Assembly: GCA_961205875.1 (NCBI GenBank)
Contig: OY540822.1
Span: 9,426,501-9,490,500 of the forward strand
From: Sialis fuliginosa
Taxonomy: Eukaryota; Arthropoda; Insecta; Megaloptera; Sialidae
DNA length: 64,000 bases
Reading direction: 5' to 3'
Shown here: positions 1-64,000 of the stretch, in pieces
Layout: every line of letters starts with the position of its first letter
Numbering within the stretch: the first letter of the stretch is position 1
Notes under the pieces: model-generated
What the model saw: only the letters and a program-made list of their open reading frames with translations
The model's database searches: none
What the model was told of the DNA's origin: nothing
Program-made: the position numbers and the translations under genes

Positions 1-140
1 CCTATTTAAAAGTCATGAAAATCGTGTGTAAGGGAGAGAGGTTACGCCCCAAAATATATCTCGCGAATGACACATGTTACGTGAAAATTTTATAAAATAT
101 TTTTTTTGTAGGGCATTAAATTTTCTATAGAAAAGTTAGA
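1..140. repeat. Partial family B element running off the left edge
   Basis: The stretch matches the inner part of the family B elements at 20357-21070 and 28020-28634: the 'atcgtgtgtaaggg' block, then a gene-free AT-rich tract ending near 'gcattaaattttc'. Neither terminus is present in the window. There is no coding capacity. Confidence 0.6.
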
Positions 141-303
141 AGTATTGAGGCTTTCGCGGTGATCTTGATATGGATCTTAGCTTTTGGGTGTAAGTCTCGT
201 CGATTTCGTCGTGTTATCGGCCAACGTTTCGTCGCACATTGCAATGGATCTTTGGAAGATAACACGACCAAATCGATGCGGCTTACACCCAGAATCTAAG
301 ATA
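136..303. repeat. Family C palindromic hairpin element, copy 1
   Basis: Left arm 'gggtgtaagtctcgtcgat' and right arm 'atcgatgcggcttacaccc' are inverted copies around a centre holding 'ccaacgtttcgtc'. Three more copies are at 34964-35085, 50975-51160 and 55378-55505. The element is non-coding; the short reading frame through it is an artefact. Superfamily is not assigned. Confidence 0.6.
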
Positions 304-385
304 CAAAAAAGTAATAACATTTTTTTTGTAATAGTTTATTGTTTTCAAATATTCATTTGTTATTATGATTGAAGTTATTGTGATT

Positions 386-832
386 TTTGTTTAACAATTT
401 TTGTTTTACATGGCCTACTTAAATGTTTGTAATAAAATACTTTATAAATATCACTTATTTCGAAAAATATATATGACAGGTGACATATTCTTATAAAGTA
501 GAGTAAAAAACACGTTCAAATATGCTAAAATTAGTGACCCATAAGAAAAACTAAAATTCGGGCTTGTAACTCAATTCCACACAAAAAGTGCTTTAAGAAA
601 CTGCAAATAAAAAGTACCTATCTACTTTGACAAAAAAAGTTATAGCCATTTAAATAATTTTCATATTTTAGGGTATACCGCCTAAACCACAGACAATTAT
701 TAATATTTTTTGATGTAATAATACTTACCCCTTCCTTACAAATAATTCATCTAATTTAATCGAATCTGTATTTCTTACCGTTTATATAGGAAATCCCCAT
801 GCATTTTACGCTTATCTTGGACACCCTGTATA
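386..832. repeat. Dispersed repeat R, copy 1 (ends near GGACACCCTGTATA)
   Basis: About 350 bp (482-832) match 21726-22101 in the same orientation, sharing blocks such as 'agtacctatctactttgac' and 'gcttatcttggac'. The adjoining block 386-455 matches 21640-21700 in the opposite orientation, so the two copies differ by an inversion. No gene is visible. The end 'ACACCCTGTATA' resembles ends common in insect DNA transposons. Confidence 0.6.
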
Positions 833-1156
833 ATAGTAAAAGAGAATGACCATTAAGTGGTAAATAGCAAATAATCTAATACTAAATGTGTTAAATAAAA
901 ATGATGCGAGTGTTATTTCTGTACGTTTTCAAATAAACACTCAATTTGGTGGAAACATTTGGTAACATATGTTCCAGAATGGAACGAGATCTATTTCAAC
1001 ACATTGCAATCGAGTTCTTTGTTTTAGTAATGTATTTTCGGCAAAGCAAGAGTGTATATTTATTTTACTTGTATTTATTTCCGTTTTTAACGTGCTAATA
1101 TATTAACTAAATAATTAGTTTTGAAGACGTATAAGTAAAAATTATCTGCCTTGAGA
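833..1156. other. Gene-free AT-rich stretch
   Basis: No reading frame, RNA gene or delimited repeat could be supported here. Confidence 0.5.
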
Positions 1157-1477
1157 CCCACGGGACTTTCTTATACGTAATCTTGACAGTGATAAAATAA
1201 AATGAATGGGACATAAACTATAGATAATATTATTCTCTACATAATGTTTTTGAACGGTTTTATAGAAAGCGGATGTTTACTTTTATCAATTTTTGAATTT
1301 TCGGATTATTTTTGAAATAAGAAAAAAATGTCGAATATGTTATTATCTATAATTTATTCCTCATAAATTTTTTTCCAACATTTATGATTTAACCAGAAAT
1401 ATTTTTTTTTAATAATTATTTAGATTCACCTACACTGTTCACTCTCAGTATTACGTATAAGAAAGTCCAATGGTACC
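1157..1477. mobile_element. Inverted-repeat element with GGACTTTCTTATACGTA ends
   Basis: 'ggactttcttatacgtaat' near the left end is mirrored by 'attacgtataagaaagtcc' near the right end, with ~280 bp of AT-rich non-coding DNA between. The same CTTTCTTATACG end recurs singly near 47950, 57315, 57412, 60607 and 63722, so this is a multicopy family. Confidence 0.55.
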
Positions 1478-2154
1478 TATGGCAAACACGCACACTGTTC
1501 AATCTGTTATGAACCATTTGAATTATAATAAAAAAATTCGAAAAATTCAAAATCGACGTAGGTAAACATCCATAAATATAAAATTTCACTATTCTACAGC
1601 GCTTACAGACAGACAGACCGACACAAATACATCATGGCGAAAATAGTCAGAATGGATTCAGGGAAGGTCAAAATAGATAATAATTCCATAAAAATCCGGA
1701 TATCGAAAAAAATCGGCTTCACTATACTTACTTATATTATTGTATATTTCATAAGAAAGTAAAAAAACTATGGTACTTTCTAAGCTATGTCATTTTCGAA
1801 TTAAGTAAAAATAGGTACACAAAATATCGCAATTTTTTTTTGTCCAGGTGTAAAAATCGCATTGTATTAAATAATACATACAGTAATAAATGTGGCATTT
1901 GAATATGATAATTGATTATATAAAACTGAAGTGCGTAGAGTTTTAATAAGTGTTTTTACTATTGTTAAAATATAATTTTGTATGCATATAAGTTAATTGC
2001 TATGACATACATACATTTGTACCCGAGTGTACAGACATCAGAAATATATTTTTAATTCTAATGATAATAGTATTGCTATTGAAACTTGTAGAGTCAGAAA
2101 TTCTTACATTTTTCCCTATACATTCACAAATATTGAATATATTATAAGGCATTC
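1478..2154. other. Gene-free AT-rich stretch with a GACA simple repeat
   Basis: A short (gaca)n tract lies near 1605-1625. A segment near 2030-2105 resembles the hairpin motif at 60330-60365 ('attgctattgaaac'). No gene was seen. Confidence 0.5.
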
Positions 2155-2158
2155 TACA

Positions 2159-2360
2159 CGGAAAAAACTAGAACTCAAATTTTAAGAAAAATTACAATTC
2201 CTAAATAAAAATTTACTTATTACAATAATTTACATACTTATTATAAAAATTATAAACTTTTATTTAAAAATACAATAAGTTTGTAAATTATTAAAATACG
2301 GAGAGAAAATTTGTATTAAGGAATTGTAATTTTTCCTAAATTTTGAGTTCCATTTTTCCG
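2159..2360. mobile_element. MITE with CGGAAAAA ends and a TACA flanking duplication
   Basis: About 40 bp of imperfect terminal inverted repeat are present (left 'gaactcaaattttaagaaaa', right the complement). The element is flanked by TACA at 2155-2158 and 2361-2364. It is 202 bp long and non-coding. A four-base match could be chance, so the boundary is tentative. Confidence 0.6.
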
Positions 2361-2835
2361 TACATCTCGTTTTTAATAATTTATCGATTTTCTTAATAAT
2401 AAGGACCATTTTTGTTCTAAAATTTTGAACTGAAGACAAATATGTAGCGTTCTAATTGTGGGGCAATGATTTTTTCTTCTTATGCTATTAATTTTCTTAT
2501 ATAATATTCACTAATGTATTTTTAATATATAATTGTACATAGCTATTTTTAGAGTTATAAATTACAGTGTGTAATATATATTATATATGTTAGTAGAAGG
2601 GTTAATTAAATAAATAAAAGCTAAATCACGATATATATTACAGACAATATAATTATATCGTTATATAAAATATTTCCAATATAGCAAGTTAAAAGATATT
2701 AAAATAAAATGTAAATGTAGGAGGTATAATAATAACTTACTGTACCAACTAAAATGCTAACTTATAGTATTCCATTTATTGTGTAGGTATTGCGAAAATA
2801 AGTTGTATTATTTGTATTCTTTTTTTAGAATAAAA
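2361..2835. other. Gene-free AT-rich stretch
   Basis: Nothing beyond low-complexity AT-rich DNA was seen. Confidence 0.5.
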
Positions 2836-3050
2836 CTTGTATATAAAGGTGGCCACACACGCAACTGCAAACTTGGCAAGCATGCATGATCCATCTTTTT
2901 GTACAAGCAGTCTGTAAGATAATCTTGCGCAATCATTTTAATTGCACAACCCGCCTGAAGATGTTTGAATTTAAATCAAGCCGCGCTTGCACAAGTTAAA
3001 ATTGAACGTGTGTTTTAAGAAGGTGCAGATTTGTATAATACAAGCAAATG

Positions 3051-3242
3051 TCAGTCGTTATAGGTTGCTGTAAATCTTTCGTGGGGGGTTATAGCTTCTC
3101 TCATGATCGTATCCTTTTTAATTAAAGGTGACAAAAGATTCAAATAGGTTTCTTCATTCATTCTGAGATAATTGTGCCAATCATGCGGATATATCTTCAA
3201 TTTACTCAGTAAATCAATGTGGGAATATGTTTTTCTTTTCAT
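3051..3242 (-). pseudogene. Harbinger (HARBI1-like) transposase N-terminal fragment
   Basis: The 63-residue frame contains 'MNEETYLNLLSPLI' and 'ITPHERFTAT', patterns typical of the N-terminal part of PIF/Harbinger nucleases, where they precede the catalytic DDE domain. Here the frame stops straight after this segment and no catalytic domain follows, so it cannot encode an active enzyme. It lies inside matching terminal inverted repeats, consistent with a dead element. Assignment rests on motif recognition by eye. Confidence 0.7.
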
Positions 3243-3279
3243 TAACCATTATTCTTCTTTCGCGCTTTCCTCTTGTGGA

Positions 3280-3485
3280 TAGAGTGACCAGGTCTCCGGG
3301 TTTGGGTGCAATTTCTCCGGGTTTTGCAAAAAATAACGACTACTAAAAAAAAGGTCATCAAAAATAGAGCAGGGGACATAACAGTGCAGATTATGGTAAC
3401 AAATTTTATGAAAATAAAAAAAAAATAAAAAAGGGGTCTTCATTTACATCTCAGGGTTTCCCAAAACTAAAATCTGGTCATCCTA
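3280..3485. mobile_element. hAT-type MITE with a perfect 8-bp target duplication
   Basis: Ends are TAGAGTGACCAG and CTGGTCATCCTA. The 8-bp target duplication CTTGTGGA is perfect (3272-3279 and 3486-3493). It is inserted in the Harbinger element and so is younger. A ~220-bp relative sits at 31054-31274. Any short frames here are by chance. Confidence 0.85.
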
Positions 3486-3606
3486 CTTGTGGATAAGGCA
3501 AAAAGCAGTCAATACGATACTTAACATTTTTTTTTGTGCGTGCTTGTAGAAAAATATGGATCATGCACACTTGTCAAGTTTGCAATTACGTGTGTAGCTA
3601 CCTTTA

Positions 3607-3805
3607 ATGTTGTACAGATCTATTTTAAACATGCTGTCGGCTCTTCTTATAGAGATGTAAGGAATTACTTGTTTTTGAGACAATACTTTCACTATCTGAT
3701 GTTTTAGTCCATCTGATTTAACAGAAGGACAAATAAATTTTGATACAACGTTCGTTGACTTTTACTATTATTTTTATTTAACTTGACACATGTTACACTT
3801 TTATT
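3607..3805. repeat. Local direct duplication X, copy 1
   Basis: About 195 bp ('aaacatgctgtcggctcttc' through 'cttgacacatg') recur at 4613-4797 with few differences. With the flank at 2835-2846, it forms one copy of a segment split by the Harbinger insertion. It is not coding. Confidence 0.85.
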
Positions 3806-4107
3806 GGCACCAGTCTTGGCCCCTTTAAGTGCAAGGTATACAGTTTTTTGGGATTGATGGGCTTCTTTTTTGTAATTCTCATGAACTCATGTTACTAATA
3901 AAACAAGTACCTCTTTATTAAATCAATTTAATTGCCAAAATCCGTTTTTTATGTATTTTGTTTTCTTCAGTAATAGATAAAGTAAAACCAGTACGACACA
4001 AAAGTTATAAAATAAATAATCATTAAATTTGAAACAATGTGAAGCAGATACAATGATAATATAATAATTAATTAATAAATTACATTAACAATTAGTTTAA
4101 ATGTAAC
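3806..4107. mobile_element. Family A element, truncated copy
   Basis: It starts GGCACCAGTCTTGGCCCC and follows the family A consensus ('actcatgttactaataaaac', 'gcagata', 'tagtttaaatg'), then breaks off about two-thirds of the way through. It lies between the two copies of duplication X. Confidence 0.75.
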
Positions 4108-4134
4108 TTGTATATAAATGTTGTACAAATCTAT

Positions 4135-4612
4135 GAGTACGTTTACACAGCGCCGTTATTCCGGTTTAACTATAACCGATGTAATAAAACCGGGTGTAAA
4201 AGTTCGTGTAGATGGCGCTTTACAACCGACATAACTAATCGGGTTTACTTATGCTATTCCTCTTGCTCTACAGGAATAGCATAAGTAAACCGGAATAGAC
4301 CTGGAATAAAAATGCGTGTAAACTGCATGGACATAGTTAAATCTATTTAGCCAACCTCAAAAAATATAAGTATTTACGAAGTATAGTGATTTCATTGTAA
4401 TGCACTTCCATCAATATTTGAAAAAGCGTTGTCAGTTAAAATATGGTTAAAACACCTGAGACGAAGAGATGGAAAACAAAAGAAATGTGATTCGTGGGAC
4501 ATAAAAGAGACTGACGTCACTTATTCTCGTATGTGTAAACAGCGCCGCTTAAAACGGTTTAACTACATCGGTTATAATAAAACCGGAATAACAGCGCTGT
4601 GTAAACGTACTC
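4135..4612. mobile_element. Inverted-repeat element GAGTACGTTTACACAGCGC
   Basis: Terminal inverted repeats of ~45 bp begin GAGTACGTTTACACAGCGC at both ends. The flank is TAT on both sides (4132-4134, 4613-4615). Duplication X copy 1 shows the empty site ATC-TAT-TTTAAAC. Inside is a 20-bp perfect hairpin (4242-4261 with 4272-4291). No transposase is present. Confidence 0.8.
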
Positions 4613-4797
4613 TATTTTAAACATGCTGTCGGCTCTTCTTATAGAGGTGTAAGGAATTACTTGTTTTTGAGACAATACTTTCACTATCTGATGTTTTAGT
4701 CCATCTGATTTAACAGAAGGACAAATTAATTTTGATACAACGTTGACTTTTACAATTATTTTTATTTAACTTGACACATGCCACACTTTTATAGATG
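4613..4797. repeat. Local direct duplication X, copy 2
   Basis: This is the direct repeat of 3607-3805. Its left part (4109-4131, 'aacttgtatataaatgttg') is separated from the rest by the 4135-4612 element. Confidence 0.85.
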
Positions 4798-4893
4798 TTA
4801 TTATTTAGTTACATGTTTTATATATATGTACAATGTACATGTGTCGGCAAAATAAAAAAGAAAATATCAATTAAGAAGTTTCTAACATGATAC

Positions 4894-5587
4894 ACTACAG
4901 TTCAAAAGTTTAGAAGAAGGTATATTTTTCTGTGTATCAAAAATTTATTTTCAGTGCATTAGAAGAGACCATTTTAAGGGTTTCGTACCTCAAAATGAAA
5001 AAACAGAACCCTTAAAACACTTTGTTGTCTGTTTGTCTGGCAATACCATTTTTCTCAGGTACCAAGTTGAAATTAATATCAAATAATAAATTTCTAGGTC
5101 AACGGGAAGGCACTCTACAAGTTTTGATGATCACTGAGTCAGTCAGTCTGTCTATCAGTATCAAAATACGCTTTGAAAGGCCGTATCTTTTTATTGCTTG
5201 AATTTTTACAGGCCTATGAGGCTATAGATCTTAGTTTTTGATATTAATTTTAATTAAACGTTTCTGAGAAAATGGGTCTGACGGATAGACAGACAGATGG
5301 AAAAAACAAAGTGATCCTATAGGATAAGGGTCGATTCAGACTAACGTGCCGGTCCTGGTCTGGTCTCGATCCGGTCTCGTTCCAATCAAATATAAATATA
5401 CAATAAACAATGAATTTATTCGGTCCAATCTCGCTCCGATACAGTATTTACTATACTAAATATTTGACTGGAGTGAGACCGGACCGAGACCGGTACGACA
5501 GTGCGGATCGACCCTAAAGTTCTCTTCGAATAATAAAGTTTTGATACACAGAAAAATATACCTACTTACAAACTTTTGGACGACAGT
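4894..5587. mobile_element. Tc1/mariner-like non-autonomous element
   Basis: Ends follow TA + CACTACAGTTCAAAAGTTT on the left, with the imperfect complement on the right (…AAACTTTTGGACGACAGT + A/TA). The sub-terminal block 'atatttttctgtgtatcaaa' is inverted at both ends. There is no transposase frame, and a small MITE is nested inside. Confidence 0.7.
5327..5514. mobile_element. Nested MITE with GGGTCGAT ends
   Basis: 'agggtcgattcagactaacg' at the left is mirrored by '…cagtgcggatcgaccct' at the right. The arms hold repeated 'ggtctcg/accgag' units, giving a GC-rich patch in AT-rich surroundings. It is non-coding. Confidence 0.65.
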
Positions 5588-5689
5588 ATATATCATTTTC
5601 AATTGTATATATTTTTTTACAAATTTTTTTTCATATTTGCACATAGATATAAAACTAACGGGCCAAGAAAACCTTGTTTGATATATCAC

Positions 5690-5865
5690 CAGTGACGTAA
5701 CCAGGATTTTTTAAGGGAGGGAGCAAATATTTTTATGAGCTAGGGCCATTGGCATATAATAACATATGTTTTATTATACATATTATGTGGTATAACCATC
5801 TGCTCGCTTATTGATTATAACACTTTCGTGGGGGAGGGGGGGACCCCTTACGCCACTGTATATAG
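5690..5865. repeat. Small element with AGTGACGTAACC / TTACGCCACTG ends
   Basis: Short inverted ends flank G-rich internal tracts ('gggaggg', 'gggggagggg'). A hAT element with similar internal G-tracts and the shared word 'ccaggatttt' lies at 29555-30180. Confidence 0.5.
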
Positions 5866-5870
5866 TAGCA

Positions 5871-6112
5871 CTTCGCAATAAATCGGCATAATTGAGACCG
5901 AACCCTCGCCGTTAAGTTAATTAAGGCTTTTTTGTGCCTCGCGAGTGCCTGCAAGCAAAACTATTGTTATATACATATACTAGGTACTAAAATAGAAGAA
6001 AGGGAAATTTACATTTTAATATATATATTTAGTACGTACAGTACATGATTTACAGCTGAAGAATAAACATAAATATACAATTTATGAGCGCCGTTATTGC
6101 GAAGTGCTACTG
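5871..6112. mobile_element. MITE with AGTAGCACTTCGCAATAA ends
   Basis: The 18-bp left end 'agtagcacttcgcaataa' is mirrored at 6094-6112. TA on either side suggests a Tc1/mariner/pogo-type target. The interior is non-coding. Confidence 0.65.
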
Positions 6113-6138
6113 TATAACGAAAACAATATAAGAATATA

Positions 6139-6615
6139 CTCTGGTACCAGTCTTGGCCCCTTTAAGAGCAACGTATACTGTTTTTTAGGATTGATAGACT
6201 TCTTTTTTGTAATTTGTATCAACTCATGTTACTAATAAAACAAGTACCTCTTTATTAAATCAATTTAATTACCAAAGTCCGTTTTTTATGTTTTTTTCTC
6301 CAGTAATGGAAAAAGTAAACCCAGTAATTGGCATCCAGTGATGGATATATAATAATAAAATAAATAATCGTAAAAGAAACAATGTAAAGCAGATGCTATG
6401 ATAATATAATAATTAATAAATAAATTACATTAATAATTAGTTTAAATGTTCACCATTTTGATACCCATTGGCCGATTGTCATCAAATTTAGCTGTTTTAC
6501 AGTTAAATGTCTATAGATTATGATTCAGTAATGGCAGTATGTAATAAAATATCAACAAATATTTTTAATTAAGTAGATTTAATTAAAAATTAAACAAGAA
6601 TGGTGCCATAACCTT
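6139..6615. mobile_element. Family A element
   Basis: It starts CTGGTACCAGTCTTGGCCCC and ends 'tggtgccataacctt'. It carries the family words 'actcatgttactaataaaac' and 'ccattttgatacccattggc'. No coding capacity. Confidence 0.75.
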
Positions 6616-7587
6616 ATATTATTGTTTCTCTTTAAAGAAATATTGTTTGACGAAAAAAATAACATACGTAGTTGAATTAAGAGTATATTCTTATACATAT
6701 TAAGAAAATAATGTTACATATTTGTATGTTTATAAAACAATGATTTCTTGGCCCAATACAACGTTTCTATCAGTGCAAAACTTTGAATATATAATAATGA
6801 AAACAAAATGGAATACCTACATTAAATAATACATAACAACCAATGCTAGTCCGTGTATGAAAGTGTTACCATAATTTGTCGGCGGCCATCTTTTTTTAAT
6901 TGTCAAAATCGCATATTATCCCAGAGGCGTCAGTTGAAAATTTATAATATGCAAATATGCTTTAAATTACAATTGAATTTAGTATGTATGAGAGATGATA
7001 GTTCCAAATAGACATTTCTCTGTTAATCAATTATCACTGAAATACTTTTAAACTCAATATAAAACATTTATTATTAATTAATTGATATTTATTTTAAAAT
7101 CTGGAGCGATTTTTCGTGGTGCGATATAGTAACAACGCTAGGTAATGTGTTATTTGTCCTTTATCTTTCCTTATCTAAGAAATAAATAGTCAAATAAAGA
7201 AATCAGCTACAAGAAAAGTTGTTCTTTTAATTAATATATACATAGTAATAAAGTTCAAGCCAGTAATTATAAATGATAGTGCGTTTAAGAATGTACACAC
7301 TCTATGGTCAGTGCTCTGTAGATGAGTCTATGTGACGTAATCAATAGAGATGACCAACACTGGACAAGAAAACTCCTTTCTAATGCCCGTTAGCAATCTA
7401 TCTACATACATACAGGTACATATGTATGTACATATAATATAAATACATACATGCAATACGCACATTCATGTGTAAGAATTAATATCCATACTTGAGGTTA
7501 CGTATAGATGGGATTTGAACCATCAAGCTAGACCCTAATGTTTTTAATAAGACAGCTGATTTTGAATTTGAAAACGCAGATATCTAT
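6616..7587. other. Gene-free AT-rich stretch
   Basis: A TACA/CATA microsatellite lies near 7395-7455. No gene or clear element boundary was seen. Confidence 0.5.
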
Positions 7588-8144
7588 AAGGTAGCAGTCC
7601 TGACATAGACCCCAGTAATGGCAAATTTTTAATTAAATGTTCTGAATTAGAAATATGTGTTGGTATTTGATTACTACCATTTCTGAATAAATCTGCTAAT
7701 AGGTTTATTTATTAATTATTATATTATCATAGCAACTGCTTTACATTGTTTCAAATTTGACGATTCATTCGTGTCCATCACTGCGTGCTCATTACTGGTT
7801 TTATCTTTGCCATTACTGGAGAAAAAACATGAACAAAATAAAAGGCTATAATTTAAAAAGACAAACTATATTTGCGGACTTTGATAATTAAATTGATTAA
7901 ATAAAGAGTTACTTGTTTTATTAGTAACATGAGTTCATGAGAATTACAAAAAAACAAGCCTATTAATAAAAAAAAACCGAAAACTTGCTCTTATAGTGGC
8001 CATAACTGGTGTCTTTACCTTACTTGGTTGATAACTGCTGGATTAAATAAATAATTTAATTAGTGCATTTTTATTTTTTATCGAAAATTACAAAAAATTT
8101 ACAAAAATTGCTCTTATAGGTGCCATAACTGGTGCCAGTACCTT
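7588..8144. mobile_element. Family A element with a duplicated right end
   Basis: The element runs AAGGTAGCAG to 'ggtgtctttacctt' (8021). A second right-end copy ('gctcttataggtgccataac' … 'gccagtacctt') follows at 8108-8144, so the locus holds two right ends. Possible causes are a second inserted copy that was later deleted, or a local duplication. Confidence 0.7.
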
Positions 8145-8149
8145 ATATG

Positions 8150-8870
8150 TGCATATCATTTTCCTGACGCGTTTTTTACATTTAATAAAATATGATTGAT
8201 AATAATCGTATATTTTGTATAAATAATTAATTTAAAAGAGGACAGTGATGTCAAAGTATGGCCCTGGATTTTTTATGCATCAAGTTTTACTTTAAAATGT
8301 TTATTTTAAACTATTAAAAAAAAAAGTCTAGGGTTCAAATTTAATTAAATACTATGAATATAAATATCAAAGTTTTAAGGTCATTTAAAAAAATTTAAAT
8401 CGGTTGAATCACCTTTTACTTTTTATTTATATATATTTATATATGCATCAATATAACGTACATATCTTTTTAATCGAAATATATGCCCATTTACAAGTAT
8501 CTGGAAAAAAAATGAAATACAGCAAACACATTTGAATAAATCATTTATTAAAAATTAAAACTTAAAAAATATTTTCATGTAGGTACCTATGTGAAAAAAA
8601 ATGTAGAAAACTATACAAAAAGAGAGTTTGTATGTTTTTAGTTTTTACAACAATTATTTTGTCGTTTTAAGTATAATTATTCTAAATATGGCATAAGACA
8701 GCTGGTAAATATGAGTTATTTCGTTTTTCAAAGAAATAAAAAGTAGAACAATAGTGTAAATTAATTAATTAAAAACTCTTTTTCGAGCAGTGAAATCAAG
8801 CTGTAAAAGTAATTACGTTTATTAATATATAATTGCATATTATCTTGAATAAAAGAATTGAATTGAAATA
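8150..8870. other. Gene-free AT-rich stretch
   Basis: Only low-complexity AT-rich DNA was seen. Confidence 0.5.
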
Positions 8871-8871
8871 T

Positions 8872-9330
8872 AAGATACTGGATAATACCCCTAATACTAA
8901 ATTAGATATATTTGTTGATATTTGATTACTGTCTTACTGAATCATAATCTGTTGGCATTTAACTGTAAAACAGCTTAATTTGATAAAAATCGGCCAATGG
9001 GCGTCAAAATGGTGGACATTTAAACTAATTATTAGTGTAATTTATTTATTAATTATTATATTATCATAACATCTGTTTTACATTAGTACTTATCATTCAT
9101 TAGCAAGTGTCCATCACTGGTTGTTCATTACTGATTTTATTTTATCCATTACTGGAGAAAAAACATAAACAAATTAAAAGGCTATAATTTAAAAAAAAAA
9201 CTATATTTGCGGACTTTGGTACCTAATTAAATTGATTTAATAAATATGTACTTGTTTTATTATTAACATGAGAATTACAAAAAACAGTATACATTGCTCT
9301 TAAAGGGGCCAAGACTGGTGCTAGTACCTT
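8872..9330. mobile_element. Family A element
   Basis: Ends are AAGATACTGG and 'actggtgctagtacctt', flanked by AT. Internal family words include 'cattagcaagtgtccatcac'. Non-coding. Confidence 0.8.
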
Positions 9331-9588
9331 ATTTAAATTGTACCGAAGAAATTTCTCACTAGTAAAAACGCCCAAATAATTATTTGAATTTACCGGTTAG
9401 TTAACTGTTTCATAATACAAAGAATTATTTGAAGCATGAAACATATATACATAATAAAGAAACTTATCTATTTATTTACATACTTATATAATAATTATTT
9501 TTTACAGCATGTTACAGCATCAACGCCCCCATCAATTCTTTTTGAATTTGTTTGGGAATGTATGATTTTAAAAACATTTTACGTATTA

Positions 9589-10362
9589 TCTAAATATACA
9601 TATATAAAACTTAACGTCTCTCTGTATGTCTGTCTGTCCGTTACTCGAGAACTGCTTATCCAATTTACGTGATTTTTTTTTAATTCAAAGATATGTTCTC
9701 TTGCCAGGTTATAGGATATATTTTGTTACGTTAGGTAACATAAGAAATAAGCAGTGACAATAATTTTGCAATACGCTCGCGCTGCCTAAACCGTTAAATA
9801 TTGAACAATATAATGTAGTAAAGAATTGTGTACAATCAAAAAAAGATCTAAAATAAAGTCCGCGATACCATATATCTAACTTTTATATATATTTAAACCA
9901 CAATGATTGCTTTTATGTTACAAATTTTTTTAAATCGCGCCAAGCTGAGATATGAATTATTCAACTTATTTGTTAATTTATCAATTTTGATTTGTTCATA
10001 ACAGGGGAAGGAGGTCTCGGCGGTCTTAGGGCATTTGATAGTCTTAAAGTTAATGATGTAAGCTATATTTTAAAAAAAAGTTTGAGTCTGTAGGATCGCG
10101 CCAAGCTGAGATATGAATTATTCAACTTATTTGTTAATTTATCAATTTTAATTGACATTTTCGGTGATTTTTTAACATTTTTTTAGGGCGAGAGATGGCG
10201 GAAAAATAAATCTCGCCCAGGGCGCCAAATTTGCTAAGGCCGGCACTGGGTGTTGATAAATTATTATTACAATAATTTTGTATTTAATTCAAGTATATTT
10301 TCCAAAAATCCTAGATAATAATTCCGTAATACACACGAACGAAGCCGCGCGGGTACAGCTAG
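9589..10362 (+). mobile_element. Non-autonomous Helitron
   Basis: It begins TCTAAATATACATATATAAA right after an A and ends 'gaagccgcgcgggtacagct' + AG followed by T. This matches the Helitron pattern of a TC start, a short GC-rich palindrome (CCGCGCGG) ~10 bases before a CTAG end, and insertion between A and T. The start and end closely resemble insect Helitrons in general form. No Rep/helicase is present. A 55-bp block beginning 'tcgcgccaagctgagatatg' is duplicated inside (9944 and 10097). An internal segment recurs at 27535-27725. Confidence 0.8.
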
Positions 10363-12916
10363 TACCTTTTAATAAATTCAAGAAAGAATTAGAATATTTC
10401 AAAACGGCTAATTACGTTTGAAACATTTATTTTAAAACAAGTCAAGGCTCGTGGTATGAAATATGAAAATTTCGGTAGTGCGTTTTTTGTATTATTATTA
10501 TTTATATTAATTCACATTGTCCAGATGACCTCGTATTTATTACTAACGTTCACAAGTTTGTCATAGTTTTCGGTAACAATAATTTATGTTTTGAATTACA
10601 ATTCAATTCTGAATTTAATGTGTGAATAACATTGTTAGTTTAAATAATTATAATTATTACATGTACCTAGACCTCGCTTTATGTCGGGGTTATGTGCAAA
10701 CGCATCTGCAATTCACAGGGAAAAGCAAAAAGTATATTTATCTATAAAATTAAAAATATTAAATATTAAAAAAAAAAAAACTCCGAAACTACATTAAATA
10801 TTTTTGTAAAACTTAGTGGGTGTAAACAAGGTGTAGAGACACATATTTTGTGAAAAAACGAATTTTCTGTTTCAACCAGTGGCGTCCCAAATAATTATTT
10901 TGAATGAAAAAATTATACGCCACTGCTTTTTTCAAAAACAAACATTATTTTATTAATGGTGCTTTATTTTTTAATAAAATAAAACAATTATCTGTACGTG
11001 AAAATAAAATATTTTTACACTTAGCGTACTATTTACATTTTTTATTACAATAATTCTTTAACAACTAGATAACTAATATCCATTTATGATTAAATTAGTT
11101 AATAATTTTAATTGACTGTTAAAAATTGATAACAAAAATCTTGATCATCCTGTATATCAAAAATAAAGCGAAAACGGATCTATGTTAACATGAACTTTTT
11201 GTCTTAAAATCATGCACAGATTAACTCCCTTTAATATTGACATTCAATTATGAAACATCTGTATATTTAAGATAATTATTCTTCCATATGTATATAAAAA
11301 TACTATGGTACAAATTATTTCATAAATCTACATTCTCATGATAATTCTTTTACAAATAGATACACTAATTAAATAAATTAGGTCAATTTTCATTCATTTA
11401 GTTATAGGATAGTTAATCAAACAAAAAAATTGCATAATATTAAAAAAAACAAAATCTGCAAAATGCATTTTTTTTATCTCCGATTTTTTTCTCATATTTA
11501 TTTAGCATCTAACAGTAAGTAAATTAACAGTATGGAGAACCATACATGACTTCCATGTTCTATAATATCTTATTAAATAATTTACAATGGGATTTGTCAG
11601 AAACAAAACTCACCTTTGTATTATATTATAAATAATGAACTAATCTGACAGTTTGAATTTAATTGCATTTGTTTCCAAGGCATCATGAATTAGTAGACGT
11701 ATGTATATATTCAAAGTTAAAATTTTGCGGGTGGTTTTCACCCCTTTAATAGCTGCTTAGGCACGTATAAAAATAAATGTCCTAACCTAATCCGATTAGC
11801 ACCAAAATCAATAGGTCTGAAGTACTCACTGATTATTATGAGTCAAACATTTTTCCTAAAAATAATTCAAATGGTGCATTTTTACAGTAGTTATCGTGAA
11901 CGAAAGAAAATTCTACATCGTAGATAAACTTTTCTTTACGTTTTGAAGGTAGTACAATCAGAATCTGCTCGTTGCTTTCAGAACATGGAAGAATGTAAAA
12001 TCACCATTCACTATTTAATATCATTATTTATTTACTTATTGTGAGCTCAAATTATGCTATATCTATACAAGAACGTTAAATAAGAATTCATTCATAAAAT
12101 TATGAACGAAAAAACCTTCTTAAATGGTTCAAAACTGCACTCCCACATTTTCCATGCATTAAATAATCGAAACAAGTGACCAATTTTGCAAACTGTTAGC
12201 CAATATAATTTCCTCCTAGTTTAACCGGAAGTATTTGACCGACACGCTATCTGCCACTCTCTTTGCAATTAAGGCAATTAATACATCTGTGCAATATCTT
12301 GAAAGTGTTAACAACAATACTGCGTACAGCATCTTCCCAACATTGTTCAATAAACACTGAAAGGCCTATTAAAATTAATCAATACCTAAACATGGAAACC
12401 GATCAAGTAGATTAGATAAATACATTTTATAGAAAACGCAGCGAAGGCCTGTTATATTACATAGGTATATATTTATTAATTAATATATATGTAATCAAAT
12501 ATGCACATATGTGATTAAATAAAGACGAACTACTTGTTACATATTAAATGGAATATCTGTATCTTCGTTATACACGATTGGGTAACTTCATGTTATAAAA
12601 GTAAAAGGTTTGACTAGTTTTATTTTTATTTTTATAAGATGCAGTTTACATTCATGAGCTAATAAAATAAAATACTGTGAAAATTAAATTCCCCTACTAT
12701 TTTGCATTGAAATTTTAAATCACTGTAGGTAATACATATGACAATTTTTACATGCAATAAATTCGTCGAAAATTATTAAAATTTCAATATTATATTAATA
12801 TTTTATAAAAGTAGGAATTTCAGTATTAAAATTATTACATATATGTATAAAATATTTGTTATCAATGCTTAATTAATTAAAATATGTAAAAAAACATCTG
12901 CCGAGTAAATACACAG
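10363..12916. other. Long gene-free interval
   Basis: About 2.5 kb of AT-rich DNA with no supported gene. A small hairpin with CAGTGGCGT / ACGCCACTG ends lies near 10868-10924. The part at 12100-12360 is less AT-rich and not obviously repetitive within this window, so it could hold regulatory DNA, but nothing specific is visible. Confidence 0.5.
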
Positions 12917-13532
12917 TGCTTCCTCGTGTTAAATTCACCAAAGGTAGTTAATTATTGAACAATTTAAATAAAAATCGTTTTACTAAAATATATTAGTTTG
13001 AAATTTTTCTTAAGACGCACTTGATTATTTTTTTTGTATATCTTTAATTTTTTAACACTTTCAATCTAAAACTAAATTTATGCAAACGTCATAATGACAT
13101 TTAATATGTCAAAGTAAATATCAATTTAAAAAAACAAACACGAATTTTTAAAGCAAATTGAGATAAATCTTTGTAAGAGAATATTTTACAACAAACGTTA
13201 GATAAACATTATAGAAAATTAAATGCTCTACAAAAAATATTCTATAAAATTTTTACGTAACATGTGTCGTTCTTGAGATATCTTGAAAAAATAAATATTT
13301 TGGGATGTCGCCCCTCCTCCTTACACACGATTTTGAAATGGGACTGTCCTCAAGCCAGATCCAACAATCCAACCAAGTTTCATTAATATCGGTTCAGTGA
13401 GTTATGCGTGTGACAAGGATTCTTGACCTGAAACGGAAAGATCAATTTAAAATTTTGAAATCAGATCAATTTTATTGTCTCATTTTAAAACGATCACAAA
13501 GCTTCTCGTATCTTTGATATTGCGAAGAAGCA
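12917..13532 (-). mobile_element. Family B element
   Basis: Short inverted ends are TGCTTCCTCG and GCGAAGAAGCA. Internal family blocks include 'accaagtttcattaatatcg' and 'aacgatcacaaagcttctcg'. It is non-coding and opposite in orientation to the 20357 and 28020 copies. Confidence 0.75.
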
Positions 13533-14420
13533 AAATAATGAAGTTTTGTTTAAGTTTATAATAATTCTCATTCGTGAAAGGTATAAAAAGTTATTTGTTT
13601 TAATGCATTGATAATAAACTGACGTAAAATAATTGTGTGAATAAAATGTTAGTTTGTATTTAACAAAAGAACTGTGTTCTTTTTATTGCCATTTTTTTGT
13701 ACTCATTACAAGAAAAATCAAATGGTAGATAAAAACTTATCTAGTTTCGAATTAAAGTATTTGAACCCCTCCCCCCTCCCCCACCCTATTTTTTAAATAT
13801 CATTTGATGTAAAAAAAAATTAGCTAAGAATTTATTGGGAACATATTGCCAGTCATAAAATTATTAATTTAATAAATTAAGTAACCCTAAAATGAATAAT
13901 TTTGATGTTATTAAACAAGATACATACAAAATTTAACTTTTGCTTTATAACACTGCGTTGGCATTTAGACGTACTTTCTCAAACACACTTTTTTGGTTTA
14001 TTTTCTTCTGTCGATAAAAAAGTAAATTAAGTTCATCTGTTCTTGTGGTTATAATCTATCTCTTTTTACAGTGCACGTTATGCAATTTATTTTAATTTAC
14101 TTTTCAAACAAGAATCGAAAAAGGTTAAGGTCGAAATTGTATCTAGAACATCATCAATTAATAAAAATCATTAATGATTTTTATACATATATAATTTTAT
14201 TTGACATAAATTCTTAATTGCAATCGTGGTACAGTGGAAATAAGAAAAATTATATAGTATATTTTTCATTAAAAATAATTATTACTACATGAAAACGAAT
14301 TGTTTTTGCCGACAAAGTACTTTTTATTATGAATCACACAAAATTCGAAATAGTCTTAAAATGTTTCTTATATACTCTAGTTTTACAAATTAAATTTTCG
14401 GATTAATTAGATGAATCGTT
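13533..14420. other. Gene-free AT-rich stretch
   Basis: A C-rich tract ('cccctcccccctcccccacc') lies near 13768-13788. Nothing else was seen. Confidence 0.5.
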
Positions 14421-14422
14421 TT

Positions 14423-14795
14423 TTAGTTGGGTCATTTCAAAATTCGTTGCAGATAAACTTATCCAACATTACATTCAAACTTAGATAATATTTTGGAATC
14501 AATAAACAAAGTACCGTATTATTAAACATCTTTTATAAAAATAAATAAATCCCACTTAAAATTTTTCCATTTTTCTTTATATAGAAGACAACTTTGTTAC
14601 CTTTATTGACCACTATGTTACTTTAAAAAAGTAATTTTAAGTGGGATTTATTTATTTTTATAAAAGATGTTTAATAATACGGTGCTTTGTTTATTAATTC
14701 CAGAATATTATCTAAGTTTGAATGTAACTAACAAAAATCTTCTGAGACAAGTTAGGTTAGGTTTATCTGCAACAAATTTTGAAACGACCCAGTTA
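14423..14795. repeat. Large palindromic hairpin (arms ~150 bp, loop ~60 bp)
   Basis: The left arm (from 'agttgggtcatttcaaaatt') and right arm (to 'gaaacgacccagtta') are inverted copies. They share, for example, 'ataaataaatcccacttaaa' and its complement. Transcription of either strand would give a long RNA hairpin. Confidence 0.8.
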
Positions 14796-14866
14796 CAGCC
14801 TTTAAATGAATGCCTTTCAAAAAATTAAATTATTATATTATTTTTATTAAAATTGTAAATACACAG

Positions 14867-15291
14867 TGCTTCCTCGTGCTAAATTCACCAAAGGTAGTTT
14901 ATTATTGAAAAATTTAAACAAAATGATATTTAATATGTCAAAGTAAATATCAATTAAAAAAACAAATGACGATTTTTCTAAACAAATTGAGATATTTTAC
15001 AACAAACGTTATAAATCTATATTATAGGAAATCGAATGCTCTACAAATTTTTTTATAAAATGTGTCGTTCTTGAGATATCTTAAAAAAATAAATATTTTA
15101 GGATGTCAACCCTCCCCCTTATACACGATTTTGAATTGGGACCGTTCTCAAGCCAGATCATGAGTTATCCGTGTGACAGACAGACAGACACAGAACGAAA
15201 AGTATTTAAGATCAATTTAAAAGAACAATTTTTTTGTCTTCTTTTAAAATGATCACAAAGCTTCCCGTATCTTCGATATTGCGAGGAAACA
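14867..15291 (-). mobile_element. Family B element, internally deleted
   Basis: Ends are TGCTTCCTCG and GCGAGGAAACA. At ~425 bp it is shorter than the other B copies. It includes a (gaca)n tract at 15177-15191. The short frames across it are not genes. Confidence 0.75.
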
Positions 15292-16180
15292 AAATAATTA
15301 TTTTGACATAAATTTTTTATAGGACGATGAATTACACAAATTGTCAATATTTTGCAATTAAAAACTCATTTTTTTTTGATATATTAGTTAATTGCGAAAC
15401 ATCCTGTATACTTTCCTGTATATATCTCCAATTGACAGATATGTTTTACAGAATTATATTATATAACTCTTCCTGCCCCTTAGGCCAAACATTGTTTGCA
15501 ATTACAAATTACAATGAATTTTATGTATTCTGATCAATTTTTATTAATTAAATTTAAAGTTTTTTTATTTTATAATTTTTACCTGTCGATGCAACTAGGG
15601 GTCATTATATAGATTTTATTCCGCCTCTGTTAGTGATATAAGAAAGTTTATTAAGTTTGAACAAGATCAAAATTAACCTGAAGTCCTTGAGTATTCTTCT
15701 TTTTATTCATTTTATATATGTATGTCATCGGTCTACACTTTAAAAAAATTGAAAAATTAAATTGCACTGAAAAAAAGTGAAGAATATATTATTATTAACA
15801 TTAATATTAATGACTTTCTTCTTTCTGCAGAATAAAAATTATTTATTCAGATTTATTACTTTCGAGTCTGTACATCAACAATTTTTACATATATCAAAAA
15901 GAAGAAAATGTTAAGCTATAATCGATATTTGTTTTAATTTTAATTTATATGGAACGCTGATAAATTATCATAATAGTATTTTAACAGGTGCAGTTTTGAA
16001 ATAATATATTTTTACAGTGTAAATAATTTTAAATATTTAATGTATAATCCAATAATGTTATCTTTCTGACTCATCTTTTAATTTAATTTATATATTCTAG
16101 AATTGATTTTTATTAATGTATTCCATAAATTATTTAATTATTGAATACTAATCTAGATATTCTGAATGTTTTTTTTTAAG
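15292..16180. other. Gene-free AT-rich stretch
   Basis: No gene, RNA or delimited repeat was recognised. Confidence 0.5.
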
Positions 16181-16182
16181 AT

Positions 16183-16930
16183 TTTCCAGCGGATTATTTC
16201 CAAAATAAAGAATTTTCAGAAAAAATGTTTCGGGTAAAAGTTTCATGTTTTTGAGGGGGCTAAATATTGACATTATGGGGTGACCTTAGAAAGGTTTTCA
16301 GGTTCAACTTTTCTTTTTCAAATCTAAACCTATATTTTTTTGTTGCAGATTCGTAATTTAAGAGATAAAATTAATATGGAGCAAACCAAAGAGAAATTTC
16401 TGGATTTTCCATAATTTTTTACTCTAAAACTATAACCTTTTCAGAAAAATCACAAAATTTAAAACGTAAATAGAACCAAGCAAGGATTCTCAGAGAATTG
16501 TTTTTCAAATTTATTGTTAATTTTTTTTATACAGAAAATATTTTGAAATTTTGAAAAGTGATAATTTTTGCTTAAATCTAAGTACTTTTTACCTCTTGCG
16601 ATTATTTTTAAAAATTAGTAGTTTGAGTAAAAAATTATGGAAAATCCAGAAATTTCTGTTTGGTTTGCTCTATATAATAAAAAATGGACATTTTCTGAAA
16701 AAATATTTCGAACAAAAGTTGTTTATTTTATCTCTTAAATTAAGAATCTGCAAAAAAAATTAAGTTTAAATTCGAAAAAGAAAAGTTGAACCTGAAAACC
16801 CATTAAAGTGACATTTCTAAGATCACCCCATAATGTCAATATTTAGCGCCCTCGAATCCATGAAACTTTTTCCTGAAATATTTTTTCTGAAAATTCGTTA
16901 TTTTCGAAATAATCCGCTAAAAAGTTTTTA
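16183..16930. repeat. Very long palindrome (arms ~310-330 bp)
   Basis: The left arm (16183-16490) is inverted at 16600-16930. Examples are 'gcggattatttccaaaataa', 'ggggtgacctta' and 'tctggattttccataatttt' with their complements. Arms are ~85-90% similar by eye around a ~110-bp centre. It is non-coding and resembles a fold-back element. Confidence 0.8.
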
Positions 16931-17388
16931 AAAAATACCCAGTATATGCAATTACTATGTCTGAAATGCATCAAATAATAAGTACATATGTGGTATATCG
17001 AATTTGGGACGTGAGATAGATCTAATATTTCTACCTCAAAATCTATGAGAAGAATACAATACGTACATATGTAAATGTACTAATTAAATTTTATTTATTT
17101 TATTTTATTCTTCATATATTAAATATGTTGTTGTAATATATTTATAAAATTATCGATGTTATGTGTATTGAAAATATGTGCAAAAAAAGGGAAAGAAAGT
17201 GAAAATAAGCGAAGAATTGAAGTAAGTAATGCACAGTATAAAGAAGCATCTAGAGGTTATGACCTGGTTTAATGCTATTATAGAGAAAAAGATGTCTCCT
17301 AAGACGCTAAAGTGAATGTATGTATAGGGGGAGACAACAGTTGGAAAAAATTCGAAAAAAGAAAAGAAAGTGGGGGTCCATTGGCCAC
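16931..17388. other. Upstream region of the Tweedle gene
   Basis: No coding sequence was seen. From ~17160 the base composition becomes purine-rich and less repetitive. This is the likely proximal regulatory region, though no specific binding site can be named. Confidence 0.4.
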
Positions 17389-17424
17389 TATAAAGTGAAG
17401 CAAATGCAAGCAATGAGTATCACA
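17389..17424 (+). promoter_or_regulatory. TATA box and initiator of the Tweedle gene
   Basis: TATAAAG at 17389-17395 is followed ~31-33 bases later by ATCACA (17419-17424), which fits an arthropod initiator with the start at A17422. The inferred 5' UTR to the ATG is ~58 bases. Spacing is typical; no transcript evidence is available. Confidence 0.6.
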
Positions 17425-17479
17425 ATCTTGTGGATCTTACCCAGAGTAACTTCTAAGAGTTGTTACTCAAGTTAAAAAC

Positions 17480-18967
17480 ATGAATACTGTCGTGGTAAGT
17501 ACTAGTGATTTTTTGTGTTTTCATTTTTTACCGTCGAGTGCTTTTTTATTTTATCAAAAAGTGTTGTGCTTCGAAAAAAATGGATTACCCTGGATTTTTT
17601 TATAATTTGAATATAAAAAAAGTTGTGTTAATTTTTTTTTTGTGAAAATTGTGGTTTATTTTTTAATTTTTAATTTCATACTTCATTTGTCTTCTATGTC
17701 TTTAAAAATACGGAAGCTTTGTATGAAAATACTTTGGAACAATGCTTCCTTCTTTATTTGACATTTAGTAGTCTATCATTTTCATTTACTCTTTCTGTGT
17801 ATTTCAAAATGTAGTTCAAATTAATTAACTATTAAATGATCAAGTTTAAGGAAGGAAGGAATTTAATTAAAAATCAAAAGCACTCAATCGGACAATGAAA
17901 AAAAAAATTATATCTGTTAATAAATGATTTATTGTTTTCAGCTCTTCGCTGCCTTGGTGGCATTAGTTCAAGGGCGTCCTGAAGCAGGATACAGTTACCA
18001 ACCTCCAGCACCACGTCCGATACCTTCAGGAAGTTACGGTGCTCCAGGAGGCGGTGGTCATGGCGGTAGCATTGGAGGTGGACATGGCGGCGGAATCGGC
18101 GGCGGAATTGGTGGAGGACATGGAGGTTCAATTGGCGGAGGTCATGGAGGCTCAATTGGCGGAGGACTCATAAGCGGAGGAGGCGGTTTCGGAGGTAGCG
18201 GAATCGGAGGAGGTTTCGGAGGTGGTTCCATTGGCGGAGGTTTCGGAGGTGGCTCTATCGGAGGAGGTTTCGGAGGAGGTTTCGGAGGTGGTTCTATCGG
18301 AGGTGGTGGATTTGGTGGTGCTCAAACCGCCATTGTCCAGAAACACATCTACGTACATGTACCACCACCAGAACCTGAAGAATTCAGACCACAAAGACCA
18401 ATTCACGTAGCTCCACCACAGAAACATTACAAAATCATCTTCATTAAGGCACCAACCCCACCAACCCCCACTGCGCCAGTTATTCCTCTCCAACATCAAA
18501 ACGAAGAAAAGACTCTCGTATACGTACTCGTCAAGAAACCAGAAGAAGCCCCAGAAATCGAAATCCCAACTGCTGCTCCAACCCAACCTTCAAAACCAGA
18601 AGTATACTTCATCAGATACAAGACCCAGAAACAGTCTGTCGGAGGCGGTGGAATCGGAGGCGGAATCGGCGGCGGAATCGGAGGCGGAATTGGAGGCGGA
18701 CTTGGAGGTGGACTCGGGGGCGGAATTGGAGGCGGACTCGGGGGCGGAATTGGAGGCGGACTCGGGGGCGGAATCGGTGGAGGACATGGTGGTTCAATCG
18801 GAGGCGGTATCGGTGGAGGACATGGTGGAATTTCTGGAGGATCAATTGGCGGTGGAATCGGTGGTGGACATGGAGGCAGCAGTATCGGTGGTACTGGCAT
18901 TGGTGGTTCTGGCCCATCTGGACCATCCTCAAGTTACGGCCCCCCAGGACAAAGTGGACCATATTAA
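17480..18967 (+). CDS. Glycine-rich Tweedle (DUF243) cuticle protein
   Basis: Predicted secreted structural protein of the chitinous cuticle. Exon 1 (17480-17494, ATG to GTG, donor gtaagt) encodes only MNTVV. Exon 2 (17942-18967, acceptor tgttttcag) continues in phase to TAA, giving 346 residues. Residues 1-16 ([16 protein letters not shown]) form a signal peptide split by the intron, as is common in cuticle genes. A Gly-rich stretch (~28-135) precedes the Tweedle core at ~138-235, with its four blocks visible: [41 protein letters not shown] and [14 protein letters not shown] second Gly-rich stretch of GGGIGGG/GGGLGGG repeats (~238-325) ends in [12 protein letters not shown]. Tweedle proteins are known to shape larval and pupal cuticle and some bind chitin. 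The Gly-rich arms on both sides suggest an elastic or hydrophobic matrix role (inference). Stop-free frames on the other strand and in other frames are shadows of the repeat. Confidence 0.93.
18633..18890 (+). repeat. Coding minisatellite (Gly-rich repeats)
   Basis: Near-identical 12-24 base units (ggaggcggaatcgg, ggaggcggactcggg) are tandemly repeated inside the Tweedle gene. A less regular array is at 18046-18310. Such arrays change length easily by slippage or unequal exchange, so length variation between individuals is likely. Confidence 0.85.
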
Positions 18968-19303
18968 ACATCATTTAGATAATCATCACAGAAACTTTAA
19001 TATACGGGTTAAACGCGATAGAAAAACAAAGAGAGAACGAGAGAGAGTCACAAATCACATACGGTTGGACAATGGCAGACGACGGTACTGGACATTGTCC
19101 AACGGTAAAATGCGCGCCGATGAAGCGCGTTAGGGATCTAATTATTCATTAATTATTGCGAATCTTGTTGTATATATATTTCTTCCCTTTTCCCTTGTGT
19201 GCATTCATTTTAGCGTATAGGTATAATTTTATTTTATAATTATTATATATTATTTTTATATTATATTGTATGATAGAGCACATTTTTGCAAGAAAACGGT
19301 GAC

Positions 19304-19309
19304 AATAAA
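19304..19309 (+). terminator. AATAAA poly(A) signal of the Tweedle gene
   Basis: AATAAA lies ~340 bases after the stop codon and is followed by T-rich sequence. It is the first canonical signal downstream, so a ~360-base 3' UTR is inferred. Confidence 0.6.
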
Positions 19310-19499
19310 TGTATTTTTTCAAATATGATTTGTTTTCTATTTTTAAAACTGATTTAGTTCCCATGTTAATGCCTTTCTCCACAACTTCCTTTCTTATTGT
19401 AGCGCTCGTTTGTCTCACAATTATTGCACATTTATAATACACATACATATATATGTATATTATATACCTACAGTACTCTCTCATGTCAATAAACAAATT

Positions 19500-20356
19500 A
19501 ACGTATTATTAATGCATGTTTTTAAATACATGTCCATTAAAAAAATTATTATTTAGAGATCTTCTCTATCTTAATTCAAAATGTCATTGTAATGTCAATT
19601 GTAATTAATTTTACTAAATTTAAATATGATGACATACAAATATAACCTTTAGTCAAGAACAAATCACGCCAATTTTATTAAAATATAATTAAAAGTGTTA
19701 AAAATCCTTGTTTCTTAATTTTAAACAATATTAAACAAAACTCGATCGTTCCATTAAAAAAAAAATCAGTGGATTTCGAAAGTATTTTTGGCATTACTTC
19801 ATATTGTAATGTCACTTTTGCTCAAAACTGACATTAAAATATGATATAATGCCAAAACTTTAAAAACTTAAATTGAAAATAAAAAAACAACTTCTTATCA
19901 AGGTAGAAAAATATATTAAAAAAAAATTTCTATAAAAAATCTAGTTTTTAAGATAAAAATAATTAATGATTAAACATTTGTAGGGATATATACATATGTA
20001 TAAAACAAATAACCACGTAATAACATAAAATACAATTGTAGAGCTGGACAATTTGACTCCGAAATAAATCATAGTAATACATATGTACATAAACAAATTT
20101 TTTGGTAGCAAATACAAAGAGGCACCTGTTTGGAAAACGGAAGTCCGGATTATAATGCCCAATTATTTGATAAAATCTATCCATATACTGCATGACTGCT
20201 CCAATTCATCCATCATAATATTGACTATTGTTATTTATTTTTGTTAATTAAACCCAATATTTTTCCTGTTGAAATGAATTAAACACATAACTTTTATCTT
20301 CAGTTTTCATGAAAAACAAATTTTTTTTGGGTCTACTTATATAAAAATGTAATTAT
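19500..20356. other. Gene-free AT-rich stretch with a small hairpin
   Basis: An imperfect hairpin with 'ttttggcattacttcatatt' mirrored to ~19858 lies at 19784-19858. Nothing else was seen. Confidence 0.5.
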
Positions 20357-21070
20357 TGTTTCCTCGCAATATCGAAGATACGAGAAGCTTTGTGATCGTT
20401 TTTGAGAATGAGACAAAAAATATGTTCTCCGATTTCAAAATTTTAAATTTATCTTTCCGTTTCACGTCAAGACAAACACTTTTCGTCACGTGTCTGTCTG
20501 TCTGTCCGTCCGTGTGTGTGTCCGTCTGCCCCCTGAATCCTTGTCACACGCATAACTCGTGAACCACTGAACCGATATTATTGAAACTTGGTCGAATGGT
20601 TGGGTCTGGCTTGAGGATGGTCTCATTTCAAAATCGTGTGTAAGGGGAAGGGGTGATACCCCAAAATATTTATTTTTTCAGGATATCTCAAGAACGAAAC
20701 GTGAAAATTTTATAGAATATTTTTTGTAGAGCATTAAATTTACTATAATATGGATCTACAATGTTTGTTGTAAAATATTCCCTTACAAAGATTTATCTCG
20801 ATTTATTTTAAAAATATTTGCTTGGATATAGTAAATGTCATTTTGACATTTGCACAAATTAAGATTTAGATTAAAATTGTCAAAAAATTAAAAATATATT
20901 GAAAAATATTCAGGTGCGTTTTAAGAAAAATTTCGAACTAATATTTTTTAGTAAAATTGTATAAAAATTAAATGGTTAACCAATTCCAGGCAATTTATAT
21001 AAACACTATCGGTTTTTATTTAAATTGTTGAATAATTAACTACCTTTGGTAAATTTAGCACGAGAAAACA
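20357..21070 (+). mobile_element. Family B element
   Basis: Starts TGTTTCCTCGCAATATCGAA and ends CGAGAAAACA. At ~714 bp it is the longest copy. It contains a TCTG/TCCG simple repeat (20494-20530) and 'aaccactgaaccgatatta'. Non-coding. Confidence 0.8.
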
Positions 21071-21639
21071 CTGTGCATTTACTTGGCAGATGTTTTTTTA
21101 GGACAATACTTCCATGAAATATTACATAATATTTATTTTCAGATAAATTTGAAACAGTTTAATTTTCTTTAGCGTAAAGTAATTATATACACATATTACT
21201 TTGTACATACATGTGTATTATAATATACATATTATAGTAAATATGAAGAAACGTCAAATCATGTAACATTATAAGACAGTACTTCCGGTAATCTTCAAAT
21301 GCGTAACTGGTGAGTTAGCTTCTTAATGAGATATACAAAGAATGAAATCTGATGAAGAATTCTCATTGTAATTATGTATTCTGAAATGGACAATGGTTAG
21401 ACTATAATACTATATCACTTTCGTTAGAAAAGTAGAATCTTTTACTTTACAAGATGAGTAAAAAATATTGCTTAAATTTTCTTAAATATTCATTATTTAA
21501 AAATAAATGTTTTTGTAAAAGTTTTTAAAGATATTATTTCCTATGTAATGCTAATCTTAAAAAAAAAATTACGTCACTATGGCATCCAACTCTATTTTTT
21601 ATTTTTTTTTTCGAAAAGTCGAAATACTAGTAATATTTA
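21071..21639. other. Gene-free AT-rich stretch
   Basis: No gene or boundary was recognised. Confidence 0.5.
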
Positions 21640-22101
21640 TAAAGTATTTTATAACAAACATTTAAATAGGGCATGAAAACAAAAATTGTTAATATTTGAA
21701 AATAATAAACTATTAAGTATGGTTACATATCGTTGTAAAGTAGAGTAAAAAACATGTTCAAATATGCTATAGTCAACTTAGTGACCCATAAAAAAAAACT
21801 GAATTTAGGGCTTGTAACTCGGAAACTAAAAGTGATATAAAAATGATAAATACGCCAATCAATTCTACATAAAAAGTACTTTAAGAAACCGCAAAATAAA
21901 AGTACCTATCTACTTTGACAAAAAAGTTATAGCCATTTAAAGAATTTATCAATTTTAAGATTTTTGGGCATACTACCTAAACCACATAGAATTATTAATA
22001 TTTTTTTCTTACAAATAATTTATCCCATTTAACCAAATATGTATCTCTTACCGTTTAGGAAATCCTCATGCATTTAACGCTTATCTTGGACATCCTGTAT
22101 A
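21640..22101. repeat. Dispersed repeat R, copy 2
   Basis: Matches 386-832; see that entry. It ends 'cttatcttggacatcctgta'. This copy has ~40 bases that are absent from copy 1 ('aaaagtgatataaaaatgat'). Confidence 0.6.
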
Positions 22102-22272
22102 TGTATCTTTGTCTGAAATTGCTGAAATTCAACGTTTTGGAAAAGCATTAATAGAATTTGTATAAAAAAATGTTTTATCCCGTGTACAAATAATCAAAAT
22201 TTACTTGTTGTGTTTTTTATATATTTCTTACTCTAGAAATCAAATGTAATTTCGATCTGTAAAGAATGAAAT

Positions 22273-22726
22273 AAGGTAGTGGCACCAGTCTTGGGAAGGA
22301 CCCCAGTAATGGTAAATTTTTCATTAAATGTACTAAATTAGAAATTTGTGTCGATATTTGATTACTACCATTTCTGAATATACATTTAACTGTCTTACAG
22401 CGTGATTTGATGACAATCGGCTAAAATGTGTCAAAATGGTGGACATTCGAACTAATTATTAGTATAATTTATTTATTAATTATTATATTATCATAGCAAC
22501 TGATTCTTTCTTTTATATCTTTTGTGTCGTAGTACTTATCATTTTGTAATCATTAGCAAGTGTCCATCACTGCGTCTTCATTACTAAAATAAATGGCTAT
22601 AATTTAAAAAAAAACTATATTTCCGGACTTTGTTAATTAAATTGATTTTATTAGTAACAACAAGCCCATTAATCAAAAAAACCGAAATCTTGCTCTTATA
22701 GCGGCCGTAACTGGTGCATTTACCTT
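22273..22726. mobile_element. Family A element
   Basis: Ends AAGGTAGTGGCACCAGTC and 'actggtgcatttacctt', flanked by AT on both sides. Non-coding. Confidence 0.8.
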
Positions 22727-23174
22727 ATTCAAAATGCTTTCATGTTGTTCCTTTGTAGGACAGATTGTGTTTAACCACTAGTCATGGATCCCATTTAATC
22801 AAAATACAATGCAATATACAAATGCATGATTTGCTTTCGCTAACGTCGGATAAAGCAAGTAGAATTAAGCACATTTCCAACGAAAGACAGCATATGCGTG
22901 TACACGTGTATTATATAATGTCTGTCTCTCTCTTACACAAACCTCCGAGCGGGTTGATTTGATGTGTTATACTGTAATGAGATTTTTTAATATGTAAATC
23001 GCAATGTTGGAGAAGTGTATGAGAGAAGTACTTTCTTTATTTCACGATATGCCATACTAATTATATTTATGCTTCAGTATAATGTGGGAAAGCAGGATTC
23101 TATTTAGCTGATATTTATCTGTGTACAGTTTCTGTTTAATAATGTTTCGCATAACGCTTAAAACTAACAGCACT
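22727..23174. other. Gene-free stretch without clear repeats
   Basis: A 65-codon frame (22765-22962) has no recognisable domain and is not supported as a gene. Within this window the sequence looks single-copy, so an undetected 5' exon of the M13 gene cannot be excluded. Confidence 0.4.
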
Positions 23175-23804
23175 AATGGCCGATCTCAACGCTTAACCTT
23201 AGCGATTATGGAACACATAAAAAAAATGTTGCACCAACGATTTAAGTGTTCCTTAAGTCGTTAAGTATCACCTAAATTTAAGTCCTAGTCAAAGTGATAT
23301 TTTAGTTCCACTTAACCTTAAAACTGTACACAAAAATGAATATTGAAAACATTTTTAATAAAATTATTGATGGCAATAGGTGTAATAGTTTATGGCATTT
23401 CAAGCCAAGTCTATTATAGATATAACTAACCATTTTCATGATATGTCAAAATTAACCTTTTTAAAACTGTTTCGTTTAACAAAGCCTCCAATGTTAGCTT
23501 TGATAGCTCGTTTGAAAAAAAAACTAGAATATTGATAGATGTCAGTAGTATTTCTTTAAACTAATATAAAAAATAACAAAAATTATAATACTTTGAAGTT
23601 TCATATATTTAATATATTTTTAATATAAAAAAGGCAATATATTATCTTCCTGCGTAAAACTCGTTCCTTTCTTTTATCGCTTTTGATGACTAACTATATG
23701 ATAAGATAGACCTGTGAGATCGACTTAAAATTTAGGTTTAACTTAAGACTAAGGAACACTTTGCTAAGGAACAGAAATAAGTTTGAGCGGTGAGACCGGG
23801 CATA
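23175..23804. mobile_element. Inverted-repeat element ATGGCCGATCTCAACGCTTAA
   Basis: The left end 'atggccgatctcaacgctta' is imperfectly mirrored at 23775-23804 ('gagcggtgagaccgggcat'). Sub-terminal blocks ('aacactt', 'aatttaggt') are also inverted. Non-coding. Confidence 0.6.
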
Positions 23805-25440
23805 AATGATTTTGACCTACATAAATTTTTTTCCTACGTTGTTTTAAATTATCAATTTTTGACAATTTTGTTTGTTAGTAAAAATAATTCATTGGGGGGT
23901 GGCAGATTTTGTGACGTATTTTTAGGCAGGGGGTTGAAAAAATGTGTTGCAGCGGGTAGAGGGGGAGAGAGGGGTCAAAAATGCGTAAATTTTGCGTGAC
24001 GTATTAATAACGTATAAATAATTTTTCGGAGCAGGTTTTTGGCTATTATTTTTTTAATGTTGCTGGTTTTATGAAACAATTGAATTGGTTTACTCAACAA
24101 TGAGATTTTACTGCTACAATTTGCGAAAGAATTGAAAATTTTTATAATAAGTCTTTGGGAACACATACAAACAGCTTTACAAAAATAAAGTTTTTACAAA
24201 AACTTTTATTGTTAATCTAAAACAGACATGATTCCTTTATTAACAATTTAATAAAACAAAAACAATTAAAGATAACAGGTCCTTATTTTCAGTGAATGTT
24301 CTGTACTGCAAAATGTTTATTTTCCAGGGGTATCAACTTAAGAAACGTTAAACTTTATTACAGCTTAAAAAAGTGTGTTTTCAGCCATTTTAATCAGCGT
24401 GGCGGATAAAAAAATGAATTTTTTTATTTTATTTTTAAATGGAGGTTGTAAGGGATTTTATAGCGAATAACTTTTATTTGAAACTTTTTTTTATATAATA
24501 CTTATTTAGACCGCTTTTAGCAAAATTCACGGACAACCAAAATCGGAGTAAACTTTGAGTATTATTCTAAACCACATTTGTAACAAATCTGTAAGTAGCA
24601 AAACTGTACCTAAAAATTCCTATTTTAGGTACTTTTTAGTCTAGACAGCCTGGACTATTTGTGTTTTTAAGTTTTTATACTAATTACATGAAATCAATAT
24701 TTCAACAAAATAACACGTTTTAAGGGTTTCTAAATTGAGTATGACCTTAATTATCACAATGCCGTATGCGTGTCTGTCGATCTGTCTGTCTGTGAACGCT
24801 TTATAATGTGAAACGGAAATAAATATTTATATTTAAAAAAAAACGCTGCATAATATAAATAACATGTTTAATTTATTAATATTTTTAAATAAATATTGTA
24901 TAAAATGTTAATATTTTCAAATTTATGTTCTAAAATAAAAATAAAAATTGTGATGGTCACTGCAGTTATTTATAAATATCATTTTGACCTCGTAGACCCC
25001 CATGAACTAAATTTTCGGTCTTAGTTCAAATTATTATTGACGTCTTATTCACTTTTCAAACCGATATAATTACCACGTCAAATAAACCATTCACAAACCT
25101 ATTATCATAATTGTTTCTATTGAAGAAACGTTGCAATTTCCACTGCAGCTAATAGGAAACAAATAATATTATAAATATGTATGTAGCCTTCACAGGTGAA
25201 AGTTTTAGAACCGTTCATCCCACGTTGTCCAGTTCAAAAGTTACATTGTACGAATAACCTGAAAATAATTAATGATTCAATTTTATTCTGAAGATACCAA
25301 TCTGTAGAATAAAATAACATATTGACTACTATGTTCATAATTAATTTGATTAATAAATAAGCAGTGGCGTCGTGAGTTTTTTTTACATAAGTATTAGTGC
25401 CAGTATTGTACTGCATGTTTTCTCTCTATCAGACCCAACA
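23805..25440. other. Gene-free interval with G-rich tract
   Basis: 23895-24000 is unusually G-rich and includes two 'tgacgtatt' words ~100 bases apart, like the remains of a transposon end. A (tctg)n tract lies near 24775. No gene is supported. Confidence 0.5.
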
Positions 25441-25745
25441 TAGGGCTGGAGTTCCGAAAACCGGAACCCTCAGAATCACTTGTAAATTTACAATTAATAT
25501 TCAATTACACCTAAAAAAATGCCTAAAGGGATTTTTGGCGACTCGAACCGGAAGGGGTGAAAAAAAAATGTTTTTTTATTTTTTCGTGATAGCTTCAAAA
25601 GCGTATTTTATTCAAAAAATTTGGTATTTATCCAGATTAACTGCATCTCTTTCATCCCAATAGTTTTGCCCTAAACAAAGCGGAGATATAATTATTTAAA
25701 AACAGTTTCTTACGGCAGAGATTGAATCTCCGTTTTTACCTAATA

Positions 25746-25885
25746 AAAACTAATCAACTTGATTTCGCCCCAATAGATTGCCCTAACCAAGGACAGTTAA
25801 CATGTATATTTCGCCCCAATAATAGAGTTTATAATTGTCCTTGGTTAGGGCAATCTATTGGGGCGAAATCAAGTTGATTAGTTTT
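25746..25885. repeat. 50-bp perfect inverted repeat, 40-base loop
   Basis: 25746-25795 (AAAACTAATCAACTTGATTT...) is exactly complementary to 25836-25885 with no mismatch. A related single arm occurs at 57548-57605 with several differences. Confidence 0.9.
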
Positions 25886-25966
25886 AGGTTGGTATTAACT
25901 TGCACACATGTATATATTTTTTATTTGTACATATATAAATTTATATAGATGTTAATATAAGTATAT

Positions 25967-26454
25967 AAGGTACTGGCACCAGTCTTGGATATAACCCCAG
26001 TAATGGCTATTTTTTAATTAAATGTACTGTATCAGAAAAATTTGTTGATATTTGATTACTACCATTTCTGAATATTAATCTATATACATTTAACTGTCTT
26101 ACAGCGTGATTTGATGACAATCGGCCAATAGGTATCAAAATGGTGCACATTTAAACTAATTGTTAGTATAATTTATTTATTAATTATTATATTATCATAG
26201 CAACTGCTTATCTTTTGTGTCGTAGTACTTATCATTTTGTAATCATTAGCAAGTGTCCATCACTGCGTGCTCATTACTGGTTTTACTTTAAAAAACAAAC
26301 AAACTATATGGCATTTGGTAATTAAATTGATTAAATAAAGAGTTACTTGTTTTATTAGTAACATAAGTTCATGATAATTACAAAAAAGAAGCCCGTCGAT
26401 CACAAAAACAATAAACCTTGCTCTTATAGCGGCCATAACTGGTGCCAGTACCTT
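25967..26454. mobile_element. Family A element, best-preserved copy
   Basis: Symmetric ends AAGGTACTGGCACCAGT and ACTGGTGCCAGTACCTT, flanked by AT. At 488 bp it serves as the family reference. Non-coding, presumably mobilised by a transposase encoded elsewhere. Confidence 0.85.
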
Positions 26455-26559
26455 ATGCATTTGACACAAAAACAATTTTTTTCACCCATTCCGCTTTGAA
26501 TTTTTGAATAAAAATTTAAAGCCACTCGGAGGGTTCCGGTTTTCAGAACTCCAGTAATG

Positions 26560-27139
26560 CGTTTGTATGCAGATGCTATAGTCTATAGTAAACAGCAATT
26601 GCCATTTCACTTAATGTTAATGCATGCGAAATATCGCCAAGTAACTTTTACTTTAAAGAAACACGGCTAAAGATGTGAACTCTGACACTGCAGTGGGGAT
26701 ATGTTCCATTTATAACCTTACCAACAAATGTTGATTTCATTGCAGCAATTTTATTAATGAATCTTTTTTCTGCGTCTTAACTCTACAATATTTTTTACCA
26801 GCGTGAAATAAAAATTTGTTAATTTTATTATATTTAAAGTTGTGCAAATATGAAACAATTTTAATTGTGTTTTATAATTATTTCTAAATGCTTTATTATT
26901 ATATTTTAAATACTAAATCAGTCAAGTGTAATTTTGGGAATGAGATAGACATTTCGGATATTTTTTATAAGATAAACTCCTGACTTTTACCAGTTTCAAC
27001 GTGTACTTTTATTTGCTTGTTTGTTTATTGGCAAACAAATATCTCACGATCTGTTGAAGTTAGAAAAAAAATACTTTCAAGTTATAAAATGTCAAATATC
27101 TGAAATTGTATGTCAAGCATAACTACATTATTTATAATG
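26560..27139. other. Gene-free AT-rich stretch
   Basis: No gene or element boundary was recognised. Confidence 0.5.
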
Positions 27140-27236
27140 TCCGGTATTATAAAGAAGCTCGCAAAATTTGCTAGCTTGCAAGCACTCTCAAATGGGGTGT
27201 TAATTCTATACTAGTATCTATGGAATTTAGAGCAGT
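27140..27236. repeat. Repeat shared with 31302-31410
   Basis: 'gtccggtattataaagaagc' to 'gaatttagagcagtgata' recurs at 31302-31410 in the same orientation with small differences. The word 'gcttgcaagcactctc' is also inside the adjacent hairpin. Confidence 0.75.
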
Positions 27237-27341
27237 GATACTTCAACTAATTGTAAAACAGTTGGCGACTTTGACCGTATAAATAATTTTCATAATATCA
27301 CCACTGTTTTAATACTGTTGGTGTTTACCTACAATGCGTGC

Positions 27342-27530
27342 GTGAAACTTGTCAAAGTCTTCAACAAACTCGAAGAACTGTCATATAAGTTTGATATCTC
27401 ATTCGAGAGTGCTTGCAAACTAGCAAATTTGCGAGCTCCTTTGTAATGTTAGCTTGCAAGCACTCTCGAATGAGATATCAAACTTATATGACAGTTCTTT
27501 GAGTTTGTTGAAGACTTTGACAAGTTTCAC
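27342..27530. repeat. 83-bp near-perfect inverted repeat
   Basis: 27342-27424 and 27448-27530 are complementary with about three mismatches and a ~23-base loop. Such a hairpin would make a Dicer-type substrate if transcribed (inference). Confidence 0.9.
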
Positions 27531-27534
27531 TGAA

Positions 27535-27725
27535 GAACCACTTATCCGATTTACGTGTTTTTTTTTTTAATTCAAAGAAAGGTTTTAATATATATTTTGT
27601 TACGTTAGGTAACATAAGGAATTAGCAGTGACGATAATAGTAAATCAAGTACGAAAAAAAGTTTGGAATACGCTTAAATATTGAACAATATAATGTAGTA
27701 AAGAATTGTGTAAAAATCGATCCTA
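27535..27725. repeat. Internal fragment of the Helitron family
   Basis: Matches 9652-9840 of the Helitron at 9589-10362 ('gttacgttaggtaacataag', 'gaacaatataatgtagtaaa'). Both Helitron ends are missing. Confidence 0.7.
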
Positions 27726-28019
27726 AATGTTTTTTCTTATTTTTTAAAGTCGAAGGTTTCTTAAAATTTCTAATTAGGGCCCCTATAACCAATAGCTATT
27801 CCGGCGCTGTAATATTGTTAACGTTACACATAGCTGTTACGTATTATGTAATTGTTTTGATGTATAATTTCCTTATAATTAATTGATACATTATCAACAA
27901 ATTATAGAGTACTAAAGGAAGTTTAAAATAGATCAACATCCTATGGTATCCAGTTTAGCTACTTTCGATATTCTGAATCGATGTATTTTTTGTTTAAATT
28001 TTTGTTTTGTAATATTTAT

Positions 28020-28634
28020 TGCTTCCTCGCAATATCGAAGATACGAGAAGCTTTGTGATCGTTTTAGAATGAAACAAAAAAATTGATCTCCGATTTCAAA
28101 ATTTTAAATTGATCTTTCCGTTTCAGATCAAGACAAACACTCTTCGTTCCGTGTCTGTCTGTCTGTCTCCTGAATCCTTGTCACTCGCATAACTCATGAA
28201 CCACTGAACCGATATTAATGAAACTTGGTTGGATGGTTCCATTTTAAAATCATCAAAATCGTGTGTAATGGGGAGGGGTGATATCCCAAAATATTTATTC
28301 TTTCAAGATATATCAAGAATATTTCAAGATATATTATAGAATATTTTTTGTAGAGCATTAAATTTCCTATAATATAGGTTTACAACGTTTGTTGTAAAAT
28401 ATTCCCTTACAAAGATTTATCTCAATTTTTTAAATTAATAATTACTTTGACATATTAAATGCCATTTTGACGTTTGCATAATTTTAGATTTAGATTAAAA
28501 TTGTCAAAAAATTAAAAATATACGAAAAAATAATCTAGGTACGTCTTATGAAAATTTTTTTTAATAAAATTGTATAAAAATTAAATGTCAGGCAATAATC
28601 GAACTACCTTTGGTGAATTTAGTACGAGGAAGCA
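28020..28634 (+). mobile_element. Family B element
   Basis: Starts TGCTTCCTCGCAATATCGAA and ends CGAGGAAGCA. Non-coding. Confidence 0.8.
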
Positions 28635-29278
28635 CTGTTCATTTACATGTTTTTTTTATATTTATTACTTTTTCGAAATGGTCGTGTGAAACAGTCCTAA
28701 ACGCTCGCTCCATATTTGTAACCGTTGTTGATTTCGCGAAGCAAGTTGTCAATAACAAATACGGACGGGTCAGTTTAAAATATGACTCAGAAATGGCCAA
28801 ACTAGGTCGATGACATACATAAACATGCATTCGATACTTTACGTCCTAAAATATTTGTAAGATGCGATCATCGTCGGATTTTGCTATAAGAGAAATTAAT
28901 CTAATTACTGTATCAAGTACAGTTGGACTCCTATAAGTTCGAAAAATTTATGTTCGAATTCCTTTTCATCGGAGAAGTTGTTCCCCTCACTCTTTACCGT
29001 CTTTTTATTGAGCATGCGCAAACGGTGAGAAAATAATTATTAAAGTGGTTTCATAATTATATAAATGGAAATATACGACATGTTTTTGCAGCCGAAATTT
29101 TTTTCATTGGGGTGATTCTTGGATGTTTTCCGAGTGTTTTTCTATAAAAATTTAAAAAATCCATAGAGCAGTTTTGAAAAAAAAATTAAAAATTTTTTTT
29201 TTAAACTACTCTAAAATATTCTCGAAGGCCAGAATGGGGCCTCCAATATGACCTAAACAAAATATAATTTATTTTCAG
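28635..29278. other. Gene-free interval just upstream of the first M13 exon
   Basis: It ends in a good acceptor (ttattttcag). Short frames on both strands (28610-28830) match no M13 N-terminal pattern and partly overlap family B, so they are not taken as exons. Confidence 0.45.
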
Positions 29279-32200
29279 GAGGCTGGAGTGTTCTTCGAGA
29301 ATGGTCAGTACAATCATGGGATTTTCGAAGGACCCTGGAGCGAATTCTAGCTCAGCATGGAGCGGCTCCATTCTTTCGGATTAGTGTAGAGCCCCACCCG
29401 AGACATCCGGGGAAGAGTAACATCGTAACAATCCGTCCAGCAGGTTTGGGCCTTCCAGATAGAAGTTTTTACTATTTGGATTCAGAAAATAATGTAAGCT
29501 TTATTATTATATACATATATATTCAAAATATTTCTAGAAAAAGAGGGTAATGCTCATGGGTGTACCCAGGATTTTGTTTAAGGGAGGGGGGGTCAAATAT
29601 TTTTTTTAGAAACTGATTTAATCGGCGCGTTTCGCCTAGGACCCCGCTGTAAAGGGGGGGAGGGAGTCTCAAAAAGATGGGTAATTGACTTTTTCAGGTG
29701 TTGAAGAAAAAAAATGTGTACTGCCATTATAAATGAGCATTATTGTAAACAAACATTGCGTAATTTTTCCTTTTTTCTTAAATATTCGATTGTTTCTGCA
29801 CTTTGTAACGTGAAATTCCGCGATTTTTGTCAACTCGATAGATTACTTTAAATCAATATTTCGGTGTGACGTATCGAGGAATTGTAAAAAGGTAATGAAA
29901 AATATTTATCATTTCAACAAAAAATATTCACGTTTTTAATTCTTTTTGAATTTTTTTTATCTTATACAAAAATACAAAAATGTATTCTACCTAGCTATCA
30001 ATTTTAGTTGGATTCATTCATTCTAATTCAGGTAAAAAATTGATCTAGCTTGACTGGTCTATAAGATAAAATAAATTAAAATAACAAATGTACATTGTCT
30101 AGAAATATTCTATACTTTTTGAGCACAAGCTAGGGAGGGGGCAAGCGCCCCTCTCTCTGCCCTCCCTGGGTACGCCCATGGTAATGCTGAAAACTCATTA
30201 TTCAATTTGTAAAAGTAAAATTCATAATTATAGTATAAATTTAAAAAAATTACAGATTGTGTCAGCATATAAAAGACTTATTCGAGATATAGTGAGTATC
30301 TTCGAAGCAACAGGAAGTGATGCTACAAAATTCAGTAACGACATGTTTCATTTTGAAAAAAGACTGGCTGAAATAACACCTGATACATCATCTCTAGAAG
30401 ATCCAATAGCAACCAACAATATCATAAGTGTTTCTGAACTAAAAATTACAGCGTCTATTGTAAGTGACAGCTACAATCATTTAAATAATTATTAGTATTT
30501 GTAATTAATACTAATTATTATTTCAGTTGCCTTTACGTGAGATTTTGGTTGCGATGTTTCCACAGGGGAAGATAACCGATGACACGGAGGTCCTTGTTTT
30601 GTCCTTAGACTATTTAACAGCTGTATCTGTCCTTATTTCTAACACAGAACGTAGTGCGTTGAATAATTATTATATGTGGACACTCGTGAGGGAATATTTG
30701 CCATACCTTTCATCAGAAGTCAGAGATGAACTCCATGTATACAACTCAGAACTTACAGGTATATATTGTATTTATACCGGAAGTAAATGCCATGCGAAAT
30801 ACCGAACCGGTGAAATTTTATGCACTCGTGTTTTTGAAATCAGAAACGGATGTTTGCCTACTATCGTTAGTTTTTTAGTTTTGTCTAATTGTTTTTGTTG
30901 TTTTTTTTTTGGAACGGTTTGTGATATAAAATAATGTTTTAACCCAGCAGTGGAAACGTTTGGTCTATCTGACCCAACGATATTTATTAAGAGCACTATT
31001 AACAAAATGAAATTATTTCTTTACTTATCAAATTGAATCATGTTAAACATCTCTAGGGTGACCAGGCCTCAGGTTTTGACCCGAAGTCTCAGGGTTTCGC
31101 TGCAATTTCTCCGGGTTTTGCAAAAAATGATGACAAGTAAAAAATAGAGCAGGGGGCGAAAAAGTGCAGATTAGGGTAGTAAATTTTATCAAAATAAAAA
31201 TAAAAAGAATAAAATAAAAAAGGTGTCTTCATTTACATGTCAGGATTTACAAAAACTAAAATCTGGTCACCCTAAACATCTGACATTCATTAGTTTTATG
31301 TCCGGTATTATAAAGGAGCTCCCAAAATAAGCTAGCTTGCAAGCACTCTCAAATGGGATACTAATTCTGTACTAGTATCTATGAATTAGCTATGGAATTT
31401 AGAGCAGTGACACTTTATACTGCCTCCCCTCCCCCCCTCTAGAAAAAAGTTGGTTCTGGCGACACTGTTCACTAATCTTAGAAATAAATATGGGGTATAT
31501 TATGTGATTTATAATAGACTGGGGATCTAATGACATTTTTTACTTAATAATAAAATAGTTATGTAATTAAAGAGTGCTTTAAATAACCCATAATGTATAA
31601 CGGGTCTGTTACACCCAACGTTCCCACTGACTTCACGATTTTTCACGTTTTCACTGCCGAATTGTTAATGTTTTGGTCTACATTCGCATTTTGAAAAATA
31701 CGTTGTAAATGTTAATTATTTTGATTTGTAACATTAGGTGTCAAACAGCCATTAGAAAGATGGGAAGAATGTGCAATTACAACAAGACGGTTCATGGGAT
31801 TGGCAGTCGAAACTCTATTGGAACATGAACAAAGAATTACAGATAGAGAAAGAGAGACTGTTTATAATACATTTACTGACATTAGAATAACTACAAAATC
31901 TCGTATTTCAGAAAGAAATTACCCATCTAATTTAGAAAAACATTTAATGCATAAGGTAACTTACATTTACATAATACTAATTCAATTTAATTTTTAAGGA
32001 TGTATGGCACATACAGTCTAAGTCAAAAATAATGTAATTATGAATTATTCACGTCAAATTGGTTTATAAACTACATAAACTATAAAAATACTTTTGTTTA
32101 AAACCTTATTTCCCATTATTGACTGTTATTTAAAAGAATATTTATGTTGATAATACAAAAAAATTTTATTCTAAATTCATCTGTCAGATATAAAAAACAA

Positions 32201-35200
32201 AAGAAGTATTTTATTGTTATAAATGATTGTTGCTAAATATGTAAGTGACGTGTTGTGAAAATTTCAGATTTTTCTCGATGCTTGAACCATGTGTTTTATT
32301 GGACTTTAACTGTCAATACACCATTCTTCCATAAGAGCCCATGTTAATTTAAAAAAATAATAACTTTCAAACTATATTGTAAAACCTTTTGAAAATTTGT
32401 GTGGGTACTTAAGATTTATAATGGAGTAACTTTTCCAAATTTCAACTATTTCTCTGCCATACATCCTTAAATAGGGCATCGAATTTTTCCCTTTTTTCAA
32501 AAAGGAAAAAACATTTATTGTTTTAGTTATCTACATTATCGTTACAAGTAGGTTTACCCCAACAGACAACTACAGACACTTTTCTTTCGGAATATTATGA
32601 AAAACTGTATATACAAAAATCGAATTTATTTCAAAATGTGTGGAATGGGTTTGACTTTCTTCGAGCCGAACAACAGCGTAGATATATAGATCCTCAAATG
32701 GAAGATATGTATGTTATAAAAATCAGGGCTTCGAACCGGAACTGAAAAACCGAAAACCGGAAAAACCGTTATTTTTTGCCGGAACAGAACCGAAATAAAA
32801 ATATCGGTTTTTACGGTTCAGTACATGTTAAAATACGCACGTTAACATGATCTTATTTCCCACTTCAATTGTCGTTCAGACTATCGTACAAGTTCCATAA
32901 AATATTCTAAATTATGGTAGAAATTTTTTTTTAATTCAAATAATTTTTTGTTTTAAAAAATCACTCGGAGCTGAACCAAAAACCGGAAAACCGTTATTTT
33001 TTGCGGAACGAAAACCGGAACCGAACCGAAATATATTTTTTTACTCGAACCGGAACGAAAACCGAAACGAAAAAAATAACGGTTCGAAGCCCTGATAAAA
33101 ATACAAATTAAATAACAAAATTATAAATTTGTTTGATTGTTTTTAGGATAATTCCGTATATTACAAAACAAGAACCTAATGTTGCTTATTCGCCGTATGG
33201 TAATATTGTGATAGTGCCCCAAATGTTTATAAGGGAACCATTCTTTAATGTCAGATATCCTAAGTAAGTATATACATATTAACCATAGACATAGAGAATG
33301 GATCACGCATCTGATTCGAAATCAAAGTCGTGTCAAAAGAAAAAGATAGAAACAGGTTTGGAATATACTTGTCTTTTTTTTAAACAGGAGTGTAACTATT
33401 TCATTCTTGGCCCCGAACATTAAAAATATTCATATATAAATAATTAACGTTATATAAAAATTTTATTTAAAAAAAAACAATTAGTTTCGAATTTTTTTAC
33501 CCAATTTTAATATCTTGTTCTTCTTTTTTCGTAGCTTCGTAATGTAACCTAATATCAAAAAAAATATTTAAAATTTTGTTAATATGTGCTGTTTGTAAGT
33601 GCAATCCACCTCATCATTTTGTAGCAACTACATGGGAATTGATTTAAAACTATTTTTTATTAATATATATTTAATATTTTTGGTAGCAAAAATGTTATTT
33701 TCCCGGAATATCCGTTCATAATTGTGCAAATTTCTATCAGATCAATTGATGTTTTTTTTTTTAATTTCCTCGATGAAATATGAACCATTATAGTATGTTT
33801 ATTGTTTATATTATTTACCTTTCTAATAAAAACTTATTGCACAAAAATCACAAGATAGATATACAAAAATATATCGGACAGAAATACTACCCTGAACTAT
33901 AGTAAGTTACAAATCAGATTATTAGAAAAAGAGATAGATATATTTCAAACTACACTGCATCTCTCTCTCTCACTTTTTAACAGATGTTACACCATTGTGT
34001 TAATACAGAATACACTGTCCATTCTCTATGTCTATGATATTAACAAATATTGCTTATATTACACATTTTTTACAGCTTCACAATTATGAACATATAAGAC
34101 AATTTTCACATCTTTGTTTATGTTTAGAATTTTTCCACCTGATAAAATTACACTTTCCATATTTTTTTTATTTTTTTTTTATCCATTGTTATTATTTTTG
34201 CGTAATTTTACAATTACAGCACTGTTTTTTCTTAATCAACCTACTTTAATAAATAAAAATTTGACTATCGCTATTTTTATGTTACTTTATACTTCAGAAA
34301 TATCACGTGCACAGGGCCGTAACTAGAGGCTCTGGAGCCCCAGGGCAGCAAGTGACCAAGGGCTCCCCACTATATGCAATATAAAAATTAAAGATCTTTT
34401 TTATATTTAGCCTAATTTATTTTCAAATAATATTCGCAGATCGGTTATATTTGGAAGACTTGGCATAGATATAGCAACAGCTGTGGCTTCAAGTGTTCTT
34501 CCTTATGGATCAATGTGGATAGCTAATAAGGGATTATTAACTCAATACCACCCTGCATACAATGAGTCCCTTATGTTAATAACAGAACCATTGAGTTGTC
34601 TGACTCAAGCAATCAATAATCAATACATAAATGCTCGAGATATGGTTAATTCTACTGTTTTGAATTCCATTATTCATTTAAATGCACTATTTTTAGCACA
34701 TAAGGTAGGGATCTTGTGTTTTGGCGACATAGTACTCTGGGATTATAATTGATTTTTCTTGTTTTTATCTTATTGGAGAAGTTGGCCCGATTATAAAAGT
34801 GTAAGGTGCCAGTCGATACCTCATTCGGATAAATAAGGTCCTACAAAAATAAAAACTTGTTTTTTGAAATCAAAAAGGTCCTTAAACTCATACATGTAAC
34901 TCTACTCCTTTATTTATTATATTTTTTTTAAATTCATGAAACCTTGAATTTAGGTATTTTCAGTATAGATCTTGGCTTCTGGGTGTAAGCCGCGTCGGTT
35001 TGGTCGTGTTATCGGCCAACGTTTCGTCACACATTGCAGTGGACATCTTCAGGGCTCTTCTAAAAGTGCACTTTTAGAAGAGCCCCTCTCACTCACACTT
35101 CTACGCCCCATATGGGCAAAAAGAGTTATATATAAAATTAAAGATAGTAAAATTCTCTATCAAAAAGGTCCTATACATATTTTTCGTCACACATTTTTCT

Positions 35201-36354
35201 ATACCCATTTCACCGAATAATGACAACATTAATAATATAATAATATTAAATTAGACAATAATGTTATTATAAAATTCAGAAAGTATTTACTCATTGAAAT
35301 ATGAATCTGATGAAAAATATGAATAGAATATATTTGGTAGAAAATTGAACTAATTCTATATAACTGTTTTTGCCCATATGGGACATAGAAGTGTGAGTGA
35401 GAGGGCAATAAGAACAGAGTAAAAAAATCTTGAAATTAAAGTACCTATATCATATTGTTAGCAATAGTTTTAAAGTATACATTTTCATGATTCAACGTTT
35501 CGTGAACTTTAAAAAAATTATAACAAATAAAGGAGTAGAGTTACATGTATGTAACATTTTATGTAAAAAGGCCTAAAATTGATGTAAAAAAATTGTTGAT
35601 CCGACAGAGGTATTGACTGGCACCTTGTCAGGTCAACCTCCCGAATAAGATAAAAATTCAATCGGAATAATTTTTCAAACCACTACGCTATATATGATTT
35701 TTTAATAAATAATGAAGTGTTTTAAGTTATAAATTAAAATTAAAAATCTTTTAAATCGCGATTTAATTATTCTTTTAAATCTATTTATTAGAGATTATTT
35801 AAAAAATAGTCTTTGTAAAACTTTTATCTGTTAGTATTGATTTTTTTAATTCTTGATCTTTCTTAAATTAGAATTTACAGTTCCATAGTTCTATGTTGTC
35901 TGATAGGAGGCTCTATTTTTTACATATTTGTATTATAATATTGCATAATTATTGTAGGCTTTAAAAGCATCGTTAGAAAATGAAGCACATATTCATCAGG
36001 CAACTTTAGAAAAATATGAAGATGATTCAGTATTTTTTTTAGCTTATAGTCAGGTACAAAAATTTATGAAATTTTTATTGAACTAGAGAATTATTAATGT
36101 ATGTATTTGTTTGTTTTAGAGTCAATGTTCTTTAGTAACTCCACAGTACGAATTTCTGCAAAATACTGTAAAAGCAAATTTAATAGAAAAAGCAAGGTAA
36201 CGATTTAGTGAATAGAATTTATTTATTTCAGGTAACAGGTATACAATATAATTTATTTGTTTACAGATTAATGATTGCTTGGACTCAGTTAAAATCATTT
36301 TCTACATCACTTTCTTGTTCGTTTGATCTGCAACAGTGCCATGATATATTTTAG
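29279..36354 (+). CDS. Neprilysin-like M13 peptidase homologue lacking its catalytic residues (5'-incomplete)
   Basis: Ten exons join in phase: 29279-29493, 30256-30459, 30527-30758, 31738-31955, 32527-32708, 33147-33263, 34440-34704, 35958-36053, 36120-36196, 36267-36354 (TAG). They give ~563 residues; full M13 proteins have ~700-780, so the N-terminal anchor and first ~150-190 residues are missing. Family landmarks include GGWSVLREW, the PAGLGLPDRSFYY block, FFNVRYPK and FFLAYSQSQC. Active M13 enzymes use HEXXH plus ENxxD. Aligned from 'PKSVIFGRLGID' without gaps, HEITH becomes TAVAS; ENIAD appears as LNSII; the NAYY substrate motif is NVAYSP; the C-terminal CRVW is CHDIF. Zinc binding and catalysis should therefore be absent. 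The open frames and clean splice sites argue against a simple pseudogene. Inactive neprilysin-like proteins are known in insects, some linked to reproduction. Its role here is unknown; peptide binding or a secreted scaffold role is only inference. Confidence 0.9.
29555..30180. mobile_element. hAT-type element in M13 intron 1
   Basis: Ends CATGGGTGTACCCAGG and CCTGGGTACGCCCATG. The 8-bp target duplication GTAATGCT is perfect (29547-29554, 30181-30188). It is 626 bp with G-rich sub-terminal tracts and no transposase. Confidence 0.88.
31054..31274. mobile_element. hAT-type MITE in M13 intron 3
   Basis: Ends TAGGGTGACCAG and CTGGTCACCCTA. Target duplication AACATCTC / AACATCTG (7 of 8). Same family as 3280-3485. 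Confidence 0.85.
31302..31410. repeat. Repeat shared with 27140-27236
   Basis: Begins 'gtccggtattataaaggagc' and ends 'gaatttagagcagtgaca'; it lies in M13 intron 3. Confidence 0.75.
32724..33094. mobile_element. hAT-type MITE in M13 intron 5
   Basis: Ends CAGGGCTTCGAACCGG and CGGTTCGAAGCCCTG. The 8-bp target duplication ATAAAAAT is perfect (32716-32723, 33095-33102). The inner arms are strings of 'accggaa/ccgaaa' words. It starts only 15 bases after the exon donor. Confidence 0.9.
33284..34036. mobile_element. hAT-type element in M13 intron 6
   Basis: A 19-bp perfect terminal inverted repeat CATAGACATAGAGAATGGA (33284-33302, 34018-34036). The 8-bp target duplication ATATTAAC is perfect (33276-33283, 34037-34044). 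No transposase frame. Confidence 0.9.
34803..35626. repeat. Large imperfect palindrome in M13 intron 7
   Basis: Ends AAGGTGCCAGTCGATACC and GGTATTGACTGGCACCTT. Inner blocks are inverted too ('catgtaactctactccttta', 'ctcactcacacttctacg', 'gcccatatggg'). A family C hairpin (34964-35085) lies in the left arm and is not mirrored, so it inserted later. Confidence 0.8.
34964..35085. repeat. Family C element, copy 2
   Basis: 'gatcttggcttctgggtgta' to a 16-bp-arm palindrome at 35053-35085 (GGGCTCTTCTAAAAGTGC and its complement). A short frame across it is an artefact. Confidence 0.65.
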
Positions 36355-36447
36355 AAAAATGTATGCTTTTATTTGATAACATTTCACAGAGTATATGAAT
36401 TTCAAATACACAAAATTATTTTAATTTAATGACAATATATAGGGCTA

Positions 36448-36453
36448 AATAAA
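36448..36453 (+). terminator. AATAAA poly(A) signal of the M13 gene
   Basis: First AATAAA after the TAG at 36352-36354, repeated at 36455-36460; ~95-base 3' UTR inferred. Confidence 0.55.
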
Positions 36454-36863
36454 AAATAAATATTAACATTGATTCTACTATCTGAATTATAAATTTCGTG
36501 GCTATTTATTTAAATATAAATTTGATAAAAGTGATTGTTGTCTTCCTTACGTTTTATTCTTCCTATTTTAATTAATATTTATTAGTTTATTACTATTTGA
36601 AATCCATATATTTTATTTTGTAATATTTTATGAAAGTATAGTTATTTATCGTAACTATCTTGATAATTTTGTAAGTTATATTTTGGGTTTTATTTATTTT
36701 TTAACCTCGAGAATTAAATATTTTATCAAAATATAGTTTTTTAACATTCAACAATATTCCTATTTCTTTAAAATTTTATAAAATTGAGGTAAGTACTTCA
36801 TATTAAGTTATATCATATGTAGTTCAACATGCTAATTTTTAAAAATTCAGATCAATTATGTTA

Positions 36864-36903
36864 TGGATCCGAATGCAACTTTTTTTGGGCATATTTGGAA
36901 TCA
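36864..36903. repeat. Arm of a 38-bp inverted repeat with 38578-38616
   Basis: 'ggatccgaatgcaac' … 'gggcatatttggaatca' is mirrored at 38578-38616 with three or four differences. The next words 'gggtgccctaatacacacg' recur directly at 38911 ('gggtaccctaatacatacg'), so the satellite and left part of the 38-kb element share a common older framework. Confidence 0.75.
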
Positions 36904-36941
36904 GGGTGCCCTAATACACACGTAACACTACGGCACATTTT

Positions 36942-37590
36942 TTTATGCGGATTTTAAGTTTCTAGCCTCGAAAATGACCACTTATGGACTAGTATTAAGT
37001 GAAAATCAAAAATATATACGGTAAAGACTGTTTACGCGGATTTGAAGTTTCTAGTCTCGAAAATGACCACTTATGGACTAGTACTAAGTGAAAATCAAAA
37101 ATATACAATAGAGTCTCTGTTTATGCGGATTTTAAGTTTCTAGTCTCGAAAATGACCACTTATGGACTAGTACTAAGTGAAAATCAAAAATATACAGTAG
37201 AGTCTCTGTTTACGCGGATTTTAAGTTTCTAGTCTCGAAAATGACCACTTATGGACTAGTATTAAGTGAAAATCAAAAAAATATATGATAAAGATCTGTT
37301 TACGCGGATTTGAAGTTTCTAGTCTCGAAAATGACCACTTATGGACTAGTATTAAGTGAAAATCAAAAAAATATATGATAAAGTATCTGTTTACGCGGAT
37401 TTGAAGTTTCTAGTCTCGAAAATGACCACTTATGGACTAGTACTAAGTGACAATCAAAAATATATACAGTAGAGTCTCTGTTTACGCGGATTTGAAGTTT
37501 CTTGTCTCGAAAATGACCACTTATGGACTATTACTTAGTGAAAATCAAAAATATATACAGGGTGTTCTCTCTTTACGCGGATTTGAAGTA
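36942..37590. repeat. Tandem satellite, 7 units of 89-91 bp plus a partial
   Basis: Unit starts ('tttaYgcggattt') at 36942, 37031, 37120, 37209, 37299, 37390, 37481 and 37572. Each unit contains 'cttatggactagtactaagt', a short palindromic core (CACTTA..TAAGTG). Identity is ~92-97%. The array is followed at 37597-37620 by a bare family A right end ('gactggtgccactacctta'). Confidence 0.9.
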
Positions 37591-37967
37591 AGTCATATCC
37601 AAGACTGGTGCCACTACCTTATTATAATATATTAACATAATATAAAATTTTTATTCAATTGATTGTATACGTATTAGTATTAGTATTTATTAATAGTTTA
37701 TTGATAGATAGTGATTTGAACTCATCTGATTACTTTCAAATTTCTTCATAATATATAGTGTATCTTTAATTCTTGAGAGGGGTAGACGAGACCCCAAGGA
37801 CCCCCCCTTCTCCCTTTATATACTCGCCTGCACGCATACTGAAACAAAAGGTAAATGGTTTAGGTACTTGTATATTATGTACATATATAAAAATAAATAA
37901 AACACTGAATATAATTTCATCTTGTTTTTATTTAATTTTCAGCAGTACATAGTACAATACTGTATAT

Positions 37968-38083
37968 CTGTGTAGATAAACAGGTAACATAAAACTAATT
38001 AAGAACATCTATATAGATAAATAGATGTTATAAATTCAGTAAGTTAATAAACATACGTATTATATCTGTGTAGATAAACAGGT
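37968..38083 (+). repeat. Hairpin-motif block 1 (outer left arm)
   Basis: Three hairpins with loop G/ATAGATAA: 37968-37983 (CTGT/ACAG), 38006-38027 (CATCTAT/ATAGATG) and 38066-38081 (CTGT/ACAG). Confidence 0.85.
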
Positions 38084-38370
38084 ATACATATCAAATATTA
38101 ATTTAATATAATTATGATATAAAAATTAAATCGCATATAAATACAAGTGGCGCCATCCCTCTTTGAAAAGCAACACTACTAATTACAGATTTCTGCATTA
38201 TCGAAATTATAGTTCATATAAATGAGATATAATGTACGCACCTCCACCATATGGTGTAGGTGCACCTATAATACATAGCATGTATGTATGTATCAACAAT
38301 GACGCCATGTAATAAGTAAGTATGCATGTATTATTTATAAAAAAGGTAAGTACAGTGAATAGTACAATAC

Positions 38371-38496
38371 TCTATACCTGTGTAGATAAACAGGCTACAA
38401 AAAAACAATTAAGAGCATCTATGTAGATAAATAGATGTTATAAATCCAGTAAGTTAATAAACATACGTATTATACCTGTGTAGATAAACAGGTATA
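38371..38496 (+). repeat. Hairpin-motif block 2 (inner left arm)
   Basis: Three hairpins around GTAGATAA: 38377-38394 (CCTGT/ACAGG), 38416-38437 (CATCTAT/ATAGATG) and 38471-38496 (TATACCTGT/ACAGGTATA, 9 bp perfect). Confidence 0.9.
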
Positions 38497-39712
38497 TTAT
38501 AAAATCAAATCGCATATATTCAATATAAGGGTGTATCGGATTTTGTACTGAAAAATACACCTATTTCAGTTTCATTTGGAAAAAATATGATTCCAAATAT
38601 GCCCATAAAAAGTTGCGCTCGGATCGATAAAACGGTTTTTTATCAACTTTTGTCTTAAACAATTTCATCAAATTTTGAACCAGTGAATTGATTTAAAATC
38701 TATTATCATTTATGATATCTACGAGTCATATTACATACAATGGAGTGTCAATTATTTTCAAATTCAATAAGGATGTGTTTTTCAGTGCGGTAATTGATAC
38801 ACCCATTTTGAATTTGAAAATATTTGATCTCATATATTACACAAGATTAAATTTCCTTCGTTTGTTAAAAATTTCAAGTTAATTTTTTAGACAAATTTTG
38901 ATAAAAAACAGGGTACCCTAATACATACGATTGCGTCTAACTTGTTTAGAAAAATTGGCTTAGTCGGAATGGCTTCTGAAAAAATTATCGAAATTTTTAA
39001 AGTACATGTAACGACATCTAGCGTGAAAACTGGCTGAATTATATTGTTATGTAGTTCAAGCATGGTCCAAGCCACAAATTATTAAATACATATAATAAAA
39101 AGCTAATACAGGACAAACGATCGCGACAGTACATCTGGGAACTTTCTGGTTAAGTTGTGCGCATTCGATCAGTCGTTTTTCAACTTTCGCGCAGGTAACA
39201 ACTGACATTTGCTATTGTTAATTATTATATGTAAAAATATCGAATTAAATACGGTTTGCTGTGTCATTATAACATGCCACAATCAATGTGTCAGTGTTAA
39301 CAAAGGGAACAGTGAGATAACTTCTCATGTGTAAGTATTTATATTTTCAAATATTTTGTACGGCATATTTATTATTATTGTTCTCTGCGCATGCTCGAAC
39401 AGAACCAGATTTACTGTTATGTGATATTAAAGTGTAAATTTATTTAGGTATTATTTTTTTTATATACAATTTATATTTGCAAATAAATAACTGTTATAAA
39501 TAAAATAATATTTATTATTTTACCGCCGACAAACTCTCACTGTGTAGTGTTAAAATTGTCTTATGAGCCTTTTATTATTTTTAATGTTCTGTGGTTCAAG
39601 CTGTTTCTGCTAGATTTTTTAAATTTCAATATATTTTTCAGAAGCCATTCCGACTAAGACAATTTTTTAAATAGAGTTTAGTATTTGATAATATCATATA
39701 TTAAACATATGT

Positions 39713-39832
39713 AAACCTGTTTATCTACACAGGTTTAATACGTATGTTTATTAATTTACTGAATTTATAACATCTATTTATCTACATAGATGCTCTTAAT
39801 TAGTTATTTGTTACCTGTTTATCTGCACAGGT
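39713..39832 (-). repeat. Hairpin-motif block 3 (inner right arm, inverted)
   Basis: On the + strand the loop reads TTATCTAC: 39713-39736 (AAACCTGT/ACAGGTTT), 39771-39792 (CATCTAT/ATAGATG) and 39813-39832 (ACCTGT/ACAGGT, loop TTATCTGC). Confidence 0.9.
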
Positions 39833-40077
39833 TATAAAATATTGTATAATTGAAAATTACTTACCTTATATATATCGATGCACCTATTGTTAAAATACTT
39901 TTTATTGTATTGTGAATAATAAAAAAATAAAATAAAACAGTACATTTTGGGATTCGAACACTGAACCCTAGGGTTGCGAGGGAGGTAAATACATGTGAGC
40001 TAAATTTTTTTAAGGTATTTTGAACTGATGTTTTCTCAAAAGATACGTTTTTTTTAGACCACTGAATATTTCGTGGG

Positions 40078-40096
40078 TGGGGGGGGGGGGGAGGGT
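40078..40096. repeat. Poly-G tract
   Basis: A run of about twelve or more G inside 'gtgggtggg…gaggg'; prone to slippage and a potential G-quadruplex on this strand. Confidence 0.8.
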
Positions 40097-40429
40097 CGTC
40101 GTCGATATCTGAATTAAGAAATTGGTTCGTGTTTGACGATGTATAACTTTGTAACTAATAATCACATAATTTTCTAAATGGTTTTAAAATGTTCGTTATT
40201 TAATCTAGTTTTATGTATTCGAAATTCAACTCAATAATTTTTTAGTTACAGCTTTAACGTAAAGTAAGTTAAAAGAGATAGAAATGCTGACTTTGTTGAC
40301 TTTATTAAATTTTTTTAATAAGATTATTAATATGTGTTTCCTACGTAAATTTTTTATCAATATGTATTCATTAAAATTATATACTTACTATCTAATAATT
40401 TTATATTATTATTTGTTAATACTATAGTC

Positions 40430-41170
40430 TCCAAAATTAATAAATTGCGTCATATTTACATTCAATTTTAAAATATTTTTATTGTACCAATTAGATAAGT
40501 TAGTCATTGTTAGTTTAAGTAAAGAATTATTGCCAAGAGTGTTAAATATGATTGATGTATCGTCTGCATATGTACATAACTATTTTGTTGTTTATTATTT
40601 TAGGTAAATCATTCATATATATTATAAATAATAAAGGAATTGATCCTTGTAATACGCATTTATTTATTATTTAGTAATGTTATTTTCGAAAAAGTGTCAG
40701 TCATGTTATTGTTTATCATCTTAATTTTAACTATTTGTTCTCTTGTTAAATTAATAAGAGAGTATATTAATTTTAGTGCAAGTCCCCATATTCGAAAGCT
40801 TTTGATAGGATTAGAAATGCAACCATTTTTATTATTCCATAAATTTATAAAATATTTGTAATAGCTTTAAAAATGGCATTAGATGTTGATGATTCTTTAA
40901 TGAAACCAAATTGTGATTTATAAATTATTATTGCTATCAAAAAAATGTAAAAGTCTATTAAGAATTTTTTTACAAAATTTTTTCATAATTATCCATTGAC
41001 TTTTTATTGCCTTTTTGAATATGGGAACAACAATTGCTGTTTTTAATTTGTATGGATATATACCTAATGATAAACAACGATTAAAAATATATCTTAAAGT
41101 ATATGTAATTAATGAAGCGCAATATTTTATAATAAAATATAAAAATATATATAACTTCATCCCATCCAAT
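40430..41170 (-). pseudogene. Decayed non-LTR (LINE) reverse transcriptase fragment
   Basis: Read on the minus strand in several frames, the region shows successive reverse transcriptase landmarks: 'LGIYPYKLKTAIVVPIFKK' (40990-41110), 'QFGFIKESSTSNAIFKAI' (~40860-40915), then 'QGSIPLLFIIYMNDLPKI' (~40600-40640) and a YADD-type catalytic box at ~40570 displaced by a 4-base frame change. Order and spacing fit a jockey/CR1-like LINE RT that would polymerise cDNA from its own RNA. Frameshifts and stops make it dead. No endonuclease or tail is visible. Plus-strand frames at 40640-40861 and 41015-41305 are shadows. Confidence 0.75.
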
Positions 41171-41461
41171 AAAATATATATTTTTAAAATTTTAAATCGT
41201 ATTGTAAATTTCAGAATTACTTCATTATTTATTATTGATTTTGAATATATTTATATGAGAGCATATTTTGTACCAAGTGTGCTTTATTTTGTATTTTATA
41301 TATAAATAATAAAGATCGATTTTTTTTAAACTACTGTCTTTTTATTTTCTCTCTTTTCAGATCGACCTCAGTTATTTTTAGAACTTACAAAAAGCATCTA
41401 TGTCAATAAGTAGATGTATTCATATATTAAACATACTAAATGATGTACTGATAAAAAAAAT

Positions 41462-42172
41462 GTTGCTATGGTAACTCCATCTAGCGGCAAAATGATCAAC
41501 TATCGGAAATCGTGACGTCATTAGCCGAGATAAGCTCCGAAATCTGAAATTTTTGCTGTTATATAATGAAAACGGAGCTTGTCTTGGCTAAGTTTATTTA
41601 TCTTTGAAGTAGTGGCGACATCTTGCGGCAAACTGATGAACTACCAAAAATCGTGACGTCATTAGCCGAGATAAGCTCCGAAATCTGAAATTTTTGGTGT
41701 TATATAATGAAAACGGAGCTTATCTCGGCTAAGTTTTTTTTGCTTGATAATAGTGGCGCCATCTTGCGGCAAAATGATGAACTACCAAAAATCGTGACGT
41801 CATTAGCCGAGATAAGCTCCGAAATCTGAAATTTTTGGTGTTATATAATGAAAACGGAGCTTATCTCGGCTAAGTTTTTTTTGCTTGATAATAGTGGCGC
41901 CATCTAGCGGCAAAATGATGAACTACCAAAAATCGTGACGTCATTAGCCGAGATAAGCTCCGAAATCTGAAATTTTTGGTGTTATATAATGAAAACGGAG
42001 CTTATCTCGGCTAAGTTTTTTTTGCTTGATAATAGTGGCGCCGTCTAGCGGCAAAATGATGAACTGCCAAAAATCGTGACGTCATTAGCCGAGATAAGCT
42101 CCGAAATCTGAAATTTTTAGTGTTATATAATGAAAACGGAGCTTATCTCGGCTAATGACTTCACGATTTTTT
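41462..42172. repeat. 141-bp tandem array, each unit a hairpin
   Basis: Five units start ('cgtgacgtcattagccgag') at 41511, 41652, 41793, 41934 and 42075, an exact 141-bp period. Each has a 19-bp stem TTAGCCGAGATAAGCTCCG with its complement 33 bases later (41662-41680 with 41714-41732); the first unit has two mismatches. In the last unit the stem extends to ~35 bp. Each unit also has TGACGTCA, a CRE-like palindrome. Confidence 0.92.
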
Positions 42173-42177
42173 TTTAA

Positions 42178-42307
42178 TATACCTGTTTATCTACACAAGT
42201 ATAACAAGCAGGTTTATTAAATGACTGAATTTATAACATCTATTTATCTACATAGATGCTCTTAATTAATTCAATATTAACTGTTTATCTACACTGATAA
42301 ACAGTAT
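42178..42307 (-). repeat. Hairpin-motif block 4 (outer right arm, inverted)
   Basis: 42181-42200 (ACCTGT/ACAAGT, one mismatch), 42237-42258 (CATCTAT/ATAGATG, perfect) and 42280-42305, where the usual site is altered but a new 10-bp stem ACTGTTTATC/GATAAACAGT is formed. Confidence 0.85.
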
Positions 42308-42450
42308 TGTAGTATACAAATAATACTTATACATATAGAAATTGCTGAAAATAAAATAAAGAGAAGATAATATTATATTCAGTATTTTATTTTTTTAATT
42401 ATAATATACAAGATCCTAAGACATTTACTTATTGTTTCGGTATGCTTGAT

Positions 42451-43200
42451 ATATATCGGACAGTTACATACTTTGTAACTCTCCTTGGTTTTCCTGCTTT
42501 TGTGTTTATTGTAAATTAAATGCAAGAAAAAATACTAACGTCCAGAACATTCGTAATATTTAGTTGTTATAACGACTGGTCACTAATTTTACGGCACAGT
42601 ACTTCCTGTTCACTGAAATGAGAAAAATTTACACAAATAATAACAATATATTTTATTTCAGTAGTATACAAAAACTATGTACAAATGCAAAGTTACACAA
42701 ATGTAAATAATTATAATAAAAACCCTTGAATTATTTTGACAATACAAGTAAATAAAATAATTAATAAATTATATTATAAGCAGACAAAAAATCTGTATTT
42801 GTACATATGTTAAAATATTTAATTTGGCGATACACTTTTAGATATGCTACCTAAATTGGTGAAAACGGAACAAAAATAAGATGCCTTGACTGCATTTCTT
42901 ATAAAGAATATTTTTATTAATAAATAGGCATTACGAAACTCTAAAAATAGTTTTTGGTCACAAAATCCACAGAAAAAATGGTTTTGGGTCTTATTTTCTA
43001 TTAAAATAATATTATGAGTATTCAAGTAGAAGTGAAACAACATCTGACGACTCGTTTTATTCCTCTTAGGCCACAACACAGTTACAAAAAGTATTTAATC
43101 TTATAGAAAATTGAATCCTATTTGTTCATACAGTGTAAAATTCCCCAATTAAATCATAGCAATATAATAACTCAGTAAAGGTTTCAATATTAGAAAAATG
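42451..43200. other. Gene-free interval with a direct repeat
   Basis: 42570-42678 ('cgactggtcactaatttta' to 'atttcagtagtatac') recurs at 44152-44268 at ~80%. An 86-codon minus-strand frame (42819-43079) has no recognisable domain and is not called. Confidence 0.5.
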
Positions 43201-43204
43201 GGCT

Positions 43205-43549
43205 AATACCGAGACTCTGGGGGTCCTCTGTCAGATTTGTGAAAAATCACGTATATAGTTATTCAGAATAGGGTTGACGCGCATGCGTGACTAGATCAGT
43301 GTTAACAACTTTTATAAATCACGCATTTTATAAAACGACTGGCCACGTTTAGCTGTGTTATATTTAATTATTTAGTTTAAGTTAGAGTAGTCCAGGTAGA
43401 TTTGGTTCCCTTTCAGGTAGGGTTAGGTTAGGTTTATTAATTGCACTAAATAATATATTAACATAGATACAACATACTCTACTCTATTCTAACACATCAA
43501 CACGTGACTTTTAGAGTTTTTGACAGAGGACCCCCAGAGTCTCCGTATT
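43205..43549. mobile_element. MITE with 29-bp terminal inverted repeats
   Basis: 43211-43233 (GAGACTCTGGGGGTCCTC...) is perfectly complementary to 43521-43543, and the match extends to 29 bp with one mismatch. The interior includes 'ttctaacacatcaacacgtg', also found near 57470 and 57670 in the other orientation. Confidence 0.85.
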
Positions 43550-44944
43550 TACCGAAAAATGTATTTGATATTCAGAACACCCTCATCAGAGGGCTTAAAG
43601 TTTCATTATTTATTAATTTACGGGCTAACAGCTCTTAACAATTGGTTGATGTGAATTTATAAATATATACAGGATTTTATATAAAAGAATATGTAAACAA
43701 ACTATATTTAATGAACGAAATGTCCATTCAATCCAGCAGGTATAATTATTTACTTAATTTGATAATTAAAAATCAAACCTGCAATTGCTTGGCAGACAGA
43801 CATTTAGTCTAGCATAATTCCACTCAACTTCTCCAAGTTATCGAGAAATCAAAATTCCGTAAACAGTACGTTACATTTACAATCCAGAGTTTATGCGTTT
43901 CCTGTTTCAGATTCCAAAGAAATTATCAAAATGTTTCATTCGTTCACTGAAATATAATTGCATATTAAACACTTTCAAAGTTTAATTGTTTCGATAGACT
44001 AACCGATATTGGAAATGTGTATAGCTATACACTGAATTGAAGTTTCCTCTTGCAAATCCACATCAGTTATTACTTTCATTTCATAATTTGACAGATGCTA
44101 CCCAGAATATGGTAAAGGCGAGAAAAAAAACATTCGTTGTAGGTTAGGTAACGACTGGTTGGTAATTTTATGGCAAAGTACCTACTGTTGACTGAAATGA
44201 AAACATTTTACACAAATAATTACAATATATCTTATACATATCATATTATTTCAGTAGTATACAGTATATTCAACAATAAAAACTTATGATTTTGACATTA
44301 AAATCCACAGCCAATCAAATGTGACTGACATCAGCGCCATCGTTGTTCGTGTAGCAAAAATGTAAACTAATGATCCACCCACGCAATAAAATAAGCTTCG
44401 TTCACAACGAGCAATTTAAATTGAAAATAATTGATTCGAGATGTTTTACATAATATACTACTTAAAAAAAAACTCACAATACTTTAAAATAATCATGGGA
44501 ATATTTATTTCAACATTTAATACTTAAATATATCAAATTAAAATGTAACAAATAAGAATGCCATGTGAACGATTCTTAATTACCAAATTATTCAGCGACC
44601 AATGAAACGTTCAGAGTCAATCAGATAAATTTAAATTGAGAATGTATAATGTACCGATACTTTGCGAGTTAATTTAAATATTTTCGAGTTGTTTTCAGGA
44701 AAATAGAATTTGTTTTGACAGTACATTTATTCAACATTGTCTATACTAGTATGATGAGAATATAATACGTCTAGTTATTTTGAATCATAGTGCAATTTGT
44801 GTTGGTACCTCTGACGTTATCTTTAATGTCATGTGACAGTCAGGAAAAACATGAGTATTCTGTGATACATACTGTTGTTTTAAATAGATAAGTTTCATTA
44901 TTCTCTGGATTCTCTATTCAATATTTACATAATTATATGACAAA
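43550..44944. other. Upstream region of the selenophosphate synthetase gene
   Basis: Holds the second direct-repeat copy (44152-44268). No TATA box at a useful distance or other gene is evident. The 44290-44420 part is slightly GC-richer. Confidence 0.4.
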
Positions 44945-46429
44945 ATGAGTATTTCAAATACAGAAATGGTAATTATAAAAACGTTTTGTTGAAAGTGTAA
45001 TATTTTTATATTATAATATTTCTTACAGGATATATTAAAAGAAGAAGGTTACGTCCCTCTAACTAACTATACAAATTTAAGGGGGTGAGGTTGTAAAGTC
45101 CCCCAGGACGTTTTAGCAAACTTCTTGGCGGGATTTACTGAACATCAGTCATCTATTGTACCTTCAGATTCAGCACCTTCTATAGGTAATAGTGTTACTT
45201 TCTTGTATGCAGTACAACATGAAATCTATGAAACAACATTACACAAACTTCTAATGAAAAGCTATTTTTTTAAAATGACTAAATTTAAACTAACGTTTCT
45301 AATCAGCGATTTGTTTTACAGGTATAGGTTTAGATTGTGCAGTGATACCACTACGACAGGATGGATATTTTCTACTTCAAACGACAGATTTTTTCTATCC
45401 TATCATCGACAATCCTATTGAAATGGGTATAAAATAAAAATTTTAACTGCAATTACGTACAGGACAATAATTATGTATCATTTCAGGTCGCATCACTTTT
45501 GCCAATGTTGTAAGTGATTTATATTCCCTAGGAGTCGTTAACATCGACTGTCTATCTATTTTACTGTCGATTCCAGTAGATATGACAGACAAACAACGTG
45601 ATTGGGCATTCAAATATGTAATAGAAGGATTTAAAGTATGTTAACATCAGAACTATAATATTTTATACGTTGATAACTTTTATATTGTTTTATTTTCAGT
45701 TGTCAGCTACAGAAGCACAAATAAGACTTACAATAAACACTGTAAACAATAATCCTTGGTTTATTATGGGAGGAATAGCTACCTCTATTTGCACAAGAGA
45801 TGAATTTATAATGTAGGTATTATTTGGTAGTAACATATACAAAATTATAATTTACGTTTATAATTTTTAGGCCAGATAATGCCGTAGCTGGAGATGTTCT
45901 GGTGCTAACAAAAGCTTTAGGAACACAAGTAGCCGCTTTAGCTCAAAGTCGTCTAAGTCAGAAGGACGGAAGTGCTGACAAAATTTTAGCACTTGTTTCC
46001 GAGGACTGTCTTATGAAATCAATAAAACAGGCTCAAGTCTCTATGACTAGATTAAACCGAACAGCTGCTATGTTGATGCACAAATATAACGCACACGGAG
46101 CTACCGACGTAACAGGTTTTGGCATACTGGGTCATGCCGATAACTTGGCTAAATTTCAAAAAAACCAACTCACTTTCAAAATCGACACATTGCCTGTATT
46201 TGGGTGCCTGGATCAAGTAGCCCAGAGCTTAAATTATGCAAGACTTAGGAAAGGGACTTCGGCTGAAACATCTGGTGGACTTTTGTTAGCAATACCACAA
46301 CAAAATGCTAAGCTGTTCTGTGACGAAATAGAAAAAACAGACGGCTGTAAAGCATGGGTCATAGGGAAAGTAGAAAAAGGAAACAAGGATGCAGTTATTT
46401 GTGATAATTGTCAAATTATCAGTGTTTAA
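44945..46429 (+). CDS. Selenophosphate synthetase with in-frame UGA at the active site
   Basis: SelD/SPS family, whose classical members make selenophosphate from selenide and ATP for selenocysteine synthesis. Six exons: 44945-44968, 45029-45185, 45322-45426, 45487-45635, 45700-45812 and 45871-46429 (TAA). Read through UGA they give 368 residues (usual ~390-450). The N-terminal active site reads [15 protein letters not shown], with UGA at the Sec/Cys position and the essential Lys three codons on. [19 protein letters not shown] and NVVSDLY keep metal-binding Asp residues; [31 protein letters not shown] and [11 protein letters not shown] are standard. Odd: the conserved TGGQTxxNPW loop reads [10 protein letters not shown], and DNMLMLL reads DCLSILL, so the enzyme is divergent. 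It may be a Sec-type SPS2 or an insect SPS1-type gene retaining UGA. An ATG-to-UGA product would be only 27 residues, so readthrough or Sec insertion is needed. Confidence 0.93.
45086..45088 (+). other. In-frame UGA codon (recoding site)
   Basis: TGA falls at codon 28, between AGG GGG and GGT TGT AAA. The same frame continues open for ~340 codons across five further in-phase introns, and family homology continues on both sides. Confidence 0.93.
45090..45121 (+). promoter_or_regulatory. Post-UGA stem-loop (possible recoding element)
   Basis: Starting two bases after the UGA, GTTGTAAAGTCC can pair with GGACGTTTTAGCAAAC: 12 pairs, loop CCCA, four single-base bulges, with the innermost GTCC/GGAC uninterrupted. 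Stem-loops right after the UGA that promote redefinition or readthrough are known for SPS genes. Folded by hand only. Confidence 0.55.
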
Positions 46430-46507
46430 TATTACTGCTACTGTTTCCATTTCATTTTATTGTTATTATTGTTGCCAACACAGTGTGTCTTTTATATTTT
46501 AATTATT

Positions 46508-46513
46508 AATAAA
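46508..46513 (+). terminator. AATAAA poly(A) signal of the SPS gene
   Basis: First AATAAA, ~80 bases after the TAA. If it is used, the 3' UTR (~100 bases) has no ATGA and so no room for a SECIS core. Confidence 0.6.
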
Positions 46514-46519
46514 TATATT

Positions 46520-47299
46520 ATTGGTATTTTCAATTTCTATTAGTTGAAATTCACAACTAAATGTATGTATATTTTTATAAATATTATAAATATATTGTTA
46601 TTGATTAGTTTTAAGAATGTTGTATGCATTTACTTTAAGAATAATTTTATTTAAAGATATTTAATGAATAATTATAATAGATATTATGATAAAAACTATG
46701 CTAAAGTTTCTGAACCGCTAGTTTTTTAAAGTCTGTCTATTGTAGTTATACAAAATATTAATTGTTATATTAAAAAGTACCTTTTAAAATAAATTCATAC
46801 TTTGTTATATCTGCATTTATTTATTATTTAAATTTTAGAGCTACCCTATTCTTTAAAAAAAAATTATATAAATAAAGTTAAATAGTTTTCATACTAAATA
46901 CATAATATTTTTAAAACTTACAGCCATATAAGGATAGTTTTACATAGGTAAGTAAATTTATTATTTATAATAAAAAAAAATATACTCATACTCGTATAAA
47001 ACATATAATACAATTTAAAATAAAAGTAGAGAATCTTTATTTATTTTTCTTTTTTCTCTTTTAATTGGGCATCGAGTATAGCCCCCCTCAGCCAGAACAT
47101 TTTGATTTTATCTGTTTTCTTATCAACGTTTCAATTTCTAATTTTCGTCAAATCTATAATTTATTAATTAAATATGTACAAATGCAATTGTACACATCAT
47201 TCAAAATTTCAAATAAAATATTACTTTTGGTTGAACAATAGTTGCCAAAAAATTCAGAAATGCATAAAAATCATAAATAGGTATCTTGATTATACACAT
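46520..47299. other. Gene-free AT-rich stretch
   Basis: Two ATGA words (46663, 46687) were checked as SECIS cores; their possible stems are only ~5 bp, too short. Nothing else was seen. Confidence 0.5.
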
Positions 47300-47735
47300 A
47301 AGGTACTGGAACCAGTCTTGGCCGTTTTAAGAGCAAATTATACTATTTTTTTGGATTGATGGGCTCCTTTTTTGTAATTAGGTACCATTTTATTAAATCA
47401 ATTTAATTACCAAAGTCCGCAAATATAGTTCATACCCTTTTATTTTGTTTATGTTTTTTCTCCAGTAATGGACAAAGTAAAGTTAATAATGATCACCCAG
47501 TTTTCGCCACTTGCTAATGATTACAAAATGGTAAGTACTATGATACAAAAGTTATAAAATAAAGAATCGTAAAATTTAAAACAATGATAGATTATACTAA
47601 TAATTAGTTTAAATGTCCACCATTTTGACACCCATTGGCCGATTGTCATCAAATTAAGCTGTTTTACAGCTAAGTGTCTATAGTTTATGATTCAGTAATG
47701 GCAGTAATAAAATATTTCTAATTTAGTACATTTAA
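47300..47735. mobile_element. Family A element, right end lost
   Basis: Begins AAGGTACTGGAACCAGTCTT and follows the consensus to 'agtacatttaattaaa'; the terminal ~15 bases are not recognisable. Confidence 0.75.
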
Positions 47736-47739
47736 TTAA

Positions 47740-48402
47740 ACATGAAAATAATTAAGGGATCAAATTATTCATAGAACACAAATTGGTAATATTTAAAGCT
47801 CTCTAATTATGGTATAAATAAATATTTAAAAAATTTAAATCTCTACTTTGTTGCAAATTGAACTAACTGTTTGAAAATAGTCAAATTGGCACTTAAAATA
47901 GAATTTAATCAATTTTGATTTTTTTTATATTCACACTACTTTTTTATACGTAAAAGAAAGTAAAATGTCCTGAATACGCACCTGCCTCGACTAAAACATT
48001 TGGGGGACAGCGTTCAGCTTTAGTTGAGCGCCTAGCAACTTGAGTAAAGTATACTAAAAACCTATTCTGAATTTTACGTAAAAAACATCTCTGTTAGAAC
48101 TACAAAGTGAAAATATAATATTTAAATAAATGTAATAATTATATTTAATATAATATTTTGTGTAAATGTTAGTTGATAAAATTATCTTTAAATAGAAAGC
48201 TTCAAAATGTCTTAAAATAACGTTTTTGTGTATGTTATAGGCAGTATAGATCTATGTTGTATGAAAGATAGTAAAATAAAGTCTTTATGAATAAAATGGA
48301 AAATAAGTGAAATATTTTTTATCGTTAACGTTTTTCGATTTTTTAACTACTTATATTTTTGTGCATTTAAATAAATAATTGTGATTATTTTTCTGTGTGA
48401 AA
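47740..48402. other. Gene-free AT-rich stretch
   Basis: Nothing specific was seen. It would be the 5' flank of the candidate exon at 48403. Confidence 0.5.
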
Positions 48403-48478
48403 ATGGATGAAAATGAATACGAGATCAAATCGCCAATAAAACGATTAGGTTCTACAAGAAAACTGCTTATTTTTAACA
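48403..48478 (+). CDS. Candidate alternative first coding exon of the srGAP-like gene
   Basis: ATG GAT GAA ... runs 25 codons plus one base to a strong donor (A|gtaagt at 48479), encoding MDENEYEIKSPIKRLGSTRK... The 76-base length and phase-1 donor equal those of the 58459 exon, so it would splice in frame to 60655. It sits in DNA without obvious repeats. No homology was recognised. It could instead start another gene or be chance. Confidence 0.35.
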
Positions 48479-49236
48479 GTAAGTTGCAATTTTATTATAC
48501 CTCCTGATCATTTAAAAACGTCAAATTTCATATTTGCTAATTTATTAATTGCTAAATCGGTTTTAATTTTTTCAAGGTTTTCTGCTAACTGAGACTAACA
48601 TGTACTGGTCATTTTTCAAATTAATTATTATTTTGCGGTAAACCGCAAAATAATACATTTTGATGAATAAGCGTGAACTTCATATTTTTATCAATATTTT
48701 TTATTTAAGTATTCGAATTACGAAGAATCATAAATACGCGAATAAACCTATCAATATTTAATTTTTGTTGACTTTAAAATCTACTCTACATTTTTTAATT
48801 GATAAATTACGGAAATCATTTGTTTACCCGTCAATTTAAAATCCGAGGGGGGAAATACTCTGTTTGCCCCCTCCTTCCGGCATTCATGAATATTCTAGTT
48901 AATTACTATGCCTAGATGGGACAAACTTGATAAAAAATACATTTATAATAATGAATTTCATTTCATATGCAAAAAAATTTGCATACAGAATAGTTAAAAA
49001 CAAGATTAATTAAATTATAACATACGTATTTTTTTTCAGTCGAGGTATTCAAAAATGACTTGTCCAGAACCTTTAAAAAAGTATTATTGTTATAAGCAGT
49101 GGTGAGCTGTAGTTGTTAAATTATTCTATAATTTTTGAGCCTCATGGTAACTATTTTCTCAAAAAGAAATAAAATTATTTTCATTAAATACATTTGTAAA
49201 TGAAGTCATGCCTATCAAGCAAGTTTAAAATAACCC

Positions 49237-49470
49237 ATGTGCAAAATGACGTTGGGCCCAAGCTTGGCCCAATATTGGACTGCCAAGTATTGGTCCCAGT
49301 CTAGACCAACTTTCAGATACCGAGTTTCGATCATCTATTCTGTATCCAAGATTGGGCCAAATCTGGGCCAGCCTTGGTACGACAAGCCTTGGCCGAGTCT
49401 TGAACGAAGTTATCATTTGTATCTTGGCCCAGTGTTGGATGACATTGGCGCAAGTCTGGGCTTTGTAATT
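49237..49470. repeat. TTGGCCCA-rich repeat, copy 1
   Basis: GC-rich for this window. The words 'cttggcccaata', 'ttgggcca' and 'ccttggccgag' recur irregularly every 10-30 bases. The block is inverted at 60958-61133 (shared 'gataacttcgtt', 'aaggcttgtcgta'). Frames on both strands are repeat artefacts. Confidence 0.8.
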
Positions 49471-49504
49471 TCCTACTTGATAACTCGTAGAGCAATAGCA
49501 TTTT

Positions 49505-49830
49505 TAACTGACTTCAAAAAAGGAGTTTTCAATTCAATCAATATTTTTTTTATGTATTTTCGGACATGACTCCAACAAATATGCATTTTTTGAAAGAATA
49601 TACTCCTGAGGTACTCTCATATAAATTTTATTAGAATCTGACAATGGACTTCAAAAAGAAGGGGGTTTTCATTTCGGCTGTATATATATTTTTATGTAAT
49701 TTCGGATATAAAAATGCACTGATTTGGACTAGATTTTTGTTTTGTTTGAAAGTAGTATACTCCCTATGTGATTCCATATAAATATTATTAAAATCTGGAT
49801 TTCTTAGAGACGTCACTCAAAATTGAAAAA
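49505..49830. repeat. Two degenerate tandem copies of a 'gacttcaaaaa-aggag' repeat
   Basis: 49511-49600 and 49645-49740 share 'gacttcaaaaa', 'gttttca.ttc' and 'tttttatgta.tttcgga'. Similar sequences are common in insect genomes; function unknown. Confidence 0.6.
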
Positions 49831-50139
49831 ATAAAAAACTTCAAAAAATTAATTAAACCGACTTAAAAATATCAAGTACCTATATAATATTTAAATTTTA
49901 CAGTGTCGGTACCAAACCAATAAAAAACTTTTGAAAAAATTAAAAATAACTTCAAAATTATTATGTACTTTTCAGTATTTTGGGTTTTTTTTAAGTCGTT
50001 TTTTTAAAACGATTATATGTATTATTATTTTTTATAAATAAGCCATATAATAATAACATATATCTAACATTAGTTTTAAAAAATTTATTTAGGAGCGAGC
50101 CCTTTGTTAAAAATTTCATAGCTCACCACTGGTTTTAAG

Positions 50140-50974
50140 TACATATTTAATTATTGGAAACGAAACCTAGATGTATGTCCTTAAAAATATGGTAAAATCA
50201 AAATGAAAGATAATATTATATTATCTTATCTATTATGCCTACAACTTTTATTTGAAACTTATTGTCAAATGAAAGTTCAGTTGTGATTTTTTGAACTTTT
50301 ATCTAAACAATATTATTTATTTTAGATGAATTAGCAATAGCAAGGTCTACACTTTTCTCATAATGAATCAGTTTCGATTTCAAATACAAGATTTTGTTAT
50401 TTGATATTAAATAGTCAATTTTAACTCACCAAAAAAAGTAAAGCATTGCAGATATTTTTTATAAATAAATAAATAAATAAATACAACGAATGCACGTTTT
50501 TAGAATATATTCTTAGAAATTATTTATTGAAATACTACAAAAAAAGAGTTGACACATCATTTGTTAGAAAATGTATCAACAATTCTTTGAATTTTTTTTT
50601 GTGATAATGTGCTTAATGTTTGTATAAAAAATAAGATTCATGGGGAAAATTTTCCGTTTAAAGGACCCCGCAAATTTCGGTGAAAATCGTTTACGATTTG
50701 ATATGTTGTAGATTATGTATATAATGCTAGCCATTTCGTCGATAAACATTTTTAAAGATGAAAAATTTAAATTAATGTTTTATTTAAGTTTATTCTTTCA
50801 ACACTTCAAGTAAGTAATAACATCAGAATTCTGGCTACATCACTAGAATACTAAATCTTAATATTTCAGGGGATATAATTTAGTTTATACCAATTACCAC
50901 TATTTTTTTTCATCGTTTACAATTTACAATATTAAATACAATAAAATAAAACTATAGATAGTATACCAGTTTTA
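50140..50974. other. Gene-free AT-rich stretch
   Basis: A short (ataa)n run lies at 50461-50482. No gene was seen. Confidence 0.5.
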
Positions 50975-51160
50975 AGGTTTCCACAGTGATCTTGTTTCGG
51001 GGTGTAAGTCGCGTCAATATTGTCGTGTTATCGACTAACGTTTCGTCACACATTGCAGTGGACATCAGGGCTCTTCTAAAAGTGAAGATGTCGGCCGATA
51101 ACACGAGCAAATTGATGCGGTTTACACCCAGAAGCCAAGATCACTGTGGAAACCTTTTGG
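50975..51160. repeat. Family C hairpin element, best-preserved copy
   Basis: Ends 'aaggtttccacagtgatctt' and 'aagatcactgtggaaacctt' are exact complements, so the whole element is a terminal hairpin. The centre has 'ggctcttctaaaagtgaaga'. Confidence 0.8.
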
Positions 51161-52540
51161 TATAAATAAATCGAAAAAGTTAGGAAAATCGGCCATGTGC
51201 GTCCCGAAAAAATTTCATAATTGTGCATTTTTGATACATTTACTGTTTTTGAAATATCTCCGGTTCTATAGGTCGTAGGAAAACAAAAAAAAAACTTTAA
51301 TATTCGTAAGTCAATAGATTATAGAACTGTATTACTTTCCAAACGCATCCTAACCTCAAAAATAAAAAAATAAATGTCGAATTTTTTTTTTATCGCTAAT
51401 AATGCAATAATAAACGTAAAAATCAAGGGATTTTTATGAAAATAAGAGGAAATATGTATTTTTATATTGTAAATGTGTGATGAAATTTTCAAAAATAAAA
51501 TTTAATATTTACGTCCACAAAGTTATTTAATGAGAAAACATCGTATAATAAACTTTATTTTAACTGTATTTTAAATTTTTTATCTCATTTTTCGAAGTAG
51601 TGTCACAAAAACTACAACATATCAAAAATTTAGCGATTTTCATCCTTTACTAAATATTTTTATTTGCAAATAAATATTTTTTTAATCGAATAAGTATGAA
51701 ATTAATTTTTTAATATGAATTTTAGATTATTTTTTTTTGTTTCTGACCCCCTTAATGCAGATCTGTTCGTATGCTCTACAATTCAAATCTGTTTGTAACA
51801 TACTGTAAGTTTTTTATTCTATAAATCACACTTCATGAGCTCATATTACGAGTATGCCATGTTTTTTATATTAAAAATAAACATTAATGTGATATCCAAA
51901 CGTACTCTTTTTCCAGGACACCATCTTGCAAAAAAATACATAAAAACATTATGATTTGGAAACCATGAAAAATATTCAGTTTGTATTTCTTCAACGACAT
52001 TTAAATTTTCACGTTTTTTATACGCGAAAGAGAAAGTCATTCGGTAAACATTGCAGATATTTTTGATATAATTAGACCTAACTATCCACAGTTCAAATAT
52101 TTATAAAAAATACATCATAATATAAATAAATATAACGCTTGTATCTACGTCAGATTCAAAAATTTACATCCTTCTGAATTTAACGAAATTATATATAAAC
52201 TCATAGGCGGATCCAGCAATGTTTAACTTTTAATTGAACCATTCAATTAATAATTTAACTTAAAGTAAGTCCATTTTTTATCAGTATGGGGTTACAAAGC
52301 AAACTTTTCTATTATATAGAAAATCTTTCGAAAGCGTTTCAAAATCAATTTTTCTAAAAGTTCATTCAATATTTTTATCGGAGAGAGTTATCATTTTCAA
52401 TTATAATAATAATATAATATCATAATTTCCGGTTTAACAGGAAGTTATTAATTGTTCTACTTATATAATATTTATAATCGTAATCGTTGCAGAGGGTTCA
52501 ATTTGCATTATTTATAATTCAGTCTATTATATTTTATTAT
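51161..52540. other. Gene-free AT-rich interval
   Basis: A 64-codon minus-strand frame at 51846-52040 shows no family match. No gene is supported. Confidence 0.5.
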
Positions 52541-53080
52541 TTTATTACAACGCGAATTCTTCTAGTTTCTATGATTCCTAGATAGGCAGGATTTGGTAAA
52601 TAGTCCTCAGTCCCGGTTTTAAATTTTAAAATAAAAAATACTCCTCTGAAATTTCGTGAGTGGATTCATTTTGGTGTAACCTATAACTTTTTTATCATCG
52701 AAAATTCTGAGAATTGGGGCGTTTTTGATGTCGCATGCGTCAAACAATTTTAGGGCGTAGGTCAGGGCAAAAGAACCTTGATTTTTGTAGGCCAGTTTAA
52801 CTATAGTATTTTACTATTATTTATCTAGCAATTGTGCAAAAAATATTGGGGCATTTAGCGAGACCTACACCCTCAACATGTCAAATTCATGATGTTATGT
52901 AATTTATAAATAATTACTTACTTTACTTTCGAAGATAAAAAAGTTGTAGGTTACGCCAAAATGAATCCACTCACGAAGTTTCAGAGGAGTATTTTTTATT
53001 TCAAAATTTAAAGCCGGGACCGAGGACTAAAAATAACGACACTGAATAAAATTGTCAAAAATGTTAAGTTTTACAAATTT
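52541..53080. repeat. Local direct duplication Y, copy 1 (interrupted by a MITE)
   Basis: 'acgcgaattcttctagtttc' … 'aggatttggtaaa' | MITE | 'aataacgacactgaataaaa' … 'gttaagtttt'. Copy 2 is 53604-53727. Confidence 0.85.
52601..53029. mobile_element. MITE with TAGTCCTCAGTCCCGG ends
   Basis: Inverted arms of ~95 bp, ~88% similar (52602-52698, 52936-53029). The empty site is preserved in duplication Y copy 2 ('ggatttggtaaaataacgac'). Confidence 0.85.
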
Positions 53081-53603
53081 AAGGTACTGGCACCAGTTAT
53101 GGCCGCTATAAGAGCAAGATTTACTGTTTTTGTGATTGACGGGCTTATTTTTTTGTAATTCTCATGAACTCAAGTTACTAATAAAACAAGTAACTCTTTA
53201 TTTCAACAATTTAATTACCAAAGTCCGCAAATATAGTTTGTTTTTTTAAATTATAGCCTTTTATTTTGTTGTATGTTTTTTTCCGGTAATGGATAAAGGA
53301 AAACCAATAATGAAAAATGATAAATACTACGACACAAAAGATATAAAAGAAAGAATCGTTAAATTTGAAACAATGCAAAGCAGTTGCTATGATAGTATAA
53401 TAATTAATTAATTAATTATACTAATAATTAGTTTAAATGTCCACCATTTTGACACCTATTGGCCAATTGTCATCAAATCACGCTATAAGATAGTTAAATG
53501 TATATACTATATACTCAAATATCAAGACATATTTCTAATTCAGTACATTTAATTAAAAAATAGCCATTACTGGGGTCATATCAAAGACTGGTGCCAGTAA
53601 CTT
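53081..53603. mobile_element. Family A element
   Basis: Ends AAGGTACTGGCACCAGTT and 'actggtgccagtaactt'. It lies exactly between the two copies of duplication Y. Confidence 0.82.
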
Positions 53604-53727
53604 ATTTTATTATACAACGCGAATTCTTCTAGTTTCTATGATTCGTAGATAGGGAATTGGGGAGGATTTGGTAAAATAACGACATTGAATAAAATTGTAA
53701 GAAATGTTAAGTTTTTTTTTTACAAAT
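53604..53727. repeat. Local direct duplication Y, copy 2
   Basis: Direct repeat of the flanks of the 52601-53029 MITE; also shows a 'gaattgggg' difference near 53654. Confidence 0.85.
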
Positions 53728-53728
53728 A

Positions 53729-54289
53729 CAGTAAAAGCTCTTTATTCGCGGGGTATATGTTCCATAAATATGCCGCGAATACAGAAACCGTGAATACGGA
53801 ATGGTAATTTATATGGAATTATAGGGGATACGTTCCTAGGTGACAAAATAAATAAACAAATACACTATAAAAAAATCAATTTAATTGAAGTTTTTGACCA
53901 TATTGATTAATTATTATCTTCAGGCTTAGGCAATGGTTTAAAGAATTTTGTAATTTTTTATTATTTTGTCTATTGCATAAGAATGCTTTTGGGAACATTC
54001 CAAACAATTTTCATATATTTGGTAGCATTTTGAAATACATCCTTAGCAACATACTTTAGGCAAAGTTGTAATAAGGTCTATTTTACTTTTTTATTAGTCC
54101 ATTTGACGGCGTTTACAAAGGATATTGGGTTGGATACCTATTGGAATCTTTTTTATTATTATGTATGTACTGATTAGATCCGCGAATAAAGAAATCTTTA
54201 GCCGCGAATATAGGAATTGGGTCGCATTTTTTTAATCCGCGAATAGTGAAAACGCGAACGAAGGAAGCGCGAATAAGGAGCTTTTACTG
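53729..54289. mobile_element. pogo/Tigger-like MITE
   Basis: Ends CAGTAAAAGCTCTTTATTCG and its near-complement CGCGAATAAGGAGCTTTTACTG, flanked by TA. The repeated word 'ccgcgaata' occurs in both arms. No transposase frame. Confidence 0.82.
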
Positions 54290-54291
54290 TA

Positions 54292-54767
54292 TATCTATTC
54301 GCAATCTGCCACGAGTTTTGAAAAATGTATTAACCATTCATAACCCTTTAACCTTAAGTGTGAGTGCTTATGTTCGATCCTTATTACTATTCTTGTGTGA
54401 TATGTGTTGTATATAATAAATAAACATATATGTAAATGTGTAACTAGCACGTCTGTTGAAAAGAATAGAATAACATACATATCATACATGTGTAAGTTGA
54501 TTTTTTTTATAATTTGCTGGCTATTGTAATTTAATGTACATGGAAATAGTCAGAGATTGCGAATTTGATAAAAAAAGAAGCAAAAACTTTACTGATGTAA
54601 GTGCTAGAGGCTTTTTAAAAAAAATTATTTAAATTTTGACAAAATTATAATTATAAAAGTGTTTTATAAAAAAATTTCTTGCCCTTTTTTTGTGATGTCA
54701 TATTTCAGATCAGAATTGCATTAAAATCTTTCTCTGCAAAAAAAATATCTGCTAAGTGAATGCACAG
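54292..54767. other. Gene-free AT-rich stretch
   Basis: Nothing was recognised. Confidence 0.5.
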
Positions 54768-55273
54768 TGCTTCCTCGTGGTAAATTCATCAAACAGTTTT
54801 AATATTTGGCAATTTCAATCTAAATCTAAATTTTTCTATGCAAACGTCAAAATGACATTTAATATATCAAAGTAAATAGCTATTTAAAAAAAACAAATGA
54901 CGATTTTTTAAAGCAAATTGAGACAAATCTTTGTAAGGTAATATTTTACAACAAACGTTGTAGACCTATATAATAGGAAATTGAATGCTCTACAAAAAAT
55001 ATTCTATAAAATTTTCACGTAATTTTGAAATGGGACCGTCCTCAAGCCAGACCCAACTACCCAACCAAGTTTCATTAATATCGGTTCAGTGTTTCATGAG
55101 TTATGCGTGTGACAAGGATTCAGGAGATAGACAGACAGACAGTCACGGAACAAAAAGTGTTTGTCTTGACCTGAAACGGAAAGATCAAGTTACAATTTTG
55201 AAATCGAAGAACATTTTTTCTCATTTTAAAACGATCACAAAGCTTCTTGTATCTTCGATATGGCAAGGAAGCA
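54768..55273 (-). mobile_element. Family B element
   Basis: Ends TGCTTCCTCG and CAAGGAAGCA. Contains 'accaagtttcattaatatcg'. The 107-codon frame across it is an artefact, as the same DNA is non-coding in the other copies. Confidence 0.75.
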
Positions 55274-55377
55274 AAATAAAAGAAACATATATTTATTATA
55301 ACTTTTAATAAAAATTACGTTTATATTGTAAACTTTTAAATAGTAAAAATATAATTTAATATTTCAAAAATAATCAT

Positions 55378-55505
55378 GCTGTGATCTTAATATGGATCTT
55401 ATAAGCCTCGTCGGTTTGGTCGTACTTTCAATAGTCCTGATAATGTCCACTGTAAGGTGTGACGAAACGTTGGCCGATAGAACGACTAAATCGACGCAGC
55501 TTATA
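55378..55505. repeat. Family C element, degenerate copy
   Basis: 'gctgtgatcttaatatggat' … 'gtgtgacgaaacgttggccg' … 'aaatcgacgcagctta'. One arm is shortened. Confidence 0.6.
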
Positions 55506-57411
55506 TTTAAAAAATAATTTCTCAAGAACTTTTGTAAGAAACAGTTTTTCGTAAATGTTTTAAGCCGAAGAATCAATGTTCCTTATTTTTAAAATGACTA
55601 TTTAAATCTATACACCTCTTTGTCTATCACATAAAACGTGCGTATATACTGTCTCTGTTACACTCCCTTTATTTTCAACATTCAATCTATCTTTTTTCAA
55701 TACATATAATATGGTATTCGTTAATTTCTCTCTTGCACCCTTTTTTAACATATAGTAAAGTGACAGGAACGGATTAAAATTATTATTATTATTATATCAA
55801 TTTGATTTGAAAGTGTTAAAAGTATCTTAATGCCCGCTTTTCCATTTAATTTGCGATCACATTCGAAGAGCTTAGTGCTATATATTATTTTAGCAGCACT
55901 ACTCTTCATTATCTCGAGAATAGGCATACCACTAACAAAGTATCATTGAAATTATGATTTTAAATAATGAAATAGGTTAAAAAAATTCTAAAAAATGTAT
56001 TTATTTTTATATGAAAAGCGAGATTAACATAATTTTTATTAAAATAAAAACACAAAATACAGCAATCCGCCATGTTAGATGGAACACCAATCAGAGTAAA
56101 TGACGTCACGGCTAAGTAAACATCATTTTTGTTTCATTAATATCTGCACTGTTTATAAATTATTTTGTGGTTTTAAATCATCAATTTGCTCAGTTTTGTG
56201 TTACCAAAACTAAAACCGAGAAACGTCTAACACCTACGAGCGTTTTGGCGTCAAATTTAAAATTAGTATTAAAAGGGTCAATTTTAGTGATTAAACCTTT
56301 ATTTTCTGCAGAAATAAGTATTTTTTTGGTAATAGGAGACACGTAAGATCATCATAGTATAGTTTTTTTTAAATTAGGCATCATGTCTATTTGCGGTGTG
56401 ACGCCTAAAATTTTAAGCTTATTTCAGGATTTTTTTAGTCAATTTTATTGTGTTTTTTGGGGTCAAGGCGGATTCCTCGAAAAAAGGTGAATGGGTGATA
56501 AGAAACACATTTCCACTTTTATTTGAAATAAAAAATCAAATATATTTTCATTTTATAGACTAGTCTCTATCGTATTATCTAGAATCAGACATTTATATTA
56601 ATAAAAAACAAAACAGCAGTCTTGTAAAAAAAGTTTGCAAAAATCGTATTTTTTTCGTTGAAAATCGAGAAAAGAATAAGAAATTATTAATAACAATAAA
56701 TAATTTTAGATAATGCACATTAATGTGTAAAACAACGTGTTAAAATTATAACCCTATCGGTTGATGAGAATTTCGTTTCTGCTTCTCACCAACCGAAAAA
56801 AAGTGATTTCGAAAAAAACGCCTTTAAAGAACAGCTCGTTCTCTTTTAACTTCGTAAATACTTTGAATTTCGGTCTACAATTTTCATAGTATTCTATCAA
56901 TATATTTTATTTTCAAAATACTGCCTTAAATGGAATTAAATAACTTACGAAAGTAACCCAAGTTTACAGTACAAAATTCACGTAAATTGGGAGAATTTAT
57001 TTCTAAAAAATTGAATGAAGAAAATTTCTATTGTCCTTAATAAAATGGTAAACTTTTATAATTTTTGATAAATACGTTTCTGTACAAAATACCGTCTTTA
57101 TTAAAAGATTAATCTTCTTTCTTTGTTTAACGCATTTGTTTTCTGTGTTTCCTGTTTCTGTCTAACACCCTTGTTGTTAACATCCGGATTTGACAATTTT
57201 AAGAGGAAATATGCGCACGCACTTTGTCTAGACATGTAAGCTAGAAAGAGATGGTATTACACTTGAAGCAGTGGTGGCGTCATGCGACATAAAATAAATA
57301 AAACAATTTTTGTACTTTCTTATACGTAAAAATAAGTATTGTTATTATGAAAATTTAAAAAAAAATCAAGATATTGGTATAATAATTAATTAAATCATAT
57401 ATATATTTAAC
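55506..57411. other. Long gene-free interval
   Basis: About 1.9 kb of AT-rich DNA. 56380-56480 and 57170-57300 are slightly less AT-rich. No exon with good splice sites and family match was found. Confidence 0.45.
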
Positions 57412-57725
57412 TTTCTTATACGTAGAAGGAATATGCCGGTACTGACGTCACTACTATTAAAAATAACGTGTTGATGTGTTAGAATAAAGTAAAATGTGCT
57501 GTATCTATTGTAACATGTAGAAAAATTGAATCGATGTTTTTAACTTAATGAAAACTAATCAACTCGATCTCGCCTCAATAGATTGCCCTAACCAAGGACA
57601 GTTAATTTGTAGGTTTTAACGAAGAATATGGGTGCCCCGATGTCACTACTATCAAAAATCACGTGTTGATGTGTTAGAATAGAGTAGAATGTGCTGTATT
57701 TAAAGTAACATGTAGGAATTTTTAT
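57412..57725. repeat. Two direct copies of a ~100-bp block
   Basis: 57428-57525 and 57622-57720 share 'acgtgttgatgtgttagaat' and 'aatgtgctgtat'. Between them is an arm of the 25746-type hairpin (57548-57605). Related to the interior of the 43205-43549 MITE. Confidence 0.7.
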
Positions 57726-58458
57726 TTCACAATTATTTAATAAAAAACAGTTCATTGCGGCGGAGATTGAAGCCTTGTTTTTATACTATATTAACCCTCT
57801 TTTGTCCTAATTGATTGTCCTAACCAAAGTGTATATTATTAAAAAATCAACTCTATCTTTTATCTTTGACAGTTGTGACGCCGGGACACCCATTTTCTCC
57901 ATATTAACCAATTTGTATATTATTAGAACATTGTTCTGAATAACTATATACGTTATTTTGACAATTGTGACGGAATATTCTTCAGTTTAGCCTCGCACTT
58001 CTTCGGGTATTACCAAGAACTCTGGATTTATTTGAAAATAAAAAAATCGAATGAATATAAAATTTTGCAAATAAGGAAAAAAGTGACATTGCCTGTTTTT
58101 TTTAAATTTGATTTTGACTACGCCACTGTAGAGGAAAACACAAACAAGCCTCACGTTACAACGAAATGTTTGCATCTGAACATACCCTTTCTGTCTTTCC
58201 TACCAACTTTGGCATACCTCTATCTCACATATCACGATCTATATTGGTATCACTGATCAGAGAGAAGTTTCAGTTCTAGTCTATGTGACCGGTAAATTGT
58301 GCAGCAAATGCTGATCAGAACCATTTTAAACAAATATAAATGTATATAGTTGATAGTTGTATGTGTTTATAAAATAAACTATGTTAATTTCCACGAAAAA
58401 TGTTTTTAATGATGTTTAGTGAATTTTGATCTCAAAATAGTGTTTTTGTGATCTCGAC
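57726..58458. other. 5' flank of the srGAP first exon
   Basis: No other gene is supported. Frames at 57987-58256 on both strands lack family features. A promoter could not be fixed. Confidence 0.4.
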
Positions 58459-60838
58459 ATGTTTCAATGTATTATTCAACAAAGAAATGGTTGGATCCAT
58501 GGTCCTATACCAGAACTGAAGGATGTTTTCCCAGGTTTGTTAAATGGAACAGTAAAATTAATCGGTTTTCAGCGTTTACAGATATTTTATTGTTTATTGT
58601 ACAGAATAGCAATTTTTTTTTCACCGTTATTTTCACGTATAATTTTTTTTAAGAAAGATCTTTGATCTGCTATAATTTAATACTGATGAGATAAAAGATT
58701 AAGCATTTTGGCAGTTTTTCTTTTAATATTATTATTCAGTAATATTACACAATAAAAAATATATAAAATTCAATAAATATTAACATATAATAAGACAATC
58801 ATGTTTTTTAAAATAAACTTTAGGTAGGTATTAATCAAAAAATTTTCTGAGTCATTTGAAAATTTATATATCTATCAATAAATGTTAATTTTGATTGATA
58901 TTTATGAATTAATAAAAAATATATAAGAACAAAAAATGGCTTCAAATAAAGTATCAATATTGTTTGCAGAAATAGGGTTTGCATTGATTTAAATCAGACT
59001 TAATTGATTTTTATAATAAAACTTTCGAACTATTTTAAATTATCAGATATATATATAAATAGTTAAGATTATTTTACGTTGATGTTAATGATAAAATACA
59101 TATGTTATACGATGAATTTAACAAAAATTGTTTTTTAGTAAAATATAAATAATTTGGGCTGTAAACACAAAAAATATGTGAATACTTGTACTAAAAAACG
59201 TACACAAGATTATTATTACCTATATAAAAAATGTTGTCTTGATTTTTAAATCGTTCTGTATTTATGGGCATTTTATTTAAATTACAAATCATCTAATAGA
59301 TAATTATGAAAATCAGCATGCAAGAATTTCAAATGATTAGAAATTTAATTATTTTCTTTGATTTCATATTAAATAAAATAGTGAAAGTGCTGAAAACTAT
59401 ACACATTAACTGAAAATAATATAAATACATATATGTATGTATAATAAAACATTTGTTGAAATAGAATTATAAATATAAATCCTATTCTATGTTATATTCG
59501 ATGTTATAGTCCAATATGACATATATTAACTTTTAACCATTATACTATAATAATTATTTTTTATATTAGAAATGAAACATTTGTAAGGTACTGGCAAGGT
59601 TTTTTGGAAATTGACGGGCTTCTTTTTTGTAATTCTTATCAACTCATGTTACTAATAAAACAAATACCTCTTTATTTGTTTTTTAAATTACAGCATTTTA
59701 TTTTGTTTATATTTTTTTTCTCCGGTAATGGATAAAGTAAAACCAGTAATGGGCATGCATTATAAAATAATAAATCGTAAAATTGTAAACAATGCAAAGT
59801 AGATGCTATGATAATATAATAATTAATAAATAGATTATTATACACTAATAGTTATTTTAAATGACTATCATTTTGACACCCATTGACCGATTGTCATCAA
59901 ATTAAGCTGTTTTACAGTTAAGTGTTTATAGATTATGATTCAGTAAACAATAGTCCATCACTGGGGTATTATCCAAGACTGGTGCCAGTACTTTATAATA
60001 AAAAAATCAATTTAAAAAAGTCAGCGAAGTGTATACATTTTCCTGGAATGATACATATTTTCACTATACTCCAATTTTGTTTTTAGATTTTACATCAGTT
60101 ACAGGCATTTCTTCAAAATTTCTATGGTTTCTTTTTTTCGCGGGTAAATAATTTTTAAATGTGTAACTCGTATATATATTTTTTAAATCAAATCAAAACC
60201 CGTATTTTGATACCCTTCTCGTATATACGAGAAGAAATTTTTGTTTTGTTACATAGTTTTTTTTTTATATTGCGACAAAAAAAAATAAATCACCTAACCA
60301 TAAAAATTGTAAGCGTTTAGGACTCTGATGATGATAGCATTGCTATTGAAACACGTGTAAGTCTAAACTCTTACAATTTTTATGGTAAGGGGATTTATAT
60401 TTGATAAGTCATAACCATAGTTTTTGTCTGTTGTTTTCAAATTTCAGCTTAATCGATTCAGTAGTTTTTCAGTTATGCTACAGACGTACGGACAGACACG
60501 TCAAAAAGTCTGCTTGTTCGCAAAAAAATATTAATAATCAAAATTGTTATTGATTGTTAGAAATTAACACATTTTATATGTTTCTCGAGAAAAAACGTTC
60601 ATTTCTACGTATAAGAAAGTTGGGTCTTGTTTACAATTGGGTTGTTAATTTCAGATATCAGACAGCAGTTGAATGAGCAGCTAAGATGCCTGGATATGCG
60701 AATGGAGGCCCAGGTGGCCCTCGTAACAGAACTGCAAGATTTCTTCAAAAGAAGAGGGGAACTGGAGTTAGAATATTCAAAAAGCCTAGATAAGTTGGCA
60801 AAAACATTGCAACTTAGGTACAAGGAACAAAAACACAA
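58459..60838 (+). CDS. srGAP-like protein, first two coding exons (F-BAR start; continues off the right edge)
   Basis: srGAPs are cytoplasmic F-BAR/RhoGAP/SH3 proteins that bend membranes and restrain Rac/Rho downstream of Slit-Robo guidance. Exon 1 (58459-58534) begins ATG and encodes MFQCIIQQRNGWIHGPIPEL then KDVFP to a phase-1 donor (G|gtttgt). Exon 2 (60655-60838, acceptor taatttcag) encodes DIRQQLNEQLRCLDMRMEAQ, VALVTELQDFFKRRGELELE and YSKSLDKLAKTLQLRYKEQK, then a phase-2 donor (AA|gtaagt). The pattern (I)RxQLxEQxxCLD...LLxDLQDFFxxxxExExxYSxxLxKLA is the N-terminal helix of srGAP F-BAR domains. Only ~87 residues of >1000 lie here, so the RhoGAP and SH3 parts are inferred. No further exon was recognised before 64000. 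Intron 1 (~2.1 kb) holds a family A element. The TSS is unknown. Confidence 0.85.
59585..59994. mobile_element. Family A element in srGAP intron 1
   Basis: Ends AAGGTACTGGCAAGG and 'gactggtgccagtacttt'. The left end has lost part of the consensus (~40 bases after the TIR). Confidence 0.78.
60290..60400. repeat. Small hairpin with CTGATGA..GAAA centre
   Basis: 'accataaaaattgtaag' is mirrored by 'cttacaatttttatggt'. The centre reads ctgatgatgatagcattgct then attgaaacacg. See the rejected-ribozyme note. Confidence 0.7.
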
Positions 60839-60957
60839 GTAAGTTAATAATTATGTATAGTTTTTTGGATCCAATTTTCAACATATTATCGAAATTTTTA
60901 CTGCCCTACTATCCATATAAAGATAATAAAAAATTATAGCCCCTATAGGAAATTACA

Positions 60958-61133
60958 AATGGGCCACAATTGGCCCAGGCTTGCGCCAAAGCTGGCTAAC
61001 ACTGGGCCAAGATATAAATGATAACTTCGTTAAAGCCCCAGCCAAGGCTTGTCGTATCAAGGCTGGCCCAGAGTTGGCCCAATATCGAAAAACCAATATT
61101 GGGCCAAGTTAGGCCCATCGTCAAGGTTGACTT
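60958..61133. repeat. TTGGCCCA-rich repeat, copy 2 (inverted)
   Basis: Inverted relative of 49237-49470, here in srGAP intron 2. Contains 'tggcccaggcttgcgcc', 'actgggccaagatataaatg' and 'ggcttgtcgtat'. The 77-codon frame over it is an artefact. Confidence 0.8.
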
Positions 61134-61480
61134 TTTCTACATGGAAAATTGCAAACAAAAATAAATTAATATTACATTTTATATTTCTGAATAGTTCAAA
61201 TGCCGTCATATTAAATTTAAACTGTCAAATTAAAAAAAGTCAATTAAAACGTCTTCTATTAACTAGAATTGTACACAACTAATAATAGCGATAATTAAGA
61301 AAATTAATAATGTGCCTAAACAAGAAATTCATTGTTATACCTATGTTGGTAATAATTGTAATAACTTGCCATTGGCGGAATATGGACAACGACATATATG
61401 TATATCACATATTTGAGTCTATTTAAAAAAAAGTTAGCATCAAAAAGTTATCACTGCTGATAAATGAATTAACTTAATTA
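61134..61480. other. Gene-free AT-rich intron sequence
   Basis: Nothing was recognised. Confidence 0.5.
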
Positions 61481-61482
61481 TA

Positions 61483-62029
61483 CACTAAAGTTCAAAAACA
61501 TTAGTTGAAAATTTTAATATCCCTAAGGATAATTTCATTTTTTAAAATGATCGAAAAAAAATTTCTTTTAATTTATATCAATTTTGAGAGGTTCCATGGG
61601 CCATAGTAAATTTATTACATCAAATACTAATAATTGACTTTTGTAGATCAGATTTCTTCAATTTACTTTTTTTTCTATCGCTATATGGCCATTTTTGAAC
61701 AATTTATTTGTAATAAAAAAAATTAATTCAGTAAAATCGTGGGCGTTATAAACACTCAAATTAAATTTGTGATTTTTTGCTTTGATTGCAAATAACTTGG
61801 TCAAATAACGATAGATAAAAAAAATATTTAAGAAAGAAATCTGATTTAGAAAAATCAGTTATAAGATTTGTTTAAATAAATTTATCAAAGTCCGTGGAGC
61901 CACTTTGAAATTTTTTTCGATTTTTTTTTTATATTGACCTACAACCATTTTTCGCGGAGATGCAGCCATTCAAAAATACTTTAAAAAATTAAATGATTTT
62001 AGTTATCCTTTACATTTTGAAATTTAGTG
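61483..62029. mobile_element. Tc1/mariner-like non-autonomous element
   Basis: Ends CACTAAAGTTCAAAAA and the complement of CACTAAATTTCAAAAT, flanked by TA at 61481-61482 and 62030-62031. Similar in form to 4894-5587. No transposase. Confidence 0.75.
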
Positions 62030-62179
62030 TATAATAATCTGTATTTTACAGATCAAATTATAATTTTTGCATTAATAATTTTGAAAAAATATTACATTTT
62101 ATTATTTACCATGTTTTTTTAAGGACAGGTATATTAGAAATATACTAATAGAATTTGTGACCAATATAATATATGTAGA

Positions 62180-62997
62180 TATACAGGATGATTTACAACT
62201 AGTGTACAAAAAAATTACAGTAGATCGAGGATGTAATTTTAAGCAAAAAAAAATCCTTATTTGAACCTGTGTCCGGAAATTCTTCGTGATGGAGCTAAGT
62301 TTATATTCTTCTTCTATAATTAAAAATAAGATGAAAAGTTAATATAGATATACCTTCAAAACAGCATTTTTAACAACAAACAGCCATTTATAGTTTCGTT
62401 TTTTAATCATGTTGGTAAAATACGTGTAACAGTAATACAACTGGTTATAACTCTATGATGATAAGTATTAGGAGGTATATTTATATTAACTTTTTATCTT
62501 ATTTTTAATTATAGAACAATAATATAAACTTATTTTGTGTAATTTGAAGCATTCGTATTAAGTAAAATTCTGCAGTACTTTATTTTTTCGATATTTTTCG
62601 AAAACGGTTGCTCTAATGACAAATAAACAAAGTATATTTTTATGTATTTTGTATCATATAATCTTCTTCAAGTACACAACTCAGGAAAAAAATCAAGAAC
62701 AAAAAAATACTTGATAAAAATCGGCGGGCCCATTGGCCCCATACACCCCTGGTCTAAATTATTATTATTTGATACTGGAAATCGATAACACTTATTAATA
62801 CCAATCCCTGTATTAAATTTCATTACTGTAGCACAATGGGTTCTTTAGATATTAAATAAACACTAATTTTGGGTAAAAGACTGTAGCTCCCTCACGAAGA
62901 ATTTCCGGACATAGGTTCACATAAGGTTTTTTGCTTAAATTTACATCCTCGATCAACTGTAATTTTTTTTTACACTAGTTGTAAATCATTCTGTATA
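62180..62997. mobile_element. Element with ~118-bp terminal inverted repeats
   Basis: Ends TATACAGGATGATTTACAAC and its complement. The arms stay similar through 'gatcgaggatgtaattt' and 'tccggaaattcttcgtga'. An inner pair ('ttttaattatagaa' region) is inverted too, so most of it is palindromic. Non-coding. Confidence 0.85.
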
Positions 62998-63780
62998 TAG
63001 TTAAACCTCGCGAATTTGAACTAAAATTTTCATAATTTTAATTTTTATCTACGTCTTCACGATTAATAAAAACTAATTAAGTATTTTACGTGAACTTTTA
63101 TAAATTGAGAGAAATATTTAATTGTTGAATTGAAATGAGTAACGAAACATAGGCACAAAAAATCGTTTACACTCAAAATCCAAGAATAAAATTTTACATT
63201 TTAAAGTGTTTCAACTAATTTTTTTTGCCTTTACTGATCCTAAGATCAGTGCAGTTAAAATTTAAATAAGAATGTTAATATTCGGTAAAAATCGCGCTGT
63301 CTTCGAAAGACTTGTGAATTTTTTTTTTAGTGAATATAACGTTCAAAAATAAGCAATATGGAATTAAAAAATCGCAGATGTCATTTTACAGTTAATTTAT
63401 AAAAATTCAAATATATTATAACTGTGTGTTATGTCAAAAAAATGTAGGCAATTTGGTTTACTATTAAAGTGTTAATTGAAACCATATGTTGTTTAGTCAG
63501 ATATAAATATTTAGAAATTTATGAAAGGCCATTTTTTTAACAAAAATAGTTATATTATCTCATTGTTTTATATATCATTCTACAGTTTTAGAACGGTATA
63601 TATACAGGCTGAATAAAAAGTAAAAAAAAATCGATTGTAGTCTTAAATTAAAACTTTACAAAATTATTTTTTTATTATAATTTTTTAATGGCATCTTAAA
63701 AAATAAAAATATCACATGACTGGACTTTCTTATACGCGTGTAAATAAATAAAAATAAGATGCACAAAATTATCAGCAAGT
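62998..63780. other. Gene-free AT-rich intron sequence
   Basis: A CTTTCTTATACG word (63726) marks a relative of the 1157-1477 element end. 'ttaaacctcgcgaatttg' at 63001 resembles a pogo-type end. Confidence 0.45.
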
Positions 63781-64000
63781 AAGGTAGTGGGAAAGAACTC
63801 CAGTAATGGCAAATTTTTAATTAAATATACTGAATTAGAAATATGTGTTGATATTTGATTACTACAATTTTTGAATATTAATTTATATACATTTAACTGT
63901 CTTACAGCGTGATTTGATGACAATCGGCCAATAGGTGTCAAAATGGTAGACATTTAAACTAATTATTAGTATAATTTATTTATTAATTATTATATTATCA
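63781..64000. mobile_element. Family A element running off the right edge
   Basis: Begins AAGGTAGTGG and follows the consensus ('cttacagcgtgatttgatga', 'attattatattatca') to the window end. Confidence 0.8.

What the first reader, a model, noticed from the sequence alone, without database searches (positions are those of the whole stretch)
37815..42450. Hairpin sites with a fixed GTAGATAA loop and changing but complementary stems
Four ~120-base blocks (two direct, two inverted) each carry three hairpin sites. The 8-base centre GTAGATAA is almost constant while flanking stems differ between sites: CCTGT/ACAGG, CATCTAT/ATAGATG, AAACCTGT/ACAGGTTT, TATACCTGT/ACAGGTATA. Stem sequences differ yet pairing is kept, which suggests selection for the folded or dyad form rather than the exact bases. 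The blocks form the arms of nested inverted repeats spanning ~4.6 kb. I know of no described insect element with this layout. They might be binding or cleavage sites of an unknown transposase or recombinase, or part of a structured RNA.
Basis: partly seen in the sequence, partly recalled or inferred. Interest (0 to 1): 0.85.

Follow-up and report, generated by a model that had tools for sequence, protein, structure and literature searches.

The report
Insect transposon ends with palindromic sites
A decayed piece of mobile DNA in an insect genome, probably a beetle's, has ends that each carry three short mirror-image sites; this most resembles the multiple binding sites at the ends of known jumping genes, although the mirror-image form of the sites is unusual.

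Summary
Four related ~140-base blocks (A, B forward; C, D reverse) each carry three sites with a near-constant GTAGATAA centre between complementary arms: 76 of 84 possible Watson-Crick pairs, against 2.1 of 7 at an average place in the window. A and D lie in 256/271-base terminal inverted repeats with a sharp outer edge (37831, 42448). A fifth, lone, degenerate site lies at 41394-41417.

The inferred covariation is weak. "Different stems" is almost entirely one split: outer and inner sites (CCTGT/ACAGG) against the middle site (CATCTAT/ATAGATG). Between copies of the same site 1 of 21 pairs changes on both sides; 135 of 500 shuffles match that.

Best reading: a dead, non-autonomous DNA transposon, probably nested with a second of its kind and broken up by other repeats, its sites being multiple transposase-binding sites. 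The layout (~250-base TIRs, three direct repeats, middle one different) is like Bari/Sleeping Beauty-type IR-DR ends, but TA duplication, tip site and transposase were not found, so it is not filed there. The host genome search did not complete; all rests on one window.

The parts
37831..37945 (+). left outer part of the terminal inverted repeat (tip CACGCATACTGAAACA...), contains no hairpin site
   Evidence: aligned to 42341-42452 reversed, score 136 against a maximum of 58 in 300 shuffles; outside it 197 of 300 shuffles score as well; no site above background
37943..38096 (+). block A with sites A1, A2, A3
37972..37979 (+). centre of site A1 (CTGT/ACAG stem, then one T:G)
38013..38020 (+). 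centre of site A2 (ATAGATAA; stem AACATCTAT/ATAGATGTT)
38070..38077 (+). centre of site A3
38336..38505 (+). block B with sites B1 (38382), B2 (38423), B3 (38480); shares the edge motif AAGGTAAGTA with block C
38520..38935 (.). probable unrelated short repeat inserted next to block B (limits by eye, approximate)
   Evidence: inner inverted repeats 38635-38680/38864-38909; 38588-38630 is repeated in reverse at 36861-36903
38939..39678 (.). second probable inserted element, inverted repeats 38945-38996/39621-39671 (90%)
39707..39874 (-). block C with sites C3 (39721), C2 (39778), C1 (39819)
40409..41250 (-). probable decayed reverse transcriptase remnant (LINE-like), in pieces
   Evidence: piece 40409-40579 matches Pfam RVT_1 weakly, E 0.0092, 16.1 bits against a cut-off of 29.6; pieces 40845-40982 and 40918-41250 did not match it; 40918-41250 found no homologue; the LINE-like motifs there are by eye
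41394..41417 (+). lone degenerate middle-type site (E)
   Evidence: 3 mismatches in 24, none in 100 shuffles; its surroundings without the site are not significantly similar to the blocks
41477..42155 (.). tandem array of a 141-base unit (4.8 copies) lying beside block D
42164..42329 (-). block D with sites D3 (42187), D2 (42244), D1 (42285; stem partly lost)
42340..42448 (-). right outer part of the terminal inverted repeat

Best explanation
The 37831-42448 stretch is a dead, non-autonomous DNA transposon. Its 256/271-base terminal inverted repeats each carry three directly repeated sites for a transposase encoded elsewhere. A second, smaller element of the same family (blocks B and C) probably lies inside it, and both have since been broken up by other repeats (a probable LINE remnant, two short inverted-repeat elements, a 141-base tandem array). 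Inferred action: transposase subunits bind the three sites at each end, with the asymmetric core TGTAGATAAA giving direction and two inverted half-sites (AYAGRTR type) giving the dyad, so that a dimer sits on each site. The outer and inner sites are one class and the middle site another, which would give graded binding that helps pair the two ends before cutting. Shown: the repeats, the dyads, the two site classes, the orientation, and that Pfam sees no transposase between the ends. Inferred: transposition, binding, dimer, nesting. The dyad is more simply a protein-binding form than a folded strand.
For: Terminal inverted repeats with a sharp outer edge. The 12 sites are direct repeats within an end and inverted between ends. 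Centres depart least from the majority base: 2 of 96 base cells, against 26 of 280 in spacers (Fisher p 0.022); the middle 22-base site 1 of 88 (p 0.008). Of the 2:2 columns of the block alignment, two join A with D and B with C, one A with C and B with D, none A with B: very weak support for two nested elements. Multiple binding sites in long TIRs are described as a convergent trait (passages of PMC3573991); three-site ends with strong outer and inner and weak middle binding are reported for Bari1 (passages of PMC3828361).
Against: No target-site duplication: the only 6-mer shared within 25 bases and lying outside both tips, TATATA, is expected by chance (63% of random pairs of 51-base stretches share a 6-mer). 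No transposase remnant in six read-through frames of 37800-42460. No second genomic copy could be examined. Over the block core A is closer to C and B (91%, 90%) than to its TIR partner D (86%). The lone + site at 41394 in the right half does not fit a simple nesting. The middle site, weak in Bari1, is here the best conserved. The p values treat bases as independent, were not corrected for several tests, and come from four copies.
Confidence: 0.68

Rival explanations
1. The sites act as folded hairpins: single-stranded DNA or RNA stem-loops with a recognised GTAGATAA loop, as in hairpin-recognising transposases or structured RNA.
For: Block B (the only block folded) as RNA folds better than 200 of 200 shuffles (z -3.83), as DNA better than 199 of 200 (z -3.21), with the three hairpins formed; the opposite RNA strand does less well (z -2.43, 2 of 200 shuffles as good). 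Across 11 distinct site rows 5 of 9 pairs change on both sides and the covariation score is reached by 0 of 500 shuffles. The three class-separating changes among the inner seven pairs keep pairing; three uncompensated changes (A1, A3, D3) leave T:G in the block sense.
Against: The covariation is one class split, inherited by every block; within copies 1 of 21 pairs, 135/500 shuffles. Even across classes two measures are not unusual: number of pairs changed on both sides 39/500, further pair types 316/500. B1, C1 and D1 have real mismatches within seven pairs. Any palindrome folds well, so the folding score does not separate hairpin from dyad. Arms are not clearly better conserved than spacers (10/168 against 26/280, p 0.28). 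Blocks face opposite ways, so one transcript would carry both senses.
Confidence: 0.12
2. Host or element regulatory sites: the centre contains AGATAA, a GATA-factor-like motif, and the blocks are promoter or enhancer repeats carried by the element.
For: AGATAA kept in 12 of 12 block sites, not in the lone fifth site (that AGATAA fits the GATA-factor consensus is recalled).
Against: It does not explain the dyads or the inverted placement; no gene driven from here was identified (not tested further); the motif is short.
Confidence: 0.08
3. Segmental duplication or satellite-like amplification: the blocks are copies of a minisatellite spread by local duplication and inversion, with no transposition.
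For: Two true tandem arrays lie nearby (36942-37589 and 41477-42155); a fifth lone site exists; A is closest to C.
Against: The TIR outside the blocks is clearly shared only by A and D and ends sharply; the centre is conserved more than the spacers.
Confidence: 0.12

Closest known systems
Bari (Tc1-like DNA transposons with long inverted repeats and three direct repeats per end, 'LIR-3DR'); also Sleeping Beauty, Minos, Paris, S
   Same: ~250-base inverted terminal repeats, three similar ~18-base sites per end, bound by transposase; in Bari1 outer and inner bind strongly and the middle weakly (passages of PMC4877112 and PMC3828361). Here outer and inner sites are one class and the middle another.
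   Different: No site at the tip; no TA next to 37831; sites are palindromic ('palindrom' has 0 occurrences in PMC3828361); no transposase seen. Bari sequences were not compared letter by letter.
Galileo (P superfamily, Drosophila) and Foldback-like elements
   Same: Long, internally repetitive TIRs that grow by duplication, copies without transposase, secondary binding sites in the repeats (passages of PMC3573991)
   Different: 7-base target duplication not found here; sequence of Galileo not compared
DINE-1 / Helentron-type elements
   Same: A short hairpin whose stem sequence changes between species while pairing is kept (passages of PMC2374699)
   Different: DINE-1 has one such hairpin near the 3' end, another inverted repeat near the 5' end, ~13-base sub-terminal repeats and TT insertion; here three sites per end within long TIRs

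Membership tests
Tc1/mariner IR-DR element (Bari-like) | long terminal inverted repeats of about 250 bases (LIR type) | tested here: met
   37831-38086/42178-42448
Tc1/mariner IR-DR element (Bari-like) | three direct repeats per end | tested here: met
   12 sites in 4 blocks
Tc1/mariner IR-DR element (Bari-like) | outer direct repeat at the very tip (recalled for IR-DR elements) | tested here: not met
   best matches to both site types in 37825-37945 and 42343-42455 are within the background of 300 random 120-base stretches
Tc1/mariner IR-DR element (Bari-like) | TA target duplication | tested here: not met
   the bases before 37831 are ...GCCTG, not TA, if 37831 is the true tip; the edges of B/C lie in TA-rich DNA and are uninformative
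Tc1/mariner IR-DR element (Bari-like) | DD34E transposase | tested here: not met
   no transposase domain in six frames of 37800-42460; a non-autonomous copy would lack it
Galileo / P superfamily | 7-base target duplication and THAP-type transposase (THAP recalled) | tested here: inconclusive
   TATATA shared near both tips but at chance level; no transposase
Helitron/Helentron | no long terminal inverted repeats; hairpin near the 3' end | tested here: not met
   long TIRs present at both ends
Known structured RNA | match to an Rfam family | tested here: not met
   36500-44000 gave six matches up to E 1, all below their gathering scores, all within 41512-42174, none covering a site

The most novel reading that the evidence does not exclude
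An undescribed eukaryotic transposase family whose ends are read as structure: a fixed 8-base centre held between arms of any sequence so long as they pair, three times per end, so that a hairpin or symmetric dyad rather than a base sequence marks the element for movement.
Probability: 0.1. Interest if true: 0.75.

Novelty: new variant of a known kind. Interest (0 to 1): 0.33.

Why it matters
If other copies show that the arms covary, this would be a rare case of a eukaryotic DNA transposon whose end recognition depends on dyad or hairpin form. If not, it is one more unnamed non-autonomous element whose ends carry the usual multiple transposase sites, useful for annotating the host's repeats.

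Tried and rejected
Whole-genome search for further copies: the same genome search was sent nine times and never answered. Four exact-pattern scans of viral contigs: 0 hits (the tool warns that records near the window's own genome may be left out). One scan of bacterial/archaeal genomes with the middle site: one hit, a perfect AT-rich hairpin in a Clostridioides difficile contig whose flanks do not match the blocks, rejected as chance. Phage, plasmid and E. coli collections were not searched. Two text searches of PMC for eight site and tip strings: 0 papers. Six topic searches of PMC: listings seen; passages seen of PMC3573991, PMC4877112, PMC2374699, PMC4120734 and PMC3828361. Rfam: six sub-threshold matches, five to mir-8536, on or next to the 141-base array. 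tRNA: none in the window (bacterial-code ARAGORN). Pfam on six read-through frames: DUF6201 (E 2.6e-08, 34.3 bits, above its cut-off of 27.4 but no stretch passing on its own; best stretch lies in the 141-base array), DUF7334 (E 0.01) and MS_channel_2nd (E 0.047), taken as chance or repeat artefacts. LINE fragment against the protein database: 4 candidates, none scored. Host placement: DUF243 protein best match the firefly Abscondita terminalis, 86% over 29% of the query; other named beetles include Leptinotarsa 84% and Zophobas 88%, other beetles lie lower, and mosquitoes and a moth are at 78-79% (120 of 336 hits listed); the selenide water dikinase exon had no insect among the named hits (120 of 6473 listed). 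Considered and rejected: tandem-satellite origin as sole explanation; baculovirus hr-like palindromes (recalled; the centre here is asymmetric; no viral gene was looked for beyond Pfam).
Full report
What is there. Four blocks, A (37943-38096, +), B (38336-38505, +), C (39707-39874, -) and D (42164-42329, -), are 83-91% identical over a common 136-column core. Each has three sites in the same orientation, 41 and 57 bases apart (coordinates). The centre is GTAGATAA in 10 of 12 sites. Over the seven positions next to the centre 76 of 84 pairs are Watson-Crick; an average place in the window has 2.1 of 7. A window scan for this centre (up to one mismatch) with a stem of at least four contiguous pairs returns 10 hits, all in the blocks.

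Two site classes. Sites 1 and 3 have the stem CCTGT/ACAGG (longer in site 3); in block B 22 bases around the two are identical. Site 2 has CATCTAT/ATAGATG. Lined up on the centre, the classes differ at three of the inner seven pairs (G-C to A-T, C-G to T-A, T-A to C-G), all keeping pairing. Over the 11 distinct of 13 site rows (the lone site included), 5 of 9 pairs have changes on both sides; the covariation score and percentage paired are reached by 0 of 500 shuffles, but the number of pairs changed on both sides by 39 and the number of further pair types by 316. And this is one split carried by every block. Comparing the four copies of each site, 1 of 21 pairs changes on both sides (C3, T-A to A-T) and 135 of 500 shuffles do as well. 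Of 10 arm cells that depart from the majority (9 columns), 2 make that one compensated pair; the other 8 are uncompensated, some leaving T:G in the block sense. Block D has lost pairs in site 1. Hence pairing is a real property of the sites, but continuing selection on pairing is not shown.

Conservation. Departures from the majority base: centre 2 of 96 base cells, arms 10 of 168, spacers 26 of 280; centre against spacer p 0.022, arms against spacer p 0.28, whole sites against spacer p 0.042 (uncorrected). The middle 22-base site has 1 of 88 (p 0.008). A lone fifth copy of the middle site at 41394-41417 has 3 mismatches in 24, none in 100 shuffles; its surroundings without the site are not significantly similar to the blocks (62 to 216 of 500 shuffles as good in four comparisons). 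The middle site is therefore the most durable part.

The element. Outside blocks A and D a further ~110 bases are inverted repeats (score 136, maximum of 300 shuffles 58) and the similarity stops at 37831 and 42448: beyond, 197 of 300 shuffles score as well. B and C share a short edge (AAGGTAAGTA; 0 of 300 shuffles as good) but no clear copy of the outer 110 bases (A against B 6 of 300 and A against C 8 of 300 shuffles as good; A against B 51 of 500 with shuffles of two-base blocks). In the block alignment the 2:2 columns are few: two join A with D and B with C, one joins A with C and B with D, none A with B; private changes are D 12, B 4, C 4, A 3. That is very weak support for one element nested in another, with D decaying fastest. 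Between the blocks lie a probable short repeat (38520-38935), an element with ~52-base inverted repeats (38945-39671), a probable decayed reverse-transcriptase remnant (RVT_1 E 0.0092 for one piece, below cut-off) and a 141-base tandem array (41477-42155). No transposase domain was found in six frames. A target-site duplication was not found: TATATA near both tips is at chance level.

How it most likely works. Inferred: the sites are the docking points of a transposase supplied by another element; three per end, all pointing the same way within an end, let several subunits bind and bring the ends together. The fixed asymmetric core gives direction; the mirrored arms suggest a dimer on each site. 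Ends with three direct repeats in ~250-base inverted repeats are described for Bari, where outer and inner sites bind transposase strongly and the middle weakly (passages of PMC4877112 and PMC3828361). Here too outer and inner are alike and the middle differs; against the parallel, here the middle is the best conserved and no site lies at the tip. The Galileo paper states that multiple binding sites look convergent among superfamilies (passages of PMC3573991). A hairpin with changing stem and kept pairing is described for DINE-1 (passages of PMC2374699).

Family. It works like an IR-DR or other long-TIR transposon end; it is not filed as a Tc1-like element because no TA duplication, no tip site and no transposase were found. 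Superfamily unknown. Dfam and Repbase were not available here, so 'undescribed' is claimed only as far as two letter searches of PMC go.

Limits. The host genome search did not complete (nine calls). Exact-pattern scans of viral contigs found nothing and one of bacterial/archaeal genomes gave one chance-like hit; other collections were not searched. So everything rests on four blocks and one lone site in one window. The host is an insect, probably a beetle.

Noticed in passing
41477-42155: Tandem array of a 141-base unit (4.8 copies, 95% matches) whose unit holds an inverted repeat (AGCCGAGATAAGCTCCG ... CGGAGCTTATCTCGGCT); sub-threshold Rfam matches to mir-8536.
   Followed up: partly
36942-37589: Tandem array of an ~89-base unit, 7.2 copies, just left of the element; its left neighbour 36861-36903 recurs in reverse at 38588-38630.
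   Followed up: partly
38050-38057, 38460-38467, 39741-39748: A possible fourth small hairpin in blocks A, B and C (TAATA-AACATACG-TATTA; positions of the loop), with a different loop; broken in D by eye.
   Followed up: no
45851-46429: Exon-like ORF for a selenide water dikinase C-terminal domain (AIRS_C) 47-58% identical to the 120 hits listed of 6473, among whose names no insect was seen; an unusually divergent or decaying copy.
   Followed up: partly
17924-18967: Glycine-rich cuticle-type protein with a DUF243 domain, best match 86% (over 29% of the query) to the firefly Abscondita terminalis.
   Followed up: yes
30515-30934: ORF piece with a Peptidase M13 N-terminal domain match (Pfam E 8.7e-12).
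   Followed up: no
37592-37654: Short repeat with further copies at 25933-25995 (-), 53575-53614, 59970-60001 and 22270-22294 (-).
   Followed up: no
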